Assembly (NCBI RefSeq): GCF_004114695.1
Contig: NZ_CP035310.1
Coordinates: 682,001-746,000 of the forward strand
DNA: 64,000 bases
Reading direction: 5' to 3'
Source of the DNA: Erythrobacter sp. HKB08
GTDB lineage: Bacteria; Pseudomonadota; Alphaproteobacteria; Sphingomonadales; Sphingomonadaceae
Shown here: positions 1-64,000 of the stretch, in pieces
Layout of the letters: every line of letters starts with the position of its first letter
Position numbering within the stretch: the stretch's first letter is position 1
Notes under the pieces: generated by a model
What the model saw: only the letters and a program-made list of their open reading frames with translations
Told to the model about the DNA's origin: nothing
The model's database searches: none
Position numbers and translations under genes: made by a program

Positions 1-1
1 C

Positions 2-652
2 CCGACCAGCAGCCAGCTGGAATATACCCTCGGCACGACGACATTCTGGGGAGTTGGCCTACTCCCCCTGGGCTGGGCGACATTCATCGATTTCCCGGCC
101 GACAGCATGGCCAATACGGTGGTCGACGGCATGGCCGATGAGCGCTTTGCAGGCTTTCGCGAGCTGGGAAAGAAACTGCTCGCCGCCAATCTCGACGAGG
201 AGGCGGAGAAGGAAGTCATTATCGATTTCTTCCGTCACCGGGCGAAGCGCCACCCGGTCGATGCCGAGCGGATCGTGCGCATCCACCGCAGCCTGCTCGC
301 CGAAGACCTGCCCGATGTCGCGACGCTGGCACAGATGTGCGATCTCAACCAGCGCACGCTTGCCCGGCTCTGCCGCCGCGCTTTCGGCTTCCCTCCCAAG
401 CTGCTGCTGCGCCGCCAGCGCTTCATGCGCACGCTTGCCGCCTACATGCTCGAGGACAAGGCGACCTGGTCGGAAATGATCGACGAGCTTTATTACGACC
501 AGCCGCAATTCGTGCGCGAGTGCCGCGAGTTCCTCGGCGTAACCCCCAGCGAGTACGCGGCCACCAAGCGTCCGATCCTCGATGCCTTCATCCGCGAGCG
601 CCTGCGGCACCTGGGTGTGCCGGTCCAGACGCTTCAAGCGCCCGCTTCCTGA
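2..652 (+). CDS. AraC-family transcriptional regulator, 5'-truncated by window edge
   Basis: The reading frame is open from the first bases and runs to a TGA at 650-652, so the N-terminus lies outside the window. The visible part is a short stretch of the sensor domain (FWGVGLLPLGWATF) followed by an AraC/XylS-type helix-turn-helix domain, with the conserved ending LGVTPSEYA. The same architecture and near-identical motifs, including FGFPPKLLLRRQRFMR, occur in the next gene, so the two are tandem paralogs. A DNA-binding role follows from the family. The ligand and targets are unknown. An internal ATG at 107 exists, but homology to the neighbour extends upstream of it, so it is not the true start. 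Confidence 0.85.
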   Translation, partial: PTSSQLEYTLGTTTFWGVGLLPLGWATFIDFPADSMANTVVDGMADERFAGFRELGKKLLAANLDEEAEKEVIIDFFRHRAKRHPVDAERIVRIHRSLLAEDLPDVATLAQMCDLNQRTLARLCRRAFGFPPKLLLRRQRFMRTLAAYMLEDKATWSEMIDELYYDQPQFVRECREFLGVTPSEYAATKRPILDAFIRERLRHLGVPVQTLQAPAS

Positions 653-760
653 CCTGCGGCTTTCGGGGCATGGGTTGGAATATCGCGGCAGGCGCGTTAG
701 GCATCGCATCGGGTTGTAAATTCGCGACACGATTGCGCGACGAGGGCCGGGGAGGGCTCG

Positions 761-1633
761 ATGACTACGGCTTGTGACATTGCCGTTCGTTTCCACGAGC
801 CTCCGGTCGATCTCGCGCGCTATTTCACGACCTTCTACCGCGCCGATTTCTCCTGCCCCGATGGGCCGGTCCACGATGCTCTCCAACCCGAATGGGGCGG
901 CGTCCGCTTCTTCGACGGAAAGAACCTGACCTCGCGCCTTGGCAAGGACCAGGTGCTTTCAGGGACCGACATTTCGGTGATGGGGCCGAGCAGCCAGCCG
1001 GTCGAATTCGAGATCGGGTCGGTCGCCTTCTGGGGCATCGGCCTCCTCCCGCTTGGCTGGGCGCGCTTCATGTCGGTTGGGGCGAGCGACTGGGCAAACC
1101 GGATCGGCGACGGACGGACCGAAGCGGACTTCGCGCATTTCCTGCCGCTGCGCGATCGCTTGAGCATTGCAGCCCGCGACGAGGAAAGCGACCTTGCGGC
1201 AATCGTGTCCTTCTTCCGCGAGCTTGTGGAGCGCACGAAGGAGCCCGACGAGCGCATCCTCGCCATCCACGAGATGCTGCTCGACCCGGACCTGCCCAAT
1301 GTCGCCGCCATGGCGGAAAGCTGCGGCATGAACCCGCGCACGATGGAGCGCCTGTGTCGCCGCCATTTCGGCTTCCCGCCCAAGCTGCTGCTGCGCCGCC
1401 AGCGATTCATGCGCAGCCTCAGCAAGTTCATGCTCGACCCTTCGCTCGGCTGGATCGGCGCGCTCGATTCGCTCTATTTCGACCAGAGCCATTTCGTGCG
1501 CGACTGCCACACCTTCCTCGGCATGTCGCCGAGCGAATATGCCGCCCGGCCGCACCCCATCCTGTCTGCCTTCATGCGAGAGCGGTTGAAGTCGCACGGC
1601 TCGGCCGTCCAGACGCTCGACAAGCCCGGCTGA
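761..1633 (+). CDS. AraC-family transcriptional regulator
   Basis: A 290-residue protein with an N-terminal domain of unknown ligand (about residues 1-165) and a C-terminal AraC-type DNA-binding domain (about 175-280) ending in the typical GMSPSEYAA motif. It is a paralog of the truncated gene just upstream: both share FWGxGLLPLGWAxF in the sensor part and a 16-residue identical run in the HTH part. The ATG at 761 gives a full-length protein and follows GGGGAGGG-type Shine-Dalgarno sequence (about 749-756). It is followed 67 bp later by pheS, which is functionally unrelated. Targets cannot be read from the sequence. Confidence 0.88.
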   Translation: MTTACDIAVRFHEPPVDLARYFTTFYRADFSCPDGPVHDALQPEWGGVRFFDGKNLTSRLGKDQVLSGTDISVMGPSSQPVEFEIGSVAFWGIGLLPLGWARFMSVGASDWANRIGDGRTEADFAHFLPLRDRLSIAARDEESDLAAIVSFFRELVERTKEPDERILAIHEMLLDPDLPNVAAMAESCGMNPRTMERLCRRHFGFPPKLLLRRQRFMRSLSKFMLDPSLGWIGALDSLYFDQSHFVRDCHTFLGMSPSEYAARPHPILSAFMRERLKSHGSAVQTLDKPG

Positions 1634-1700
1634 TCTTTTCGGCCGAACAGGGGTCATCCCCTTTGCCTTGCGGCGCATTTACGGCTAGCGGGCCTTCGCC

Positions 1701-2813
1701 ATGGACGATTTGCAAAACCGTACTCAAGAGGCCGTAGCCGCGGTCTCGAACGCCGCGTCGCTCGACGCGCTCGATGCGCTGCGCGTCGAAGCGCTGGGCA
1801 AGCAGGGCTGGGTCAGCCAGCTGCTCAAGACGCTCGGCAAGATGACGCCCGACGAGCGCCAGGAAAAGGCGCCGAAGATCCAGTCCGCCCGCGTGGCGAT
1901 CGCCGATGCGATCGAAGCCCGCAAGGCCGCGATCGAGGCGGAAGAGCTGGAGCGTCGCCTCGCGACCGAGACGCTCGACCTCACCCTGCCTGCGCCGCAG
2001 ACCCCGAAGGGCAGCGTGCACCCGGTGAGCCAGGTGATGGACGAACTGTCGGAAATCTTCGCCGACCTGGGCTTCGCCGTGAAGACCGGCCCGGAAGTCG
2101 AGGACGACTGGCACAACTTCACTGCGCTCAACATGCCGGAAAGCCATCCGGCGCGCGCGATGCACGACACATTCTATTTCCCGGACCATGACGGGGAAGG
2201 CCGCCGCATGCTGCTGCGCACGCACACCTCGCCGGTGCAAATCCGCACGATGGTCGCCGAGGGCGCGCCGGTGCGCATCATCGCGCCGGGCCGGGTCTAT
2301 CGCAGCGACAGCGATGCGACGCACACGCCGATGTTCCACCAGATCGAAGGCCTGGTGATCGACCGCGACATCCACCTCGGCCACCTGAAGTGGACCCTCG
2401 AGACCTTCCTCAAGGCCTTCTTCGAGCGCGAGGATATCGTGCTGCGGCTGCGCCCGTCCTACTTCCCCTTCACCGAACCGAGCGTCGAGGTCGATGTCGG
2501 CTTCGAAGTGGTCGACGGCAAGCGCGTGCTCGGCGGCAGCGGCGATGCGCCGGGCCACGGCTGGATGGAGCTGCTCGGCTCGGGCGTGGTCAACCGCCGC
2601 GTGATCGAATTCGCCGGGCTCGATCCCGACGAATGGCAGGGCTTTGCATTCGGCGTCGGCGTCGACCGTCTCGCCATGCTCAAATACGGGATGGACGACT
2701 TGCGCGCCTTCTTCGACGGCGACCGCCGCTGGCTGCAGCACTACGGTTTCTCGCCCTTCGACCAGCCGACCCTCTCGGCCGGCGTCGGGGCGCCGATCGG
2801 AGGCCGGGCATGA
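1701..2813 (+). CDS. pheS: Phenylalanine--tRNA ligase alpha subunit
   Basis: Catalytic subunit of the (alpha-beta)2 phenylalanyl-tRNA synthetase, which charges tRNA-Phe in the cytoplasm. The 370-residue length is normal for the bacterial family. An N-terminal coiled-coil arm (about residues 1-95) precedes the class II catalytic core. Motif 2 is visible as [10 protein letters not shown] followed by [20 protein letters not shown], and motif 3 as [11 protein letters not shown] near the C-terminus. The stop codon overlaps the pheT start in ATGA at 2810-2813, so translation of the two subunits is coupled, as expected for an obligate heterotetramer. Confidence 0.98.
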
Positions 2814-5212
2814 AGTTCTCGCTCACCTGGCTGAAGGACCACCTCGAAACCGACGCTTCGGCGGCGGAGATTTCGGCTGCGCTCAACGCGATCGGCATCG
2901 AAGTCGAGGGTTTCGAAGACCCCGCCGACACGCTGGCCGGCTTCCGCGTGGCGAAGGTCCTCACCGCCGACCGGCATCCCGATGCCGACAAGCTGCAGGT
3001 CCTCACCGTCGATACCGGTGAAGGCGACCCGCTGCAGGTCGTATGCGGTGCGCCCAATGCGCGCGCCGGGATGAAAGGCGTGCTCGGCCTGCCGGGCGCG
3101 GTGGTTCCGGCCAACGGAATGCAGCTGCGCAAGAGCGCGATCCGCGGTGTCGAATCGAACGGCATGATGTGTTCGGTCCGCGAACTCGAACTGGGTGACG
3201 AGCACGACGGAATCATCGAATTGCCGGAAGACGCGCCGGTCGGGACGAGCTTCGCCGAGTACCGCGGCGCTTCACCCGTATTCGACGTCGCGATCACGCC
3301 GAACCGCCCGGACTGCATGGGCGTCTACGGCATAGCGCGCGACCTCGCGGCAGCAGGGCTTGGCACGCTCAAGCCGATCGCCTTTCCGAAGTTCGAGGCG
3401 CAGGGCGCTTGCCCGGTCGAAATCCGCACCGACGATCCGGAAGGTTGCCCGGCGTTCTACGGCCGCGTGATCAGGGGCCTGACGAACGGCGCTTCGCCCG
3501 ACTGGCTCCAGCAGCGCCTGCTGAGCGCGGGCCAGCGGCCGATTTCGCTGCTGGTCGATCTCACCAACTACCTCATGCTCGCCTATGGCCGTCCGGCGCA
3601 TGCCTACGATCTTGCCAAGCTGACCGGCGCGGTGGTCGCCCGCCGTGCGAAGGATGGCGAGCAGGTGCTGGCGCTCAACGAGAAAACCTACACGCTCGAC
3701 GAGACCATGACCGTGATCGCCGACGACAGCGGCGTGCACGATATCGCCGGCATCATGGGCGGCGAGCATTCGGGCTGCAGCGACGAGACGACCGACGTGC
3801 TGCTCGAGATCGCCTATTTCGATCCCGACCGCATCGGGGCGACCGGGCGCAAGCTCGGCCTGACTTCCGATGCGCGCACGCGTTTCGAGCGCGGCGTCGA
3901 CCCGGCATTCCTGCAGGACGGTCTCGACCTCCTGACCGGGCTCATCGTCGAGCTGGCAGGCGGCGAGGCGAGCGAGGCCGTTCAGGCCGGTTCCCCGCCG
4001 AGCGAGCCGAAGGTCGTCGCTTTCGACCCGGCGCTGACCGCGAAGATCGGCGGCGTCGAGATTGACGAGGACGAGCAGCAGCGCATCCTCCAATCGCTCG
4101 ATTTCACCGTCGATGCGGGCGCGAAGCCGTGGTCGGTCACCGTGCCGCTGCGTCGCCACGACGTCGAAGGCGCGGCCGACCTGGTCGAGGAAGTCGTGCG
4201 CATCCACGGCCTCGACAAGGTCGAAAGCGTGCCGCTTTCGCGCGTCGATGGCGTCGCCCGCCCGACTGCCACGCGCGAACAGCTCGTCGAGCGGCGCCTG
4301 CGCCGTGCGGCTGCGGCAAGCGGCCTCGACGAAGCGGTCACCTGGTCCTTCCTGCCGACTGCCGATGCAGAGCATTTCGCCGAGGACGGCCAGAAGCTCT
4401 GGGTGCTCGACAACCCGATCAGCGAGGACATGAAGGCCATGCGCCCCTCGCTCGTTCCCGGACTGCTCGCGGCCGCCAAGCGCAATGCCGACCGAGGCGC
4501 CGCAGGCTCGCGCCTGTTCGAGATCGGTCGCCGCTATTTCCGCAATGCCGATGGCTCGAGTGACGAGAAACCGACGCTCGGCGTCGTGCTAGCAGGCGAG
4601 AAGGCGCAGCGGGCATGGGCCACCGGCAAACCGGTCGGTTTCGATGCCTATGACGCGAAGGCCGTCGCCGAAACGCTGCTGGCGGAAGCCGGCGCACCGG
4701 TCGACAAGCTAATGGTCATGGGCGACGCCGGACCGCAGTTCCACCCGGGCCAGTCGGCGACGCTTCGCCTCGGCCCGAAGAACGTGCTCGCGCGCTTCGG
4801 GGCGCTGCATCCGGCAACGCTCAAGGCGTTCGACATCGACGGCCCCGTCGTCGCGGTCGAAATCTTCCTCGACGCGATCCCGGCGCGCAAGGGCGGCAAC
4901 CAGTTCGCCCGTCCGCATTACGCGCCGCCTGCGCTCCAGGCGATCATGCGCGACTTCGCCTTCCTCGTACCGGCAGACCTCGCCGCCAACGACCTGCTGC
5001 GCGCCGTGAGCGGCGCGGACAAGCAGCACATCGTCGATGCGCGCGTGTTCGACGTCTTTGCAGGCCAGGGCGTGCCCGAAGGTCACAAGTCGGTCGCGAT
5101 CGAAGTCACGCTCCAGCCGGGTCAGAAGAGCTTCAAGGATGCCGAGATCAAGGCGATCTCCGACAAGATCGTCGCTTCGGCGACCAAGCTCGGCGCGACA
5201 CTACGCGGATGA
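2810..5212 (+). CDS. pheT: Phenylalanine--tRNA ligase beta subunit
   Basis: Beta subunit of phenylalanyl-tRNA synthetase, 800 residues. The N-terminal part contains the EMAP/Myf-like tRNA-binding domain ([15 protein letters not shown], about residues 45-150). The B3/B4 editing domain, the B5 DNA-binding-like domain and a C-terminal FDX-ACB anticodon-binding domain (about 705-799, [12 protein letters not shown] onwards) follow. The frame is open upstream to 2390, but the ATG at 2810, overlapping the pheS stop, gives the canonical MKFSLTWLK start. It overlaps the next gene by 4 nt (ATGA). Confidence 0.98.
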
Positions 5213-5952
5213 AGACCGCTTTCGTCACCGGAGCCACTGCAGGCATTGGCGAGGCCACCGTTCGCGCGCTGGTCGCGAATGGCTGGCGCTGCGTTGCGAC
5301 AGGGCGGCGCAAGGAGAGGCTCGATGCACTCGTCGCCGAATTGGGGTCGGATAAGGTCCACCCCTGCGTCTTCGACGTGCGCGACGAAGCGGCGATGGAT
5401 GCGGCGATTGCCGGCCTGCCCGAAGATTTTGCCGGGATCGACCTGCTGGTGAACAATGCGGGTCTCGCGCAGGGCCTTTCGCCCGCGCAGGAGGCCAACC
5501 TCGACGACTGGCAGACCATGATCGACACCAATGTCACGGCCATGGTCAAGCTGACGCGCAAGCTCTTGCCCGTGCTGATCGAGCGCAAGGGCGCAATCAT
5601 CGCGATCGGCTCGGTCGCGGGCAGCTACATCTATCCCGGCGGCAACGTCTATGCCGGGTCGAAAGCCTTCGCGAACCACTTTACGCTCGCCTTGCGCGCG
5701 GACCTCCACGGCACCGGCGTGCGGGTGACGAGCATCGAGCCGGGCATGGTGGAAACCGAGTTCACCCTGGTCCGCACGGGAAGCCAGGAGGCCTCCGACA
5801 ACCTCTATCGCGGCGCCGACCCGATGACGGGCGAGGACATTGCGAATACCATCCTGTGGATCGCGCAGCTGCCGCCGCATCTCAACATCAACCGTATCGA
5901 GCTGATGCCCGTGAGCCAGGACTTCGCCGGCTTCCGCGTCGCTCGCGACTGA
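5209..5952 (+). CDS. SDR-family NADP-dependent dehydrogenase, YdfG-like
   Basis: A 247-residue short-chain dehydrogenase. The Rossmann cofactor motif TGATAGIG is near residue 7, NNAG near residue 82, and the catalytic Ser/Tyr/Lys triad is seen in GSVAGS and YAGSKAF. The region IDTNVTAMVKLTRKLLPVL through IEPGMVETEF resembles YdfG-type 3-hydroxy acid/serine dehydrogenases (family knowledge), so oxidation of a small hydroxy acid is the best guess. The start overlaps the pheT stop by 4 nt, which implies co-transcription without an obvious functional link. The substrate is unproven. Confidence 0.9.
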   Translation: MKTAFVTGATAGIGEATVRALVANGWRCVATGRRKERLDALVAELGSDKVHPCVFDVRDEAAMDAAIAGLPEDFAGIDLLVNNAGLAQGLSPAQEANLDDWQTMIDTNVTAMVKLTRKLLPVLIERKGAIIAIGSVAGSYIYPGGNVYAGSKAFANHFTLALRADLHGTGVRVTSIEPGMVETEFTLVRTGSQEASDNLYRGADPMTGEDIANTILWIAQLPPHLNINRIELMPVSQDFAGFRVARD

Positions 5953-5958
5953 GCTTCC

Positions 5959-7491
5959 ATGACTTCCAATCGCCGCACTTTCGCGATCATTTCGCACCCC
6001 GACGCCGGTAAGACCACGCTGACCGAGAAGCTGCTGCTGCAGGGCGGCGCGATCCATCTCGCAGGCGAGGTCAAGGCGCGCGGTGCCGCGCGGCGCGCGC
6101 GTTCGGACTGGATGAAGATCGAGCAGCAGCGCGGCATCTCGGTCACCTCCTCGGTGATGACCTTCGAGAAGGAATATGACGGTGAGAAGATCACCTTCAA
6201 CCTGCTCGATACGCCGGGGCACGAAGACTTTTCCGAAGATACCTATCGCACGCTGACCGCGGTCGATTCCGCCATCATGGTGATCGACGCGGCCAAGGGT
6301 ATCGAGCCGCAGACGCGCAAGCTGTTCGAGGTATGCCGCCTGCGCAGCGTGCCGATCATCACCTTCGTCAACAAGGTCGACCGCGAAGGCCGCGATCCGT
6401 TCGAGACGCTCGACGAAGTGGCCGACATGCTCGCGCTCGACGTCAGCCCGCAGAGCTGGCCGATCGGCATGGGCGGGCAGTTCGAGGGCATTCTCGACTT
6501 CGCGACCGGCGACATCAGCCGCCCGGAAGGCGGGTCGAAGGAATTCCTCGGCAAGCGCGATAGCGATCCGGTGCCCGAACAGTGGGCCGAGCAGGTCGAA
6601 CTGGCGCAGATCGGCTATCCCGAATTCGACCTCGAGGCCTATCGTAATGGCGACCTCACCCCGGTCTATTTCGGCTCGGCCCTGAAGAACTTCGGCGTCG
6701 AGGAACTGATCGACGCGATTGCCAAATATGCTCCGCCGCCGCGTCCGCAGCCTGCTGGCGAGGAACAGGTCAGCCCGGAACGCGACGAGGTGACCGGCTT
6801 CATCTTCAAGGTGCAGGCCAACATGGACCCGAACCACCGCGACCGCATCGCGTTCATGCGCCAGGTTTCGGGGACCTTCAAACGCGGCATGAAGCTGACG
6901 CCTTCGGGCCTCGGCAAGCCGATCGCGATCCACTCGCCGATCCTCTTCTTCGCGCAGGACCGCGAAATCGCCGACACGGCGGAGGCGGGCGACATCATCG
7001 GCATTCCGAACCACGGCACGCTGCGCGTCGGCGATACGCTGAGCGAGAAAAACCAGCTGCGCTTCACCGGCCTGCCGAACTTCGCGCCGGAAATCCTGCG
7101 CCGCGTCGTGCTCAAGGACCCGACCAAGACCAAGCAGCTGAGGAAGGCGCTCGACGACCTGTCCGAGGAAGGCGTCATCCAGGTCTTCTATCCCGAGATC
7201 GGCGGGCAGTGGATCGTCGGCGTCGTCGGGCAGCTGCAGCTCGACGTGCTGATCTCGCGCCTCTCGGCAGAGTACAAGGTCGAGGCCGCGCTCGAAGCCG
7301 CGCCCTTCGCAACCGCGCGCTGGATCAAGGGTACGGGCGAGGCGCTGCGCCAGTTCGAGGAATTCAACCGCGCCAACCTTGCACGCGACCGCGACGGCGA
7401 CCTCGTCTTCATGGCGAAATCGCCGTGGGACGTCGGCTACCAGGAAGAAAAGAACCCCGAGCTCAAGTTCTCCGCGACGAAGGAACGGTGA
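5959..7491 (+). CDS. prfC: Peptide chain release factor 3 (RF3)
   Basis: A translational GTPase that recycles RF1/RF2 from the ribosome after termination. Its 510 residues are slightly shorter than the roughly 529 of E. coli RF3. The P-loop HPDAGKTT is at residues 13-20, the G3 motif DTPGHEDF and G4 motif NKVD are present, and the long C-terminal domains carry the RF3-type ending. It begins 6 bp after the dehydrogenase stop, so it probably belongs to the same transcript. The EF-G-like drug-resistance paralogs are excluded by the RF3-specific N-terminus and length. Confidence 0.96.
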   Translation: MTSNRRTFAIISHPDAGKTTLTEKLLLQGGAIHLAGEVKARGAARRARSDWMKIEQQRGISVTSSVMTFEKEYDGEKITFNLLDTPGHEDFSEDTYRTLTAVDSAIMVIDAAKGIEPQTRKLFEVCRLRSVPIITFVNKVDREGRDPFETLDEVADMLALDVSPQSWPIGMGGQFEGILDFATGDISRPEGGSKEFLGKRDSDPVPEQWAEQVELAQIGYPEFDLEAYRNGDLTPVYFGSALKNFGVEELIDAIAKYAPPPRPQPAGEEQVSPERDEVTGFIFKVQANMDPNHRDRIAFMRQVSGTFKRGMKLTPSGLGKPIAIHSPILFFAQDREIADTAEAGDIIGIPNHGTLRVGDTLSEKNQLRFTGLPNFAPEILRRVVLKDPTKTKQLRKALDDLSEEGVIQVFYPEIGGQWIVGVVGQLQLDVLISRLSAEYKVEAALEAAPFATARWIKGTGEALRQFEEFNRANLARDRDGDLVFMAKSPWDVGYQEEKNPELKFSATKER

Positions 7492-7522
7492 CAGATGCGC
7501 GGCGCGTGCCTAGCATAAGGGC

Positions 7523-8098
7523 ATGGCCGATTTCTTCGATACGCTGAACGCCGATCACGAAGCGATGATCGCGCAGCAGCCGGTGTTCTTCGTGGCGACG
7601 GCTGCGCAGGATGCACGGATCAATCTCAGCCCCAAGGGCTATGACGCCTTCCGCATCCTGGCGCCGGACAGGGTCGCCTATCTCGATCTCGGCGGGTCGG
7701 GCAACGAGACCAATGCGCACCTGATGGCCGACGGGCGCATCACCATCATGTTCTGCAATTTCCAGCAGCCCGCGCTGATCCTGCGCATCTATGGCAGGGG
7801 CCGGGCGGTGCTGCCGGCGGATCCGGAGTGGGATACGCTCGCCGCGCATTTCACCCTGCTGCCCGGTACGCGCCAGATCTTCGACATATCGGTCGAGAGC
7901 GTGCAAACGAGCTGCGGCTACGGCGTCCCGCTGATGACCTTGGACAAGGAGCGCGAGACTCTGACCAAGTATCACGCGCGAAGCGATCCCGACGAATGGG
8001 CGGAGAAATATTCGCAGCGCGATACCAGCATCGACGGATTGCCCGCCCGACCGACCGATCGCTTCATCGCGGGCGATGCGGGAACCGGTCGGGGCTGA
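7523..8098 (+). CDS. Pyridoxamine 5'-phosphate oxidase-family protein
   Basis: A 191-residue protein of the FMN-binding split-barrel superfamily. The N-terminus (HEAMIAQQPVFFVATAA, then INLSPKGYD) matches the putative pyridoxamine-phosphate oxidase-related group. This group lacks clear evidence of true PNPOx activity and may instead reduce F420- or flavin-dependent substrates. No membrane segment or signal peptide is visible. It lies 31 bp after prfC and directly before an EEP-family phosphodiesterase. The enzymatic role is an inference from fold only. Confidence 0.82.
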   Translation: MADFFDTLNADHEAMIAQQPVFFVATAAQDARINLSPKGYDAFRILAPDRVAYLDLGGSGNETNAHLMADGRITIMFCNFQQPALILRIYGRGRAVLPADPEWDTLAAHFTLLPGTRQIFDISVESVQTSCGYGVPLMTLDKERETLTKYHARSDPDEWAEKYSQRDTSIDGLPARPTDRFIAGDAGTGRG

Positions 8099-8115
8099 GG
8101 GCGATTGCAAGCCAC

Positions 8116-8835
8116 GTGCGCCTGAAGTTCGCCAGCTACAATATTCACAAGTCCGTCGGCACCGACGGCAAGCGCGATGCCGACCGGATCGTCACCGTCC
8201 TGCGCGAAGTCGATGCGGACATCATCGCATTGCAGGAATCGGACTATCGCTTCGGCCAGCGGGCGAGCACGATCCCGCGCGCCATGCTCGACGACACGCC
8301 GTGGAAAGCGGCCCCGGTCGCCAAGCGTCGCCGCAGCCTCGGCTGGCATGGCAACGCGCTGCTGGTTCGGCGCACCTTCGACGTCCTTTCTTCCGAGCCT
8401 ATGGAACTGCCCACGCTGGAGCCGCGCGGGGCGGTGCGGTGCGACCTCGATGTAGGGGGCTTGCGAGTGCGGGTGGTCGGGATGCATCTCGACCTCTCCG
8501 GCCTCAGGCGCCGGGACCAGATCCACGCCGTGCTCGACCACGTGGGTGAATGCGACCCGCCATGCCCCACGGTGCTGATGGGCGATTTCAACCAGTGGGG
8601 CACCCGGACGGGCGCGATGCAGGCCTTCGGCGACCATTGGCACGTGCTCGATACCGGACGCAGCTTTCCGAGCCGCCAGCCGATTGCGCGTCTCGACCGG
8701 ATCGTCACCTCGCCGGAGTGGGGCTGCCTCGAACAGCACGTCCACCACAGCGCGATGGCGACACGCGCTTCGGACCATTTGCCCATCGTGGCCGAACTGG
8801 AACTGCCCGAATTTTCATCACTGACTGAAAATTAG
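8116..8835 (+). CDS. Endonuclease/exonuclease/phosphatase-family hydrolase
   Basis: A metal-dependent phosphoesterase of the EEP (DNase I-like) superfamily. The catalytic signatures are visible in order: N and E in SYNIHKS and ALQESD, H in GMHLDLSG, D-x-N in GDFNQWG and the C-terminal SDH in ASDHLPIVAEL. I chose the GTG at 8116 as start because it places the conserved LKFASYNIH strand at the very N-terminus (239 residues). The frame stays open upstream, but that part overlaps the previous gene and has no family similarity. The substrate could be a nucleic acid, a phosphoinositide or another diester. Confidence 0.85.
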   Translation: MRLKFASYNIHKSVGTDGKRDADRIVTVLREVDADIIALQESDYRFGQRASTIPRAMLDDTPWKAAPVAKRRRSLGWHGNALLVRRTFDVLSSEPMELPTLEPRGAVRCDLDVGGLRVRVVGMHLDLSGLRRRDQIHAVLDHVGECDPPCPTVLMGDFNQWGTRTGAMQAFGDHWHVLDTGRSFPSRQPIARLDRIVTSPEWGCLEQHVHHSAMATRASDHLPIVAELELPEFSSLTEN

Positions 8836-8851
8836 GCAGTAAACCTGCCCT

Positions 8852-8870
8852 CGCGCAGCAATCATGCGCG
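8852..8870 (+). promoter_or_regulatory. Inverted repeat upstream of glnK, candidate NtrC-type enhancer
   Basis: Perfect 6-bp arms CGCGCA and TGCGCG are separated by 7 bases. The symmetry and spacing resemble NtrC sites (GCAC-N7-GTGC type), though the arms differ in sequence. It sits about 30 bp upstream of the -24 element, closer than usual for an enhancer. The role is inferred. Confidence 0.35.
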
Positions 8871-8902
8871 CTCAAGGGCTGGATTCTCGCATTATTTCGA
8901 AT

Positions 8903-8917
8903 TGGCACGGGTTTTGC
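8903..8917 (+). promoter_or_regulatory. Sigma-54 (-24/-12) promoter for glnK-amtB
   Basis: TGGCAC, five bases, TTGC. The invariant GG (8904-8905) and GC (8916-8917) are exactly 10 bases apart, matching the sigma-54 consensus. It ends about 50 bp before the glnK start codon. Nitrogen-controlled glnK-amtB operons are classic sigma-54 targets, and rpoN itself is present at 57808-59259. Confidence 0.85.
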
Positions 8918-8966
8918 TGCGTATGCGAAGCCGGTGATCGACCGGTGCACCAGACCGGGGGGCTAG

Positions 8967-9305
<339 letters not shown>

Positions 9306-9334
9306 GCGGCTTTCCAGACATGAAGGATACTCCC

Positions 9335-10684
9335 ATGATCCGCAAACTCGCAGGCGTGGCGACCGGTCTCGGCGCTTCGCTATTCGTATCGACCGCCGCT
9401 TTGGCGCAGGAAGTCGCCGAAGTGGCGGAGGCCGCACCGGCCGTTCCGAACCCGGGCAACAACGCCTGGATGATGACCGCCACGGTTCTCGTGATGCTCA
9501 TGATCCTGCCGGGCCTTGCGCTGTTCTACGGCGGCCTGACGCGTTCGAAGAACATGCTTTCGACAATGACCCAGGTCGGCGCGACGGCCTGTCTCGCCAT
9601 GATCATCTGGGTGATGTGGGGCTATTCGCTGGCGTTCGGCGATACCTCTTATGAAGGTACGCTGGGCCTCTTCATCAGCGGCGGGAGCTACTTCCTCGCC
9701 GGAACCGATGCGAGCAGCACCGCCGCGACCTTCACCGATGAAGTCATCAGCAAATACGTCTTCATCAGCTTCCAGATGACCTTCGCCGCGATCACCGCTG
9801 CACTCATCCTCGGCGCGACTGCCGAGCGCATGAAGTTCAGCGCGGTGATGATGTTCGTGCCGATCTGGCTGACCATCGTCTACTTCCCGATCGCGCACAT
9901 GGTTTGGGCTGCCGATGGCCTGCTGTTTGTCGACGGTGCACTCGACTTCGCCGGCGGCACGGTGGTGCACATCAACGCCGGTGTCTCGGGCCTCGTCCTT
10001 GCCTACCTGCTCGGCAAGCGCCGCGGCTATCCGGCAGAGCCGATGCCGCCGCACTCGATGACGCTGACCATGGTCGGCACCGGCCTGCTGTGGGTGGGCT
10101 GGTTCGGCTTCAACGCCGGTTCCGCACTCGAAGCGGACGGTTCGGCCGGCCTCGCGATGATCAACACCTTCGTCGCTACCGCTGCCGGTGCGCTCACCTG
10201 GATGGTGATCGAGAAGCTGGCCGGTCACAAGGGTTCGGCTCTCGGCTTCTGTTCGGGCGTCATCGCCGGCCTCGTCGCCGTCACGCCTGCTGCCGGTAAC
10301 AGCGGCCCGTTCGGCGCCATCCTGCTCGGCATCGTCGCTTCGGCCATCTGCTACTTCGCGGTCGCCAAGGCCAAGGCGAAGTTCGGCTACGACGACTCGC
10401 TCGACGCCTTCGGCATCCACGGTGTCGGCGGCATGGTCGGCGCAGTCGGCACCGCCGTCGTCTACCAGGCATTCCTGGGCGGACCGGCGGGCGACGACGC
10501 CAACGCGCTCGGCACGCAGCTCTGGATCCAGATCAAGGGCGTGCTCATCACGATCGGTTGGGCCGGGATCGGCACGCTGATCGCGGGCTACCTCGTCAAG
10601 CTGACCATCGGACTTCGCGTCGACGAAGAAGCCGAGGTCAACGGGCTCGACATCTCCGAACACGGAGAGCGCGCCTACAACTAA
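9335..10684 (+). CDS. amtB: Ammonium transporter
   Basis: An inner-membrane ammonium channel of the Amt/Rh family, 449 residues with about 11 transmembrane helices. A cleavable signal peptide is likely (about residues 1-24, ending ALAQ), followed by an Ala/Glu/Pro-rich stretch. The twin pore histidines are visible in VVHINAGVSG and GIHGVGGMVG. The start at 9335 is preferred over the in-frame ATG at 9320 because AAGGAT lies at the correct distance. Co-transcribed with glnK, whose product blocks the pore when nitrogen is sufficient (family knowledge). Confidence 0.96.
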   Translation: MIRKLAGVATGLGASLFVSTAALAQEVAEVAEAAPAVPNPGNNAWMMTATVLVMLMILPGLALFYGGLTRSKNMLSTMTQVGATACLAMIIWVMWGYSLAFGDTSYEGTLGLFISGGSYFLAGTDASSTAATFTDEVISKYVFISFQMTFAAITAALILGATAERMKFSAVMMFVPIWLTIVYFPIAHMVWAADGLLFVDGALDFAGGTVVHINAGVSGLVLAYLLGKRRGYPAEPMPPHSMTLTMVGTGLLWVGWFGFNAGSALEADGSAGLAMINTFVATAAGALTWMVIEKLAGHKGSALGFCSGVIAGLVAVTPAAGNSGPFGAILLGIVASAICYFAVAKAKAKFGYDDSLDAFGIHGVGGMVGAVGTAVVYQAFLGGPAGDDANALGTQLWIQIKGVLITIGWAGIGTLIAGYLVKLTIGLRVDEEAEVNGLDISEHGERAYN

Positions 10685-10769
10685 CACCCAGGTACGGCGG
10701 GTCCGGGAAATCCTCTCCCTTCCCGGTCCCGCCGCACGACGTTCCTCCTGCGAACACAACAACTGACAA

Positions 10770-10801
10770 GGGCCGGAGCCAGCCGCTCCGGCCCCTTTTT
10801 T
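10770..10801 (+). terminator. Rho-independent terminator after glnK-amtB
   Basis: A perfect 10-bp GC-rich stem (GGGCCGGAGC / GCTCCGGCCC) with a 5-base loop is followed by six T residues. It lies 85 bp after the amtB stop. Confidence 0.92.
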
Positions 10802-10871
10802 ATGCTCCGGCAAAAAATGCAGGTGATTCAATTAGGCAACACAAGATTCCGAAAAATGCAACTCAATGACA

Positions 10872-10893
10872 ATTGCGTTGCAATAGGCGCAAT
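10872..10893 (+). promoter_or_regulatory. Inverted repeat upstream of the TonB receptor
   Basis: Arms ATTGCG and CGCAAT, 10 bases apart, lie in an AT-richer segment about 50 bp before the TonB receptor start. It could be an operator, but the arms are short and chance is possible. No clear Fur-like box is seen. Confidence 0.25.
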
Positions 10894-10940
10894 CGTCGGT
10901 AGGCAAGTCGGTCAGGAGTCGTATTTTTGGGAGAGAATAC

Positions 10941-13676
10941 ATGCAGTCAGCAATCCGCAAGACCTGTCTCGCCTCGGTTTCGGCGTTCGGCATCAGCGTG
11001 CTCGTCGCTTCACCGGCGATGGCGCAAAGCAACACGGACCAGAGCGCGGCGAACAACAGCCGCGTCGATAGCCCGGCCATCGTCGTAACCGGTACCCGCC
11101 AAGCCGATCGCTCGGCGGCAGACACCGTCGCACCGATCGATGTCGTCTCCGGTGCGGAGCTGACCAACCAGGCCGACAGCGACATCAGCAATTTGCTGCG
11201 CGTCGCGGTGCCTTCGTTCAACGTCAACACCCAACCGATTTCGGATGCGGCAACTCTCGTTCGTCCTGCGAACCTGCGTGGTCTCTCTCCCGACAACACG
11301 CTGGTCCTCGTCAACGGCAAGCGCATGCACCGTGCCGCGGTCATCGCTTTCCTCGGCGGCGGTATCTCGGACGGCTCGCAAGGCCCCGACGTTTCGACCA
11401 TCCCGGCGATCGCCATCAAGCAGCTCGAAGTGCTACGTGACGGTGCATCCTCGCAATATGGTTCGGACGCCATCGCGGGCGTGATGAACTTCATCCTCAA
11501 GGACGATGCCGAAGGCGGCATGGTCACCGGCAAGTGGGGTTCCACCTACGAAGGTGACGGCGACAACTACCTCATCGGCCTCAATGTCGGCCTGCCGATC
11601 ACCGATGCTGGCTTCCTCAACCTGAGCGCCGAATATGGCGAATCCGACGCGACCAGCCGTTCGGTCCAGCGCGACGATGCCGCGGCCCTGATCGCCGCCG
11701 GCAACACTGCCGTCGCCGACCCGGCGCAGATCTGGGGCCAGCCGAACGTCAACGACGACTTCAAGTTCTTCGCAAACTTCGGCATCGACCTCGCGCCCGA
11801 CATCACGCTCTACGCTTTCGGCAACTATGCCGAGCGCAATGTCGACGGCGGCTTCTTCTTCCGCAACCCGACCAACCGCGCCGGCGTCTATCGCGGCCCG
11901 CTGGTCGATCCGAATACCGGTTTCGCCGATCCCAATGGCGTGGCCTCGGTGCTCGTCGGCGACCTGTCGATCAACAACACGGGCGATTGCCCGGCCGGCA
12001 TTCCGCTGACCGGAACCAACGGGCTTATTCCGGATCCGACCATACTCGCAGCGGTTTCGGCGGACGCGAACTGCTTCTCCTTCGTGGAGCTGTTCCCCGG
12101 TGGTTTCACCCCGCGCTTCGGCGGCGATTTGGAAGATTACTCGATGGCGGGCGGCCTGCGCGGCCAGCTGTTTGGCGGTCTCGATTTCGACCTCAGCTAC
12201 CGGCACGGCCGGAACAAGGTCGATTTCTTCATCCGCAACACGATCAACGCCTCGCTCGGCCCGAACACGCCGACCGAGTTCAACCCGGGCGGCTATTCGC
12301 AGACGGAAAACGTCGTGAACCTCGACCTCGGCTACAACTTCCAGGTCGGCAGCGGCAGCGTCTATGTCGCAGCCGGTGCGGAGTATCGTGACGAGACGTT
12401 CAGGATCTTCGCCGGCGACCCGGCATCGTTCGAACTCGGTCCGCTCGCGCAGCCGACCGCGGCCTATCCCTTCGGTCAGGGCTTCTCGACCAGCTCGAAC
12501 GGCTTCGGCGGTTTCTCGAACAACGCAGCCGGCTCCAGCAAGGAAGACAACAAGGCGGTCTACCTCGACGTCGAGGCCGACCTGATCGAGGCACTGACGC
12601 TGCAGGCGGCGGTCCGCTACGAAGACACCAAGAGCTTCGGCGACACCACCACCTGGAAGCTCGGCGCGCTCTATCGCCTGTCGGACAACTTCCGCCTGCG
12701 CGGGACCTACTCGACCGGCTTCCACGTGCCGACCGCAGGGCAAGCTAACGTCATCAACGTCACCACGCAGTTCTCCAACGGGCAGCTGCAGGACGAAGGT
12801 ACGTTCCCGCTGTTCAGCCCGGCCGGCCTGATCGTTTCCGACTTCATCGCGGACACGACTGCCAATGGCGGCCTCGGTCTCCCGCGCCCGACGCTCGGGC
12901 CGGAGGAAGCCGACAGCTTCACGGCAGGTGTCGCGGGCGACTTCGGCAACGTGACCTTCACGCTCGATTACTTCAACATCAAGCTGAAGGATCGCATCTC
13001 GCGTTCGTCGACCATCAACTTCACCAACGCGCTGCTGTATCTCGCGGACCGTGAAGGGGTGATGGTGACCTCGACGAACACGGCGGGCCTGCTGGCGGAA
13101 CTCGATGCGGCGAATGTCATCGACCGCAACGACTTCACCGGCTTCGAGGACCTTACGTCCTTCGCCTTCTTCAACAATGCGTTCGATACGCGCACGCAGG
13201 GCATCGACTTCGTTGCCAACGCGCGCCTCGACCTGACCGAAGCAGGCCGGACGCAGGCGACGCTGGCGATCAACTACACCAAGACCGACGTGGTCGATGC
13301 CGACCCGACGATCTCGGCTACGCGTATCCGCCAGCTGGAAGAGAACCTCCCGAACTGGAAGGGCTTCTTCAACCTGACGCATGAAGAAGGGCCGTTCCGC
13401 GGCCTGCTTCGCGCCAACTACTACGGCAGCTTCTACGAAGCGCACCTCGACGATGGGACGCTTCCGATCGACGCAGGTTCGCGGGTCACCTTCGATGCCG
13501 AGCTCGGCTACGAAGTGATCGAAGGGCTGGAACTCACCGTCGGCGCCCAGAACCTGCTCGACACCTATCCGACCCGGAACCCCTATGCGGGCATCGCCGG
13601 TGCGGAATACACGGTGACCTCGCCCTTCGGCTTCAACGGGGGCACCTATTACATCCGCGCCCGCTTCCAGTGGTAA
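10941..13676 (+). CDS. TonB-dependent outer-membrane receptor
   Basis: A 911-residue outer-membrane active transporter. A signal peptide (residues 1-29, ending AMAQ) precedes a TonB box-like segment AIVVTGTRQ (about 49-57). The plug domain contains LRGLSPDNTLVLVNGKR and DGASSQYGSDAIAGVMNF. A 22-strand barrel is expected, and the protein ends in the aromatic YYIRARFQW typical of barrel insertion signals. Terminators flank the gene on both sides, so it is monocistronic. The substrate (siderophore, vitamin, glycan or peptide) cannot be read, and no uptake partners are adjacent. A GGGAGAG Shine-Dalgarno precedes the ATG. Confidence 0.95.
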   Translation: MQSAIRKTCLASVSAFGISVLVASPAMAQSNTDQSAANNSRVDSPAIVVTGTRQADRSAADTVAPIDVVSGAELTNQADSDISNLLRVAVPSFNVNTQPISDAATLVRPANLRGLSPDNTLVLVNGKRMHRAAVIAFLGGGISDGSQGPDVSTIPAIAIKQLEVLRDGASSQYGSDAIAGVMNFILKDDAEGGMVTGKWGSTYEGDGDNYLIGLNVGLPITDAGFLNLSAEYGESDATSRSVQRDDAAALIAAGNTAVADPAQIWGQPNVNDDFKFFANFGIDLAPDITLYAFGNYAERNVDGGFFFRNPTNRAGVYRGPLVDPNTGFADPNGVASVLVGDLSINNTGDCPAGIPLTGTNGLIPDPTILAAVSADANCFSFVELFPGGFTPRFGGDLEDYSMAGGLRGQLFGGLDFDLSYRHGRNKVDFFIRNTINASLGPNTPTEFNPGGYSQTENVVNLDLGYNFQVGSGSVYVAAGAEYRDETFRIFAGDPASFELGPLAQPTAAYPFGQGFSTSSNGFGGFSNNAAGSSKEDNKAVYLDVEADLIEALTLQAAVRYEDTKSFGDTTTWKLGALYRLSDNFRLRGTYSTGFHVPTAGQANVINVTTQFSNGQLQDEGTFPLFSPAGLIVSDFIADTTANGGLGLPRPTLGPEEADSFTAGVAGDFGNVTFTLDYFNIKLKDRISRSSTINFTNALLYLADREGVMVTSTNTAGLLAELDAANVIDRNDFTGFEDLTSFAFFNNAFDTRTQGIDFVANARLDLTEAGRTQATLAINYTKTDVVDADPTISATRIRQLEENLPNWKGFFNLTHEEGPFRGLLRANYYGSFYEAHLDDGTLPIDAGSRVTFDAELGYEVIEGLELTVGAQNLLDTYPTRNPYAGIAGAEYTVTSPFGFNGGTYYIRARFQW

Positions 13677-13702
13677 GACCAAGGCCGATCGATGTAACGA
13701 GG

Positions 13703-13735
13703 GGGAGGGGCCGCAAGGCTCCTCCCTTCTTCTTT
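13703..13735 (+). terminator. Rho-independent terminator after the TonB receptor
   Basis: A 10-bp stem with one G-U pair and a GCAA tetraloop is followed by a pyrimidine/T-rich tail (TTCTTCTTT). It starts 26 bp after the receptor stop codon. Confidence 0.85.
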
Positions 13736-13763
13736 GGGGTCGTGCATTCGGGGGAGCGATTCC

Positions 13764-14288
13764 ATGCCTGACATCCGCCTTGCGACGCAGGACGACCGCG
13801 AGGTGATCGCCGACCTCATGGAGCGCGCGATCGCCGAACTGCAGAAGGGCTTCCTGACCGACGAGCAGATCGAATCCTCGCGCGCAGGCATGGGGCTGGA
13901 CCTCCAGCTGATAGAGGACGGGACCTATTTCTGCGTCGAGGACGAAGGCCAGCTAGCCGGTTGCGGCGGCTGGTCGCGCCGCGCGACGCTATATGGCGGG
14001 GACCATTCGGCCGGGCGCGATTCCCGCCTGCTCGACCCGGCGAGCGAACGCGCGCGGATCAGGGCGATGTACACCCACCCCGACCATACACGCAAAGGCA
14101 TCGGCAGCCTGATCCTGAAGGCGGCGGAGGACGCGGCGCGCGCCGAGGGCTTCGCAGAGATCGAGATGGCCGCGACGATGGCGGGCAAGCCCTTCTACCT
14201 CACCCACGGCTACTGCGTGGAGAGCGAATGGTTCGACACGCACGGCAAGGTGCCGGTGCCGCTCGCAACGATGGCGAAGCGCCTCTAG
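13764..14288 (+). CDS. GNAT-family N-acetyltransferase
   Basis: A 174-residue acetyl-CoA-dependent acetyltransferase. The motif A acetyl-CoA loop is seen as HPDHTRKGIGSLIL in the middle of the protein, followed by an EIEMAATMAGKPFYLTHGY segment typical of motif B. The ATG at 13764 has a GGGGGAG Shine-Dalgarno 8 bp upstream and begins with the domain's first strand; an ATG 30 bp upstream is in frame but less well placed. The stop overlaps the convergent GMC oxidoreductase stop by 4 bp. The acceptor is unknown. Confidence 0.88.
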   Translation: MPDIRLATQDDREVIADLMERAIAELQKGFLTDEQIESSRAGMGLDLQLIEDGTYFCVEDEGQLAGCGGWSRRATLYGGDHSAGRDSRLLDPASERARIRAMYTHPDHTRKGIGSLILKAAEDAARAEGFAEIEMAATMAGKPFYLTHGYCVESEWFDTHGKVPVPLATMAKRL

Positions 14289-15874
14289 GCGCGCTCGGCC
14301 TCGAGAATGAAGTCGGCGCAGCGTTCGCCGATCATGATGCTCGGCGCGTTGGTATTGCCGCTGACGATCTTCGGCATGATCGAGGCATCGGCGATCCACA
14401 GCCCCTCGACACCGCGTGCCTTCAGCTTCGTATCGACCACCGCGTCCTCGTCCGAGCCCATGCGGCAGGTGCCGACCGGGTGGTAGACCGTATCCGCCCG
14501 GTTGCGGATCAGCTCGTCGAGCTGGGCATCGTCGTCGAGGTCGATCGGGTGGCGATCGGTCGGCTTGTATTCGGCGAGCGGTCCGGTGTCGACGATCCGG
14601 TGCGACAGGCGAACGCCTGCGCGCATCACCGCCATGTCGCGCTCGTCGTCGAGGAAGTTCGGGTCGATCCGCGGCGCATCGGCGGCATCGGGTGAATTGA
14701 GGCGGACGGTGCCGCGGCTTTCCGGTCGAAGGACGCAGGCATGCAGCGAGAAGCCGTGCCCCTTCACCTTCTCGCGCCCATGATCCTCGAGGACAGCCGG
14801 GACGAAGTGCCACTGCACGTCGGGCGCGGGGGCATCCTCGCTCACCGTCCAGAACCCGCCAGCCTCGGCATAAGGCGTGGTCATGATGCCGGTACGCTTG
14901 CGGCGGTGTTCGATGATCGCCTTCGCCATGCGCGCGGTGCCGGCAAGGCTGTCGCCGATCGGCACGGTCGATTCGGTTTCCCAGCCGGAGACGTAGTCGA
15001 TGTGGTCCTGCAGGTTCGAGCCGACCTCCGGCTTGTCGAGCACAACCTCGATGCCATGCTCTTTGAGGTGCTCTGCCGGACCGATGCCCGATGTCATGAG
15101 AATCTGCGGCGAATTGAATGCGCCGGCGCTCAGGATCACGCCGCCCTTGGCGCGGATCACCTCGCGCTTGCGGCCGCTCTTGATCGCAACGCCGACGACG
15201 CGGCCGTTCTCGACGACCAGTTTTTCGACCAGCGTCTTGGTGCGAACGTGGAAATTGCCCTGCTCGCGGATCGGCTCGACATAGGCGCGCGCAGCCGACC
15301 AGCGCTCGCCGTTGCGCTGCGTCACCTGGTAGAGGCCGAAGCCTTCCTGCTTCTCGCCGTTGAAGTCGCCGTTCTCGCGCAATTGCAGCGAGGCGGCACT
15401 TTGCACGAAGGCATGGCTCGTCGGGTTGGCCCATTTCTGGTCGGAGACGAACAGCGGCCCGCCTTCGCCGTGATACTCGTCCGCCCCGCGCTCGTTGCTT
15501 TCGGCCTTCTTGAAGTAGGGCAGGACGTCGTCGTAGCCCCAGCCGTCGCAGCCCATCGCGGCCCAGTTGTCGTAGTCCCAGCGATTGCCGCGGATATAGA
15601 CCATCGCGTTGATCGCGGAGGAACCGCCAAGACCCTTGCCGCGCGGCTGGTAGCCGATGCGGCCGTTGAGGCCCTTCTGCGGCACCGTCTCGTAGCGATA
15701 GTTCGAGTTCTTTAGCAGGAAGGGCATGAAGCCCGGCGTCTTGACCAGCAGGTTGTTGTTCCGCCCGCCCGCTTCGACGAGGCACACCCGGCGCGTCCCG
15801 TCGACCGCGAGCCTGCCGGCGACCGCGCTTCCCGCGCTGCCGCCACCGATGACGATATAGTCGTAGTCAGCCAT
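14285..15874 (-). CDS. GMC-family FAD-dependent oxidoreductase (choline/alcohol dehydrogenase-like)
   Basis: A 529-residue flavoenzyme that oxidises an alcohol. The FAD-binding motif VIGGGSAGSAVAGRL starts at residue 7. The GMC signature is visible in GYQPRGKGLGGSSAINAMVY. The catalytic His/Asn pair lies in YHPVGTCRMG and SGNTNAPS near the C-terminus. It resembles BetA and the broader alcohol/polyethylene-glycol dehydrogenases. No betaine-aldehyde dehydrogenase or choline transporter is adjacent, so I do not assign betA. An AGGAGAGGAC Shine-Dalgarno precedes the start. It is probably co-transcribed with the hydroxylase 24 bp upstream. Confidence 0.9.
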   Translation of the reverse strand: MADYDYIVIGGGSAGSAVAGRLAVDGTRRVCLVEAGGRNNNLLVKTPGFMPFLLKNSNYRYETVPQKGLNGRIGYQPRGKGLGGSSAINAMVYIRGNRWDYDNWAAMGCDGWGYDDVLPYFKKAESNERGADEYHGEGGPLFVSDQKWANPTSHAFVQSAASLQLRENGDFNGEKQEGFGLYQVTQRNGERWSAARAYVEPIREQGNFHVRTKTLVEKLVVENGRVVGVAIKSGRKREVIRAKGGVILSAGAFNSPQILMTSGIGPAEHLKEHGIEVVLDKPEVGSNLQDHIDYVSGWETESTVPIGDSLAGTARMAKAIIEHRRKRTGIMTTPYAEAGGFWTVSEDAPAPDVQWHFVPAVLEDHGREKVKGHGFSLHACVLRPESRGTVRLNSPDAADAPRIDPNFLDDERDMAVMRAGVRLSHRIVDTGPLAEYKPTDRHPIDLDDDAQLDELIRNRADTVYHPVGTCRMGSDEDAVVDTKLKARGVEGLWIADASIMPKIVSGNTNAPSIMIGERCADFILEAERA

Positions 15875-15898
15875 GTCCTCTCCTTTTCGGGCGCGAAG

Positions 15899-16849
15899 CT
15901 ATGCCGCTTCGTTCTGCCCTGGAATAGTGTTGTCCTGTCCGGGCGGCTCCGCATTGCCTTGCCGTTCGAGCCAGCGCGCGCGGATCATGTCGGACGTGTC
16001 GCGGCTGCCGTCATGCGTCCAGCCAGGCTCGCGCCAGAGGTAGGACAGCTTGTGGCGCCACGGTGCCGCGGCGAGGTCGCGCGCGATGCCGATCCATTCG
16101 TGGAACACCGCCCACAGCAGGTTGAAGCTGCCGAGTTGCTTCACGATGCCGTAGCGGATGCGCTCTTCGTCCGGGCGCTCTTCCTCGAAAGTGCCGAACA
16201 TCCGGTCCCAGATGATGAAGACGCCGGCGTAGTTGCGGTCGAGATAGCGCGGATTGGTCGCATGATGGACGCGGTGGTGGCTTGGCGTGTTCATCACCGC
16301 CTCGAACCAGCGCGGCATCTTGCCGATCGCCTCGGTGTGAATCCAGAACTGGTAGATCAGGTTGAAGCCCGCGCAGATCGCCAGCATGCCGGGATGGAAC
16401 CCGATCAGCACGAGCGGCAGGCGAAACACGAAGCTTCCCGCAAAGAACCCGGTCCAGGTCTGCCGCAGCGCAGTCGACAGATTGTAGTGCTGGCTGGAAT
16501 GGTGGTTCACATGGCTCGCCCAGAACCAGCGGACGCGGTGGGCGGTGCGGTGGAACAGGTAATAGGCGAGGTCGTCGAGCACGAAGGCAATCGGCCAGAC
16601 CCACCATTGCCAACCTATGTCGGCAAGGCGGAACTGGTAGAGCCATAGCGACAGCGCGACGACGAAGCCGCCGAACAGAACGCCGGCGACCGTGCTCCCC
16701 AGCCCGAAGGCGAGGCTCGTCAGCGTGTCGCGCGGCTCGTAGGCCTCGGGACGCTTCTTCCACGACCACAGCATCTCGGCGAGGACCAGGCCGACAAACA
16801 GCGGCACGGCATAATCGACCGGCGAGAAACCTTGCGCCCACTCAGGCAT
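15899..16849 (-). CDS. Sterol desaturase/fatty-acid hydroxylase family membrane protein
   Basis: A 316-residue integral membrane di-iron enzyme. The family's histidine boxes appear in order as HRTAH, HVNHHSSQH and HHRVHH. Several hydrophobic segments precede and separate them. The family hydroxylates or desaturates lipids, carotenoids or sterol-like substrates (established). The substrate here is unknown. The start overlaps the upstream small gene by 8 nt, and a GMC oxidoreductase follows 24 bp downstream, so the three genes probably form an operon. The hydroxylase/alcohol oxidase pairing could act sequentially on one substrate, which is inference. A second family member is at 31736-32581. 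Confidence 0.92.
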   Translation of the reverse strand: MPEWAQGFSPVDYAVPLFVGLVLAEMLWSWKKRPEAYEPRDTLTSLAFGLGSTVAGVLFGGFVVALSLWLYQFRLADIGWQWWVWPIAFVLDDLAYYLFHRTAHRVRWFWASHVNHHSSQHYNLSTALRQTWTGFFAGSFVFRLPLVLIGFHPGMLAICAGFNLIYQFWIHTEAIGKMPRWFEAVMNTPSHHRVHHATNPRYLDRNYAGVFIIWDRMFGTFEEERPDEERIRYGIVKQLGSFNLLWAVFHEWIGIARDLAAAPWRHKLSYLWREPGWTHDGSRDTSDMIRARWLERQGNAEPPGQDNTIPGQNEAA

Positions 16850-17249
16850 GGCGCTTCTCCAGCCGCCGCAGGCTCGAGGCCCATTCCTGCGCCTTCGCGC
16901 CGAGGTTGAGCGTGACCGATCCGAACGGCTTGTCCTCCGCCTCGATCGTCAGGAAGCCCTGGTCGAGCCGCGCCTCGGGCCGGTGCTCGATCAGGCGCGA
17001 GGCGAAATGCGTGCCGTGGCGCCGCAGCAGCAGGATACGCCCGCGCGCATCGCGCATGAGCGCGCTGTAGCCGGCACGGTCGATCGCGATCTCCACCGGG
17101 TCGAAACCGCAGACGGCTTCCTCGGCAAGCTCGCGCGCTTCTTCTTCGCTGCGGATCCGCCGGTCGCCGCCGAGTTTCATCCGGCCCGCAAGCCATGCAA
17201 GCGCGAGAATCGCGAGCAGGGAACCGCCGAATTGGATGAGCTCGGGCAT
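16842..17249 (-). CDS. Hypothetical membrane-anchored protein
   Basis: A 135-residue protein of unknown function. A hydrophobic N-terminal helix (about residues 5-23, FGGSLLAILALAWLAG) anchors a charged cytoplasmic or periplasmic domain containing the segment GRILLLRRHGTHFASRL. It is the first gene of the minus-strand run with the hydroxylase and GMC oxidoreductase and overlaps the hydroxylase start by 8 nt, which implies translational coupling. A palindrome at 17258-17275 lies immediately upstream of its start codon. I do not recognise the family. Confidence 0.75.
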   Translation of the reverse strand: MPELIQFGGSLLAILALAWLAGRMKLGGDRRIRSEEEARELAEEAVCGFDPVEIAIDRAGYSALMRDARGRILLLRRHGTHFASRLIEHRPEARLDQGFLTIEAEDKPFGSVTLNLGAKAQEWASSLRRLEKRHA

Positions 17250-17257
17250 GGGGAGTT

Positions 17258-17275
17258 ACTGACACAAATGTCAGT
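17258..17275. promoter_or_regulatory. 18-bp perfect interrupted palindrome between divergent genes
   Basis: ACTGACA, four bases, TGTCAGT. It lies 8 bp upstream of the minus-strand hypothetical gene and about 75 bp upstream of the plus-strand M20 hydrolase. The geometry suits a dimeric repressor such as a TetR- or MarR-type protein, but no cognate regulator is adjacent. Confidence 0.5.
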
Positions 17276-17350
17276 GCCGGTCGAGAGACTCTTCTGGCCT
17301 TGGAAGCTGCCGATTGCGCCGATACAAGGGCGCTTCGGAAGAGGACTGAC

Positions 17351-18775
17351 ATGAACAAACTGACCTTGCTTGCCGCTGCCGCATCGGTAGCGTTTTCCCC
17401 CGCACTCCACGCCCAGACCGCCGACCCGGTTGCCGAGGTCTCTGCACAGACCGACCGCACGAGCCGCGTCGCGCAGCAGATCTGGGACTGGGCCGAACTC
17501 GGCTATCTCGAAACCCGCTCCAGCTCGCTCCTGCAGGACGAGCTCGCCGCCGAGGGCTTCACGGTCGAGCGCGGGGTTGCCGATATCCCGACCGCATTCG
17601 TCGCCGAATGGGGCGAGGGCGGTCCGGTCATCGCGATCCTCGCCGAGTTCGACGCACTTCCCGGAATCACGCAGTCCGGCTCCGCCAGCCGCGATCCGAT
17701 GGACGAAAAGGCTGCGGGCCATGCTTGCGGGCACAATCTGTTCGGTGCCGGCTCGCTGACCGCTGCCATCGCAGTCAAGCGCTGGCTCGAGAAGACCGGG
17801 ACGCCGGGGCGCATCCGCCTCTACGGCACGCCGGCAGAGGAAGGCGGCTCGGGCAAGGTCTACATGGTCCGCGCCGGCCTGTTCGACGATGTCGACTTCT
17901 CGATCCACTGGCATGCCGACGACGAGAACAGCGCGGCAGCGCGCACCAGCCTTGCCAACCGTTCCGCCAAGTTCCGCTTCCGCGGCGTTTCGGCCCATGC
18001 GGCCGGCGCTCCGGAGCGCGGCCGCTCGGCGCTCGACGGGGTCGAGGCGATGAACATGATGGTCAACATGATGCGCGAGCACACCAGCATGGATACGCGC
18101 ATCCACTACGTGATTACCGAGGGCGGCGCGGCCCCGAACGTGATCCCGGATTTCGCCGAGGTCTTCTATTACGTGCGTCACTCGGACGCCGATGAAGTCC
18201 GCGCGCTGTGGGAACGGCTGGAGGACACCGCGCGCGGCGCGGCGCTCGGCACCGGGACCAAGGTCGAGTGGGAGATCATCCACGGCAACAACCCGCTGCT
18301 CGTCAACGAGACGCTGGCGAAAATGATGGATGCGAAGCTGCGGCAGGTCGGCGGGATCGAATATACCGCGGAAGAACGTGCCTGGGCCGAAGAGCTTTCC
18401 AAGTCGCTCGGCGATGCGGCCCGCCCGCTGGAAAGCGCAGGGCAGATCCAGCCCTACCAGAAGTCGCTCGGCTACGGGTCGACCGACGTGGGCGATGTCA
18501 GCTGGGCGACGCCGACGGTCGGCGTGCGCACGGCGACCTGGGTTCCGGGAACGAGCTCGCACAGCTGGCAGGCGGTTGCCGCCAGCGGCCATTCGATCGG
18601 CCACAAGGGCGCACAGCTTGCGGCCAAGTCGATGACGCTTGCCGCAGTGGAGCTGTTCACCAATCCCGAGCTGCGGGAAGCTGCCAAGGCGGAATTCGAT
18701 GCCTCGCGCGGCGAGGGATACGAATATGTCTCGCTGCTCGGCGACCGTCCGCCGCCGCTCGACTATCGCCGCTGA
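17351..18775 (+). CDS. M20-family amidohydrolase, AbgB-like, exported
   Basis: A 474-residue metallo-amidohydrolase with a signal peptide (about residues 1-21, ending LHAQ), so probably periplasmic. The metal-binding motif is seen in AAGHACGHNLFGAGS, followed by GTPAEEGGSGK and HWHADDENS. These match the aminobenzoyl-glutamate/aminoacyl-conjugate hydrolase branch (AbgB, IAA-amino acid hydrolases). The ATG at 17351 starts with the signal peptide; an upstream in-frame ATG at 17300 would bury it. The substrate is likely an amide conjugate of an amino acid (inference). The gene is divergent from the hydroxylase operon and convergent with the DUF442 gene, meeting it end to end. Confidence 0.88.
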   Translation: MNKLTLLAAAASVAFSPALHAQTADPVAEVSAQTDRTSRVAQQIWDWAELGYLETRSSSLLQDELAAEGFTVERGVADIPTAFVAEWGEGGPVIAILAEFDALPGITQSGSASRDPMDEKAAGHACGHNLFGAGSLTAAIAVKRWLEKTGTPGRIRLYGTPAEEGGSGKVYMVRAGLFDDVDFSIHWHADDENSAAARTSLANRSAKFRFRGVSAHAAGAPERGRSALDGVEAMNMMVNMMREHTSMDTRIHYVITEGGAAPNVIPDFAEVFYYVRHSDADEVRALWERLEDTARGAALGTGTKVEWEIIHGNNPLLVNETLAKMMDAKLRQVGGIEYTAEERAWAEELSKSLGDAARPLESAGQIQPYQKSLGYGSTDVGDVSWATPTVGVRTATWVPGTSSHSWQAVAASGHSIGHKGAQLAAKSMTLAAVELFTNPELREAAKAEFDASRGEGYEYVSLLGDRPPPLDYRR

Positions 18776-19216
18776 TCAGCCCTTCGCGCGCTGGGCGAGG
18801 ACGTCCATCGCCATGCGCACCGGCGTGATGTCGTAGCCCGCTTGCCGGGCAGCGGCTGCGATCGCGTCGGGGTCGCCGCCCTGTGCCGCTTGCGCGAGCG
18901 ACCACAGCAGGGTCGAGCGCGTGCCGCTGCGGCAGAAGGCCAGCACCGGCCCCTCGGCTGCATCGAGCGCTTCGAGCATGGCGGTTACCTGCGGCTCGCC
19001 GAAGCCAGACCCGCCGACCGGGATCGCGCGGTAGGCAATACCGGCATCCTTCGCTGCCTGCTCGACCGCAGCGCCTTCCGGCTGGTCGGGAGCCTCGCCG
19101 TCGGGGCGGTTGTTGACGATCATCGCGATGCCGAGTGCCTTCGCCTCTGCGACTTGCGCCGGATCGATCTGCGGACTGGCGTACATGCTGTCGGACAGCT
19201 TGCGAAAGTCGCTCAT
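18776..19216 (-). CDS. TIGR01244/DUF442-family phosphatase-like protein
   Basis: A 146-residue protein with a tyrosine-phosphatase-like fold. The Cys/Arg loop is [10 protein letters not shown], and the N-terminal [18 protein letters not shown] is typical of the DUF442 group linked to beta-lactamase-hydrolase-like sulfur enzymes. The family has been called a sulfur transferase or phosphatase; neither is proven. The start codon overlaps the terC stop by 4 nt (19213-19216), so the two are translated together. The long open frame upstream is a shadow of terC. Confidence 0.85.
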
Positions 19217-20028
19217 GCCGCGCTCTCCCGCGCTTCGGCAGCCGCTTTTGCCCGGCGGTTGCGCTGGACGATATTGAGGATCTCGACCGAGACCGAGAAG
19301 CCCATGGCCGCGTAGATGTAGCCCTTGGGCACATGGAAGCCGAAGCCGTCGGCGATCAGCACGAGGCCGATCATCACGAGGAAGGCGAGAGCGAGCATTA
19401 CCAGCGTCGGGTTCTTCTCGATGAATTTCGCCAGCGGATCGGCTGCGATCATCATCACGCCGACGGTTATGACGACGGCGGTGACCATGATCGGGATCTC
19501 GTCGGTCATGCCGACCGCGGTGAGGATCGAATCGACCGAGAATACGAGATCGATCGCGACGATCTGGGCGATCACCGCACCGAACGTGGCCGTCGCGGCC
19601 TGGGCAACGCCGGGCGTCTTGTCGAGCAAATCGCCCGAATCGTCTTCCGGCTCCATCGAGTGATGGATCTCTTTCGTGGCCTTCCAGAGCAGGAAAAGCC
19701 CGCCCGCCAGCAGGATCAGGTCGCGGCCCGAGAACGCCGTTTCGAAAGTCGGTTCGCCATAGGGGCCGGGAGCGCCGGTGATCCCGAGATCGAACAGCGG
19801 GGTCTGCAAGGTGACGATCCAGCCGATCAGCATGAGCATGGCGATACGCAGGATGAGCGCGAGGCTGAGGCCGATCCGGCGGGCCTTCTGCTGGTGCTCT
19901 TCGGGCAGCTTGTTCGAGAGAATCGCGATGAAAATCAAATTGTCGACGCCGAGCACGATCTCGAGCGCGATCAGTGTCAGCAGGGCCGCCCAGGCGGCGG
20001 GATCGGAAAGCAGCGCCATGATATCCAT
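19213..20028 (-). CDS. TerC-family integral membrane protein
   Basis: A 271-residue, roughly 7-helix membrane protein of the TerC/YoaE family. The acidic helix motifs [18 protein letters not shown] and [17 protein letters not shown] are the two family signatures, with conserved aspartates thought to bind metal. Work on TerC/Alx homologs links them to manganese export and metallation of exported enzymes. I start at 20028 (MDIMALL) because the earlier ATG at 20076 adds an Arg-rich extension unlike the family. It is co-transcribed with the DUF442 gene. Confidence 0.9.
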
Positions 20029-20093
20029 GCGCGGCCTGATGCGCGCTCGCCGCCTTGCTGGCAAGTATCGGCGCATACGAAAATGTCACAATT

Positions 20094-20122
20094 TTGCGTG
20101 AATAGGGGCCTATGGCTTAAAT
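20094..20122 (+). promoter_or_regulatory. Candidate promoter of the double cold-shock-domain gene
   Basis: TTGCGT, 17 bases, TTAAAT gives a plausible sigma-70-type promoter. It predicts a 5' untranslated leader of about 140 nt before the ATG at 20271. Such long leaders are common on cold-shock mRNAs. Confidence 0.35.
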
Positions 20123-20270
20123 CATTCGCGCAACATGGGTTTGTGCGCTATGACAGATGCCTTGAGGGGGTCACGGCGTTTCCGTGTGCTCCTCACGTGT
20201 CCGGCGCGTTCCCCGTTCGCGCGGCGGATGCCACTCGCAAGAGGGCGGGGACGAAGGCGAATTTTTTACT

Positions 20271-21050
20271 ATGGGTTACGATAGGGGCCGCCGCGGCCGC
20301 GGACGCGACAAGCGCGACAACATTGGCGAAGAAGGTTTCGATCCGTTTGGAGGAGCGCCGTCTGGCGGCGGATTCGGCGGCGATTTCGGTGGAAATAACG
20401 ACCGCTACGGCGGCGGCGGTGGCGATCGCTTCGGCGGCGGCGGCGACCGCTTTGGCGGAGGCCCGCGCGGCGGCGGCGGTGGCGGTGGCTATCGCGGTGG
20501 CGGTGGCGGCGGCGGTCCGCGCGGCGGTGGCGGCGGTGGCGGCGGTTTCAACCGCATGCCCGCCCAGGTCGTCGGCACCGGCAAGGGGACCGTCAAGTTC
20601 TTCAACGCCCAGAAGGGTTTCGGCTTCATCCAGCAGGAAACCGGCGGCGAAGACGTGTTCATCCACATCAGCGCTGTCGAGCGTGCGGGCCTCGAAGGCC
20701 TCGCCGAAGGGCAGGAGCTCGAATTCAACCTGGTCGATCGCGGTGGCAAGGTCTCCGCGCAGGATATCCAGGTCGTCGGCGACGTGATCGAGGTGGAGCA
20801 GCGTTCGGCCGCTCCGCAGCGTGAACTCACCGGTGAGCGTGCAACCGGCACGGTCAAGTTCTTCAACTCGATGAAGGGTTTCGGCTTCCTCGTTCGCGAC
20901 GACGGCCAGCCCGATGCATTCGTGCACATCAGCGCGGTCGAACGTTCCGGTCTCCAGGGTATCAACGAAGGCGAACGCTACGAGTTCGACCTCGAAGTCG
21001 ACCGACGAGGCAAGTATTCGGCGGTCAATCTCGTCCCTGTCGAAGGGTAA
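20271..21050 (+). CDS. Gly/Arg-rich protein with two cold-shock domains
   Basis: A 259-residue predicted RNA-binding protein. Residues 1 to about 95 are low-complexity, with alternating Gly tracts, RGG/RGGG and DRFGGG units. Two cold-shock domains follow, each with RNP1 and RNP2: [16 protein letters not shown] / [10 protein letters not shown], then [16 protein letters not shown] / AFVHISAVE. Double-CSD proteins are typical of alphaproteobacteria. The Gly/Arg-rich N-terminus is unusual in extent and resembles RGG regions that promote RNA binding or condensation. The ATG at 20271 is the start that avoids an unrelated N-terminal leader. It is probably monocistronic. Confidence 0.9.
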
Positions 21051-21116
21051 CGGACAAACGACCGTCGCGGCTTGAAGCGGCCCGTTCGATCGGGCATTTC
21101 AACGCCGAACCGAAAC

Positions 21117-21150
21117 TGCGATGGCGGCTCCTTCGGGGTCGCCATTTGCA
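21117..21150 (+). terminator. Possible terminator hairpin after the cold-shock gene
   Basis: An imperfect GC-rich hairpin capped by a TTCG tetraloop (ATGGCGGCTCC and GGGTCGCCAT sides), with a weak T-containing tail. It lies between the cold-shock gene and argD. Support is modest because pairing is imperfect and there is no clean T run. Confidence 0.35.
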
Positions 21151-21184
21151 TTTGCCAGAACGATAAAGAAACGAGACTGCTTCA

Positions 21185-22375
21185 ATGGCTATCACCCCGC
21201 TCATGCCCGTCTATCCCCGCTGCGGTGTCCGCCCCGTGCGCGGCGAGCACTGCCACCTGATCGACGAGGGCGGCACGCGCTATCTCGACTTCGCGAGCGG
21301 TATCGCGGTCAACCTGCTCGGCCACAGCCACAAGGGGCTGATCGGCGCGATCCAGAAGCAGGCGGAAACGCTGATGCACGTCTCGAACCTCTATGGCAGC
21401 CCGCAGGGCGAGGAACTGGCGCAGCGCCTGGTCGACGAGACCTTCGCCGACACCGTGTTCTTCACCAATTCCGGCGCAGAGGCCGTCGAGGCGGCGATCA
21501 AGACGGCGCGCGCCTATCACCAGTCGCAGGGCAATGAGGATCGCTACGAGCTGATCACCTTCACCAACGCGTTCCACGGGCGCACGATGGCCACCATCAG
21601 CGCTTCGAACCAGGAGAAGATGCATCACGGCTTCAAGCCGCTGCTGCCCGGTTTCCAGTATTGCGAATTCGACAATCTCGAGATGGCGAAGTCGCTGATC
21701 GGTCCCAAGACCGCAGGCTTCCTCGTCGAACCGATCCAGGGCGAGGGCGGTATCCGCCCCGCATCCGACGAATTCATGAAAGGCCTGCGTGCACTCGCCG
21801 ACGAGCACGACCTGATGCTCGTCCTCGACGAAGTGCAGTGCGGCGTTGCGCGTACCGGCAAGCTTTATGCCTACGAACACTACGGCATCACGCCGGACAT
21901 CGTCGCGACGGCCAAGGGCATCGGCGGCGGCTTCCCGCTCGGCGCCTGCCTTGCTACCGAAAAGGCCGCGCGCGGCATGACCTTTGGCACGCATGGCTCG
22001 ACCTATGGCGGCAACCCGCTCGCCATGGCCGCCGGCATGGCGGTGATGGACGCGGTCGCGAACGACGAGTTCCTCGCCGAAGTGACCGAGAAGGGCGAGC
22101 GCATCCGTACGCGTCTCGAACAGTTCATCGGTAACTATCCCGACCTGTTCGAACTGGTTCGCGGCAAGGGCCTGATGCTTGGCATCAAGATGAAGGTCGA
22201 GAGCCGCCCGTTCTTCGTGCACCTGCGCGACAATCACCAGCTCCTCACCGTGGCGGCGGGCGACAATACGCTGCGCGTGCTGCCGCCGCTGGTGATCGGT
22301 GATGCGGAAATCGACGAGTTCTTCGACAAGCTCTCGGCCGGTGCGGCCGACTACACGGTCCCGGAAGCGGCCTGA
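21185..22375 (+). CDS. argD: Acetylornithine aminotransferase
   Basis: A 396-residue PLP-dependent class III aminotransferase that converts N-acetylglutamate semialdehyde to N-acetylornithine in arginine synthesis. Visible motifs are [18 protein letters not shown], the PLP-aspartate segment [12 protein letters not shown] and the Schiff-base lysine in [14 protein letters not shown]. The ArgD assignment over ornithine or GABA transaminases rests on length and on argF starting within its stop codon (TGATG, 1-nt overlap). Confidence 0.95.
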
Positions 22376-23331
22376 TGGCGGGCGCGTCCGGGAGCAAAGC
22401 GCCAGCGACGCGCCATTTCCTCGATCTCGCGGATGCCGGCGGTGACGCCATCGCCGCGATGATCAACGACGCGCAGGATCGCAAGGCTGCGCGGCGCAGC
22501 TGGCCCAAGGGACAGGCCGATGCGGACAGGCCGCTCGATGGCCATGTCCTGGCGATGATATTCGAGAAGAACTCGACGCGAACGCGCGTCAGCTTCGATA
22601 TCGCGATGCGCCAGCTCGGCGGGTCGTCGCTGATCCTCGACAGTGCCACCAGCCAGCTCGGCCGCGGCGAGACGATCGCCGACACCGCGCGTGTCCTCAG
22701 CCGGATGTGCGATGCGATCATGATCCGGACCGACAATCACGCGAAGATCGAAGAGTTGGCACGCCATGCCTCGGTCCCGGTGATCAACGGCCTGACCGAC
22801 GCATCACATCCCTGCCAGATCGTCGCCGACCTGCTGACGGTGATCGAACACGGCAAGGCGTTGCCGGGGCTCGAAGTCGCGTGGTTCGGGGACGGGAACA
22901 ACGTCCTCAACTCGATCCTCGAGGCCGCCGGACTGATGAAGTTCAACGTCCGCGTCGCGACGCCTGAAGGGTTCGAGCCCGATCCGGCATGGATTGAGAA
23001 AGCGCGTGCCGGCGGTGCCCGGGTCGACCTGACGAACGATGCCGACGAGGCCGCTCGCGGGGCGGACGTGCTGGTGACCGACACATGGGTTTCGATGGGC
23101 GATACCGATGCCGAGAAGCGCATCGCGGCCATGCGACCATACCAGGTCAACGAGGCGTTGATGGCGCTCGCCAAGCCCGATGCGATCTTCCTGCATTGCC
23201 TTCCCGCACATGTCGGCGACGAGGTCGACGAGGCCGTGTTCGAAGGGGCGCAATCGGTCGTGTTCGACGAAGCCGAGAACCGCATTCACGCGCAGAAATC
23301 GGTCCTGCTCTGGGCGTTCGGGAAGCTGTGA
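22375..23331 (+). CDS. argF: Ornithine carbamoyltransferase
   Basis: A 318-residue enzyme forming citrulline from ornithine and carbamoyl phosphate. The carbamoyl-phosphate motif is seen in [11 protein letters not shown], the substrate loop in [11 protein letters not shown], and the catalytic HCLPAH motif near residue 275. The N-terminus is about a dozen residues longer than typical. Translationally coupled to argD, and followed 46 bp later by hslO, which often accompanies argD-argF in alphaproteobacteria. Confidence 0.96.
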
Positions 23332-23377
23332 GACACGCAGGTCTGGTCTAAGCGGCGTCAGACCCCATATCTGCGCC

Positions 23378-24271
23378 ATGACCGACACCAGCGAAACCTA
23401 CACCGACCAGGTTCTCAATTTCACCATCCCTTCGCGCGATGCGCGCGGCCGTATCGTGCGCCTCGATAATGTGCTCGATGAAATCCTCGCAGCACATTCC
23501 TATCCCGCGCCGATCGCCCACCTGCTGGCCGAGGCCGTGACGCTGACTGCCCTGATGGGCGGGCTGGTCAAGGAAGAGGGTGCGCAGATGACGATGCAGG
23601 CGCAGAGCCAGGAAGGCATCGTGCGCCTGATGGTGTGCGATTTCCGCGCCGGTGAGATCCGAGGGTATGTCGAATACGATCGTGCGCGGCTCGACGATCT
23701 CGGCATCAATCCGTCGCTCGAAACGCTGTTCGGCGACGGTTATCTCGCGATCACCTTCGACCGCGCCAAGCAGGGCGGGCGCTATCAGGGTATCGTGCCG
23801 CTCGAGGGCGCGTCGCTCTCATCCGCCTGCGAGAACTACTTCTTCCAGTCGGAGCAGGTTCCGACCCTCATTCGTATTGCAGTACGGCGGGAAGGCCAGC
23901 GGACCGTTGCTTCGGGCCTGCTGATCCAGCACCTGCCCGACGGTGAGGAAGGGCGCGAGCGCCTCCATGCCCGGCTCGACCATCCGCAGTGGGAGCATGT
24001 CGCGACCATGGCCGGGAGCATTCGCCATGACGAACTGCTCGACCGTGCGCTCTCGATGGAAGCGCTCGTGTGGCGGTTGTTCCATGAAGAAGACGAAGTC
24101 CGCGTGCGTCCGGGCGTGCTGCTCGAGCGAGGGTGTCGCTGCACGGCGGAGCATTACGAATCGATCCTATCGCGCTTCTCCGAGGAAGAGCGCGTCGAAA
24201 TGCGTGACGAGGAAGGCCTGATCCAGGTCGACTGCGCTTTCTGTGCTAAGGTATTCCCGATCGCCCTGTGA
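23378..24271 (+). CDS. hslO: Redox-activated chaperone Hsp33
   Basis: A 297-residue cytoplasmic holdase activated by oxidative unfolding. The zinc-centre cysteines are present: CxC at residues 253 and 255 and CxxC at 286 and 289. The N-terminal domain carries the Hsp33 core (PIAHLLAEAVTLTALMGGL). The ATG at 23378 fits the family's N-terminus; the frame is open upstream only as a shadow of argF. It is likely the third gene of an argD-argF-hslO transcript. Confidence 0.95.
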   Translation: MTDTSETYTDQVLNFTIPSRDARGRIVRLDNVLDEILAAHSYPAPIAHLLAEAVTLTALMGGLVKEEGAQMTMQAQSQEGIVRLMVCDFRAGEIRGYVEYDRARLDDLGINPSLETLFGDGYLAITFDRAKQGGRYQGIVPLEGASLSSACENYFFQSEQVPTLIRIAVRREGQRTVASGLLIQHLPDGEEGRERLHARLDHPQWEHVATMAGSIRHDELLDRALSMEALVWRLFHEEDEVRVRPGVLLERGCRCTAEHYESILSRFSEEERVEMRDEEGLIQVDCAFCAKVFPIAL

Positions 24272-24356
24272 CGGCTTGTCGCTCGAGAAACACGGTTCGT
24301 CGTAAGGTCGTATTCATGCAATCGCGCTACAATCGCGAGCGTACAAAGGTAGTCCG

Positions 24357-24776
24357 ATGAATCGCATGGCAAAAACAGGAACTTGGTGGAAGGCGTCGCT
24401 GGCTGGCGGCCTGCTTGCGCTCGGGTTCTATCCGGCGGCAGCGCAGGCGCCTTCCCTCGCGATGCTCGAGCAGCTGACCAAGGGCGAGTGGGAAATCCGT
24501 TTCCGCGACGGATCGCCGGCGCGCAAGATCTGCCTGCGGACCGGCCACGAGCTGATCCAGCTCAAGCACAGCGCGCGCGGCTGCAATCGCTACGTGGTCG
24601 AGGATAGCCCCAAGGAAGTGACCGTGCAGTACACCTGCAGCGGGCAGGGCTATGGCCGGACCAATATCCGGCGCGAAAGCAGCACGCTTGTCCAGATCCA
24701 GGGGCAAGGCATCGACGGTTCCTCCGAGCCCTTCCAGTTTTCCGCAGAAGCGCGCCGCGTCGGCAGCTGCAGCTGA
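24357..24776 (+). CDS. Exported DUF3617-like protein
   Basis: A 139-residue protein with an N-terminal signal peptide (about residues 1-30, ending AAAQA) and a small domain starting KGEWEIRFRDG. Three or four cysteines (ICLRTGHE, RGCNRY, YTCSGQG, SCS) could form disulfides in the periplasm. The pattern of a short exported domain that begins with a GxW motif and has two conserved cysteines fits DUF3617 proteins of sphingomonads. Function is unknown. It stands alone between hslO and queC. Confidence 0.75.
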   Translation: MNRMAKTGTWWKASLAGGLLALGFYPAAAQAPSLAMLEQLTKGEWEIRFRDGSPARKICLRTGHELIQLKHSARGCNRYVVEDSPKEVTVQYTCSGQGYGRTNIRRESSTLVQIQGQGIDGSSEPFQFSAEARRVGSCS

Positions 24777-24834
24777 TATCCTCCTGATTTCGAGCGTTGT
24801 TGCGAGATCGCCAAATTGCGGTTAGCGCATCGCG

Positions 24835-25539
24835 ATGCACTCCGCGCAGCCCCAGAATGACAAACCGGCGGTGGTCTTGCTTTCCGGCGGGCTCGATTCG
24901 ATGGTCTCTGCCGGCATCGCGCGTGAGCAGGGCTATGCGCTCTATGCGCTGACGATCGACTACAACCAGCGCCACCGTATCGAAATCGAAAGCGCTCGTC
25001 GGCTGGCGAGCGAGCTTGGCTGCCGACGACATGTCGTGCTGCCGCTCGACCTGTCGATTTTCGGTGGGTCGGCGCTGACCGACGATATCGAGGTTCCGAC
25101 CGAAGGCGTCGGCGACGAAATCCCGGTGACCTATGTGCCGGCGCGTAATCTCGTCTTCCTGTCGCTGACGCTTGCCTGGGCGGAAACCGTCGGCGCGTCG
25201 GACATTTTCATCGGCGTCAATGCACTCGACTATTCGGGTTACCCCGACTGCCGCCCTGAATTCATCGCGAGTTTCCAGGAAACGGCCCGGCTTGGGACGA
25301 AGATCGGCGCCGAAGGTGCCGAGATCACGATACATGCGCCCCTGCAGCACATGGGCAAGGCGGAAATCGCCAAGGAAGCAAACCGGTTGGGCCTCGACCC
25401 TGCGCTCAGCTGGTCGTGTTATGCGCCAAGTGTGGATGGCCGCCCCTGCGGGCTATGCGACAGCTGCAGATTGCGGCTCAAAGGGTTCGCCGAGGCGGGA
25501 TTGAAGGACGGATTGGACTATGTCGACTACCCAGAGTGA
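24835..25539 (+). CDS. queC: 7-cyano-7-deazaguanine synthase
   Basis: A 234-residue ATP-dependent enzyme that converts 7-carboxy-7-deazaguanine to preQ0 in queuosine tRNA modification. The PP-loop ATPase motif LLSGGLDSMVSA is at about residues 15-26. The four zinc cysteines are visible in WSCYAP and PCGLCDSCRLR near the C-terminus. Its last 20 nt overlap the start of the MFS gene. I see no preQ1 riboswitch-like leader in the 58 bp upstream, and no other queuosine genes are in the window. Confidence 0.95.
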   Translation: MHSAQPQNDKPAVVLLSGGLDSMVSAGIAREQGYALYALTIDYNQRHRIEIESARRLASELGCRRHVVLPLDLSIFGGSALTDDIEVPTEGVGDEIPVTYVPARNLVFLSLTLAWAETVGASDIFIGVNALDYSGYPDCRPEFIASFQETARLGTKIGAEGAEITIHAPLQHMGKAEIAKEANRLGLDPALSWSCYAPSVDGRPCGLCDSCRLRLKGFAEAGLKDGLDYVDYPE

Positions 25540-27103
25540 AATGCCGGCTGCGGCCGAGACCGCTGCGAGCACAGACAAGGTCCCGGCCTACAGCTGGTAC
25601 GCGCTGAGCGTTCTGGTCATCATCTACGTCCTGAATTTCGTCGACCGCAACATCATCTCGATCCTTGCAGAAGACATCAAAGCCGACCTCGGCCTGCGTG
25701 ACGATCAAATCGGCTTCCTCTACGGAACCGCATTCGGGGTATTCTACGCCCTCTTCGGCATTCCCCTCGGGAAACTCGCGGACAGCTGGCACCGCGTCCG
25801 CCTGATGACGGTCGGCCTTGCCGTATGGTCGGCCTTCACCGTGCTTTCCGGTTTCGCGAAGAGCTTCGCAGCTTTGAGCGTAGCTCGGATCGGGGTCGGA
25901 GTCGGGGAAGCCACGGCCAGCCCGAGCGCTTATTCGCTCATTTCGGACTGGTTCCCCAAGAAGATGCGGGCGACCGCGCTCGCAATCTATTCCTCCGGCC
26001 TGTACCTTGGTGGCGGCGTGTCGCTGCTCATTGGCGGCGCGATCGTCGAGCGGTGGAACGAGGCTTATCCGGTAGATGCGCCCTTGGGTCTCGTCGGCTG
26101 GCAAGCGGCATTCATCATCGTCGGTCTGCCGGGGCTTCTGCTTGCAATGCTCGTCTTTACCCTGCGCGAGCCGGTGCGCGGTGCGAGCGAAGGCATCGCG
26201 ACGCCGCCGGCGAAAGACCCGTTCCGCGGATTTTTCCGTGAACTGATTGCGGTCATCCCGCCATTCACCCTGATCGGTGCGGCCCAGGCCGGTGTGCGCG
26301 GTATCGTGATCAATCTGGTTGGCGCAGCGGTTATCGGCGCGGTCGCATTCGGAATGGCGCTGGTAACCGAAAGCTACCAGCAGTGGATCGCGATCGGGAT
26401 CGGCTATTACGCGATCTTCTCTTGGGCTTCGACGCTGAAGCGGCGCGATGCCCCGACATTCAAGCTGATCTGGGGGACACCGGCTTTCCTCACCACCATT
26501 CTCGGTTACGGCATGGTGGCCTTCATGTCCTACGCCGCTTCCTTCTGGGCGGCGCCCTACGCGATCCGCATCCTTGAAGAAGCGCCGTCCACTGCCGGCT
26601 GGTGGATCGGTGGTCCTGGTGCCCTCGGCGGCTTCCTCGGGGTCATCCTGGGCGGACGCATGGCCGACTGGATGCGAGCCCGCAATCCTGCCGGCCGTCT
26701 CGTGGTCGTCGCATTCGGCCTCGTCGCGGCGGCACCATTCCTGTTCCTGATGTTCACCACCAATGATCCGACGGTGTTCTACATCGCCGCTTTCCTGCAA
26801 TCGATGTTCGGTAGCTCCGCACTGGGCGGGGCAGCGGCGACGACGCAGGATCTGGTCCTGCCACGCATGCGCGGCACGGCCACCGCGACTTTCTTCCTCG
26901 CGACAACGCTGGTTGGGCTTGCGCTCGGGCCTTACATGGCGGGACAGGTGTCGACCATGGCGGACAGCCTCTCGACCGGCGGGCTCAGCCTGCTGATTGC
27001 GGTGCCGATCGGCCTCATCCTGCTTGCGATTGCATATCGCACCGTGCCTGAAGCAGAGCGCAGCGTGCAGGAAAGAGCGCGCGAGGCAGGCGAAGAAATC
27101 TAG
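25520..27103 (+). CDS. MFS transporter
   Basis: A 527-residue, 12-helix major facilitator. The first helix carries NFVDRNIISI, and the helix 2-3 loop has GIPLGKLADSWHRVRLMTVG, the family's conserved G-x-x-x-D-R/K-x-G-R-type loop. The N-terminal features resemble the spinster-like MFS proteins frequent in sphingomonads. The 20-nt overlap with queC suggests coupled translation. The substrate is unknown. The gene converges with sodC across a hairpin at 27151-27184. Confidence 0.9.
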   Translation: MSTTQSEMPAAAETAASTDKVPAYSWYALSVLVIIYVLNFVDRNIISILAEDIKADLGLRDDQIGFLYGTAFGVFYALFGIPLGKLADSWHRVRLMTVGLAVWSAFTVLSGFAKSFAALSVARIGVGVGEATASPSAYSLISDWFPKKMRATALAIYSSGLYLGGGVSLLIGGAIVERWNEAYPVDAPLGLVGWQAAFIIVGLPGLLLAMLVFTLREPVRGASEGIATPPAKDPFRGFFRELIAVIPPFTLIGAAQAGVRGIVINLVGAAVIGAVAFGMALVTESYQQWIAIGIGYYAIFSWASTLKRRDAPTFKLIWGTPAFLTTILGYGMVAFMSYAASFWAAPYAIRILEEAPSTAGWWIGGPGALGGFLGVILGGRMADWMRARNPAGRLVVVAFGLVAAAPFLFLMFTTNDPTVFYIAAFLQSMFGSSALGGAAATTQDLVLPRMRGTATATFFLATTLVGLALGPYMAGQVSTMADSLSTGGLSLLIAVPIGLILLAIAYRTVPEAERSVQERAREAGEEI

Positions 27104-27150
27104 GCAGTCCTCGCCGCCCCTGGCGTGATTAGCGAAGCCCTCGCGCAAGA

Positions 27151-27184
27151 ACGCCAGCGGTGCGCATCGGCACACCACTGGCGT
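27151..27184. terminator. Hairpin between convergent MFS and sodC genes
   Basis: An inverted repeat with 12-base arms and one mismatch (ACGCCAG...GGTG / CACC...CTGGCGT) and a loop of about 10 bases. It could serve as a bidirectional terminator for the two converging genes. Neither side has a clean T run, so it is only probable. Confidence 0.5.
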
Positions 27185-27214
27185 AACTGAGTCGATCAAT
27201 GGCGTGGTGCGCTG

Positions 27215-27754
27215 CTAGACGCGCTCGAGCACCCCGCAAGCGACACGTGAACCCGCCGCACCGGACGGATTGGTCCGATAGTCGTCCGCGCCTGCGTGGA
27301 TGACTACGGCCGTGCCGTCATCGTCGAACAACCATTCCTCGAGCTGAGCCCGGTCGCCATCGAGCTCTACGGTCAAAGTGGCGGTTCCGTTCTCGTTGAC
27401 GTCCAGGTTCGGCAAGTCGCCGAGATGCGATCCGCCGTCCGAGAGCGTGCCATGATCATTGCCGAGCGGATTGAGGTGACCGCCAGCGGAGGTGAAATCC
27501 GGGCGGCGGCATTCGCCGGTCTCGTGGAGGTGAAAGCCGTGCGCTCCCGGAGTGAGGCCGGTAGCTACGATCGAGAGCTGCAGACCGTTGCCGTCTGCCA
27601 GAAGCTGGGCGGTGCCGACCGGAATGCCGTTGGAAAGCGTGACTCTTGCAGAAGCGACGCGGTCGGTCGGTATGTCGCCGATTGTCGAGCAGGCTGCGAG
27701 AACGGTTGCAGCGGCAGTCAGGCCAAGCGCAGCTAAAATGGTCTTGAAGGTCAT
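27215..27754 (-). CDS. sodC: Cu/Zn superoxide dismutase, lipoprotein
   Basis: A 179-residue periplasmic superoxide dismutase. A signal peptide with lipobox LAAC (about residues 17-20) suggests lipid anchoring. Copper and zinc ligands appear in HGFHLHETGEC, AGGHLNP, NDHGTLSDGG and VVIHAGADDY, and the structural disulfide cysteines are present (GEC and VACGVL). The ATG at 27754 is chosen because it starts the signal peptide; the longer frame begins inside the upstream terminator. It is separated from ompA by a terminator, so it has its own promoter. Confidence 0.93.
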   Translation of the reverse strand: MTFKTILAALGLTAAATVLAACSTIGDIPTDRVASARVTLSNGIPVGTAQLLADGNGLQLSIVATGLTPGAHGFHLHETGECRRPDFTSAGGHLNPLGNDHGTLSDGGSHLGDLPNLDVNENGTATLTVELDGDRAQLEEWLFDDDGTAVVIHAGADDYRTNPSGAAGSRVACGVLERV

Positions 27755-27792
27755 GGCAGTCCCCTTTGATTGCGGTTTTCCCTGACCCAACG

Positions 27793-27819
27793 AAAAAGGG
27801 GCCGGATTGCTCCGGCCCC
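27793..27819 (-). terminator. Rho-independent terminator of the ompA-like gene
   Basis: Read on the minus strand: a 9-bp perfect stem GGGGCCGGA / TCCGGCCCC with a GCAA loop, followed by five T residues. It lies just after the OmpA-like gene stop. Confidence 0.9.
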
Positions 27820-27846
27820 TCTTCATCTTTTCCGCTGTGCGGAAGC

Positions 27847-29049
27847 TTACATGCCCGAACCCGGACCGTAAGTGATTTCCACGCGGCGGTTCTGAAGTTC
27901 GCGAACGCCGTCGGCGGTCGGAACACGAAGCTGCGTTTCACCGAATGCTTCGCTCGAGATGCGAGCATCGGGGATGCCGCGGCTCGTGAGGTAAGCACGG
28001 ACCGAAGCGTTACGACGCTGCGAGAGGCCTTCGTTGTAGACCTTGGTACCCGAGGTATCGGTGTGACCGGCCAGCATGACTGCAGCGGTGCCGCAGTTCG
28101 AGTAGGCCGAAACAGCGTTGTTCAGGATGGTAGCCGCTTCAGGCGTGATGTCCGACTTGTCCCATTCGAAGAAGACAATGTACGGGCCCTGCTTGCAGAC
28201 TGCCGGTTCTGGACGTGCCGGGCAGGTAGCCGTTGCCGGGATCACCGAGCCGTTCCAGCAGGTCTGGGTCGGCGGCGGCGGCGGGGTCGGACGTGCCGGG
28301 CACGCTTCCGTCACCGGGATCACCGAACCGTCCCAGCAGGTCTGGGTAGCGATTTCAGCCGGACCACCGAAGTTGTAGGTCAGCGTACCGAGGATCGAGT
28401 GGGTACGAAGCGTACCTTCGTTGTCACGACCGAGGGTGTCGACCAGTTCGACGTTCTCGGCAGTGAACATGCGGTAGCGAAGACCAACGTCCCAGCTGTC
28501 GCTCAGCGGAGCGCGGACACCGGCGAGGAGCTGCCAAGCAAGGCCGCTGCTCGAGTCGTCGAAGACGCCCGGGGTGCGCGGGTTGGCGCTGGCGTGAACG
28601 TCGGTGCGTGCAACACCGATACCACCGCCGGCGAAAGCCTGCAGGCCGTCGTCCGGACCGAAGTCGAACAGGCCGTTGACCATGAAGCTCAGCGAGTTGA
28701 CGTCGCCGGCAGCCGGGTAAACACCAGCCGGCGTAACGCCGATGGAGTTGCCGTCGATACGCGGGAGACCCGCGGAGTCAGCCGAAAGGTTGTCGATGTC
28801 GCCTTCGCGGAAGCTGGCTTCAGCTTCGAGGCGGAATGCGCCGAAGTCGTAGCCGACGACGCCGCCGAAATCATAACCTTCCTGAGTGTCGGTCGTGACG
28901 GTGCCAGCACCGTCGTTGACGTCGAACTCGGTATCCTGGACGATCATCGGACCGCCCTGAACTTCGACGTACCACTGACCGTCACGGGCGAGAGCAGGCG
29001 AAGCAAGGGCCGTCGAGGCCATCGCCATGCCAATGACGAGTTTCCGCAT
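27847..29049 (-). CDS. OmpA-family outer-membrane protein
   Basis: A 400-residue protein. A signal peptide (residues 1 to about 21, ending ALAR) is followed by a predicted 8-stranded barrel (about 25-220), a Pro-rich cysteine-containing linker and a C-terminal OmpA peptidoglycan-binding domain (about 285-395). The binding Asp and Arg are visible in AGHTDTSGTKVYNEGLSQRR. The linker holds two near-identical 26-residue repeats, TCWDGSVIP and TCWNGSVIP each ending CPARP, encoded by a DNA repeat at 28211-28347. It is monocistronic, with a strong terminator and an AAGGGG Shine-Dalgarno. It likely tethers the outer membrane to the cell wall. Confidence 0.93.
   Translation of the reverse strand: MRKLVIGMAMASTALASPALARDGQWYVEVQGGPMIVQDTEFDVNDGAGTVTTDTQEGYDFGGVVGYDFGAFRLEAEASFREGDIDNLSADSAGLPRIDGNSIGVTPAGVYPAAGDVNSLSFMVNGLFDFGPDDGLQAFAGGGIGVARTDVHASANPRTPGVFDDSSSGLAWQLLAGVRAPLSDSWDVGLRYRMFTAENVELVDTLGRDNEGTLRTHSILGTLTYNFGGPAEIATQTCWDGSVIPVTEACPARPTPPPPPTQTCWNGSVIPATATCPARPEPAVCKQGPYIVFFEWDKSDITPEAATILNNAVSAYSNCGTAAVMLAGHTDTSGTKVYNEGLSQRRNASVRAYLTSRGIPDARISSEAFGETQLRVPTADGVRELQNRRVEITYGPGSGM
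28211..28347. repeat. Two-copy 78-bp-period repeat inside the ompA-like gene
   Basis: Copies at 28211-28269 and 28289-28347, 59 bp each, nearly identical and separated by a GGC-rich spacer coding for a proline run. They encode the duplicated cysteine-containing linker. Confidence 0.85.
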
Positions 29050-29237
29050 TATATAATTCCCCTTTTTAGCGAAATTGAGCCACCGATTGGCTGTTTTCTA
29101 ACTTTTCCCTCCGAGAGAGGCAAGCGATCAATCCTGTCAAACTGTTGCAAGAATGTCGCTCTTCGCCTTCACCTCCGAAAAAATCGACTGAATCCCTCGT
29201 GGAGTAGCCAAGCAACGTCACTGGCACCGAATTGTTC

Positions 29238-29699
29238 CTATTCTGTTACGGAAAGGATTCCAGACACTTCCAAGGCTTCGACCAGGGCGGTGAATGCGGC
29301 GCGGAGTTCTTCGTCGACTACTGTGCCGCCGCTCGGCTGCTCCGGGCTTGCCGCGCGCCTCCAACCGTCGCGAAACAGCAGGAACTGCGAAGTCGACCGA
29401 TCGAACAGTTTCATGCCCGGTGTCGGCGCAATGAAGTGCCAGGCGCCTGCCTGCCATCCTGCAAGCGCGCCCGCGCGCCCGAACCAGTCCTCCGAAGGGT
29501 TTTCACCGATGAGCCAAAACTCGCCGTCTTCAGGCGCCGCAGGCGGCGTGTCCGCCTCTCCGAGGACTGCGGCGTGATGGAGAAAATCGGCGAGGCAGAG
29601 CGCCTGGTTGAGGAAGAATTCCTTCTGGGCTTGGCCGGGAAAAAGCAGGGGCAGGCCGAATCGGGCGGTCCGGTCGGGAAACGGTGAGGCGAAAGTCAT
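29238..29699 (-). CDS. DUF2793-family phage/GTA-associated protein
   Basis: A 153-residue protein whose N-terminus has the DUF2793 signature LPLLFPGQAQKEFFLNQALCLAD, followed by an EFWLIG strand and GAWHFIAPTPGM. DUF2793 proteins usually sit just downstream of the large tail-tip protein of alphaproteobacterial gene-transfer agents or related prophages. Here it follows, 40 bp downstream on the same strand, a fragment resembling the C-terminus of that protein, which supports the origin. The rest of such a cluster is absent. Expression and function are doubtful. Confidence 0.8.
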   Translation of the reverse strand: MTFASPFPDRTARFGLPLLFPGQAQKEFFLNQALCLADFLHHAAVLGEADTPPAAPEDGEFWLIGENPSEDWFGRAGALAGWQAGAWHFIAPTPGMKLFDRSTSQFLLFRDGWRRAASPEQPSGGTVVDEELRAAFTALVEALEVSGILSVTE

Positions 29700-29738
29700 G
29701 ATTCACTCCAGTATTTGCGCATTAGTATCCGCTGTTCT

Positions 29739-30179
29739 TCAAGCGAGGTTCGTGAGGAAGAGTGCTGCCGACCGGTCCGAGAGGCCGAGCTGGCGGACCC
29801 AGACGGGCTGATTTGCGTATTGGGCGATCGTCGGGGCCGGGAGCACGAAGGCGGGTTGCGAGGTCTCGAACCTGGCGGACGGTGAGTCTTCCGGTCCGAC
29901 GCCGACCTCGTATCGTTCGAATTCCTCGTTGAGGCGCACCTCCAGGTCCCGGTCCCAAAGCCAGGCACCGCGCGCGCGCCGCGTCCAACCGAGATGGAGA
30001 TCGCCATTGTCAGCGAGGGTCGAAGAACCGTGCACCGGCATGAGCGGGCGCCGGGTCAGGCCCGGGTTGGCAATCTCGGCAAAGGCAGGCTCGTCATCGC
30101 CTCGCCCGATTGCTGCAAGCCTGTCGACCGAGGCGCTACCTGACGTATCGTCCCCGACAGATGTCAGTCCGCTTTGCAT
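29739..30179 (-). CDS. Probable C-terminal remnant of GTA/phage tail-tip (host-specificity) protein
   Basis: A 146-residue frame with no full-length family match that I recognise, but its core (RPLMPVHGS, GDLHLGWTRRARGAW, then EEFERYEVGVG and a final VWVRQLGLS) matches the extreme C-terminus of the roughly 1200-residue gp15/megatron protein of Rhodobacter-type gene-transfer agents. The frame stays open about 26 codons upstream of this ATG to a stop at 30258-30260, and that part also reads as plausible coding sequence. Beyond it lies an unrelated plus-strand gene. I infer a large deletion that removed the rest of the cluster. An AT-rich patch (about 30177-30190) marks the boundary. Confidence 0.65.
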   Translation of the reverse strand: MQSGLTSVGDDTSGSASVDRLAAIGRGDDEPAFAEIANPGLTRRPLMPVHGSSTLADNGDLHLGWTRRARGAWLWDRDLEVRLNEEFERYEVGVGPEDSPSARFETSQPAFVLPAPTIAQYANQPVWVRQLGLSDRSAALFLTNLA

Positions 30180-30355
30180 ATATAATATGTCTGTTCCCGC
30201 AGCGTGACCTGCGAGCGCGGCCGGTTCGGTCCCGCCCCTTCCGCGCGCGTCACGATGTCAAGGTAAAAGTGCCAAATAGGTTAGACACTATCCGGTTGCG
30301 TGCCATCGCCGGGTGCCGTAATCGGCGCGAAACGGCCAAGGGATCGCCTTTTCTC

Positions 30356-31012
30356 ATGATCATGAAACCGCTTCGCGGCCTGTACGACTGGACGATGGAC
30401 AAGGCCGCGCACCCCAAGGCCGTGTGGTGGCTCGCGCTGTTCAGCTTCGTCGAGGCGAGCTTCTTCCCGATCCCGCCGCACCCGCTGCTCGGGCTGATGT
30501 GCCTGGCAGAACCGAAGAAGGCGATCCGCTTCGCTGCGGTCGCGACCGGTTTCTCGGTGCTCGGCGGGTTGTTCGGTTACCTGATCGGCTGGGGGCTCTA
30601 CGACCTTGTCGGCGAACAGCTGCTCTCCGCGCTCGGGCTCTCGGAAGAGTTCCCGCAGGCCGCCTGCTACCTGCGCGAATACGACTGGGAGGCGATCGTC
30701 ATCGCCGGCGCGACGCCCCTTCCGTTCAAGCTGCTGACGATCACGGCGGGCTTCATCTCGATGAACCTCGTGACCTTCATCCTTGCCAGCATCGCCGGCC
30801 GCGCGATGATCTTCATGACGGTGGGCATCCTGTTCCGCCTGTTCGGGGCGCCGATCAAGCGCGTGATCGACGAATATCTCGGCACGGTAACGACCGTCTT
30901 CGTCCTGCTCGTGGTCGGCGGCTTTATCGCCATCGGCCAGCTCGGCGGGGACGAGGGCGATGCGAACGACCCCTGCGCCAACGTCACCTCGATCGAAGCC
31001 GCCTCAGCCTAA
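30356..31012 (+). CDS. YqaA-family (DedA/SNARE-associated-like) inner-membrane protein
   Basis: A 218-residue membrane protein with about five hydrophobic segments and the family motif FSFVEASFFPIPPHPLLG. The segments GATPLPFKLLTITAGFISM and ASIAGRAMIFM match the YqaA branch of VTT-domain proteins, which in other bacteria relate to lipid scrambling or envelope homeostasis. Starts at 30356 or 30362 differ by two residues. It converges with the Crp-like regulator, overlapping its end by 9 bp. Confidence 0.88.
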   Translation: MIMKPLRGLYDWTMDKAAHPKAVWWLALFSFVEASFFPIPPHPLLGLMCLAEPKKAIRFAAVATGFSVLGGLFGYLIGWGLYDLVGEQLLSALGLSEEFPQAACYLREYDWEAIVIAGATPLPFKLLTITAGFISMNLVTFILASIAGRAMIFMTVGILFRLFGAPIKRVIDEYLGTVTTVFVLLVVGGFIAIGQLGGDEGDANDPCANVTSIEAASA

Positions 31013-31684
31013 AGCCGCGAGCCGCAAGGCTTCGGCATCGCGCACGGTAATCGCGCCGTAGCTGCGCTCGATCAGGCCTTCCTTCTCGAGTTCGCGCAGG
31101 CAGGCATTGGCGGTCGCCCGGCTGAGGCCGAGAAAATCGCCCAGCTCATGCTGCGTAATCGCGACCTGGCGCGGTTCCTCGGAAATGCCCGCGAGGTTGC
31201 CGAGTAGCCCCGCGACCCGCGCGCGGCTCGTCCCGCGGCGCATCCCGCCGATCACGTCGAGCAATTCCTGCTGCTGCTGCGACAGCGCGCCAAGCATCGC
31301 CCGCATCGCATCGGGCCGCGCGGCGATTGCCGCCTCGAAACGCGGCGCGGTCAGCAGCCGTGCAGTGCTCGCCCCGCGCGAAATCGCGTCGACCACGCGC
31401 GGCCGCTTGGAGAACATCGCCAGCTCGCCGTAGGAATCGCCCGGGCCGAGCAAAGCGACCCCGCGAAACTCGCCATTCGCGAGGAACTGCCCGACCGACA
31501 CCGAGCCGCTCTCGATCAGCCAGAAACCCTCCGCCTCGTCGCCCCGCTGCTGGATGAGTTGCCCGTCGGAAAAGGATCGCAACGGGGCATCGGCCCGCAG
31601 CGCCTCCTGCAGGTCCTCGGGCAAGACCGAGAACAGCATCGGCGCCAACAGCGAGCGCGAGGGAGATTGTAAACTATTCGACAT
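31004..31684 (-). CDS. Crp/Fnr-family transcriptional regulator
   Basis: A 226-residue regulator. The N-terminal cyclic-nucleotide-binding fold (about residues 15-125) contains GPGDSYGELAMFSKRPR, which resembles the Crp phosphate-binding cassette. The C-terminal winged helix reads LGLSRATANACLRELEKEGL. I see no N-terminal cysteine cluster, so an Fnr-type Fe-S sensor is unlikely; the ligand is unknown. It is divergent from the hydroxylase gene at 31736, a likely target. A palindrome TCGACA-N8-TGTCGA overlaps its start codon and could be autoregulatory. Confidence 0.9.
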   Translation of the reverse strand: MSNSLQSPSRSLLAPMLFSVLPEDLQEALRADAPLRSFSDGQLIQQRGDEAEGFWLIESGSVSVGQFLANGEFRGVALLGPGDSYGELAMFSKRPRVVDAISRGASTARLLTAPRFEAAIAARPDAMRAMLGALSQQQQELLDVIGGMRRGTSRARVAGLLGNLAGISEEPRQVAITQHELGDFLGLSRATANACLRELEKEGLIERSYGAITVRDAEALRLAALG

Positions 31685-31697
31685 TCTTCGCTGTCGA
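31678..31697. promoter_or_regulatory. Palindrome overlapping the start of the Crp-like gene
   Basis: TCGACA, eight bases, TGTCGA in the 51-bp divergent intergenic region. It has the geometry of a Crp/Fnr-family operator but not the canonical TGTGA or TTGAT arms. It could control both divergent genes. Confidence 0.35.
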
Positions 31698-31735
31698 TAG
31701 GCGCTATTCCGCCTCCACTCAAGGAGGACCCAGCC

Positions 31736-32581
31736 ATGCCCACTTCGACCATTGCGATCCTGGCGATCTATCTCGGCTTCGCGCTGCTCGAACTGTGGCG
31801 CTCTAACCTCTTTTCCAAGGCAGAGCAGACGCGCGACGACGGGATCGTCGAAATCGTCAGCACGGTCATGCTGCTTGGCGTGACGCAGCCTGCGGTGCTG
31901 TTCACCTCCGCCGCCATCGCCGGATGGATCGCGCCCGAATATGCCGGCGCGCTGGCGGGCATCAACATCTTCGCCGCGATCGCGCTGTTCCTGATCCTCG
32001 ACGACATGATGCAGTACTGGTGGCACCGCGCGAGCCATTCGACGCCGTGGCTCTACAACCTCCACCGTGCGCATCACAACGCGCGCTACATGAGCATCCG
32101 CCTCGTGTACCGCAACAACGTGATCTATTACGCGATGATGCCGGGCATCTGGCTCTCGGGCGTGCTGATCTATCTCGGCCTCGGCTGGGTATATGCGGGC
32201 TACATCGTCGTGAAGCTGCTGGTCATCACCGGCGCGCATTCCGACGTCGCCTGGGACAAGCCGCTCTACAAGATCAAATGGCTCTCGCCGGTCATGTGGG
32301 TGGTCGAGCGCACGATCTCGACCCCGGCGACGCACCATGCGCACCATGGTCGCCATGCCGACGACCCGGGAACCCATTACAAGGGCAATTACGGAAACCT
32401 GCTGTTCTTCTGGGACGTGCTGTTCGGCACGGCCAAGATCACGCGCACCTTCCCGCAAAGCTACGGGGTGGAGAACCTGCCCGAGGCGAAACTCGGCCAG
32501 CAGCTGCTGTGGCCGATCTTTCCCGAGAACAAGGACATGCCCGAACCTGTTGGAGAGGAGGCGGTCCCCAAGACCGCCTGA
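31736..32581 (+). CDS. Sterol desaturase/fatty-acid hydroxylase family membrane protein
   Basis: A 281-residue membrane di-iron hydroxylase. Histidine boxes HRASH, HRAHHNARYM and HHAHHG are seen in order after N-terminal hydrophobic helices. It belongs to the same superfamily as the protein at 15899-16849 but shares little outside the boxes. The substrate may be a lipid or sterol-like compound. A strong AGGAGG Shine-Dalgarno precedes the ATG. It is divergent from a Crp-like regulator across a shared 51-bp region that contains a palindrome, so regulation by that protein is plausible (inference). A hairpin terminator follows. Confidence 0.9.
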   Translation: MPTSTIAILAIYLGFALLELWRSNLFSKAEQTRDDGIVEIVSTVMLLGVTQPAVLFTSAAIAGWIAPEYAGALAGINIFAAIALFLILDDMMQYWWHRASHSTPWLYNLHRAHHNARYMSIRLVYRNNVIYYAMMPGIWLSGVLIYLGLGWVYAGYIVVKLLVITGAHSDVAWDKPLYKIKWLSPVMWVVERTISTPATHHAHHGRHADDPGTHYKGNYGNLLFFWDVLFGTAKITRTFPQSYGVENLPEAKLGQQLLWPIFPENKDMPEPVGEEAVPKTA

Positions 32582-32611
32582 CGCCCGCAACGCACCCTCG
32601 CGAGTGCGGGC

Positions 32612-32647
32612 TGCGGCCGGGGGAGGGAGAGGCCCCCGGCCGCATTT
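32612..32647 (+). terminator. Hairpin terminator after the hydroxylase gene
   Basis: A perfect 12-bp stem TGCGGCCGGGGG / CCCCCGGCCGCA with a 9-base loop and a short TTT tail, 31 bp after the stop. Confidence 0.75.
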
Positions 32648-32656
32648 GATTCCGGG

Positions 32657-33088
32657 CTAGCCCTCGAACTTGGTGTCGAGGGTGATCTCGCAGTTCAGCA
32701 GCTTGGAAATCGGGCAATTGGCCTTGGCATCGGCAGCGAGTTCCTCGAACTTCGCCTGCTCGAGCCCCGGCACCTTGCCCTTGGTCGACAGTGCGGACTT
32801 GGTGACGGTGAAACCGTCGTCGCCGCGCTCGAGCGTGACCTCGGCCGCCGTCACCACCGTGCCGTCCTCGAAGCCCGCCTCGGCGAGCTTGAACGACAGC
32901 GCCATGGTGAAGCAGCTGGCATGCGCGGCCGCGATCAGTTCTTCCGGATTGGTCCCCGGCTCGTCCTCGAACCGCGTCTGGAAACCATAGGGCTGGGCGG
33001 CCAGGGCTCCCGAGCCGGTCGAAACGTGACCATGACCCGACTTGCCGAGGCCTTCGTAAGTTGCGCTACCCGTGTTGACTGTTTTCAT
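32657..33088 (-). CDS. osmC: OsmC-family peroxiredoxin
   Basis: A 143-residue thiol peroxidase that detoxifies organic hydroperoxides. The two catalytic cysteines are in AAHASCFTMALSFKLAEAG and KANCPISKLLNC. The N-terminal TGSATYEGLGKSGHGHV is typical of OsmC rather than Ohr. The ATG at 33088 gives the usual family length; the longer open frame is a shadow of spt. The 95-bp gap to spt suggests its own promoter, but both face the same way. Confidence 0.92.
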   Translation of the reverse strand: MKTVNTGSATYEGLGKSGHGHVSTGSGALAAQPYGFQTRFEDEPGTNPEELIAAAHASCFTMALSFKLAEAGFEDGTVVTAAEVTLERGDDGFTVTKSALSTKGKVPGLEQAKFEELAADAKANCPISKLLNCEITLDTKFEG

Positions 33089-33183
33089 CGTGTGTTCCTT
33101 CCACACGATGAGACGGTCCCGCGGCCAGCCGGTTCCGAAATTGCGTTGCTTCGGCAGGGACGCATCCGCGCCCCGCTTGGCTG

Positions 33184-34437
33184 TCAGTCGATAATCCCGA
33201 TCGCCTTGCCGGCGCGTTCGAACATGCCGAGGATCGTGTCGACTTCCTCGTCCGAATGTTCGGCGCAGAGCGAGCAGCGCAGCAGTGTCATGTTGGCGGG
33301 CGTTGCCGGCGGGCGCGCGAGGTTCACGTAGAGCCCTTCCTTGAGCAGCGCTTCCCACATTGCCGCGCCCTTCTGCAGGTCGGGCATGATGACCGCGATG
33401 ATCGCGCTCTGCGGCTCGTCGGTGCAGAGCTCGAAGCCCAGTGCCTTGAGGCCGCCGTGCAGTCGCTTGGAATTCTCCCACAGGTGCGCGCGCTTGTTAT
33501 GGCCGTGCATCAGCTTGCGGATCGAGGTCGCGGCGGTCGCGACCACGCTCGGCGGGAGCGAGGCGGTAAAGACGTAGGGACGGCAGACGAGGCGCATGAT
33601 TTCGAACTTGGGGTGGTTCGAAACGCAGAAGCCGCCGACGGTGCCGACGCTCTTGGAGAAAGTGCCGATGATGAAATCGACATCGTCGATCACGCCGGCT
33701 TCCTCGACCACGCCGCGGCCGTTCTCGCCGATGAAGCCCATCGAATGCGCTTCGTCGACCAGCACCATCGCGCCGTATTTCTTGGCGATGGCGACCATTT
33801 CCTTGAGCGGCGCTACGTCGCCCAGCATCGAGTAGACGCCTTCGAGCACGACGAGCTTTCCGGCATCTTCCGGAATGCGGCGCAGGCGCTTTTCCATCGC
33901 CTCGATGTCGTTGTGGCGGAAGGGCACGATTTCCGCATCGCCCATCTTGCAGCCGTCGTAGATCGAGGCGTGGCTGTCGATGTCGAGGACGATGTAGTCG
34001 CCCTTGCCCGCGATGGTGCTGATGATCCCGAGATTGGCCTGGTAGCCGGTCGAGAAGACCATCGCGTGGTCCATGTCGTAGAATTCCTTGAGCGCTTCCT
34101 CGCACTCGCGGTGGCCCTGGTAGGTGCCATTGAGGACACGGCTGCCGGTCGTGCCCGTGCCGAAATCGGCCAGCGCCTGCTTGCCCGCATCGACCACGTC
34201 CGGGTCGAAGGTCATGCCCATGTAGTTGTAGGTGCCGAGCAGGATCGTGTCGCGCCCGTTGCAGATGGCGCGGGTCGGCGAGAGCACCTTTTCCATCACG
34301 AGGTTGAACGGATCCTCCACCCCGCTCGCGAGCAGCCCTTCGCGCATGGCGATGAGGTCGTCGAATTTGGAGAACAGGTCCTTCGAGTGGCCTTCCAGCT
34401 CCTGCGGCTGGTCCGGCTGGCTGATGCCTTCGCTCAT
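33184..34437 (-). CDS. spt: Serine palmitoyltransferase
   Basis: A 417-residue PLP-dependent alpha-oxoamine synthase that condenses serine with palmitoyl-CoA or acyl-ACP to start sphingolipid synthesis. Visible motifs are VDEAHSMGF, the Schiff-base lysine in GTFSKSVGTVGGF and TTGSRVLNGTYQGH. It resembles the soluble Sphingomonas enzyme. The start codon abuts the stop of an acyl carrier protein gene with no gap, and this pairing favours SPT over the related KBL, BioF and HemA enzymes. Sphingomonads use glycosphingolipids in place of typical LPS. Confidence 0.93.
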   Translation of the reverse strand: MSEGISQPDQPQELEGHSKDLFSKFDDLIAMREGLLASGVEDPFNLVMEKVLSPTRAICNGRDTILLGTYNYMGMTFDPDVVDAGKQALADFGTGTTGSRVLNGTYQGHRECEEALKEFYDMDHAMVFSTGYQANLGIISTIAGKGDYIVLDIDSHASIYDGCKMGDAEIVPFRHNDIEAMEKRLRRIPEDAGKLVVLEGVYSMLGDVAPLKEMVAIAKKYGAMVLVDEAHSMGFIGENGRGVVEEAGVIDDVDFIIGTFSKSVGTVGGFCVSNHPKFEIMRLVCRPYVFTASLPPSVVATAATSIRKLMHGHNKRAHLWENSKRLHGGLKALGFELCTDEPQSAIIAVIMPDLQKGAAMWEALLKEGLYVNLARPPATPANMTLLRCSLCAEHSDEEVDTILGMFERAGKAIGIID

Positions 34438-34680
34438 TTAGCTGTCCTGTAGCTTGGTAACCGCGTCGACGAGCTGGCCGTAGGTCTCGATCTCGGCCTG
34501 CTGGTTCATGCTGATGATGATGTCGAACTCGTCCTCGATCGCCGCGACGAAGTCCATCACCGTCAGGCTGTCGAATTCGAGGTCGTTGGCGAAAGTCGTC
34601 TCGTCCTTGATCTCGACTTCCTTCTTGTTGAAGGGCTCGATCAGCGAACGGATCGTGGTGTCGACTTCGGCGCGGTCCAT
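34438..34680 (-). CDS. Acyl carrier protein (sphingolipid-associated)
   Basis: An 80-residue carrier protein. The phosphopantetheine attachment serine is Ser38 in LEFDSLTVMDF, and acidic helix II (VAAIEDEF) is conserved. It is not the fatty-acid housekeeping acpP: the sequence differs, and the gene is fused in an operon with spt, whose start directly follows its stop. It likely delivers the acyl chain to serine palmitoyltransferase, as proposed for the paired ACP in Caulobacter and Sphingomonas. Confidence 0.9.
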   Translation of the reverse strand: MDRAEVDTTIRSLIEPFNKKEVEIKDETTFANDLEFDSLTVMDFVAAIEDEFDIIISMNQQAEIETYGQLVDAVTKLQDS

Positions 34681-34830
34681 AGGTGCGGTTCCAGTTTGTT
34701 TGGGCGGCGGAGCGGTGCCCCGCATCAATGTCGGCGGCAAAGCGGGACTTGCCCCCGCTTGTCAAGCCGCAGCGGCAGTGGCAGGTTCCCGACGCGAGCC
34801 GAAGCGGCGGCGTGAAGCCGGGGGAAACAC

Positions 34831-35415
34831 ATGGCCGAACAGGACGATAAGGCGCCCGAGACGGCACCTGCGAAAGAGGCGGAGAAGAAGCCGCCGGCCA
34901 AGCCGGTGACCTATTCCAACCATGCAATCCATCTCGTTCGCACGGTGCAGAACAACACGCTCTCGCTTTCGCAGATGGCCGACAACAAGGCCTCGATCCT
35001 GATGGGCGCGACCTTCCTCGTCTTTTCCATCTCGGTCAGCCGCTCTTTGACGGGCGAGCTGCCGGTCTCGCTCGCGATCCTCGCGGTGTTCGCTTTCCTG
35101 AGTTCGCTATGCGCAGTGATGGCGGTGCTGCCTTCGACGAAATCGATCGAGCTGCCGGAAGACAAGCGCAACGAGCTGTTCTTCGGGCAATTCCACGAAC
35201 TCGACGAAGAGGAATGGAAAACCCGGGTCCTCGCGCAGATGGAAACCGACGAGAAGACTTTCCGGGCGATGCTGCGCGACATCTACCAGAACGGCCAGGT
35301 GCTGCAGAACAAGAAGTACAAGTACCTCGGCTATGCCTACCGCATTTTCATTACCGGGCTGGTGGTGACGGTGATCGTGTTCGGGATCGAGATGTCCCAG
35401 CAGTATTGGGGCTGA
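34831..35415 (+). CDS. Pycsar-effector-like (DUF5706) membrane protein
   Basis: A 194-residue membrane protein. A charged, Lys/Pro/Ala-rich N-terminus (1-28) precedes a helix ending in the hallmark SLSQMADNKASILMG (about 45-59), then TM segments at about 56-72, 79-102 and 172-187. The A-D-x-K-A-S motif followed by two helices is the signature of the DUF5706/PycTM family. In Pycsar anti-phage defence such proteins disrupt the membrane when activated by cCMP or cUMP. No pyrimidine cyclase or HD domain is adjacent, so it may instead be a housekeeping family member. It is divergent from acp-spt. Confidence 0.75.
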   Translation: MAEQDDKAPETAPAKEAEKKPPAKPVTYSNHAIHLVRTVQNNTLSLSQMADNKASILMGATFLVFSISVSRSLTGELPVSLAILAVFAFLSSLCAVMAVLPSTKSIELPEDKRNELFFGQFHELDEEEWKTRVLAQMETDEKTFRAMLRDIYQNGQVLQNKKYKYLGYAYRIFITGLVVTVIVFGIEMSQQYWG

Positions 35416-35422
35416 GCTCGCC

Positions 35423-35788
35423 TCAGTCGACCAGCTTGCGCACCGTCGTCATGAACGGGCCGATCGATACCGGCTTCGACAGATATTCGGTCGCCCCGGC
35501 ATCGCGGATCCGGTCCTCGTCGCCCTTGCCGGCATAGGCGGTCACCGCCAGCACCGGCACGTCCTTGAGCGACGCATCGCGGCGCATGGCCGAAATGAGG
35601 TCGAGGCCCGAGATATTGGGCAGCTGGATATCCATGATCGCCAGGTCGGGCGCAAAGGCGCGCGCGGCGTTGAGCGCCAGTTCGCCGTCGGCCACCGGCT
35701 CGACCTCGAAGCCGTTTGCCTTCAGCACGTCGCAGAACAATTTCCGGTTTAGGTCGTTGTCCTCGACAACGAGGATTCGCTTTGCCAC
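35423..35788 (-). CDS. divK: Single-domain response regulator DivK
   Basis: A 121-residue receiver-only protein. The acidic pocket and phospho-Asp are seen in VVEDNDLN and LAIMDIQLPNISGLDLI, the switch Thr in VTAYAGKGDE and the Lys in YLSKPVS. The sequence KRILVVEDNDLNRKLF through GDEDRIRDAG follows Caulobacter DivK closely. DivK controls the DivJ/PleC/DivL-CckA pathway that sets CtrA activity, and ctrA is also in this window. The start is GTG at 35788. Convergent with the DUF5706 gene, 7 bp apart. Confidence 0.92.
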   Translation of the reverse strand: MAKRILVVEDNDLNRKLFCDVLKANGFEVEPVADGELALNAARAFAPDLAIMDIQLPNISGLDLISAMRRDASLKDVPVLAVTAYAGKGDEDRIRDAGATEYLSKPVSIGPFMTTVRKLVD

Positions 35789-35851
35789 TAGGACCGCTCC
35801 GCTGATTTCGACCTTTGAACTCCATAGGCGCTTTATGACCGAGGCCGCCCG

Positions 35852-36142
35852 GTGACAATTACGCAGACCGGCAAATCCCCCGCGCTGACCCGCAGCGAGG
35901 CCGAAACGCTGGCGCTCGCCGCGCTCGGCTGGGTGCTGGGCGACGACCAGCGGGCGGAGCGCCTGCTGGCGCTGACCGGCCTCACGCCCGACCAGTTGCG
36001 CGAGCAATTGAACGATCCGGCGGTGCTGGCCGCCGTGCTCGATTTCCTCGCGCGCCACGAACCCGATTTGATGAAAGCGTCCGAAGCCCTCCAGGTTCAG
36101 CCGCAGGTGCTGGTTTCGGCGCAGGAGATACTTTCCCGATGA
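35852..36142 (+). CDS. DUF3572-family protein
   Basis: A 96-residue helical protein (ETLALAALGWVLGDD, then a LTGLTPDQLREQLNDPAVL segment). It is conserved in alphaproteobacteria next to divK, which matches its divergent position here. Function is unknown. The start codon is GTG at 35852, since no in-frame ATG is available. Its stop overlaps the start of the next gene by 4 nt. Confidence 0.82.
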   Translation: MTITQTGKSPALTRSEAETLALAALGWVLGDDQRAERLLALTGLTPDQLREQLNDPAVLAAVLDFLARHEPDLMKASEALQVQPQVLVSAQEILSR

Positions 36143-36780
36143 GCAAGCCGCTGGTCATTTCCGATTGCGACGAAGTGCTGCTGCACATGGTCGCGCCGTT
36201 CCGCGACTGGCTCGCCGAAACGCAGGGCGTCACGTTCCGCATGGAAGGTGCGAGCTTCGCCAATGCGCTGCGCTGGACCGAAAGCGGCGAGCCGCTTGCC
36301 GAGAAGGACATCTGGCGCATGCTCGGCGGTTTCTTCGATACCGAGATGCATCGCCAGAACCCGATCGCGGGCGCGGTCGCCGGGATCAACGAGCTCGCCA
36401 GCCACGCCAACGTCGTGATCCTCACCAACCTCAACGACGAGCGCCAGGCCAAGCGCACCGAGCAGCTGCTCGCGCACGGCATCGAGGCGCGCGTTTTCAC
36501 CAACCAGGGTCCGAAGGGCCCCGCGCTGTCGGCAATAATGGACGAATACGCGCCGAGCCGCGCGATCTTCATCGACGACTTGCCGCAGCATCACGAATCC
36601 GCCGCCGAGACGGTCCCGCATCTCACCCGCCTGCACCTGTGCGGCGAACCGATGCTGGCGCCGCATATCGATTGCGCGCATGAGGCGGGCCATGCCCATG
36701 CGCGGATCGACACGTGGGAGCATGCCCTGCCCTGGATGCTCGACGTGCTCGACGGCAAACACGACAAGAAGGACAAGTAA
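36139..36780 (+). CDS. HAD-superfamily hydrolase
   Basis: A 213-residue haloacid dehalogenase-type protein. HAD motif I is SDCDEVLL (residues 8-15), motif II is ILTNLND and motif IV is IFIDDLPQH. The nucleophile Asp is followed by Cys-Asp rather than the usual x-D-G, but the acidic second residue is retained. The C-terminus is Lys/Asp-rich. It lies within a run of tightly overlapping genes (DUF3572-HAD-RidA-GDPD-FemAB). The substrate is unknown. Confidence 0.85.
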   Translation: MSKPLVISDCDEVLLHMVAPFRDWLAETQGVTFRMEGASFANALRWTESGEPLAEKDIWRMLGGFFDTEMHRQNPIAGAVAGINELASHANVVILTNLNDERQAKRTEQLLAHGIEARVFTNQGPKGPALSAIMDEYAPSRAIFIDDLPQHHESAAETVPHLTRLHLCGEPMLAPHIDCAHEAGHAHARIDTWEHALPWMLDVLDGKHDKKDK

Positions 36781-37241
36781 TGAGCATTGATGCACGCCTC
36801 GAAGAACTCGGGATCACCCTGCCGGAAGCGGCCGCGCCGGTCGCCAGCTACGTGCCGGTCGTGGTCGAGGGCGGTTTCGCCTATCTGTCCGGCCAGCTCC
36901 CCTTCGTCGACGGCAAGCTCGTCACCGGGCGGCTGGGCGAGGACGTATCGCTCGAAGACGGCACGCAGGCCGCGCGTGCCTGCGGCCTGATGATCCTCGC
37001 GCAACTGCGCAATGCGGGCATCTCGCTCGACCGGGTGAAGCGCATCGTGAAGCTCGGCGCTTTCGTCAGCTCGACTGCCGATTTCACCGACCAGCCCAAG
37101 GTCGCCAATGGCGCATCGGAACTGATGTTCGAGGTCTTCGGCGACATCGGCCGCCACGCGCGCAGCGCGGTCGGCGTTCCGGTCCTGCCGCTGGGTGCGG
37201 CAGTCGAGGTGGATGCGATCATTGCTATCGAAGGCGCTTGA
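36780..37241 (+). CDS. RidA-family protein
   Basis: A 153-residue member of the YjgF/YER057c/RidA family, which hydrolyses reactive enamine/imine intermediates made by PLP enzymes. It has the GGFAYLSGQLPF strand, the conserved Arg in ARSAVGVPVLP and the final VEVDAIIAIEG. The start (A of ATG) is the last base of the preceding TAA stop. It is longer than E. coli RidA, as in the alphaproteobacterial subgroup. Confidence 0.9.
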   Translation: MSIDARLEELGITLPEAAAPVASYVPVVVEGGFAYLSGQLPFVDGKLVTGRLGEDVSLEDGTQAARACGLMILAQLRNAGISLDRVKRIVKLGAFVSSTADFTDQPKVANGASELMFEVFGDIGRHARSAVGVPVLPLGAAVEVDAIIAIEGA

Positions 37242-37986
37242 CGACTGGCGCTCGCCGCCGCCGCGCGCGGCCCGGGTCAAGTGGCTCGGCGAGTGGGACT
37301 ATGCGCATCGCGGGCTGCATGCCTCGGGCACGCCGGAAAATTCGCCCTCGGCCTTTGCCGATGCGATTGCGGCGGGCATGGGCATCGAGCTCGACGTCCA
37401 GCGCACCGGCGATGGCGAGGCACTGGTCTTCCATGACTGGGAGCTCGACCGGCTGACCGACGCGAAGGGCGCGGTGCTCGATATCCCGCTCGCCAGGCTG
37501 GAAACGATCGCGCTGTCGGGTTCCTCCGACAACATCCCGAGCCTCGACCGCGTCCTCACCCAGATCGCGGGCAGGGTGCCGGTGCTGATCGAAATCAAGT
37601 CCAAGCGCGACAAGGGGGTGCGCCCGCTGTGCCTTGCGGTGCGCCGCGCGCTCGAGGGGTATCGCGGCCATCATGCGGTGATGAGCTTCGACCCGCGCGT
37701 CTCGCGCTGGTTCGCGGTGCATTCGCCGCGCACGGTGCGCGGGCTGGTGGTGACCGAAGAGAACGAGAAGGGCTGGCGCGGCGACTGGCGGCGGCGCTTC
37801 TCGCTGTGGCACGCACGCCCCGATTTCCTCGCCTACGACGTGCGCGACTTGCCGAGCAAGTTTGCCGCCAGCCAGCGGGCGAGGGGGCTTCCGGTGCTCA
37901 CCTGGACGGTGCGCTCGCCGGACTTACGCGAAGTCGCGCTCGCTTATGCCGACGCGCCGATTGCCGAGGGCGACGGCATCGAATGA
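37213..37986 (+). CDS. Glycerophosphodiester phosphodiesterase family protein
   Basis: A 257-residue GDPD TIM-barrel enzyme. The catalytic region is AHRGLHASGTPENSPSAF followed by GIELDVQRTGDG and VFHDWELDRLT, with the expected His, Arg, Glu and Asp residues. It cleaves deacylated phospholipids to glycerol-3-phosphate. No signal peptide is present, so it is cytoplasmic. The ATG at 37213 overlaps ridA by 29 nt. The end overlaps the next gene by 4 nt. Confidence 0.9.
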   Translation: MRSLLSKALDDWRSPPPRAARVKWLGEWDYAHRGLHASGTPENSPSAFADAIAAGMGIELDVQRTGDGEALVFHDWELDRLTDAKGAVLDIPLARLETIALSGSSDNIPSLDRVLTQIAGRVPVLIEIKSKRDKGVRPLCLAVRRALEGYRGHHAVMSFDPRVSRWFAVHSPRTVRGLVVTEENEKGWRGDWRRRFSLWHARPDFLAYDVRDLPSKFAASQRARGLPVLTWTVRSPDLREVALAYADAPIAEGDGIE

Positions 37987-39116
37987 GCGAAGAGCCCGTC
38001 ATCGCGAAAGTCGCCGGCTCGGTCGGCGCGCTCGCGCGTGACGAATGGGATGCGCTGGCGGGTGGCAATCCGTTCATGTCCCATGATTTCCTCACTGTGC
38101 TCGAGGATTCGGGAAGCGTGGGCGCGAGGACGGGCTGGCAGCCCGCGCCAATCGTCATCGAAGGCGCGGACGGGAAACTCTCCGCCGCATTGCCTGCCTA
38201 TCTCAAGGGGCACAGCCAGGGCGAATACGTGTTCGACCACGCCTGGGCCGATGCCTATGAGCGCGCCGGGGGCCAATATTATCCCAAGCTCCAGATCGCC
38301 GCGCCTTTCACCCCTGCGACCGGTCCGCGGCTGCTCTTGCAGGACGAAGCGCTTGCCGCACCGCTGCTGAATGCCGCAGCGCAATTATGCCTCCAGAACG
38401 GTTTCTCCTCGGCTCATGCGACTTTCATCGAGCCGGGGCAGTGCGAATTGTTCGAGAAGGCAGGCTGGATGCTGCGCAGCGATATCCAGTTCCACTGGAG
38501 CAATCGCGGCTACGAAAGTTTCGACGATTTCCTCGCCGCGCTCGCATCGCGCAAGCGCAAAGCGATCCGCAAGGAACGCGCCGGTGCGCAGGAAGGCGTC
38601 GAGATCAGGCGCCTGTCGGGTCACGAGATCAGGCCAGAGCACTGGGACGCCTTCTGGCTGTTCTACCAGGACACCGGCGCGCGCAAATGGGGGCGGCCTT
38701 ACCTGACGCGCGAGGCCTTCGACCTGCTGGGCGAGCGGATGGGCGAGAAGCTGTTACTGGTGCTCGCCTATGAGGATGGCGCGCCGATTGCCGGAGCGCT
38801 CAATTTCATCGGGCCGGATGCGCTCTACGGCCGGTACTGGGGCTGCAGCCGCGACAAGCGCTTCCTGCATTTCGAGCTGTGCTACTACCAGGCGATCGAT
38901 GCCGCGATCGAACGCGGGCTGTTGCGGGTGGAAGCGGGCGCGCAAGGCGGGCACAAGCTGGCTCGCGGTTACGAACCGGTCGAGACTTTCTCGGCGCACT
39001 GGATCGCCGATCCCGGCTTTGCCGAAGCGGTCGCCGATTTCCTCGAACGCGAGCGGGCGGGCGTCGCGCTCGACCAGAATTACCTGAGCGCCAAGACGCC
39101 CTTCAGGAAATCCTAG
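37983..39116 (+). CDS. FemAB/GNAT-like acyltransferase (PF04339-type)
   Basis: A 377-residue protein of the peptidoglycan-biosynthesis/GNAT group. The central RKRKAIRKERAGAQ and the C-terminal GCSRDKRFLHFELCYYQAID and EAGAQGGHKLARGYEP motifs are typical. Such proteins transfer aminoacyl or acyl groups, but the reaction is unknown. The ATG at 37983 overlaps the GDPD stop by 4 nt (ATGA). The stop is shared in antiparallel with the Sel1 gene (4-bp overlap). Confidence 0.88.
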   Translation: MSEEPVIAKVAGSVGALARDEWDALAGGNPFMSHDFLTVLEDSGSVGARTGWQPAPIVIEGADGKLSAALPAYLKGHSQGEYVFDHAWADAYERAGGQYYPKLQIAAPFTPATGPRLLLQDEALAAPLLNAAAQLCLQNGFSSAHATFIEPGQCELFEKAGWMLRSDIQFHWSNRGYESFDDFLAALASRKRKAIRKERAGAQEGVEIRRLSGHEIRPEHWDAFWLFYQDTGARKWGRPYLTREAFDLLGERMGEKLLLVLAYEDGAPIAGALNFIGPDALYGRYWGCSRDKRFLHFELCYYQAIDAAIERGLLRVEAGAQGGHKLARGYEPVETFSAHWIADPGFAEAVADFLERERAGVALDQNYLSAKTPFRKS

Positions 39117-39442
39117 GCAGCCTTGCGCGCATCGTCGGCGAGCCACTGGCGCGCACGGCGCTGGGCTTCGGCGATTTCGCGGGCGGTCATTTCGTCCGAC
39201 ACGTCTGCACGGCACCAGGCGGCTTCCTCATGACCCTTGGAAGCGGCGAGGTTGAACCAGCGGTGCGCTTCGATCAGGTCGCACGGCGCGCCGTGGCTGC
39301 CGGTCGAGTAAGCGACGCCGAGGTCGAACAGAGCGGTCACATCGCCATTGCTTGCAGCCGCGAGGCATTTCGCCACCAGCATGTCGCCGGCGATGGTATC
39401 GGCTTCGACGGGCTTGCCGCCTTCGATCGGAGTGAGTTTCAT
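39113..39442 (-). CDS. Sel1-repeat-like small protein
   Basis: A 109-residue alpha-helical protein with a degenerate tandem Sel1/TPR unit (DVTALFDLGVAYSTG, then DLIEAHRWFNLAASKGHEEA). No signal peptide is seen. Sel1 proteins mediate protein-protein contacts. The partner is unknown. It is transcribed away from dksA. Confidence 0.82.
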   Translation of the reverse strand: MKLTPIEGGKPVEADTIAGDMLVAKCLAAASNGDVTALFDLGVAYSTGSHGAPCDLIEAHRWFNLAASKGHEEAAWCRADVSDEMTAREIAEAQRRARQWLADDARKAA

Positions 39443-39612
39443 TTCCTGGTCCCCCGTTTCGCGGCAGCCCCCTGCTACCGCTTGAAACGGGTTTTCTTCG
39501 GAACATGGTCAATAATTGGTTAACGCCGCGCCCAAAAACCTTGTTCTTGCTGCCCGGCGGTTCGGCAAAGCTTCATATTTGCCGGTCTATGAAACCCATT
39601 ACAGATTGCGCC

Positions 39613-39641
39613 TTGTGCGCATGGGGAGGCGCTTCTATAGG
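39613..39641 (+). promoter_or_regulatory. Candidate promoter of dksA
   Basis: TTGTGC, 17 bases, TATAGG in the 288-bp gap upstream of dksA. The predicted transcript starts roughly 80 bases before the ATG. The rest of the gap (39443-39729) holds no gene or strong hairpin that I can see. Confidence 0.35.
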
Positions 39642-39729
39642 CGCGCCACGGGTAGCGGCCAACGGACCGGAAAAAATTCGGACGGACTGGTTCACACAAT
39701 GACTGAACTAAGCGGGTTTCGAGGATTTC

Positions 39730-40188
39730 ATGGCAAGCGCGGCATCTAACGATGCAGATATCCTGAAGAGAATTAAGGCTTCTTTCGAGCCTGACTACGT
39801 CCCTTCCGACGACGAAGAATACATGAGCGACAAGCAGCTGGATTACTTCCGCATGCTGCTGATCGAATGGAAGCGCTCGATTCATTCGGCATCGACCGCG
39901 ACGCTCCAGTCGCTGCAGGACGGTCCGATCCGCGAACCCGATCTCAACGATCGCGCGTCGAGCGAGACCGACTGGGGCATCGAACTGCGCACCCGCGACC
40001 GGCAGCGCAAGCTCATTTCCAAGATCGATTCCGCGCTTCGCCGCATCGACCAGGGCGAATATGGTTACTGCGAAGTGACCGGCGATCCGATCGGCCTGCG
40101 CCGACTCATCGCGCGTCCCGTCGCAACCATGACGGTCGAGGCACAGGAAGCGCACGAACGGCGCGAAAAAATCTCTCGCGACGATTGA
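39730..40188 (+). CDS. dksA: RNA polymerase-binding transcription factor DksA
   Basis: A 152-residue regulator that inserts into the RNA polymerase secondary channel and acts with ppGpp. The coiled coil with acidic tip is followed by the zinc-finger-like segment YGYCEVTGDPIGLRRLIARP. Only the first of the four classical cysteines remains, a variant known from alphaproteobacterial DksA that does not need zinc. It stands alone after a 288-bp gap that probably carries its promoter. Confidence 0.93.
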   Translation: MASAASNDADILKRIKASFEPDYVPSDDEEYMSDKQLDYFRMLLIEWKRSIHSASTATLQSLQDGPIREPDLNDRASSETDWGIELRTRDRQRKLISKIDSALRRIDQGEYGYCEVTGDPIGLRRLIARPVATMTVEAQEAHERREKISRDD

Positions 40189-40325
40189 TTTCAATAGTTT
40201 AGCTGCCTGCGGGCGCGCGAAATTTTTGAAATCCTTTATGCTTCGATAACCAATCGGACTGTATCAGGCGGGGCACGCCGAATGAGCGTGCAAAACGGCA
40301 ACCCTGACGAGAGGCCCCGCATCGA

Positions 40326-40703
40326 ATGTCCGCAATCGACACACGCCATATCTCGCGTGACAGCCTGTTCCTTTTCGCCGAGGTCAAGCTCGACGGAACG
40401 GAGACGGGAGAGCGTGTAAAAGTGCGCAATCTGTCGGCGGCCGGCATGATGGCCGAAGGTGGGCCCAAGGTTCAGCGCGGCGCGAGCATTGCGGTCAAGC
40501 TGCGCAATATCGGCTGGGTCGATGGTTCGGTTGCCTGGGTGCAGGACAATCGCTTCGGCATCGCATTCGCCGAAGAGATCGATCCGCGCCTTGCGCGTCA
40601 GGCGGAGACCAGCGCGTCGTTCGAAACGCCGCGCTATGCCAAGCCCTCTTCTCTTCTGCCGCCCGGCTCGGTTTCGGACCCGAGGCGCCTGCGCAAGGTG
40701 TGA
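40326..40703 (+). CDS. PilZ-domain protein
   Basis: A 125-residue protein with a PilZ-type beta barrel (VKVRNLSAAGMMAEGG near residues 31-46, GSVAWVQDNRFGIAF near 67-81). The c-di-GMP motif RxxxR is seen only partly, near HISRDS, and the D/NxSxxG motif reads NLSAAG. Binding of c-di-GMP is plausible but unproven. It is one of the small PilZ proteins frequent in sphingomonads. Confidence 0.85.
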   Translation: MSAIDTRHISRDSLFLFAEVKLDGTETGERVKVRNLSAAGMMAEGGPKVQRGASIAVKLRNIGWVDGSVAWVQDNRFGIAFAEEIDPRLARQAETSASFETPRYAKPSSLLPPGSVSDPRRLRKV

Positions 40704-40780
40704 CGCGGTCCGGCCTCGCCGGAGCTTCTTTTCGAAAATACGCGCTGACCCGGACGGGCTGACTTGCTATCGCGCAGCCG

Positions 40781-42253
40781 ATGCATTTCGCGCGCGCCCT
40801 CGTTCTTGCCGTCGCAGGCTTCGCAGCGCTCTCCTCCTGTTCGTGGGTCGAGGGTGAGGACGATGCCGATATCGCGCTGATCGGCGAGGCGGGCGAAGTC
40901 GAATATACCGGTCTGCGCTTGTCGCCCGCCGGGCAGCTGCTCAAGCAGGCGACTGCCGAGGGGCTGGTTGCCTTCGATGCGAATGGCGATGTCGTCCCGG
41001 CGGTCGCCGAACGCTGGATCGTGACCGACGACGGGCTGTCCTACATCTTCCGCCTGCGCGATTCGAACTGGCCCGACGGCGCACCGCTATCGGCAGAAGG
41101 CGTGGCGAGCCGCTTGCGCCAGACGATCGAGCGGCTGCAGGGCACGTCGCTCGGCTACGACCTCGCAGTGATCGACGATATCCGTGCGATGGCAGGCAGG
41201 GTGATCGAGATCCGCCTCGAATATCCATCGCCCGAATTCATGCGCCTGCTCGCCCAGCCCGAGCTCGGCCTGATGCAGGGCGAGGCGGGGCTGGGGCCTA
41301 TGCGCGCGCAGGGCGAGGAAGGCACCTACGTCCTCCAGGCCGTGCCGCCCGAAGAGCGCGGCCTGCCAATGATCGAAGAATGGGAAGAAACCGTCCGCCC
41401 GGTGACTTTCGCCGTGCTGCCGGCGGACGAAGCCATTGCCGGTTTCGACGATGGCGCTTTCGACGTCGTGCTCAATGGCCGGCTGCAGGACCTGCTGCTG
41501 GTCGACACCGGCCCGCTTTCGCGCGGGACGATCCGGATCGACCCGGTCGCCGGGCTGTTCGGCCTTTCCGTCACCCGCCCCACCGGGCTGCTGTCCGAGC
41601 CGCTGCAACGCGAAGCCGTCGCCATGGCGATCGACCGTGCCAGCATCGGACAGGCATTCAACATCGGCGGCTGGGCGCCCTCCACGCGGATCGTGCCCGA
41701 GCTCGGCGATCTTGCGGACGGTCCGCTGCCCGAACGCTGGGCCGGTCTCACCATCGACCAGCGCCGCGCAGAGGCCGCGCGCCGCATCGCGCTGTGGCAA
41801 TCGGCGAGCGGCGAGCCGGCGCGCATCACCGTATTCCTGCCGCAGGGGCCGGGGTCCGACAGGCTCTTCACCGCGCTGGCGAGCGATCTTGATGCGGTCG
41901 GCGTCTCGCTCGCACGGGTCGAGAATGTCGCCAATGCGCAGCTCGTGCTGCTCGACCGGGTGGCGCGCTACCGCGACCGGCGCTGGTTCCTCAACCAGTT
42001 CAATTGCCGCGTTCGCCGGATCGGCTGCTCGCGCGAGACCGACCTGCTCGTCGCTGCGTCCCTGCGCGCAGAAACGGGTGCGGAACGCCAGCGCCTGCAG
42101 ATCGAGGCGGAAAGCATCCTGCTCGACGAAAACCTCTACATCCCGCTCGGCCCGCCGATCCGCTGGTCGCTCGTACGCGGCGGGGTCGACGCCTTCGAGC
42201 CGAGCCCCTCGGGGCTGCATCCCTTGTTTCCCTTCGCGCGCCGTCCCATCTAG
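40781..42253 (+). CDS. ABC transporter family-5 solute-binding lipoprotein
   Basis: A 490-residue extracytoplasmic peptide-binding-type protein. A signal peptide with lipobox LSSC (Cys at about residue 20) points to lipoprotein anchoring. The family-5 features are seen in GLVAFDANGDVVPAVAERW and YIFRLRDSNWPDGAPL. No permease or ATPase gene is adjacent, which is unusual for this class. It could work with a distant transporter or be a signalling protein. Confidence 0.87.
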   Translation: MHFARALVLAVAGFAALSSCSWVEGEDDADIALIGEAGEVEYTGLRLSPAGQLLKQATAEGLVAFDANGDVVPAVAERWIVTDDGLSYIFRLRDSNWPDGAPLSAEGVASRLRQTIERLQGTSLGYDLAVIDDIRAMAGRVIEIRLEYPSPEFMRLLAQPELGLMQGEAGLGPMRAQGEEGTYVLQAVPPEERGLPMIEEWEETVRPVTFAVLPADEAIAGFDDGAFDVVLNGRLQDLLLVDTGPLSRGTIRIDPVAGLFGLSVTRPTGLLSEPLQREAVAMAIDRASIGQAFNIGGWAPSTRIVPELGDLADGPLPERWAGLTIDQRRAEAARRIALWQSASGEPARITVFLPQGPGSDRLFTALASDLDAVGVSLARVENVANAQLVLLDRVARYRDRRWFLNQFNCRVRRIGCSRETDLLVAASLRAETGAERQRLQIEAESILLDENLYIPLGPPIRWSLVRGGVDAFEPSPSGLHPLFPFARRPI

Positions 42254-42273
42254 GTTCCAGTCAGGAGGAATGA

Positions 42274-42690
42274 ATGGCAGGAATCGATCGTCCGGAAATC
42301 GTCGGCCTCGAATTGCCGACCGGGACCGACCCCGTGTCGGTGCGCAAGCGTATCGAGGCGATGGAAATGCTGCTCGAACGCAGCTTCCGCATTCCCGGCA
42401 TCAATTACCCGATCGGCCTCGACGCGCTGGTCGGCCTCGTCCCTGTGCTCGGCGATATCGTGACGACCGCGATGGGCGCCTACATCGTGTGGGAAGCGCG
42501 CAACCTGAACATGCCGCGCTGGAAAATCTGGCGCATGATCGGCAATGTCGGCATCGACGCCGCGCTCGGCGCAGTCCCGGTGGTAGGCGATGCGGCCGAC
42601 ATCCTGTTCCGCTCGAACACGCGCAACCTGCGCATCGTGAAGAAGCACCTCGACAAGAATTTCCCGTCGAGCCGCATTATCGAAGGCTGA
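42274..42690 (+). CDS. DUF4112-family membrane protein
   Basis: A 138-residue protein with two hydrophobic stretches (LDALVGLVPVLGDIVTTAMGAY and the glycine/alanine-rich NVGIDAALGAVPVVGDAADI). These repeats are the DUF4112 hallmark. Function is unknown. An AGGAGGAA Shine-Dalgarno precedes the start 20 bp after the lipoprotein gene, so it is probably co-transcribed with it. Confidence 0.85.
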   Translation: MAGIDRPEIVGLELPTGTDPVSVRKRIEAMEMLLERSFRIPGINYPIGLDALVGLVPVLGDIVTTAMGAYIVWEARNLNMPRWKIWRMIGNVGIDAALGAVPVVGDAADILFRSNTRNLRIVKKHLDKNFPSSRIIEG

Positions 42691-42738
42691 GGCCAAGATA
42701 GTTTCACCCGAGACGACTTCGCGCTAGGGCCTGCGGTC

Positions 42739-43530
42739 ATGGCGAAGGACGTTACCTACTCATCCTATCTCGATCTCGAGCGCATCCTCGGCGCGCAGCA
42801 TCCTTCCTCGGATGCGCATGACGAGATGCTGTTCATCATCGTCCACCAGGCGAGCGAGCTGTGGCTCAAGCTGTGCCTGCACGAGCTGACCGAGGCCCGC
42901 GCGCATATCATGGACGACCGGCTGCGGCCGGCCTTCAAGATGCTCGCCCGCGTGGCGCGTGCGCAGGGGCAGCTGATTCAGAGCTGGGACGTGCTGAGCA
43001 CCATGACGCCGCACGACTATTCGACCATCCGCCCGCACCTCGGCGGGTCTAGCGGCTTCCAGAGCGCGCAGTACCGGATGATGGAATTCCTCCTCGGTGG
43101 CCGAAAGCCGAACATGATCACCATGCACGAGGCGACGCCCGATGTGGCCGAGGCCCTGCGCGAGGAACTGACGCGGCCGAGCATCTATCACGAAACGATC
43201 AAGCTGCTTGCGCGCCGCGGTTTCGACATTCCCGCCGAAGTGCTGGACCGCCCGGTCGACGCGCCCTGGACCCACTCGCCGCAAGTCGAGGCGGCGTGGG
43301 CGAAGATCTACCAGGACCCGAAGGAGCACTGGGATCTCTACGAGTTGGCGGAAAAGCTGGTCGATCTGGAATACCACTTCCAGCGCTGGCGCTTCGGGCA
43401 CCTGAAGACAGTCGAGCGGATCATCGGCTTCAAGACCGGCACCGGCGGAACGCCCGGCGTGCCTTATCTCGAAGGCGTGCTCAAAGCGGCCTTCTTCCCC
43501 GAACTGCTCAGCGTGCGGACCGCGCTCTGA
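42739..43530 (+). CDS. kynA: Tryptophan 2,3-dioxygenase
   Basis: A 263-residue heme enzyme opening the indole ring of tryptophan to N-formylkynurenine. The N-terminal MLFIIVHQASELWLKLCLHE is the family signature, and the C-terminal TGGTPGVPYLEG loop is present. It is the first gene of kynA-kynB-kynU with 1- and 4-nt overlaps, so the pathway is translated as a unit. Confidence 0.96.
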   Translation: MAKDVTYSSYLDLERILGAQHPSSDAHDEMLFIIVHQASELWLKLCLHELTEARAHIMDDRLRPAFKMLARVARAQGQLIQSWDVLSTMTPHDYSTIRPHLGGSSGFQSAQYRMMEFLLGGRKPNMITMHEATPDVAEALREELTRPSIYHETIKLLARRGFDIPAEVLDRPVDAPWTHSPQVEAAWAKIYQDPKEHWDLYELAEKLVDLEYHFQRWRFGHLKTVERIIGFKTGTGGTPGVPYLEGVLKAAFFPELLSVRTAL

Positions 43531-44159
43531 TGGCCGACCGGCGCATCTGGGATATCAGCCAAGTCCTGCGCCCGGGCCTGCCGGTGTGGCCGGGCGATAC
43601 CGAGTTCGCCTTCGAACGCAGCTGGCGGATGGAAGATGGCTCGCCGGTCAATGTCGGGCGGATGACGATGAGCACCCATTCGGGCACGCATGGCGATGCG
43701 CCGCTGCATTATTCGCAAGGCGCGGCGGATGCGGCTTCCATGTCGCTCGATCCCTATCTCGGCGAATGCCTGGTGGTCGATGCGCGCGGCGCTTCGGGGG
43801 CGATTCAAGTCGCCGACCTGCCGGAGATCGACGGCGTGGCGCGCGTGCTCTTCCGCACCTTCGAGGCGTTTCCGCACGAGCAATGGGATAGCGAATTCAC
43901 CGCGATCGCGCCCGAGACGATCGCATGGCTGGCGCAGCGCGGCGTCGTACTTGTCGGGACCGACGCGCCATCGGTCGATCCGCAGGAATCGAAGACGATG
44001 GATGCGCACAAGGCGGTGCTCCAACACGACATGCGCATCCTCGAAGGGCTGGTGCTCGATGACGTGCCGGCGGGACGATACGAGCTGATCGCCCTGCCGC
44101 TAAAGATCGCGGGAGGCGATGCCGGTCTGTGCCGCGCAATCCTGAGGGAGCTGGCATGA
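43530..44159 (+). CDS. kynB: Kynurenine formamidase (arylformamidase)
   Basis: A 209-residue metal-dependent hydrolase releasing formate from N-formylkynurenine. The zinc-binding HSGTHGDAPLHY motif identifies the cyclase-like KynB family. The catalytic His/Glu segment appears as DAHKAVLQHDMRILEGL. The ATG at 43530 overlaps the kynA stop by one base. The stop overlaps kynU in ATGA. Confidence 0.95.
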   Translation: MADRRIWDISQVLRPGLPVWPGDTEFAFERSWRMEDGSPVNVGRMTMSTHSGTHGDAPLHYSQGAADAASMSLDPYLGECLVVDARGASGAIQVADLPEIDGVARVLFRTFEAFPHEQWDSEFTAIAPETIAWLAQRGVVLVGTDAPSVDPQESKTMDAHKAVLQHDMRILEGLVLDDVPAGRYELIALPLKIAGGDAGLCRAILRELA

Positions 44160-45379
44160 GCCTGATCGAACAAGCGCGCGAGTTCGACGCGGCCGACCCG
44201 CTGCGCGATTATCGCAGCCGCTTCGACCTCCCCGAAGGCGTGATCTATCTCGACGGCAATTCGCTCGGCGCGCTGCCGAAGGCGACGCGCGAGCGAATCG
44301 GCCATGTGGTCGATTCCGAATGGGGCCGCGATCTCATCCGCAGCTGGAACCCGACCGAGGCGGGCGGCGACTGGATCGCCATGCCGCAGCGCATCGGCGC
44401 GAAGATCGCCCCGCTGATCGGCGCGCGCGAACACGAGGTGATCGCCTGCGACAGCGTGTCGGTGAACCTCGCCAAGCTGATCGGCGCAGCACTCCACATG
44501 CGCCCCGATCGCAAGGTCGTGCTGTCCGAACCGGGCAACTTCCCGACCGACCTCTACATGGTGCAGGGCAGCCCTGCCGAGCAGCGCCTGGCCGGGCGCG
44601 ACGCGATCCTCGATGCGCTGGACGAGGATGTAGCGCTGCTCATGCTGACCCACGTCCACTACAAGACCGGCGAGATGTTCGACATGGCCGCGCTCACCCG
44701 CGCGGCGCAGGAAGTCGGCGCGCTGGTGCTGTGGGACCTGTCGCACTCGGGCGGAGCGGTGCCGGTCGATCTCGACGGATGCGGCGCGGATTTCGCAGTC
44801 GGCTGCGGCTACAAATATCTGAACGGCGGCCCCGGCGCGCCCGCCTATGCCTATGTCGCCGAGCGCCATCACGATGCGCTGGTCAATCCGGTGAGCGGCT
44901 GGATGGGGCATGCCGCCCCGTTCGAGTTCTCCGACGAATATCGCCCTGCACCCGGCGTCACCCGCTTGCTCGCAGGGACGCCGCCGATCCTCTCGATGGC
45001 CGCGCTCGAAAGCGGGGTCGAGCTGGTCGCGGAGATCGGGATGGAGCGCCTTGTCGGAAAGTCGCGTCACATGAGCGAGTTTTTCCGCGCCGCCATGGCC
45101 GAGCATTGCCCGGACCTCGCCTGCGTCAGTCCGCAAGATCCGGCCCGGCGGGGTAGCCAGCTCTCCTTCCGACACCCGGAAGCCTACGCCCTGTGCCAGG
45201 CGCTGATCGCGCGCGGCATCATCGGCGACTTCCGCGCGCCCGACATCCTGCGCTTCGGCTTCGCGCCGGCCTATGTCGGTTTCGAGGACGCGGCCAAGGC
45301 CGTCCTCGCGCTCGCGGAAATCCTCGATAGCGGGGAATGGGATTGCGAGGAGTTCAAGCGCCGCGCCGCGGTAACCTGA
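44156..45379 (+). CDS. kynU: Kynureninase
   Basis: A 407-residue PLP enzyme cleaving kynurenine to anthranilate and alanine. The early GNSLGALPKATRERI and the Schiff-base lysine in GCGYKYLNGGPGAPA are typical. The ATG at 44156 overlaps kynB by 4 nt. The cluster ends here; no anthranilate-degrading or quinolone genes follow, so the product probably feeds other pathways encoded elsewhere. Confidence 0.96.
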   Translation: MSLIEQAREFDAADPLRDYRSRFDLPEGVIYLDGNSLGALPKATRERIGHVVDSEWGRDLIRSWNPTEAGGDWIAMPQRIGAKIAPLIGAREHEVIACDSVSVNLAKLIGAALHMRPDRKVVLSEPGNFPTDLYMVQGSPAEQRLAGRDAILDALDEDVALLMLTHVHYKTGEMFDMAALTRAAQEVGALVLWDLSHSGGAVPVDLDGCGADFAVGCGYKYLNGGPGAPAYAYVAERHHDALVNPVSGWMGHAAPFEFSDEYRPAPGVTRLLAGTPPILSMAALESGVELVAEIGMERLVGKSRHMSEFFRAAMAEHCPDLACVSPQDPARRGSQLSFRHPEAYALCQALIARGIIGDFRAPDILRFGFAPAYVGFEDAAKAVLALAEILDSGEWDCEEFKRRAAVT

Positions 45380-45386
45380 GCGCGCG

Positions 45387-45995
45387 CTACTCTTCCAGTT
45401 CGATGTCCCAGTAGAGCCAGTCGCGCCACGTTTCGTGGAGGTAGTTCGGCGGGAAGCTCTTGCCGGTCTGCTGCAACTGCCAGCTCGTCGGGCGGATCGG
45501 ATCGACCATCAGCTGCATATGCGCCTGCCTCGGCGTGCGGCCGCCCTTCTTCATGTTGCAGGGCGCGCAGGCGGTGGCGATGTTTTCCCAGCTCGTCTTC
45601 CCGCCCAGCCGGCGCGGCACCACGTGGTCGAAGGTCAGGTGGTCTTTCGAGCCGCAATACTGGCAGGTGAAGCGATCGCGCAGGAACAGGTTGAAGCGCG
45701 TGAAGGCGGGCCATTCGCTCTGCTTCACATAGTCGCGCAGGGCGATGACGCTGGGGATCTGCATGTCGAGCGAGGGCGAGTGGACGCGCCGCTCGTAACT
45801 CTCGACGATGGTCACCCGGTCGAGGAACACCGCCTTGATCGCGGTCTGCCACGGCCACAGGCTCAGCGGATAATAGGATAGCGGCGTGTAGTCCGCGTTG
45901 AGCACGAGCGCCGGGCAAGCCGACAGATTCCTCGTCGGATCATCCTCGGCGCGTCTCAGCTGCGCCGCTCGCTCCATCAGTTCGGCCTTGAACAC
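45387..45995 (-). CDS. HNH endonuclease
   Basis: A 202-residue nuclease-fold protein. The zinc/HNH region reads CQYCGSKDHLTFDHVVPRRLGG then ENIATACAPCNMKKG, giving two CxxC pairs and the catalytic His. The group is widespread and chromosomal in alphaproteobacteria, so it is probably not a restriction enzyme or mobile-element product. The GTG start at 45995 has a GGGGAGGA Shine-Dalgarno at good distance; an upstream in-frame start exists but is less supported. It is divergent from gluQ. Confidence 0.88.
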   Translation of the reverse strand: MFKAELMERAAQLRRAEDDPTRNLSACPALVLNADYTPLSYYPLSLWPWQTAIKAVFLDRVTIVESYERRVHSPSLDMQIPSVIALRDYVKQSEWPAFTRFNLFLRDRFTCQYCGSKDHLTFDHVVPRRLGGKTSWENIATACAPCNMKKGGRTPRQAHMQLMVDPIRPTSWQLQQTGKSFPPNYLHETWRDWLYWDIELEE

Positions 45996-46131
45996 TGCCC
46001 GCGTTCCTCCCCGATTGATTGCAAGGGAACACTTGCCCAAAAAAACGTCAAGCCTGTTACAGGTGCGCAATCCACAGCGAATTTATGTAGCGTTTCCCGC
46101 GAGTCGCACGATGAGGAGTGTCAAGCGCCAG

Positions 46132-46962
46132 ATGACCGTGACCCGCTTCGCCCCGAGCCCGAACGGTCCGCTGCATCTCGGCCATGCCTATGCCGCGATC
46201 ATTGCGCATGATCTCGCGAAGGAGCGGGGCGGGCGGTTCCTCCTGCGGGTGGAAGATATCGACGGCCCGCGCTCGCGCCCCGAATTCGCCGAGGCATTCC
46301 GCGAAGACCTCGCCTGGCTCGGGCTCGAATGGGAGGAAGTGCCCGCGCAATCGACCCGGCTGGCAAGCTACGAGGAAGCGGCGCAGCGCCTGCTCGCCGA
46401 GGGCTATCTCTACCCCTGCACCTGCACCCGTGCCGAGATCGAGGCGATGCGGCCGCGGCTCGGCAAGGAGGGGCATATCTATCCCGGCACCTGCAAGGGG
46501 CGCTTGCTCGACCCGGAAAAGCCGGCCGCCCTGCGGCTCGATATCGACCGGGCCCTGAACGATGTCGGCGAGCTGAGCTGGCATGACGAGCTGGCGGGCG
46601 AGCAACGTGCCGATCCGCGCGAGTTCGGCGACGTCGTGCTGGTGCGCAAGGATGCTCCCGCGAGTTATCACCTCGCCGCGACGCTCGACGATGCCGCCGA
46701 TGGCATCACATTGGTGACGCGCGGCATGGACCTGTTCCCCGCAACGCACATCCACCGCCTGTTGCAGGCGCTGCTCGGCCTGCCGGTTCCGACGTGGCAC
46801 CACCACAAGCTGCTGTTCGACGAAAGCGGCCGCAAGCTCGCCAAGCGGCGCGGTTCGAAAGGACTGTCGGATTTGCGCGCCGAGGGAATAGATGGGAAAG
46901 CGCTTGCAACCGATTTGCGCGCCGGGCGTTTCCCGGCTGGAATTTCCCTCGATCCTTCCTAG
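46132..46962 (+). CDS. gluQ: Glutamyl-Q tRNA(Asp) synthetase
   Basis: A 276-residue truncated GluRS-like enzyme that adds glutamate to queuosine in tRNA-Asp. The HIGH-type motif is PLHLGHAYA, the KMSKS-like motif is RKLAKRRGS, and a zinc-site CTCTRAEIE plus YPGTC is present, all features of GluQ rather than full-length GltX. No anticodon-binding domain follows. The start could be 46111 or 46132; I prefer 46132. Its presence agrees with queC in the same window. Confidence 0.92.
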   Translation: MTVTRFAPSPNGPLHLGHAYAAIIAHDLAKERGGRFLLRVEDIDGPRSRPEFAEAFREDLAWLGLEWEEVPAQSTRLASYEEAAQRLLAEGYLYPCTCTRAEIEAMRPRLGKEGHIYPGTCKGRLLDPEKPAALRLDIDRALNDVGELSWHDELAGEQRADPREFGDVVLVRKDAPASYHLAATLDDAADGITLVTRGMDLFPATHIHRLLQALLGLPVPTWHHHKLLFDESGRKLAKRRGSKGLSDLRAEGIDGKALATDLRAGRFPAGISLDPS

Positions 46963-46971
46963 GTAGGTTGC

Positions 46972-47202
46972 ATGACACAATTTCTCATCATCGTCCTCAT
47001 CGTGCTGTGCGGACTTGTCGTCTTTTCGCTCATCAAGGGCATCGTCGCCTTCCTCAAGACGACCAAGATCGACCTCGAGAACAACACGGGCGAAACCGCG
47101 ACCGACATGCAGCTGGCGCAGAACAAGGCGATGTTCGCGCGCATCAAGTACCAGGCGCTCGCCATCCTCGTGGTTGCCGTGATATTGATGCTGAACCAGT
47201 AA
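46972..47202 (+). CDS. HIG1-domain small membrane protein
   Basis: A 76-residue protein with two transmembrane helices (residues 3-27 and about 58-75) linked by a polar loop. The second-half AQNKAMFARIKYQALAIL matches the HIG1 (hypoxia-induced) domain family, in bacteria linked to cytochrome oxidase assembly or stability (family knowledge). It lies 9 bp after gluQ and 24 bp before the adenosyltransferase gene. Confidence 0.85.
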   Translation: MTQFLIIVLIVLCGLVVFSLIKGIVAFLKTTKIDLENNTGETATDMQLAQNKAMFARIKYQALAILVVAVILMLNQ

Positions 47203-47226
47203 CGCTTTCCTCGGGGAGGAGGGGCA

Positions 47227-47796
47227 ATGGTCAAGCTCAACAAGATCTACACCAAGACCGGCGACGACGGTTCGACCGGCCTTGTCGACGGCTCGCGCAC
47301 ACCCAAGCACGGGCCGCGCATCGACGCGATCGGCGCGGTCGACGAAGCCAACAGCGCGATCGGCTGGGTCGGCGCACTGCTCGCGGCGAGCGACTTCGCG
47401 ACCGAGCTGTTCCGCATCCAGAACGACCTGTTCGACCTCGGAGCCGACCTTGCGACGCCGGGCGAGGATTTCGAACCGAGCGAGACGGTGCTTCGCATCG
47501 TTGCTCCGCAGGTGGAGTGGGTCGAAGCGCGGATCGACGCGCTGACCGAGCATCTCGAGCCGCTCGACAGCTTCGTCCTGCCGGGCGGGACCGATTCAGC
47601 CGCCCGCGCACATGTCGCCCGCGCCTCGATCCGCCGGGCCGAGCGCGCCATGTCGGCCCTCGCGGCCCTGGAGCCGGTCAATCCGCAGGCACTCGCCTAT
47701 ATCAACCGCCTGTCGGACTATTTCTTCGTCCTCGCCCGCTCGCTCAACGACCATGGCGAGCGCGACGTGAAGTGGGTGCCGGGCGCAAACCGCTAG
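47227..47796 (+). CDS. Cob(I)alamin adenosyltransferase, PduO-type
   Basis: A 189-residue trimeric enzyme that transfers adenosyl from ATP to cob(I)alamin, making coenzyme B12. The ATP-binding N-terminus YTKTGDDGSTGL and the C-terminal RRAERAMSAL and LNRLSDYFFVLAR motifs identify the PduO/MMAB type. No cobalamin riboswitch is visible in the short upstream gap. The role would be to supply adenosylcobalamin to B12-dependent mutases elsewhere. It is probably co-transcribed with the HIG1 gene. Confidence 0.93.
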   Translation: MVKLNKIYTKTGDDGSTGLVDGSRTPKHGPRIDAIGAVDEANSAIGWVGALLAASDFATELFRIQNDLFDLGADLATPGEDFEPSETVLRIVAPQVEWVEARIDALTEHLEPLDSFVLPGGTDSAARAHVARASIRRAERAMSALAALEPVNPQALAYINRLSDYFFVLARSLNDHGERDVKWVPGANR

Positions 47797-47858
47797 CCAG
47801 CACCGCCAAGGCCCGCTAACAGGCCGCCTTTGCTGCACTTGCGAAGGAAATTGCGGAC

Positions 47859-48728
47859 ATGAAGAAAGTCGCCGTCATCGGTGCGGGCCAGATGGGTTCG
47901 GGCATCGCGCAGACCGTCGCGCAATTCGGCCACGAGGTCATGCTGTCAGACGTCAGCCTCGAACTCGCGCAGGCCGCTGTCGGCCGGATCGATGCGGGGC
48001 TCGCAAAGCTCGTCGAACGCGGCAAGGTCGATGGCGCGGAAGCCAAGGCGACCATGAGTCGGATCACCCCGGTCGGCGACTACGCACCCATGTCGGAAGC
48101 GGACCTGATCATCGAGGCCGCGACCGAGAAGGAAGAGATCAAGAAGGCGATCTTCGAAGCGGCGGGCAAGGTGCTTGCGAGCGACGCGATCATGGCCTCG
48201 AACACCAGCTCGATCCCGATCACCCGCATGGCGAATTATTCGCCCGACCCGGCTCGCTTCATCGGCCTGCACTTCTTCAACCCGGTCCCGGTGATGAAGC
48301 TGATCGAGGTCATCCCCGGCCTTGCGACCGCAAAGGCGACGACCGATGACATCGTCGAATTTGCCGAAAGCCTCGGCAAGGAAGTGGTCCTGTCGCAGGA
48401 CGAGCCGGGCTTCGTCGTCAACCGCATCCTGCTGCCGATGATCAACGAGGCGATCTTCGTCCTCGGCCAGTCGACGGCGAGCATCGAGGATATCGACAAG
48501 GGCTGCCGCCTCGGCCTCAACCACCCGATGGGCCCGCTGCAGCTGGCCGATTTCGTCGGGCTGGATACCTGCCTCGACATCATCATGGTGCTCTACAAGA
48601 CGACCCGCGATGCGAAATATCGTCCCGCGCCGCTGCTGGTGAAATATGTCGAAGCCGGCTGGCTCGGTCGCAAGACGGGCAAGGGTTTCTACGATTATTC
48701 GGGCGAAATGCCGGTTCCGACGCGCTGA
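47859..48728 (+). CDS. 3-hydroxybutyryl-CoA dehydrogenase
   Basis: A 289-residue NAD(P)-dependent dehydrogenase acting on short-chain 3-hydroxyacyl-CoA. The Rossmann motif [19 protein letters not shown] starts at residue 5. The catalytic His is in [16 protein letters not shown], and the C-terminal domain ends in the family [11 protein letters not shown]. It fits the monofunctional Hbd/PaaH type. No thiolase or crotonase is next to it, so its precise pathway (PHB, butyrate or phenylacetate) cannot be set. Confidence 0.93.
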
Positions 48729-48781
48729 TTGTCGGAACCGCCGCGCCGTGCGGTCCGTTGGTTGTGCAAAGGAGATTTTGC

Positions 48782-49126
48782 ATGACCGACACCAAGGTAG
48801 AGAGCCAGGAAGCCCGCCAGGCGAACCTCGCGCCCGAAACGCACAACGACGAGCAGGACGATCATCGCAACCAGGCGCAGGAAGTCGCCGAGCAGGCGAT
48901 GGCGACCACCGCCGCGACGCGCAGTCCGACCGAGAGCGAGAAGAGCGACAACAGCTCCGGGCTGATGAACGATTCGACGCAGGACACGATCGATCACATG
49001 CGCGACATGGAAAGCTCGGGCCGGATCGACATGGACGCCTTCAAGGGCGAGCCGAACCACGACGACAATGTCGACAAATATGGCGAGAGCAACAAGCTCG
49101 ACGGCCTGCGCGGGGACGGTTCCTAG
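48782..49126 (+). CDS. Hypothetical acidic, low-complexity protein
   Basis: A 114-residue protein rich in Asp, Glu, Asn, Gln, Ser and Thr, with no membrane segment, signal or recognised domain. It looks intrinsically disordered. An AAAGGAG Shine-Dalgarno lies 8 bp before the ATG, which supports real expression. The last bases overlap the convergent DUF202 gene. I do not recognise the family. Confidence 0.7.
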   Translation: MTDTKVESQEARQANLAPETHNDEQDDHRNQAQEVAEQAMATTAATRSPTESEKSDNSSGLMNDSTQDTIDHMRDMESSGRIDMDAFKGEPNHDDNVDKYGESNKLDGLRGDGS

Positions 49127-49548
49127 AGCGGCTTGCCGCCGAGGCCGCCGTCCCGCAGCAGCCACAGCGCGACGACCAGCAGGACGGCCCCGGAACTCAC
49201 CGTGTAGCTCAGCCAGCGCATATGCAGCGCGCGCGGTGCATCGACCGCGTGCGTTTGCAGGCGCGACAGTGATGCGCAGGCGTTCCGCTGTGCCGACCAC
49301 GACACGACGCCGCCGATGATGATGAAGATGGTGGCGATCCCCTGCGCGAGCCATGGGGGTTCGAATTCGCCGAAGACGGCCCTGAAACCGAGCCCGATAC
49401 CGATGGCTGCGAAGGCCGTTCTCAGCCAGCCGGCGTAAGTCCGTTCGGTTGCCTGTACGGTGCGATCTTCGGCCCAATCGGTGCGGTTTTCCGCCCAGTC
49501 GGTGCGCTTTTCCGCAAGGTCAGTCGAGTTGTCCTTCTTCTCCGCCAT
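49123..49548 (-). CDS. DUF202/YidH-like membrane protein with RTDWAE repeats
   Basis: A 141-residue membrane protein. The N-terminal hydrophilic part carries short repeats (KRTDWAENRTDWAEDRTVQA, residues about 14-33). Then come three hydrophobic segments, with YAGWLRTAFAAIGIGLG matching the DUF202 family start. Function is unknown. The start at 49548 lies inside the preceding gene's coding region (29-nt overlap), and the two are probably translated together. Confidence 0.75.
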   Translation of the reverse strand: MAEKKDNSTDLAEKRTDWAENRTDWAEDRTVQATERTYAGWLRTAFAAIGIGLGFRAVFGEFEPPWLAQGIATIFIIIGGVVSWSAQRNACASLSRLQTHAVDAPRALHMRWLSYTVSSGAVLLVVALWLLRDGGLGGKPL

Positions 49549-49909
49549 CGACGGTAGTAACGGATTCCTCGACACCGGGTTCCGTCGAGACCAGCGGCTC
49601 GATATCCCGCGGCGTCGGGTCGAAACCGACCGGATCGATGCCCGACGGGTCGATACCCGCAGCATCGTCGACCAGGTCGTCGTCCGAGGCACGGTATTCC
49701 TCGCGCTCCGAACGCTCGGGGCGCTGCGATCGTGAGGAGCGGCGCTCGTTGACCCGTTCGATCGTCTCGCGATGTTTTTGCATGTCCGCCATGAGCTCGC
49801 GCGATGTGTCGCGCTGTTCTTCCGACGGCACGAGAACGGCCGCGCCTACCAGCACGACACCCATGATACCCAGCGCGACGACGCGCATGTCGATACGGCC
49901 CGATGACAT
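49520..49909 (-). CDS. Hypothetical single-pass membrane protein
   Basis: A 129-residue protein with one N-terminal hydrophobic helix (about residues 9-27) and a long charged tail rich in Arg/Glu then Asp/Gly/Pro/Val (GIDPSGIDPVGFDPTPRD). The tail looks disordered. It overlaps the DUF202 gene start by 29 nt. I do not recognise the family, but codon position GC appears normal for the window. Confidence 0.6.
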   Translation of the reverse strand: MSSGRIDMRVVALGIMGVVLVGAAVLVPSEEQRDTSRELMADMQKHRETIERVNERRSSRSQRPERSEREEYRASDDDLVDDAAGIDPSGIDPVGFDPTPRDIEPLVSTEPGVEESVTTVDGGEEGQLD

Positions 49910-49935
49910 AACCCGTTCGATATAGCGAAACGGGG

Positions 49936-52560
49936 TTAACGTTCGGTAGGGCTGGCCGCCTTCTTCAATTCGTACAGGATTTCAAGCGCATCGCGCGGGG
50001 AGAGCGCGTCGACATCGAGCGCATCGAGCCTGTCGCGCAGCTCGTCGCGGGCTTCCTCCACCGGTTCGCTCGCGGCGGCGAACAGCGGCAGATCGCCGAG
50101 GCCTGCCGCGATGCCGCCGGTTTCCGCACGCCCCTTTTCGAGCCTGTCGAGGACCGATTTTGCCCGCGCGACGACCGGTTTCGGAATGCCGGCAAGCTTG
50201 GCAACCGCGAGGCCGTAGCTGCGGTCCGCCGCGCCCATTGCGAGTTCGTGGAGAAGGACGAGGTCGCCCTTCCATTCGCGCGCGCGAACATGGTGCAGCG
50301 AGAGCGCGTCGCAGCTTTCCGCGAGCCGCGAAAGCTCGTGATAATGGGTCGCGAACAGGCAGCGGCAGCGATTGGTCTCATGCACCGCCTCGACCACCGC
50401 CCATGCGAGCGCGAGGCCATCGTAAGTGGATGTGCCGCGCCCGACCTCGTCGAGAATGACGAAGCTTCGTTCCGTCGCCTGAGCGAGGATTGCCGCGGTT
50501 TCGACCATCTCGACCATGAAGGTCGAGCGCCCGCGCGCGAGATTGTCCGACGCGCCGACGCGGCTGAAGAGCCGGTCGACCAAGCCGATGCGTGCCGTCT
50601 TCGCAGGCACGAACCCGCCCGCCTGCGCGAGCAGCACAATAAGCGCGTTCTGGCGCAGGAAGGTCGATTTGCCGCCCATGTTCGGACCGCCGATCAGCCA
50701 CAGCCGGTCGTCCGGGCCGAGCGAGCAGTCGTTGGCAACGAAGCGCTCTCCCGACCGGGCGAGGGCGGCTTCGACAACCGGATGGCGTCCTTCGCATATG
50801 TCGAGGCAGGCATCGGGCAGGATTTCCGGTTCGCACCAGTCGCCCTCTGCCGCGCGCTCCGCCTGCCCGGCGGCGACGTCGATCCGCGCGAGCGCGGCGG
50901 CGGTCGCGGCGATGGCCTCGCGCGCGGCGACGACTTCGCCGACAAGCTGCGCGAAGTGCTGTTCTTCTAGGGCAAGCGCATGGCCGCCCGCTTCGCTGAT
51001 GCGTCCGGCTTCCTCGTGCAGGCTGAGCGAGTTGAAGCGCACCGCGCCCTTCATCGTCTGGCGATGGGTGAAGCCGCTGTCGGGGGCCATCAGCGCGTCT
51101 GCATGGCGGCTCGGCACCTCGATGAAATAGCCGAGCACGCCGTTGTGCTTGATCTTGAGCGAAGAGATGCCGGTGTCCTCGCGGTAGCGGCTCTCGAGCG
51201 CGGCGATCGCGCGGCGGGCATTGCCCGACACCTGCCGCAACTCGTCGAGCGAGGCGTCGTATCCTTCCGCAATGTAGCCGCCGTTCGATCGCTCGGTCGG
51301 CGGCGCGGGGACCAGTGCGCGCTGCAAATGGTCGACCAGCGCGCCGTGCCCGGCCATTGCGGGAAGCAGCGCCTCGAGCAGGGCGGGGCGGTCGGGCTTG
51401 GCGGCGAGGTGGTCGCGAATGCGCCGCGCTTCTCCCAGCCCGTCGCGGATCTGGCCGAGATCGCGCGGGCTGCCGCGTTCGGCGACCACGCGGCCGAGCG
51501 CACGCCCGATGTCGGGCAGCGAGCGCAGGACTTCGCGCAGGTCGGCGCGCAGCAGCGGGTCGCGGTGGAACCAGCGGACAAGCTTGAGCCGCTCGGCAAT
51601 GGCGTTTTCGTCGCACAGCGGGGCGGACAGGTCCTCGGCCAGCAGCCGGGCCCCTGCGCCGGTCACGCAGCGGTCGATTGCTGCGATCAGGCTGCCCTGC
51701 CGCGTTCCCTGCTGGGAGGCGAGGATTTCGAGGCTGGTACGTGTCGCCTCGTCCATCGCCAGATGCTTCTCGCCAGCCCGCACCACCGGCGGCAAGAGGA
51801 AAGGCAGCGAGCCGCGCCCGGCGTGTTCGAGATAGGCGACAAGCCCGCCTGCCGCCGCCAGCATCGCGCGGTCGAAATCACCGAAGGCGTCGAGCGTCGC
51901 GACGTCGTGCAGTGCCTTCAGCCGCGCTTCGCCTTCCTCGCTCGAAAAGCTGGAGCGCGCGCGTTCGATGGCTGCGTCGGGAAAGGGCTCGAAGCCTTCG
52001 GGCACGACCAGTTCGCTCGCCCCGATCCGTGCGAGTGCCGCACCCGCCGCTTCGGGCTCGAAGCTTTCCAGTTCCATCCGCCCGGTCGAAATGTCGCAGC
52101 TCGCAAGGCCGAGGCGCCCGCGCACCTCGCACAGCGCGGCTAGCACATTCGCCCGGCGCGGTTCGAGCAGCGCTTCCTCGGTCAGCGTGCCTGCAGTGAC
52201 GAAGCGCACGATGTCGCGCTTCACCAGCGCCTTCGACACCGGCGAGCCTTCGCGGCGTGCACGTTCCTTCGCTTCTTCGGGCGTTTCGACCTGTTCCGCG
52301 ATGGCGACACGGCAGCCGGCCTTGATCAGCCGGGCGAGATAGCCTTCCGCCGAATGGACCGGCACGCCGCACATCGGCACCGGTTCCCCGCCGTGCTCGC
52401 CGCGCGTCGTCAGCGCGATATCGAGGATGGCGGCGGCTTCTTTCGCATCGTCGAAGAACAGTTCGAAGAAGTCGCCCATCCGGTAGAACAGCAGGCAGCC
52501 TTCGGCCTCCGCCTTCAGCGCCAGGTACTGTTCCATCATCGGGGTGGGTTTGCCCGCCAT
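49936..52560 (-). CDS. mutS: DNA mismatch repair protein MutS
   Basis: An 874-residue mismatch-recognition ATPase. The mismatch-binding Phe-x-Glu is seen in GDFFELFFDDA (about residues 30-40). The ATPase has Walker A GGPNMGGKSTF and Walker B FVILDEVGRGTSTYDG near the C-terminus. The ATG at 52560 fits the family start. The same frame stays open for 819 more codons upstream, but that part is antisense to maeB and not coding. No mutL is in the window. Confidence 0.97.
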   Translation of the reverse strand: MAGKPTPMMEQYLALKAEAEGCLLFYRMGDFFELFFDDAKEAAAILDIALTTRGEHGGEPVPMCGVPVHSAEGYLARLIKAGCRVAIAEQVETPEEAKERARREGSPVSKALVKRDIVRFVTAGTLTEEALLEPRRANVLAALCEVRGRLGLASCDISTGRMELESFEPEAAGAALARIGASELVVPEGFEPFPDAAIERARSSFSSEEGEARLKALHDVATLDAFGDFDRAMLAAAGGLVAYLEHAGRGSLPFLLPPVVRAGEKHLAMDEATRTSLEILASQQGTRQGSLIAAIDRCVTGAGARLLAEDLSAPLCDENAIAERLKLVRWFHRDPLLRADLREVLRSLPDIGRALGRVVAERGSPRDLGQIRDGLGEARRIRDHLAAKPDRPALLEALLPAMAGHGALVDHLQRALVPAPPTERSNGGYIAEGYDASLDELRQVSGNARRAIAALESRYREDTGISSLKIKHNGVLGYFIEVPSRHADALMAPDSGFTHRQTMKGAVRFNSLSLHEEAGRISEAGGHALALEEQHFAQLVGEVVAAREAIAATAAALARIDVAAGQAERAAEGDWCEPEILPDACLDICEGRHPVVEAALARSGERFVANDCSLGPDDRLWLIGGPNMGGKSTFLRQNALIVLLAQAGGFVPAKTARIGLVDRLFSRVGASDNLARGRSTFMVEMVETAAILAQATERSFVILDEVGRGTSTYDGLALAWAVVEAVHETNRCRCLFATHYHELSRLAESCDALSLHHVRAREWKGDLVLLHELAMGAADRSYGLAVAKLAGIPKPVVARAKSVLDRLEKGRAETGGIAAGLGDLPLFAAASEPVEEARDELRDRLDALDVDALSPRDALEILYELKKAASPTER

Positions 52561-52698
52561 GGGGACGGGTAAAGCGAGGGGCGCGCGATTCGGGAAGGGC
52601 GGGCAATTGCCTTTCCCCTGTCGCCTTTCCCCTATCCCTTGCCGTATTGCTTCGCTAAGCGCGCCAGACGTAACGGAAATACCAAGGGGGATCCAATC

Positions 52699-54960
52699 GT
52701 GGACGACGAAAAGCCCGGCAGCTTCACCACGCGCGAGGCGCTGTTCTATCACGAGACGATCCGGCCCGGTAAAATCGAGATCATCGCCTCGAAGCCGATG
52801 GCTTCCCAGCGCGACCTCAGCCTCGCCTATTCGCCGGGCGTCGCCGCGCCGGTCGAGGCCATTGCCGAGAACCCGCAGCTTGCCGCCAATTACACCGCGC
52901 GCTCGAACCTCGTCGCGGTCATTTCCAACGGGACCGCGATCCTCGGCCTCGGCAATCTCGGCGCGCTTGCCTCCAAGCCGGTGATGGAAGGCAAGGCAGT
53001 GCTGTTCAAGCGCTTCGCCGACGTCGATTCGATCGACATCGAGCTTGCCACCGAAGACCCGGATGCCTTCATCAACGCGGTCGCGCTGATGGAACCGACC
53101 TTCGGCGGCATCAACCTCGAGGATATCAAGGCGCCCGAGTGCTTCATCATCGAGCAGGCCCTGCGCGAACGGATGAACATTCCGATCATGCATGACGACC
53201 AGCACGGCACGGCGATCATTACCGCCGCCGGGCTGCTCAACGCCTGTCACCTGACCGGGCGCGACATCAAGGATGTGAAGGTCGTGGTGAACGGCGCGGG
53301 TGCCGCCGCCATCGCCTGTACCGCGCTCGTCAAGGCGATGGGCGTGCAGCACGACAACGTCATCATGTGCGACCGCTCCGGCCCGATCACCCCGAACCGC
53401 GAAGGCGTCGACCAGTGGAAGAGCGCCCACGCGGTAGAAACCAGCGCGGGCAGCCTCGAAGAAGCCCTCGTCGGGGCTGACATCTTTCTCGGCCTGTCGG
53501 CTGCCGGTGCGCTCAAGCCGGAGTGGGTCAAGAAGATGGCCGACAAGCCGATCATCTTCGCCATGGCCAACCCGGTGCCGGAAATCATGCCCGACGATGC
53601 GAAGGCCGTGCGCCCCGATGCGATCGTCGCGACCGGTCGCTCGGACTTTCCGAACCAGGTCAACAACGTGCTCGGCTTTCCCTTCATCTTCCGCGGCGCG
53701 CTCGACGTGCAGGCGACCGCGATCAACGAGGAAATGAAGATCGCCGCGGCCGAGGCTATCGCCACCCTCGCGCGCGAACGCGTGCCGGAGGAGGTCGCGG
53801 CAGCCTACGGCGTGAACCACAAGTTCGGCACCGACTACATCATTCCCGCGCCGTTCGATCCGCGCCTGATGGAAGTCGTCTCCTCCGCGGTCGCGCAGGC
53901 CGCGATGGACACCGGCGTCGCGCAGGCGCCAATCGCGGACATGGATGCCTATCGCCTCGACCTGAAGGCGCGGCTCAATCCGACGACCGCGATCCTCACC
54001 AACGTCTACGAGATCGCCAAGGCGAATCCGAAGCGCGTGGTCTTCGCCGAAGCGGAAGAGGACGTGGTGCTGCGCGCCGCGATCCAGTTCCGTGATTTCG
54101 GCTACGGCAAGCCGATCCTCGTCGGGCGGACCAAGGCGGTCGCCGACAAGCTGCACCAGCTCGGGGTCGAGAACCCGGGCGACTACGAGATCCAGAACTC
54201 GGCCGATTCCGAATACGTCCCGCAGATGGTCGAGTACCTCTACAAGCGCTTGCAGCGTAAGGGTTACACCGAGCGCGACGTGCGCCGCATGGTCAACCAG
54301 GAACGCAACGTCTTCGCCGCGCTGCTGGTCGCACTCGGCCACGGCGATGCGGTCATCTCCGGCCTCACGCGCACTTTCGCGCAGACCGCGCGCGAGATTA
54401 ACCGCGTGCTCGATCCCAAGCCCGGCGCGGTGCCTTTCGGCATCCACATGATGATCGGCAAGAACCACACGACGTTCCTTGCCGACACGACGATCAACGA
54501 GCGCCCGAGCGCCGAGCAGCTCGCCCATATCGCCAAGGAAACCGCCGCCGTTGCCCGCCGCATGGGCCACGAACCGCGCGTTGCCTTCCTCTCCTATTCG
54601 ACCTTCGGCAACCCTTCGGGCCAGTGGCTCGCCAATATCCGCGAGGCGGTGGCGCTGCTCGACGAGGAGAAGCCGGATTTCGAATACGAAGGCGAAATGG
54701 CGCCCGATGCCGCGCTCAACACCAAGGTGATGGAGCTTTATCCGTTCAGCCGCCTGTCCGGGCCGGCGAATGTGCTCATCATGCCGGGCCTGCAGTCGGC
54801 CAATCTGTCGGCGAAGTTGCTGCGCGAACTGGCGGGCAATGCGACCATCGGTCCGATGCTGATCGGCATGGAAAAGCCGGTGCAGATCGCCCCGATGACC
54901 GCCATCGCCCCCGACGTGCTGACGCTGAGCGTGCTCGCAGCGGCCGGCGTCGTCGGCTGA
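52699..54960 (+). CDS. maeB: NADP-dependent malic enzyme with C-terminal phosphotransacetylase-like domain
   Basis: A 753-residue enzyme that decarboxylates malate to pyruvate. The N-terminal malic domain holds AYSPGVAAP and HDDQHGTAI, the NAD(P)-binding part GAGAAAIAC, and residues about 430-750 form the regulatory phosphate acetyltransferase-like domain found in MaeB. The start is GTG at 52699, with an AAGGGGG Shine-Dalgarno 8 bp upstream; an in-frame ATG at 52639 has no such site. It is divergent from mutS. Confidence 0.95.
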   Translation: MDDEKPGSFTTREALFYHETIRPGKIEIIASKPMASQRDLSLAYSPGVAAPVEAIAENPQLAANYTARSNLVAVISNGTAILGLGNLGALASKPVMEGKAVLFKRFADVDSIDIELATEDPDAFINAVALMEPTFGGINLEDIKAPECFIIEQALRERMNIPIMHDDQHGTAIITAAGLLNACHLTGRDIKDVKVVVNGAGAAAIACTALVKAMGVQHDNVIMCDRSGPITPNREGVDQWKSAHAVETSAGSLEEALVGADIFLGLSAAGALKPEWVKKMADKPIIFAMANPVPEIMPDDAKAVRPDAIVATGRSDFPNQVNNVLGFPFIFRGALDVQATAINEEMKIAAAEAIATLARERVPEEVAAAYGVNHKFGTDYIIPAPFDPRLMEVVSSAVAQAAMDTGVAQAPIADMDAYRLDLKARLNPTTAILTNVYEIAKANPKRVVFAEAEEDVVLRAAIQFRDFGYGKPILVGRTKAVADKLHQLGVENPGDYEIQNSADSEYVPQMVEYLYKRLQRKGYTERDVRRMVNQERNVFAALLVALGHGDAVISGLTRTFAQTAREINRVLDPKPGAVPFGIHMMIGKNHTTFLADTTINERPSAEQLAHIAKETAAVARRMGHEPRVAFLSYSTFGNPSGQWLANIREAVALLDEEKPDFEYEGEMAPDAALNTKVMELYPFSRLSGPANVLIMPGLQSANLSAKLLRELAGNATIGPMLIGMEKPVQIAPMTAIAPDVLTLSVLAAAGVVG

Positions 54961-54979
54961 TCCGGGCAGCGTAATCGCG

Positions 54980-56116
54980 ATGCAGCCGATCGCTTGCCAG
55001 CGGCACCGCTTCGCCATTCCCGGCGACGTGCATTATTTGAACTGCGCCTACATGGCCCCGCTCGCCGACACGGTAGTCGAAGCGGTCGAGCGCGGCGCGC
55101 GGCGCAAGCAGCGTCCGTGGGAAGTGCGGCCCGAGCACTTCTTCAGCCTATCAGAGCATTTCCGCGAGCGGGCGGCGGCCATCATCGGCACGCCGGGCGA
55201 CAATCTCGCGATCGTGCCCTCGGTCAGCTACGGGCTCGCTATCGCGGCGCGCAACCTGCCGTTCGCGAGCGGGCAGCAGATCGTCACGCTCGCCGACCAG
55301 TTTCCCTCCAACGTCTATCCCTGGCGCGAGCTGGCGGCGGGCAAGGGCGGGGAGGTCGTCACAGTCCGGCGCGAGGCCGGGGCCTGCTGGAGCGAAGCCG
55401 TGCTCGACGCGATCGGTCCGGACACCGCAATCGTCGCACTGCCGCATTGCCACTGGGCCGACGGGCGGAAAGTCGATCTCGAAGCCGTCGGGCGCAAGGC
55501 GCGCGAACATGGCGCGGCGCTGGTGCTCGACCTGACGCAGTCGCTGGGCGCGATGCCGATCGACTTCGCCGCCGTGCAACCCGATTTCGCCGTCGCGGCC
55601 TGCTACAAATGGCTCTTCGGCCCCTACGGGATCGGCATTCTCTACGCCGATCCGAAGTATCTCGACGGCACGCCGATCGAGAACAACTGGATCAACCGCG
55701 GCGGGTCGGAAGATTTCGCCCGGCTGGTCGATTATCGCGACGACTTCCAGCCCGGTGCGCGGCGCTTCGACATGGGCGAGAAGAGCAATCCGCCGCTGCT
55801 CGAAGGCGCGAGCGCGGCCATCGACTTCCTGCTGGAATTCGGGGTCGAGGCGATTGCCGAAACGCTCGGCCGCGAGACCTGCTCCATTGCGAAAGAGGCG
55901 GGTGAGCTTGGCCTGAAGTCCGCCGGGCTCGAAACCCGTGCGAACCATTTCCTCGCGCTCGAATTTCCCGACGGCGTGCCCGATGGGCTGACCGACCGGC
56001 TGGCGGAAAAGAACGTGCTCGTCTCGCTACGCGGCAATTCGCTGCGCGTTACTCCGCACCTTTACAACACGCCGGAAGACCGCGCCGCGCTGATCGCGGC
56101 CCTGCGCCCGGACTGA
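54980..56116 (+). CDS. PLP-dependent class V aminotransferase-family protein
   Basis: A 378-residue fold-type I PLP enzyme. The Schiff-base lysine is in AACYKWLFGPYGIG, and the PLP-Asp in LVLDLTQSLGAMPID. It resembles kynureninase-like and isopenicillin-N-epimerase-like members rather than true cysteine desulfurases (no conserved active-site Cys loop is seen). It lies 19 bp after maeB. Function is not assignable. Confidence 0.85.
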   Translation: MQPIACQRHRFAIPGDVHYLNCAYMAPLADTVVEAVERGARRKQRPWEVRPEHFFSLSEHFRERAAAIIGTPGDNLAIVPSVSYGLAIAARNLPFASGQQIVTLADQFPSNVYPWRELAAGKGGEVVTVRREAGACWSEAVLDAIGPDTAIVALPHCHWADGRKVDLEAVGRKAREHGAALVLDLTQSLGAMPIDFAAVQPDFAVAACYKWLFGPYGIGILYADPKYLDGTPIENNWINRGGSEDFARLVDYRDDFQPGARRFDMGEKSNPPLLEGASAAIDFLLEFGVEAIAETLGRETCSIAKEAGELGLKSAGLETRANHFLALEFPDGVPDGLTDRLAEKNVLVSLRGNSLRVTPHLYNTPEDRAALIAALRPD

Positions 56117-56125
56117 GGCAAGCGC

Positions 56126-56827
56126 CTAGCGCCTGAGATACTGGAAGTACCAGACCTCGTGGCCATAGACCGTGCGCGCCTTGTGCTCGTAGCGGGTTTC
56201 CGGCCAGCCCGACGGACGGTTCTCCCAGTCGCTGCGCCCATCGACTTTCCATTCGAACGCGTCGGTGTGGCGCTGCATCACCATCAGTGCGTGGCGCAAA
56301 TAGACCGGGTGGTCGGTCCCGAAGCGGAAGACGCCGCCCGGTTTCAGTTTCGCCGCGAACATCTCGACCGGGCCGTCGTTCATCATCCGGCGCTTGGCAT
56401 GCTTGTTCTTCGGCCACGGATCGGGATGCAGCAGGTAGAGCATCGTCAGCGAGCCGTCGGGCACGCGGCTGAGCACTTCCAGCGCATCGCCCATATAGAG
56501 CCGCACGTTGGCGAGCTTCTGGTCCTCGATATGTGTCAGCGCCTGCGCGACGCCGTTGACGAAGGGCTCGGCGCCGATGAAGCCATGGTCGGGCAGCAGG
56601 TCGGCGCGGTAGGCGAGATGCTCCCCGCCGCCGAAGCCGATCTCGAAATGCATCGGGCGATCATGCCCGAGCAGGCGCTCTGACGTGACCGGGCCTTCCT
56701 CCGGCACGGCGATCTGCGGATAGAGATTGTCGACCAGCGCCTGCTGGCGCGCGCGCAGCGGCTTGCCCTGGCTGCGGCCATACAGCCGGTTGAGGGTTGT
56801 CGGGTCGCCTTCCTTGAATGCACTCAT
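56126..56827 (-). CDS. trmB: tRNA (guanine-N7-)-methyltransferase
   Basis: A 233-residue SAM-dependent enzyme methylating G46 in the tRNA variable loop. The SAM motif is MHFEIGFGGGEHLA, and the catalytic/tRNA segment is LHPDPWPKNKHAKRR. The ATG at 56827 is the first that fits; the longer frame runs into the ctrA terminator. It faces the same way as ctrA but is separated by a terminator, so it is transcribed alone or by read-through. Confidence 0.95.
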   Translation of the reverse strand: MSAFKEGDPTTLNRLYGRSQGKPLRARQQALVDNLYPQIAVPEEGPVTSERLLGHDRPMHFEIGFGGGEHLAYRADLLPDHGFIGAEPFVNGVAQALTHIEDQKLANVRLYMGDALEVLSRVPDGSLTMLYLLHPDPWPKNKHAKRRMMNDGPVEMFAAKLKPGGVFRFGTDHPVYLRHALMVMQRHTDAFEWKVDGRSDWENRPSGWPETRYEHKARTVYGHEVWYFQYLRR

Positions 56828-56855
56828 GCGCGGCCCCGTAGGCCAAGCGGCGCAT

Positions 56856-56889
56856 AAAGAAAACACCCGGAGCGTCGCCGCCCCGGGTG
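56856..56889 (-). terminator. Rho-independent terminator after ctrA
   Basis: Read on the minus strand: stem CACCCGG / CCGGGTG with a 12-base GC-rich loop, followed by TTTTCTTT. It lies 28 bp after the ctrA stop. Confidence 0.82.
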
Positions 56890-56916
56890 CCGAATTCCCG
56901 TCCAGGATTAATTCGC

Positions 56917-57612
56917 TTAGGCGGCTTCCGCCGTGCTTTCCGGGTCGCGCAGCACGTAGCCGCGGCCCCATACGGTCTCGATATAGTTCTCGCCGCCGCA
57001 TGCATGGCTGAGCTTCTTGCGCAGCTTGCAGATGAAGACGTCGATGATCTTGAGTTCCGGCTCGTCCATCCCGCCATAGAGGTGGTTGAGGAACATTTCC
57101 TTGGTCAGCGTGGTGCCCTTGCGCAGCGAAAGCAGCTCGAGCATCGCGTATTCCTTACCGGTGAGGTGGACGCGGGCGCCGTCGACTTCGACGGTCTTCG
57201 CATCGAGGTTCACGGCAAGCTTGCCGGTGCGGATGATCGACTGGCTGTGGCCCTTCGAACGACGCACGACGGCGTGGATGCGGGCGACCAGCTCTTCGCG
57301 GTGGAAGGGCTTGGTCACATAGTCGTCGGCGCCGAAGCCGAACGAGCGGATCTTGGAGTCCATTTCGGCAATGCCCGAAAGGATCAGGACCGGCGTCTGC
57401 ACCTTGGCGACGCGCAGCTTCTTGAGCACGTCGTAGCCATGCATGTCGGGCAGGTTCAGGTCGAGCAGGATGATGTCGTAATCATACAGCTTGCCCAGAT
57501 CCAAGCCTTCTTCGCCGAGGTCGGTCGAATAGACATTGAAGCCTTCGGTCGTGAGCATGAGCTCGATGGCCTTCGCCGTGGTCGGCTCGTCCTCGATCAA
57601 CAGTACGCGCAT
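56917..57612 (-). CDS. ctrA: Cell cycle response regulator CtrA
   Basis: A 231-residue OmpR-type response regulator. The receiver has phospho-Asp in [17 protein letters not shown] and Lys in [13 protein letters not shown]. The winged-helix part contains [17 protein letters not shown] and the recognition helix [20 protein letters not shown], which are CtrA hallmarks. It is a master regulator of cell-cycle, motility and, in many alphaproteobacteria, gene-transfer-agent genes. The upstream region has GANTC sites and a CtrA-like box. The C-terminus ends in a short Ala-rich tail. Confidence 0.97.
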
Positions 57613-57719
57613 GGGTAGGTCCCCCTTTGCCCCAGAACTCTTTCAGTCCAATCCGTGCGGTAACCCCTCGCTAAGAGGTGTTGCCCTTCATTAACCACAC
57701 AAGGTCTGAACGGAAAAGG

Positions 57720-57734
57720 TTAACGTCGCGTAAA
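57720..57734 (-). promoter_or_regulatory. CtrA-like box upstream of ctrA
   Basis: TTAA, seven bases, TAAA (7 of 8 matches to TTAA-N7-TTAA), about 110 bp upstream of the ctrA start. Another TTAACC half-site is at about 57691-57696. Autoregulation of ctrA is known in Caulobacter, so these are candidate sites. Confidence 0.5.
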
Positions 57735-57754
57735 AGGGCGCGTTAGAAATTTGT

Positions 57755-57768
57755 GAGTCTTTTGAGTC
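57755..57768 (-). promoter_or_regulatory. Paired GANTC (CcrM) methylation sites upstream of ctrA
   Basis: Two GAGTC sequences at 57755-57759 and 57764-57768, nine bases apart, about 145-155 bp before the ctrA start. In Caulobacter a GANTC site in the ctrA P1 promoter links transcription to replication through CcrM methylation. Confidence 0.6.
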
Positions 57769-57807
57769 ACAGTGGTTTATCGGCCGTTTACCGGACCGGC
57801 CCGCCGC

Positions 57808-59259
57808 CTAGATCCCGGCGATCTTCTTCGCCCGCCGCCGCTGCACGCTGGAGCCGATGCCCATCGCCTCGCGATATTTCGCGACCGTGCGGCGGGCTAT
57901 ATCGAAGCCTTCCGCCTTGAGCAGTTCGACCAGCTTGTCGTCGGAGAGGATCTTCTTCGGGTCCTCCGCATCGGTTAGCGTCTTGATGCGCGCCTTGACC
58001 GCCTCGGAGGACGCGCCTTCGCCGTCCGCGCTGCCGACGCCGCTGGTGAAGAAGTACTTCAGCTCGAAAGTGCCGCGCTCGCAATGCAGGTACTTGTTGC
58101 TGGTCACGCGGCTGACCGTGCTTTCGTGCATTTCGATCGCTTCGGCCACTTCGCGCAAGGTGAGCGGCTTCAGTTCCGACACGCCGCGGCGGAAGAAACC
58201 GTCCTGCTGCTTCACGATTTCGGCTGCCGTCTTGAGGATCGTCTTCTGCCGCTGGTCGAGCGCCTTGATCAGCCAGTTCGCATCGGCGAGCTTTTCGCCC
58301 AACCAGGCGCGGCTTTCCTTGTCGGTGCAACCGCCTTTCAGCTCGACGTAGTATTCGCGGTTCACGACGAGGCGCGGCAGGGTCGCCTCGTTGATCTTGA
58401 TATCCCAGCCCTGCGCCTCGTTGGACGAAAGCAGGATGTCGGGCACGACCGCGGCTTCCGCGCTGCCGCCGTATTTGAGGCCCGGCTTCGGATCGTATTC
58501 GCGCAGCTCGGACAGCATGTCGGCGAAATCCTCGTCATCGACATCGCACATGCGCTTGAGGCGCGCGAACTCGCCCTTTGCGACGAGGTCGAGATTGTCG
58601 ATCAGCCGCGCCATGCACGGATCGTAGCGGTCCGCTTCCTTCGCCTGCAGCGCGAGGCATTCGGAAAGCGAGCGCGCGCCGACGCCGGTCGGATCAAGCG
58701 ACTGGACGGCTTCGAGTGCGCGTTCGACCTCGCCCGGCATCACCCCGAGCGATCCGGCCACTTCGCGCAGGTCCGCCGCAAGGTAGCCCGCTTCATCGAG
58801 CAGTCCGATCAGGTGGTGCGCGATAAACTCCTCGCGCGCATCGCCTGCGACCGCGCCGATCTGTTCGAGCAAGTGCTCGGCAAGCGTCGGCCCGGCATCG
58901 GCGCGGTTTTCGAGGTCCGGCATTTCGCTGCCGAGTGATCCGGCAGCGCTGCCCCACTCGCCGTCGCCCGTGTCGCGGTCGCGGTCGAGCGCGCCTGCAT
59001 CGATGTCGAGCGCGGCCTCGCCGGCACCTGCGTCGGCTTCGGGCTCGGGGAGCGAGAAATCGTCATCGGCTGCGGACTGATCGCCGGCCTCGCGGCTGAC
59101 CTCGCCTGCCTCTAGCAGCGGATTGGCTTCGAGCGCTTCGCCGATGAAGGTTTCGATTTCCAGATTGGACAGCGCCAGCAGCTTGATCGCCTGCTGCAAC
59201 TGCGGCGTCATCACCAGCGATTGCGTCTGCCGGAGGTCTAGTCTCGGACCCAGCGCCAT
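57808..59259 (-). CDS. rpoN: RNA polymerase sigma-54 factor
   Basis: A 483-residue sigma-54. Region I is seen in LDLRQTQSLVMTPQLQQAIK at the start, an acidic region II follows, and the C-terminal RpoN box appears as ARRTVAKYREAMGI just before the end. It is needed for -24/-12 promoters such as the one upstream of glnK-amtB in this window. It starts 8 bp after the lptB stop, so the two form a transcript. ctrA lies downstream after a 195-bp regulatory gap. Confidence 0.97.
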   Translation of the reverse strand: MALGPRLDLRQTQSLVMTPQLQQAIKLLALSNLEIETFIGEALEANPLLEAGEVSREAGDQSAADDDFSLPEPEADAGAGEAALDIDAGALDRDRDTGDGEWGSAAGSLGSEMPDLENRADAGPTLAEHLLEQIGAVAGDAREEFIAHHLIGLLDEAGYLAADLREVAGSLGVMPGEVERALEAVQSLDPTGVGARSLSECLALQAKEADRYDPCMARLIDNLDLVAKGEFARLKRMCDVDDEDFADMLSELREYDPKPGLKYGGSAEAAVVPDILLSSNEAQGWDIKINEATLPRLVVNREYYVELKGGCTDKESRAWLGEKLADANWLIKALDQRQKTILKTAAEIVKQQDGFFRRGVSELKPLTLREVAEAIEMHESTVSRVTSNKYLHCERGTFELKYFFTSGVGSADGEGASSEAVKARIKTLTDAEDPKKILSDDKLVELLKAEGFDIARRTVAKYREAMGIGSSVQRRRAKKIAGI

Positions 59260-59267
59260 CGATCAGG

Positions 59268-60050
59268 TCACAATGTAAATGAGTCGCCCAGGTAGAGGCG
59301 GCGCACGTTTTCGTCGGCTACGAGATCCTGCGGCGTGCCCGCGAAGAGCACCTGGCCGCCATATATGATGCACGCGCGATCGACGATATCGAGCGTCTCG
59401 CGCACGTTGTGATCGGTGATGAGCACGCCGATGCCGCGCTGCTTCAGGTCCTTCACCAGGTCGCGGATGTCGCTGATCGACAGCGGGTCGATCCCGGCGA
59501 AGGGTTCGTCGAGCAGCATGATCGACGGTTTCGCGGCGAGCGCGCGGGCGATTTCGCAGCGGCGGCGTTCACCGCCCGACAGCGCCATCGCCGGGCTTTC
59601 GCGCAGGCGGGTAAGGCCGAATTCGTCGAGCAGGCGTTCCAGTTCCGCCTTGCGGGTTTCCGGGTCCGGCTCGACCATTTCGAGCACGCAGTTGATGTTC
59701 TGCTCGACCGTCATGCCGCGAAAGATGCTGGTTTCCTGCGGCAGGTAGCCGAGGCCGAGGATCGCGCGGCGATACATCGGCAGGTTGGTCACGTCCTCTT
59801 CGTCCATGAGGATGCGGCCGCTGTCGGGCTTCACCAGTCCCATGATCGAATAGAAGCAGGTCGTTTTGCCCGCACCGTTCGGGCCGAGCAGGCCGAGCAC
59901 TTCGCCCTTGCCGACGGTGAGCGAAATGTCGGTCAGGACCGCGCGCTTGTCGTAGCTCTTGGCGATCGAAATGACTTCGAGACCGCCATTGGGAAGCGGC
60001 GCACGCGCGTCGGCCGACGGGGCCTCTTCCGGATGCTCGGTAACATTCAT
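59268..60050 (-). CDS. lptB: LPS export ABC transporter ATP-binding protein
   Basis: A 260-residue ATPase of the LptBFG lipopolysaccharide transporter. Walker A is LGPNGAGKTTCFYSIMG, the signature is LSGGERRRCEIARAL, and Walker B is IMLLDEPFAGIDP. LptB is commonly upstream of rpoN in proteobacteria, as here. The usual lptC-lptA genes are not directly upstream; a divergent hypothetical gene lies there instead. The N-terminus has an acidic extension of about 25 residues. Confidence 0.95.
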   Translation of the reverse strand: MNVTEHPEEAPSADARAPLPNGGLEVISIAKSYDKRAVLTDISLTVGKGEVLGLLGPNGAGKTTCFYSIMGLVKPDSGRILMDEEDVTNLPMYRRAILGLGYLPQETSIFRGMTVEQNINCVLEMVEPDPETRKAELERLLDEFGLTRLRESPAMALSGGERRRCEIARALAAKPSIMLLDEPFAGIDPLSISDIRDLVKDLKQRGIGVLITDHNVRETLDIVDRACIIYGGQVLFAGTPQDLVADENVRRLYLGDSFTL

Positions 60051-60245
60051 CAGGGTCTCTTTAGCAATGGAAAGCCCCTTGCAAACCCCTGCGGCGCAGG
60101 ATTTGGCAAGATTCCTGCATGGTTCTCGTTTGAACGGGTATCAGGTTCGACGAAACGCAACATTTGTTGCATTGTGGTTACCAAACTTGATCGCGGGGCC
60201 GGGATTTGAGATAGTCCGACTCGGACGAGGACAAAGGAGGCGCAC

Positions 60246-60629
60246 ATGGGCAAGGCGCTCGACAAAACAGTCGCACAGAATCAATCGGTTGAGCATCGCC
60301 ATTCGACGGACTGGCGAAAGAAGATGAGCGACAATGTCGCCTACGCTCTGCTGACTTACACGGGCTTGCAGATCTTCGTGACCACCGGGGCGATGAAATC
60401 GACCGGCATGTCGATCCTGCCCTATCTCGCGCTCGTGGTGCTCGTTGCCGGTATCATTCCGGCCTGCCGCGCCTTCGAACGGCGCTGGCGCAACCTGTCC
60501 GACGAGGATGCCGCAAGCATGGAACTCGCCGGTGCATTCCGCCGCGACCAGGTCATGCTGTGGTTGCTCGCCATCGGGCTGCCCTTCCTGATCACCGGCG
60601 TGATCAAGGGTCTCGCCGCGCTCTTCTAA
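60246..60629 (+). CDS. Hypothetical membrane protein
   Basis: A 127-residue protein with an N-terminal charged part and three hydrophobic segments (about 32-50, 57-75 and 103-125). The ATG has an AAAGGAGG Shine-Dalgarno 9 bp upstream. I do not recognise the family. It is divergent from lptB and 41 bp before pmbA. Confidence 0.75.
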   Translation: MGKALDKTVAQNQSVEHRHSTDWRKKMSDNVAYALLTYTGLQIFVTTGAMKSTGMSILPYLALVVLVAGIIPACRAFERRWRNLSDEDAASMELAGAFRRDQVMLWLLAIGLPFLITGVIKGLAALF

Positions 60630-60670
60630 GCGCGCTTGCCGCAAATTCCGCCTGCCCCTAAGCCGGGCGC

Positions 60671-62017
60671 ATGATCACCAAGCAAACCGCGCTCGACAGC
60701 GCCCAACGGCTCGTCGCGCTTGCCCGCGCCGCCGGAGCCGATGCAGCCGACAGCGTCGCCACCGCGAGTGCATCCGAAAGCGTGACCGTGCGTCTCGGCG
60801 ACCTCGAGGATGTCGAGCGGTCCGAGGATGAATCGGTCGGCCTTCGCGTATTCGTCGGCAAGCGGTCCGCCAGCGTCAGCGGGAGCGACCTGTCGGAAGA
60901 CGGCCTTGCGCAGATGGCCGAACGCGCGGTGGCAATGGCCCGCCACGCTCCAGAAGACCCTTACGCACAGCTTGCACCCGAAGACCTGCTCGCCCGCGGC
61001 CCCTTCGCCGATTTCGACCTGAAGGATGCGGACGAACCCTCGCCTGAAAAGCTGCGCGAGAAAGCTCTCGAGATCGAGGATGCGGCGCGCGCCGTCGAAG
61101 GCGTGACCAATTCCAACGGGGCAAGCGCGGGTGCGGGCCGTTCGCTCGCCGCGCTGGTGACCAGCAATGGTTTCGCCGCCGCCTACGAAGCTTCCAACCG
61201 CTACTACAGCGCAAGCATGATCGCGGGCGAGGGCGATGCGATGCAGCGCGATTACGAAGCGCGCTCGGCCCGCCATACGGAAGACCTGCCCGAGGCGGCG
61301 GAGATCGGGCGCGAGGCAGCGCGGCGGGCTGTCGGGCGGCTCGATCCCAAGCGATTGCCCAGCGGGGCGATGCCGGTCCTGTTCGACCCGCGTGTCGGCG
61401 TCTCGCTCGTCGGGCACCTGATCGGCGCGATGAGCGGCATGTCCGCGGCGCGGCGTTCGACTTTCCTGCTCGACCGGCTTGAGGAAGAGCTGTTCGATCC
61501 CTCGATCCGCATTCTCGAAGACCCGCACCGTGTGCGCGGAATGCGCTCGCGCCCGTTCGATGGCGAGGGACTGCCGACCACGCCGCGCGCGCTGGTGGAG
61601 CACGGCCGCGTCACCGGCTGGCTCGCCAATATGGCCGCTGCCGCACAGCTCGGTATTGCGCCGACCGGCCACGCGGTGCGCGGCGCGTCGGGCGCTCCGG
61701 GTATCTCGGTGAGCAATGTCGACCTGCTTGCAGGCGACCAGTCGCCCGAGGAACTGATGGCCGACATCAAGGACGGCGTCTTGGTCACCGAACTGATCGG
61801 TCAGGGCGTCAATGCGATCACCGGCGACTACAGCCGCGGCGCGTCGGGGCGGCGGATCCGCGACGGCAAGCTGGCCGAGCCGGTGTCCGAATTCACCATC
61901 GCCGGGAACCTTGTGCCGATGTTCGCCGCTTTACGGGCAGCGAACGATCTCGAAACCGATCGCGCGATCAATGTGCCGACGTTGCGGGTCGACGGGATGA
62001 CGATAGCGGGGGAGTAA
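60671..62017 (+). CDS. pmbA: TldD/PmbA-family protein (TldE)
   Basis: A 448-residue putative zinc-protease partner. Its length and the absence of the HExxxH motif of TldD indicate the PmbA/TldE subunit. Typical segments are VGLRVFVGKRSASVSGSDLS at the N-terminus and GVNAITGDYSRGASG and FTIAGNL near the C-terminus. TldD/TldE degrade peptides and process microcin-type precursors in E. coli. No tldD is visible in the window. Confidence 0.9.
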   Translation: MITKQTALDSAQRLVALARAAGADAADSVATASASESVTVRLGDLEDVERSEDESVGLRVFVGKRSASVSGSDLSEDGLAQMAERAVAMARHAPEDPYAQLAPEDLLARGPFADFDLKDADEPSPEKLREKALEIEDAARAVEGVTNSNGASAGAGRSLAALVTSNGFAAAYEASNRYYSASMIAGEGDAMQRDYEARSARHTEDLPEAAEIGREAARRAVGRLDPKRLPSGAMPVLFDPRVGVSLVGHLIGAMSGMSAARRSTFLLDRLEEELFDPSIRILEDPHRVRGMRSRPFDGEGLPTTPRALVEHGRVTGWLANMAAAAQLGIAPTGHAVRGASGAPGISVSNVDLLAGDQSPEELMADIKDGVLVTELIGQGVNAITGDYSRGASGRRIRDGKLAEPVSEFTIAGNLVPMFAALRAANDLETDRAINVPTLRVDGMTIAGE

Positions 62018-62020
62018 AGA

Positions 62021-63418
62021 ATGCGGGAATGGATGCGCTGGCTGATCGGGTTTTCGCTGCTGCTGGTGGCGGGGCCCGCCTTTGCGATCCTGCCCGCCGC
62101 CCCCGAGACGAGCGAGCCGGCCATCGCCGCGCCAGCAACCCCGCTGGAGGAAACGCGCGACCCTGAAGCCGACACACGCATCGAGACGCGCATTCGGGAA
62201 ATCTTTGCCGAAGTCCCCTCACTCGCCGCAGTCGAGGTTGAGGTGTCGGAAGGCGTCGTAACACTGACCGGCTCCGCCCCTGACCAGGCGGCGATCGACC
62301 GCGCCGAAACCATCGCGAGCCGCTTCGACGTCGCAACGGTCGAGAATTCGATCGAGCGCGATGTATCGGTCGACAGTGGTATCGGCGCGCTTGAATCGCT
62401 GAGCGACCGTATCGCCGGATGGGGCAAGCTTGCCCCGCTGGTCGGGGTCGCGCTGCTCGTCGCTATCATCATCGGCGCATTCGGCTACCTGCTAGCAAGC
62501 TTCTCCGGCTTCTGGAGGCGCGTGACGCCCAACCCCTTCCTCGCCGAACTGGTAGCAAGCGCGATCCGCTTCGTATTCGTCGTTATGGGTCTCGTCATTG
62601 CGCTCGACATGCTCGGGGCGGGGGCATTGCTCGGCGCGGTCCTCGGCGGCGCGGGTGTCATCGGTATCGCACTCGGCTTCGCTATGCGCGACACGATCGA
62701 GAATTACGTCGCCTCGCTCATGCTCAGCCTGCGCCAGCCGTTCCGGGCGAACGACCATGTGCTGATCGACGACAAGGAAGGCCGCGTCATCCGGCTGACG
62801 AGCCGCGCGACGATCCTCATGACGCTGGACGGCAACCATTTGCGCATTCCCAACAGCCAGGTCTTCAAGGCGGTCATCCTCAATTACACGACCAACCCGC
62901 AGCGCCGCTTCGAATTCGAGCTGGGCATCGATGCCGACGACGATCCCAATGCCGCGCGGCACCTGGGGCGCGAAACCCTGAAAGGGCTGGCCTTCGTGCT
63001 CGACGAACCGCCGCCCGAAGCGCGGGTCGAGCAAGTCGGCGACAGCAATATCGTGATCAAGTTCCTCGGCTGGATCGACCAGCGGGAAGCCGACTGGTTC
63101 AAGGCCAAGAGCCGCGCCATCGCCGCGGTCAAGGCAGCGCTGGAAGATGCCGGTTTCGGCCTGCCCGAGCCGATTTACCGCCTGCGCTTCGATGCACGCA
63201 CCACGCCGCTGCCGCTACAGAACGTAGAGCTCCACGCGGCCAGCCCCGCTCCGGCGCCCGCCGTGGCCGAGCCGGAGAAGAAGCCTGCCGTCGTTGCTCC
63301 GGTAAGCGAGGACGTCACCCCGCAAGACGAAATCGCGCAGATGGTCGAGGAAGAGCGCAAGGCGGGCGGCGGCGATCAGGACAAGGACCTGCTCGACCAC
63401 AGCCGGCCTACTGAATGA
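62021..63418 (+). CDS. MscS-family mechanosensitive channel with BON domain
   Basis: A 465-residue inner-membrane channel. A signal peptide (about residues 1-22) is followed by a BON domain (about 48-115, VEVSEGVVTLTGSAPD) in the periplasm, then three transmembrane helices (about 130-150, 175-195 and 200-222), and the MscS core with GVIGIALGFAMRDTIENY and GNHLRIPNSQVF. The C-terminal tail is Pro/Ala/Glu-rich and probably disordered. It starts 3 bp after pmbA, so they share a transcript. It likely gates under hypo-osmotic stress. Confidence 0.92.
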   Translation: MREWMRWLIGFSLLLVAGPAFAILPAAPETSEPAIAAPATPLEETRDPEADTRIETRIREIFAEVPSLAAVEVEVSEGVVTLTGSAPDQAAIDRAETIASRFDVATVENSIERDVSVDSGIGALESLSDRIAGWGKLAPLVGVALLVAIIIGAFGYLLASFSGFWRRVTPNPFLAELVASAIRFVFVVMGLVIALDMLGAGALLGAVLGGAGVIGIALGFAMRDTIENYVASLMLSLRQPFRANDHVLIDDKEGRVIRLTSRATILMTLDGNHLRIPNSQVFKAVILNYTTNPQRRFEFELGIDADDDPNAARHLGRETLKGLAFVLDEPPPEARVEQVGDSNIVIKFLGWIDQREADWFKAKSRAIAAVKAALEDAGFGLPEPIYRLRFDARTTPLPLQNVELHAASPAPAPAVAEPEKKPAVVAPVSEDVTPQDEIAQMVEEERKAGGGDQDKDLLDHSRPTE

Positions 63419-63428
63419 TTTTTGGGCA

Positions 63429-63527
63429 AGCGCATCCGCGCTTGCATCCTCGGCGCTAATCCCTCCGCTACGCTTCGGGGCACCTGCGGGCGGGCGGTCG
63501 CCCTTGCGGCGGGCCGGAGCCCGCCGA
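63429..63527. repeat. GC-rich intergenic element with inverted repeats
   Basis: The gap between the convergent channel gene and ppa holds two hairpins: GCAAGCGC-ATCC-GCGCTTGC (about 63425-63444) and GCGGGC-CGGA-GCCCGC (about 63509-63524). Between them lies a further GC-rich segment. The composition resembles intergenic repeats of sphingomonad genomes, but only one copy is seen in this window. It may also serve as a transcription terminator. Confidence 0.4.
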
Positions 63528-63534
63528 AGTTCGC

Positions 63535-64000
63535 CTACTTATTCTTGTTATACCGCTCGATTGCTTCTTCGACGATCCGGCGGGCCTCTGCGGCGTCGCC
63601 CCAGTTGCCGACGCGGACCCACTTTTCGGCTTCGAGATCCTTGTAGTGGGTGAAGAAGTGCTCGATCTGCTGGAAGATGATCGAGGGCAGGTCCTTCGTC
63701 TCGCCGACGTCGGAGTAATACGGGAAGGTCGTGTCGACCGGCACGCAGATCAGCTTTTCGTCGCCGCCGTGCTCGTCTTCGAGGTTCAGCACGCCGATCG
63801 GGCGGGCGCGCACGACGCAGCCTGCAATGAAGGGCGAGCGCGCGATGACCAGCGCGTCGAGCGGGTCGCCGTCGGGCGACAGCGTGTGCGGCACGAAGCC
63901 GTAGTTCGCCGGATAACGCATCGGCGTGTGCAGGATGCGGTCGACGAACAGCGCGCCGCTTTCCTTGTCGAACTCGTACTTCACCGGCTCGCCCCCGGTC
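63535..64000 (-). CDS. ppa: Inorganic pyrophosphatase, 5'-truncated by window edge
   Basis: The family I pyrophosphatase that hydrolyses PPi and drives biosynthetic reactions. The visible 155 residues start within the conserved GGEPVKYEFDKESGALFVD and include YPANYGFVPHTL and the metal-binding DGDPLDALV. The first methionine-like codon at 63982-63984 is a GTG encoding the Val of EPVKYEF, not a start; the frame is open to the window end, so about 20-25 N-terminal residues are outside. Confidence 0.95.
   Translation of the reverse strand, partial: TGGEPVKYEFDKESGALFVDRILHTPMRYPANYGFVPHTLSPDGDPLDALVIARSPFIAGCVVRARPIGVLNLEDEHGGDEKLICVPVDTTFPYYSDVGETKDLPSIIFQQIEHFFTHYKDLEAEKWVRVGNWGDAAEARRIVEEAIERYNKNK

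Follow-up and report, generated by a model that had tools for sequence, protein, structure and literature searches.

The locus lies in the window, a 64,000-nucleotide stretch of contig NZ_CP035310.1 of Erythrobacter sp. HKB08, where two adjacent minus-strand genes are enclosed by yqaA and ompA (Table 1). The ATG-started ORF of the first gene (megC) matched the C-terminal end of the PHROG 4271 tail protein (E 1.5e-11; profile positions 1164-1276 of 1309) and the NCBIfam profile NF048004, GTA_megatron (E 1.7e-9; 1168-1271 of 1299). Alignment showed that the megatron homology runs further upstream in an open frame, beyond this ORF to about position 30246, and a whole-genome search with the megatron profile returned this single match (1125-1270; E 1.1e-12). 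The second gene encodes a DUF2793 protein, the family named as the tail fibre of RcGTA in PMC10883770, and was the only copy recovered in a genome-wide search. The two genes stand in the order of a gene transfer agent (GTA) cluster, the gp15 C-terminus followed by DUF2793. The initial annotation, made from the letters alone, had identified both genes in this way, and the profile searches agree with it; the positions that it gave for yqaA and ompA also hold, as does its placement of CtrA in the same window (a response regulator at about 56917-57642, minus strand).

Table 1. Features of the gp15-DUF2793 pair and its surroundings in the window.
Feature	Position	Strand	Basis
ompA, right-hand flank of the GTA locus	27847..29049	-	PF00691 and PF13505; synteny
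Intact DUF2793 gene, 153 aa, GTA tail-fibre family	29238..29699	-	PF10983, 3.4e-21
C-terminal 168 codons of gp15/megatron	29739..30246	-	PHROG 4271; NF048004; alignment to full-length gp15 of G001 and G002
ATG-started ORF (megC), 146 aa, inside the gp15 remnant	29739-30179	-	
Junction attributed to deletion, promoter joined to gp15 at 'RGRGGTE'	30243..30247	-	Homologies abut
Upstream half of the conserved GTA promoter, TAACCTATTTGGCACTTTTACCTTGACATCGTGACGC	30247..30282	-	Same element upstream of g1 in relatives
yqaA, left-hand flank of the GTA locus	30356..31012	+	Synteny in full-cluster relatives

In two other species of the genus (G001 and G002), a full RcGTA-type cluster lies exactly between yqaA and ompA, the same chromosomal place as the window pair, with spt, osmC, crp and yqaA on one side and the end of the megatron gene, DUF2793, ompA, SOD, MFS and queC on the other. 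The cluster of G002 comprises terminase, portal, capsid, a TIM-barrel sheath protein, gp13, gp14 and gp15. G034 and G017 also have full clusters in this place; in most of these genomes the flanking genes are yqaA and ompA, and the layout of a GTA between these two genes is preserved across many genera of the family. In the family, the sheath protein occupying the gp12 place (NCTSP plus DUF2460) contains the TIM barrel, and gp15 is without the middle part of the NF048004 profile (L065, 12043-14376 and 15659-17830).

In the HKB08 genome, a single closed contig of 2.75 Mb that is 100% complete, a genome-wide search for g2, g3, g5, g12, g13 and g14 found none of them; of the terminase, portal, capsid and tail cluster that marks a functional RcGTA-type agent, the gp15 C-terminus alone is present. 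The upstream part of the cluster is missing from the locus, as the initial annotation had stated, and the checks that it had proposed on the gp15 profile, on synteny with full-cluster relatives and on cluster genes elsewhere in the genome all came out in its favour. We found nothing to support an assembly error that collapsed a GTA cluster, and with a closed, complete contig from which the other GTA genes sought are absent throughout, such an error is extremely improbable. A similarly slight chance attaches to the fragment being a horizontally transferred or unrelated prophage piece: DUF2793 does occur in phages (PHROG matches), but the position, the gene order, the promoter relic described below and the DUF2793 tree, in which the window copy groups with its own genus (95/87), all fit a vertically inherited GTA locus of the genus, and the synteny with G001 and G002 together with this tree speaks against a horizontal origin, which was rejected.

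The other end of the missing segment was mapped through a conserved element, TAACCTATTTGGCACTTTTnnaTTGACATCGTCACGCTCTTTGGTTAGAGAAACGGAACATCGCGATAGACCGA, that lies upstream of g1 in full-cluster relatives (G002, G017, G034, G122, G183, G232, G062, G275, G263, G378 and G312). The window retains the first part of this element, through TTGACATCGTGACGC, including a -35-like TTGACA, while the -10-like part and the leader are deleted; the next letters, CGCGGAAGGGGCGGGACC, are the gp15 codons for RGRGGT. Homology on the left stops at GACGC, and homology on the right starts at the CGCGGAAGG codons. Since the promoter homology directly abuts the gp15 homology, one event would have joined the -35 region to gp15 codon ~555, and about 14 kb is missing relative to G002. 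The loss by one large deletion that had been proposed from the letters is thus backed by two mapped ends, which one deletion explains. An AT-rich patch that had been placed at the break does exist, but within the megC frame, some 70 bp off; what marks the break is the retained promoter half. In relatives, the promoter element spans about 75 bp, is strongly conserved and has AACC...GGTT half-sites around its -35- and -10-like boxes (loci upstream of g1: L065, L069, L071, L099-L101 and L134).

On these grounds, the window pair is very probably the remnant of an RcGTA-type cluster removed by a single deletion of about 14 kb. The ancestor would have carried a complete head-tail cluster, g1-g15 followed by DUF2793, between yqaA and ompA. 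The deletion would have joined the -35 region of the cluster promoter to gp15 at codon ~555, taking the -10 part of the promoter, both terminase subunits, the portal, the capsid, the sheath and most of gp15. Half of the promoter would survive, together with the tail-fibre gene and an open frame of 168 codons for the gp15 C-terminus. Lacking terminase, portal, capsid and sheath, the cell would be unable to make GTA particles, and we infer that it makes none. A single step appears the likely course, although the deletion could instead have proceeded in steps. No relative with the same scar was found (a scan of genome contigs returned only Allopontixanthobacter confluentis), so the age of the deletion is without a lower bound.

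The pair had been described as decayed in the initial annotation, and this description did not hold. While gp15 itself is shortened, both remnant frames (megC and DUF2793) are open, and the loss of coding integrity that is expected with age, though not strictly required of a remnant, was not seen. MegC is 43-48% identical to its counterparts in G001 and G002, which share 50% with each other, and DUF2793 is about 51% identical to either, against 52% between them; with synonymous sites near saturation, this degree of divergence fits recent loss and constraint equally. An open pair that is not extra-diverged points either to a recent loss or to constraint that still acts on it.

Constraint would be expected if the gp15 tail and DUF2793 had been retained because they are useful in their own right, for example in a surface or adhesin-like role beside ompA. 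The state of the two frames agrees with such a function but is equally predicted by recent loss, and the -10 region of the GTA promoter is deleted in this genome. Species of other genera retained DUF2793 although most of the cluster was lost (G004, G029, G226, G290, G067 and the 33 genomes with a TerL-DUF2793 junction described below); however, retention is over-counted, since most remnants came to light through searches for these two genes themselves, and G005, G010, G025, G030 and G084 are without any trace of the cluster. We therefore regard a retained function as unlikely, though well short of negligible, and a recent loss as the probable explanation of the open frames.

The cluster has also been lost elsewhere in the family. 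A genome of another genus, G004, retains a 142-residue megC and DUF2793 between yqaA and ompA; its deletion begins after the promoter and leader, so that the whole promoter element is present, and reaches some 50 codons deeper into gp15 than that of the window, while its DUF2793 groups with its own genus in the tree (99/96). Judged by this different breakpoint, the G004 pair is the product of a separate deletion. A shorter gp15 tail with DUF2793 and ompA is retained in G029, and further, different deletions in the same cluster were found in G226, G290, G067, G145 and G315. Evidence against a remnant would have been, according to the initial annotation, a short pair conserved with both genes intact across many relatives. 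This was found only in weak form: G004 and G029 have similar pairs, and that of G004 is independent. The variety of deletions across genera shows that loss of this GTA is frequent and repeated, in agreement with the published account of GTA loss in PMC10883770.

One deletion recurs. In 33 genomes from 17 genera, among 398 genomes of the family, the cluster is deleted with ends that agree to about 2 nt, joining TerL, immediately ahead of the Walker B motif, to codon ~21 of DUF2793. The junction was first met by protein search in G003, G099, G105 and G106, where it links TerL residue 161 (LRGPQHSHA, followed by Walker B WCDE) to AGQAQKE of DUF2793. A DNA pattern of the junction matched 24 of the 398 genomes, in 15 genera, and the reversed pattern matched none of them; the total of 33 is made up of these 24, eight from a further protein search (G314, G350, G288, G256, G273, G391, G166 and G259) and G099. 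All 24 loci consist of g1, the TerL N-terminus (TerL-N) and DUF2793 between the usual neighbours, with small exceptions such as G371, which has no visible g1. The GTA sheath gene was absent from all 32 recurrent-junction genomes searched for it. A distant phage-like capsid occurs elsewhere in the genomes of G112 and G391, and a second, divergent GTA- or phage-like cluster in G003; G314, G161 and G357 are single-contig genomes. The loci are L109-L132 (24 loci), L076-L079 and L154-L163. The window genome does not carry this junction, and its own deletion differs. We found no published description of the TerL-DUF2793 junction.

In TerL-N trees, reduced loci adjoin full ones of their own genus (G106 with G173, 100/98; G003 with G121, 100/96; G407 with G284, 100/99; G099 with G218, 99/90), and the well-supported branches require at least eight changes of state. 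The GTA body genes cluster by genus in most cases, as the flanks do. The length of the join is identical in nearly all genomes, with G256 and G099 off by 1 nt. The 2 nt at the join derive in some genomes from the DUF2793 codon (TC or TT, with AC in G350 and G288, whose relative G251 has TAC at this place) and in others from TerL GCN/TGG (CT, with GT in G314). In all cases read, the last base of the join codon is C or T, with no CTG, and although the pattern scan itself demanded pyrimidines at the join (one mismatch allowed), five junctions found without it agree. This constant C or T fits fresh joining, and we favour joins formed repeatedly, in many lineages, in one fixed register, which would fit these sequences better than drift from one ancestral junction. 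A single ancestral TerL-DUF2793 deletion followed by regain of the cluster is disfavoured by the genus-wise body genes, the nesting and the join codon. A further candidate source of the shared junction is an old deletion allele exchanged within genera.

Several mechanisms were considered for the recurrent junction. The parental sites share only 1-3 nt, which discounts microhomology. Neither the shared core nor the dyad-symmetric product of site-specific recombination was found, and a dyad-symmetric recombinase site was rejected because the half-sites match at 4-7 of 14 positions, near chance. The idea that a new ATG start codon was selected for there found no support, 10 of 24 loci having ACG or ACA.

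Walker A is intact in the TerL-N of 24 of 25 reduced loci, and dN/dS of g1 and TerL-N is low in reduced loci (mostly 0.04-0.3), a value that cannot separate recent loss from retained function. Together, these observations suggest that the losses are very recent or short-lived, or that TerL-N is still in use. In G166 (L160, L161) and G259 (L162, L163), contigs break off precisely on either side of the junction, where an assembler would halt if full and deleted alleles were mixed in the sequenced culture; since neither assembly has a contig carrying the GTA body, this is only suggestive. In G128 (L085, reverse-complement ~5642), TerL is cut at the same codon, to within about 5 nt, but continues into g9/g10, an observation that points to TerL containing a fragile or targeted site. 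It is possible, if somewhat doubtful, that the GTA cluster is repeatedly removed by a near-site-specific deletion that has its ends immediately ahead of Walker B in TerL and at codon ~21 of the fibre gene, with a 2-nt register supplied from either side.

The window remnant corresponds to the 3' end of an RcGTA-type head-tail cluster, which same-genus species keep complete, but differs from it in having only the gp15 C-terminus and the fibre gene, with no particle genes. The Sphingomonadales 'ancient prophage' (Viswanathan et al. 2017), since reinterpreted as a GTA (PMC6821227), most likely belongs to the same locus family. As in the cheater lineages of Kogay et al. (2024; PMC10883770), GTA production would have been lost while relatives keep it, and cheating would be a plausible cause; the accessible part of that paper describes no junctions, whereas both ends of the window deletion are located to the single base and set against those in other genera.

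The finding at the window is confirmed as real, correctly interpreted and ordinary in kind. It offers a clear example of GTA loss in which the two ends have been located, and it exposes a conserved GTA promoter element. The part worth following is the recurrent junction in its relatives. The survey bears on how GTAs persist against non-producers, with about 8% of the species genomes sampled having lost theirs by seemingly the same cut, g1 and the terminase N-terminus almost always remaining intact. If that cut is guided, GTA loss in these genomes would not be ordinary decay; it would be a permanent switch-off of GTA production, possibly still segregating within cultures.
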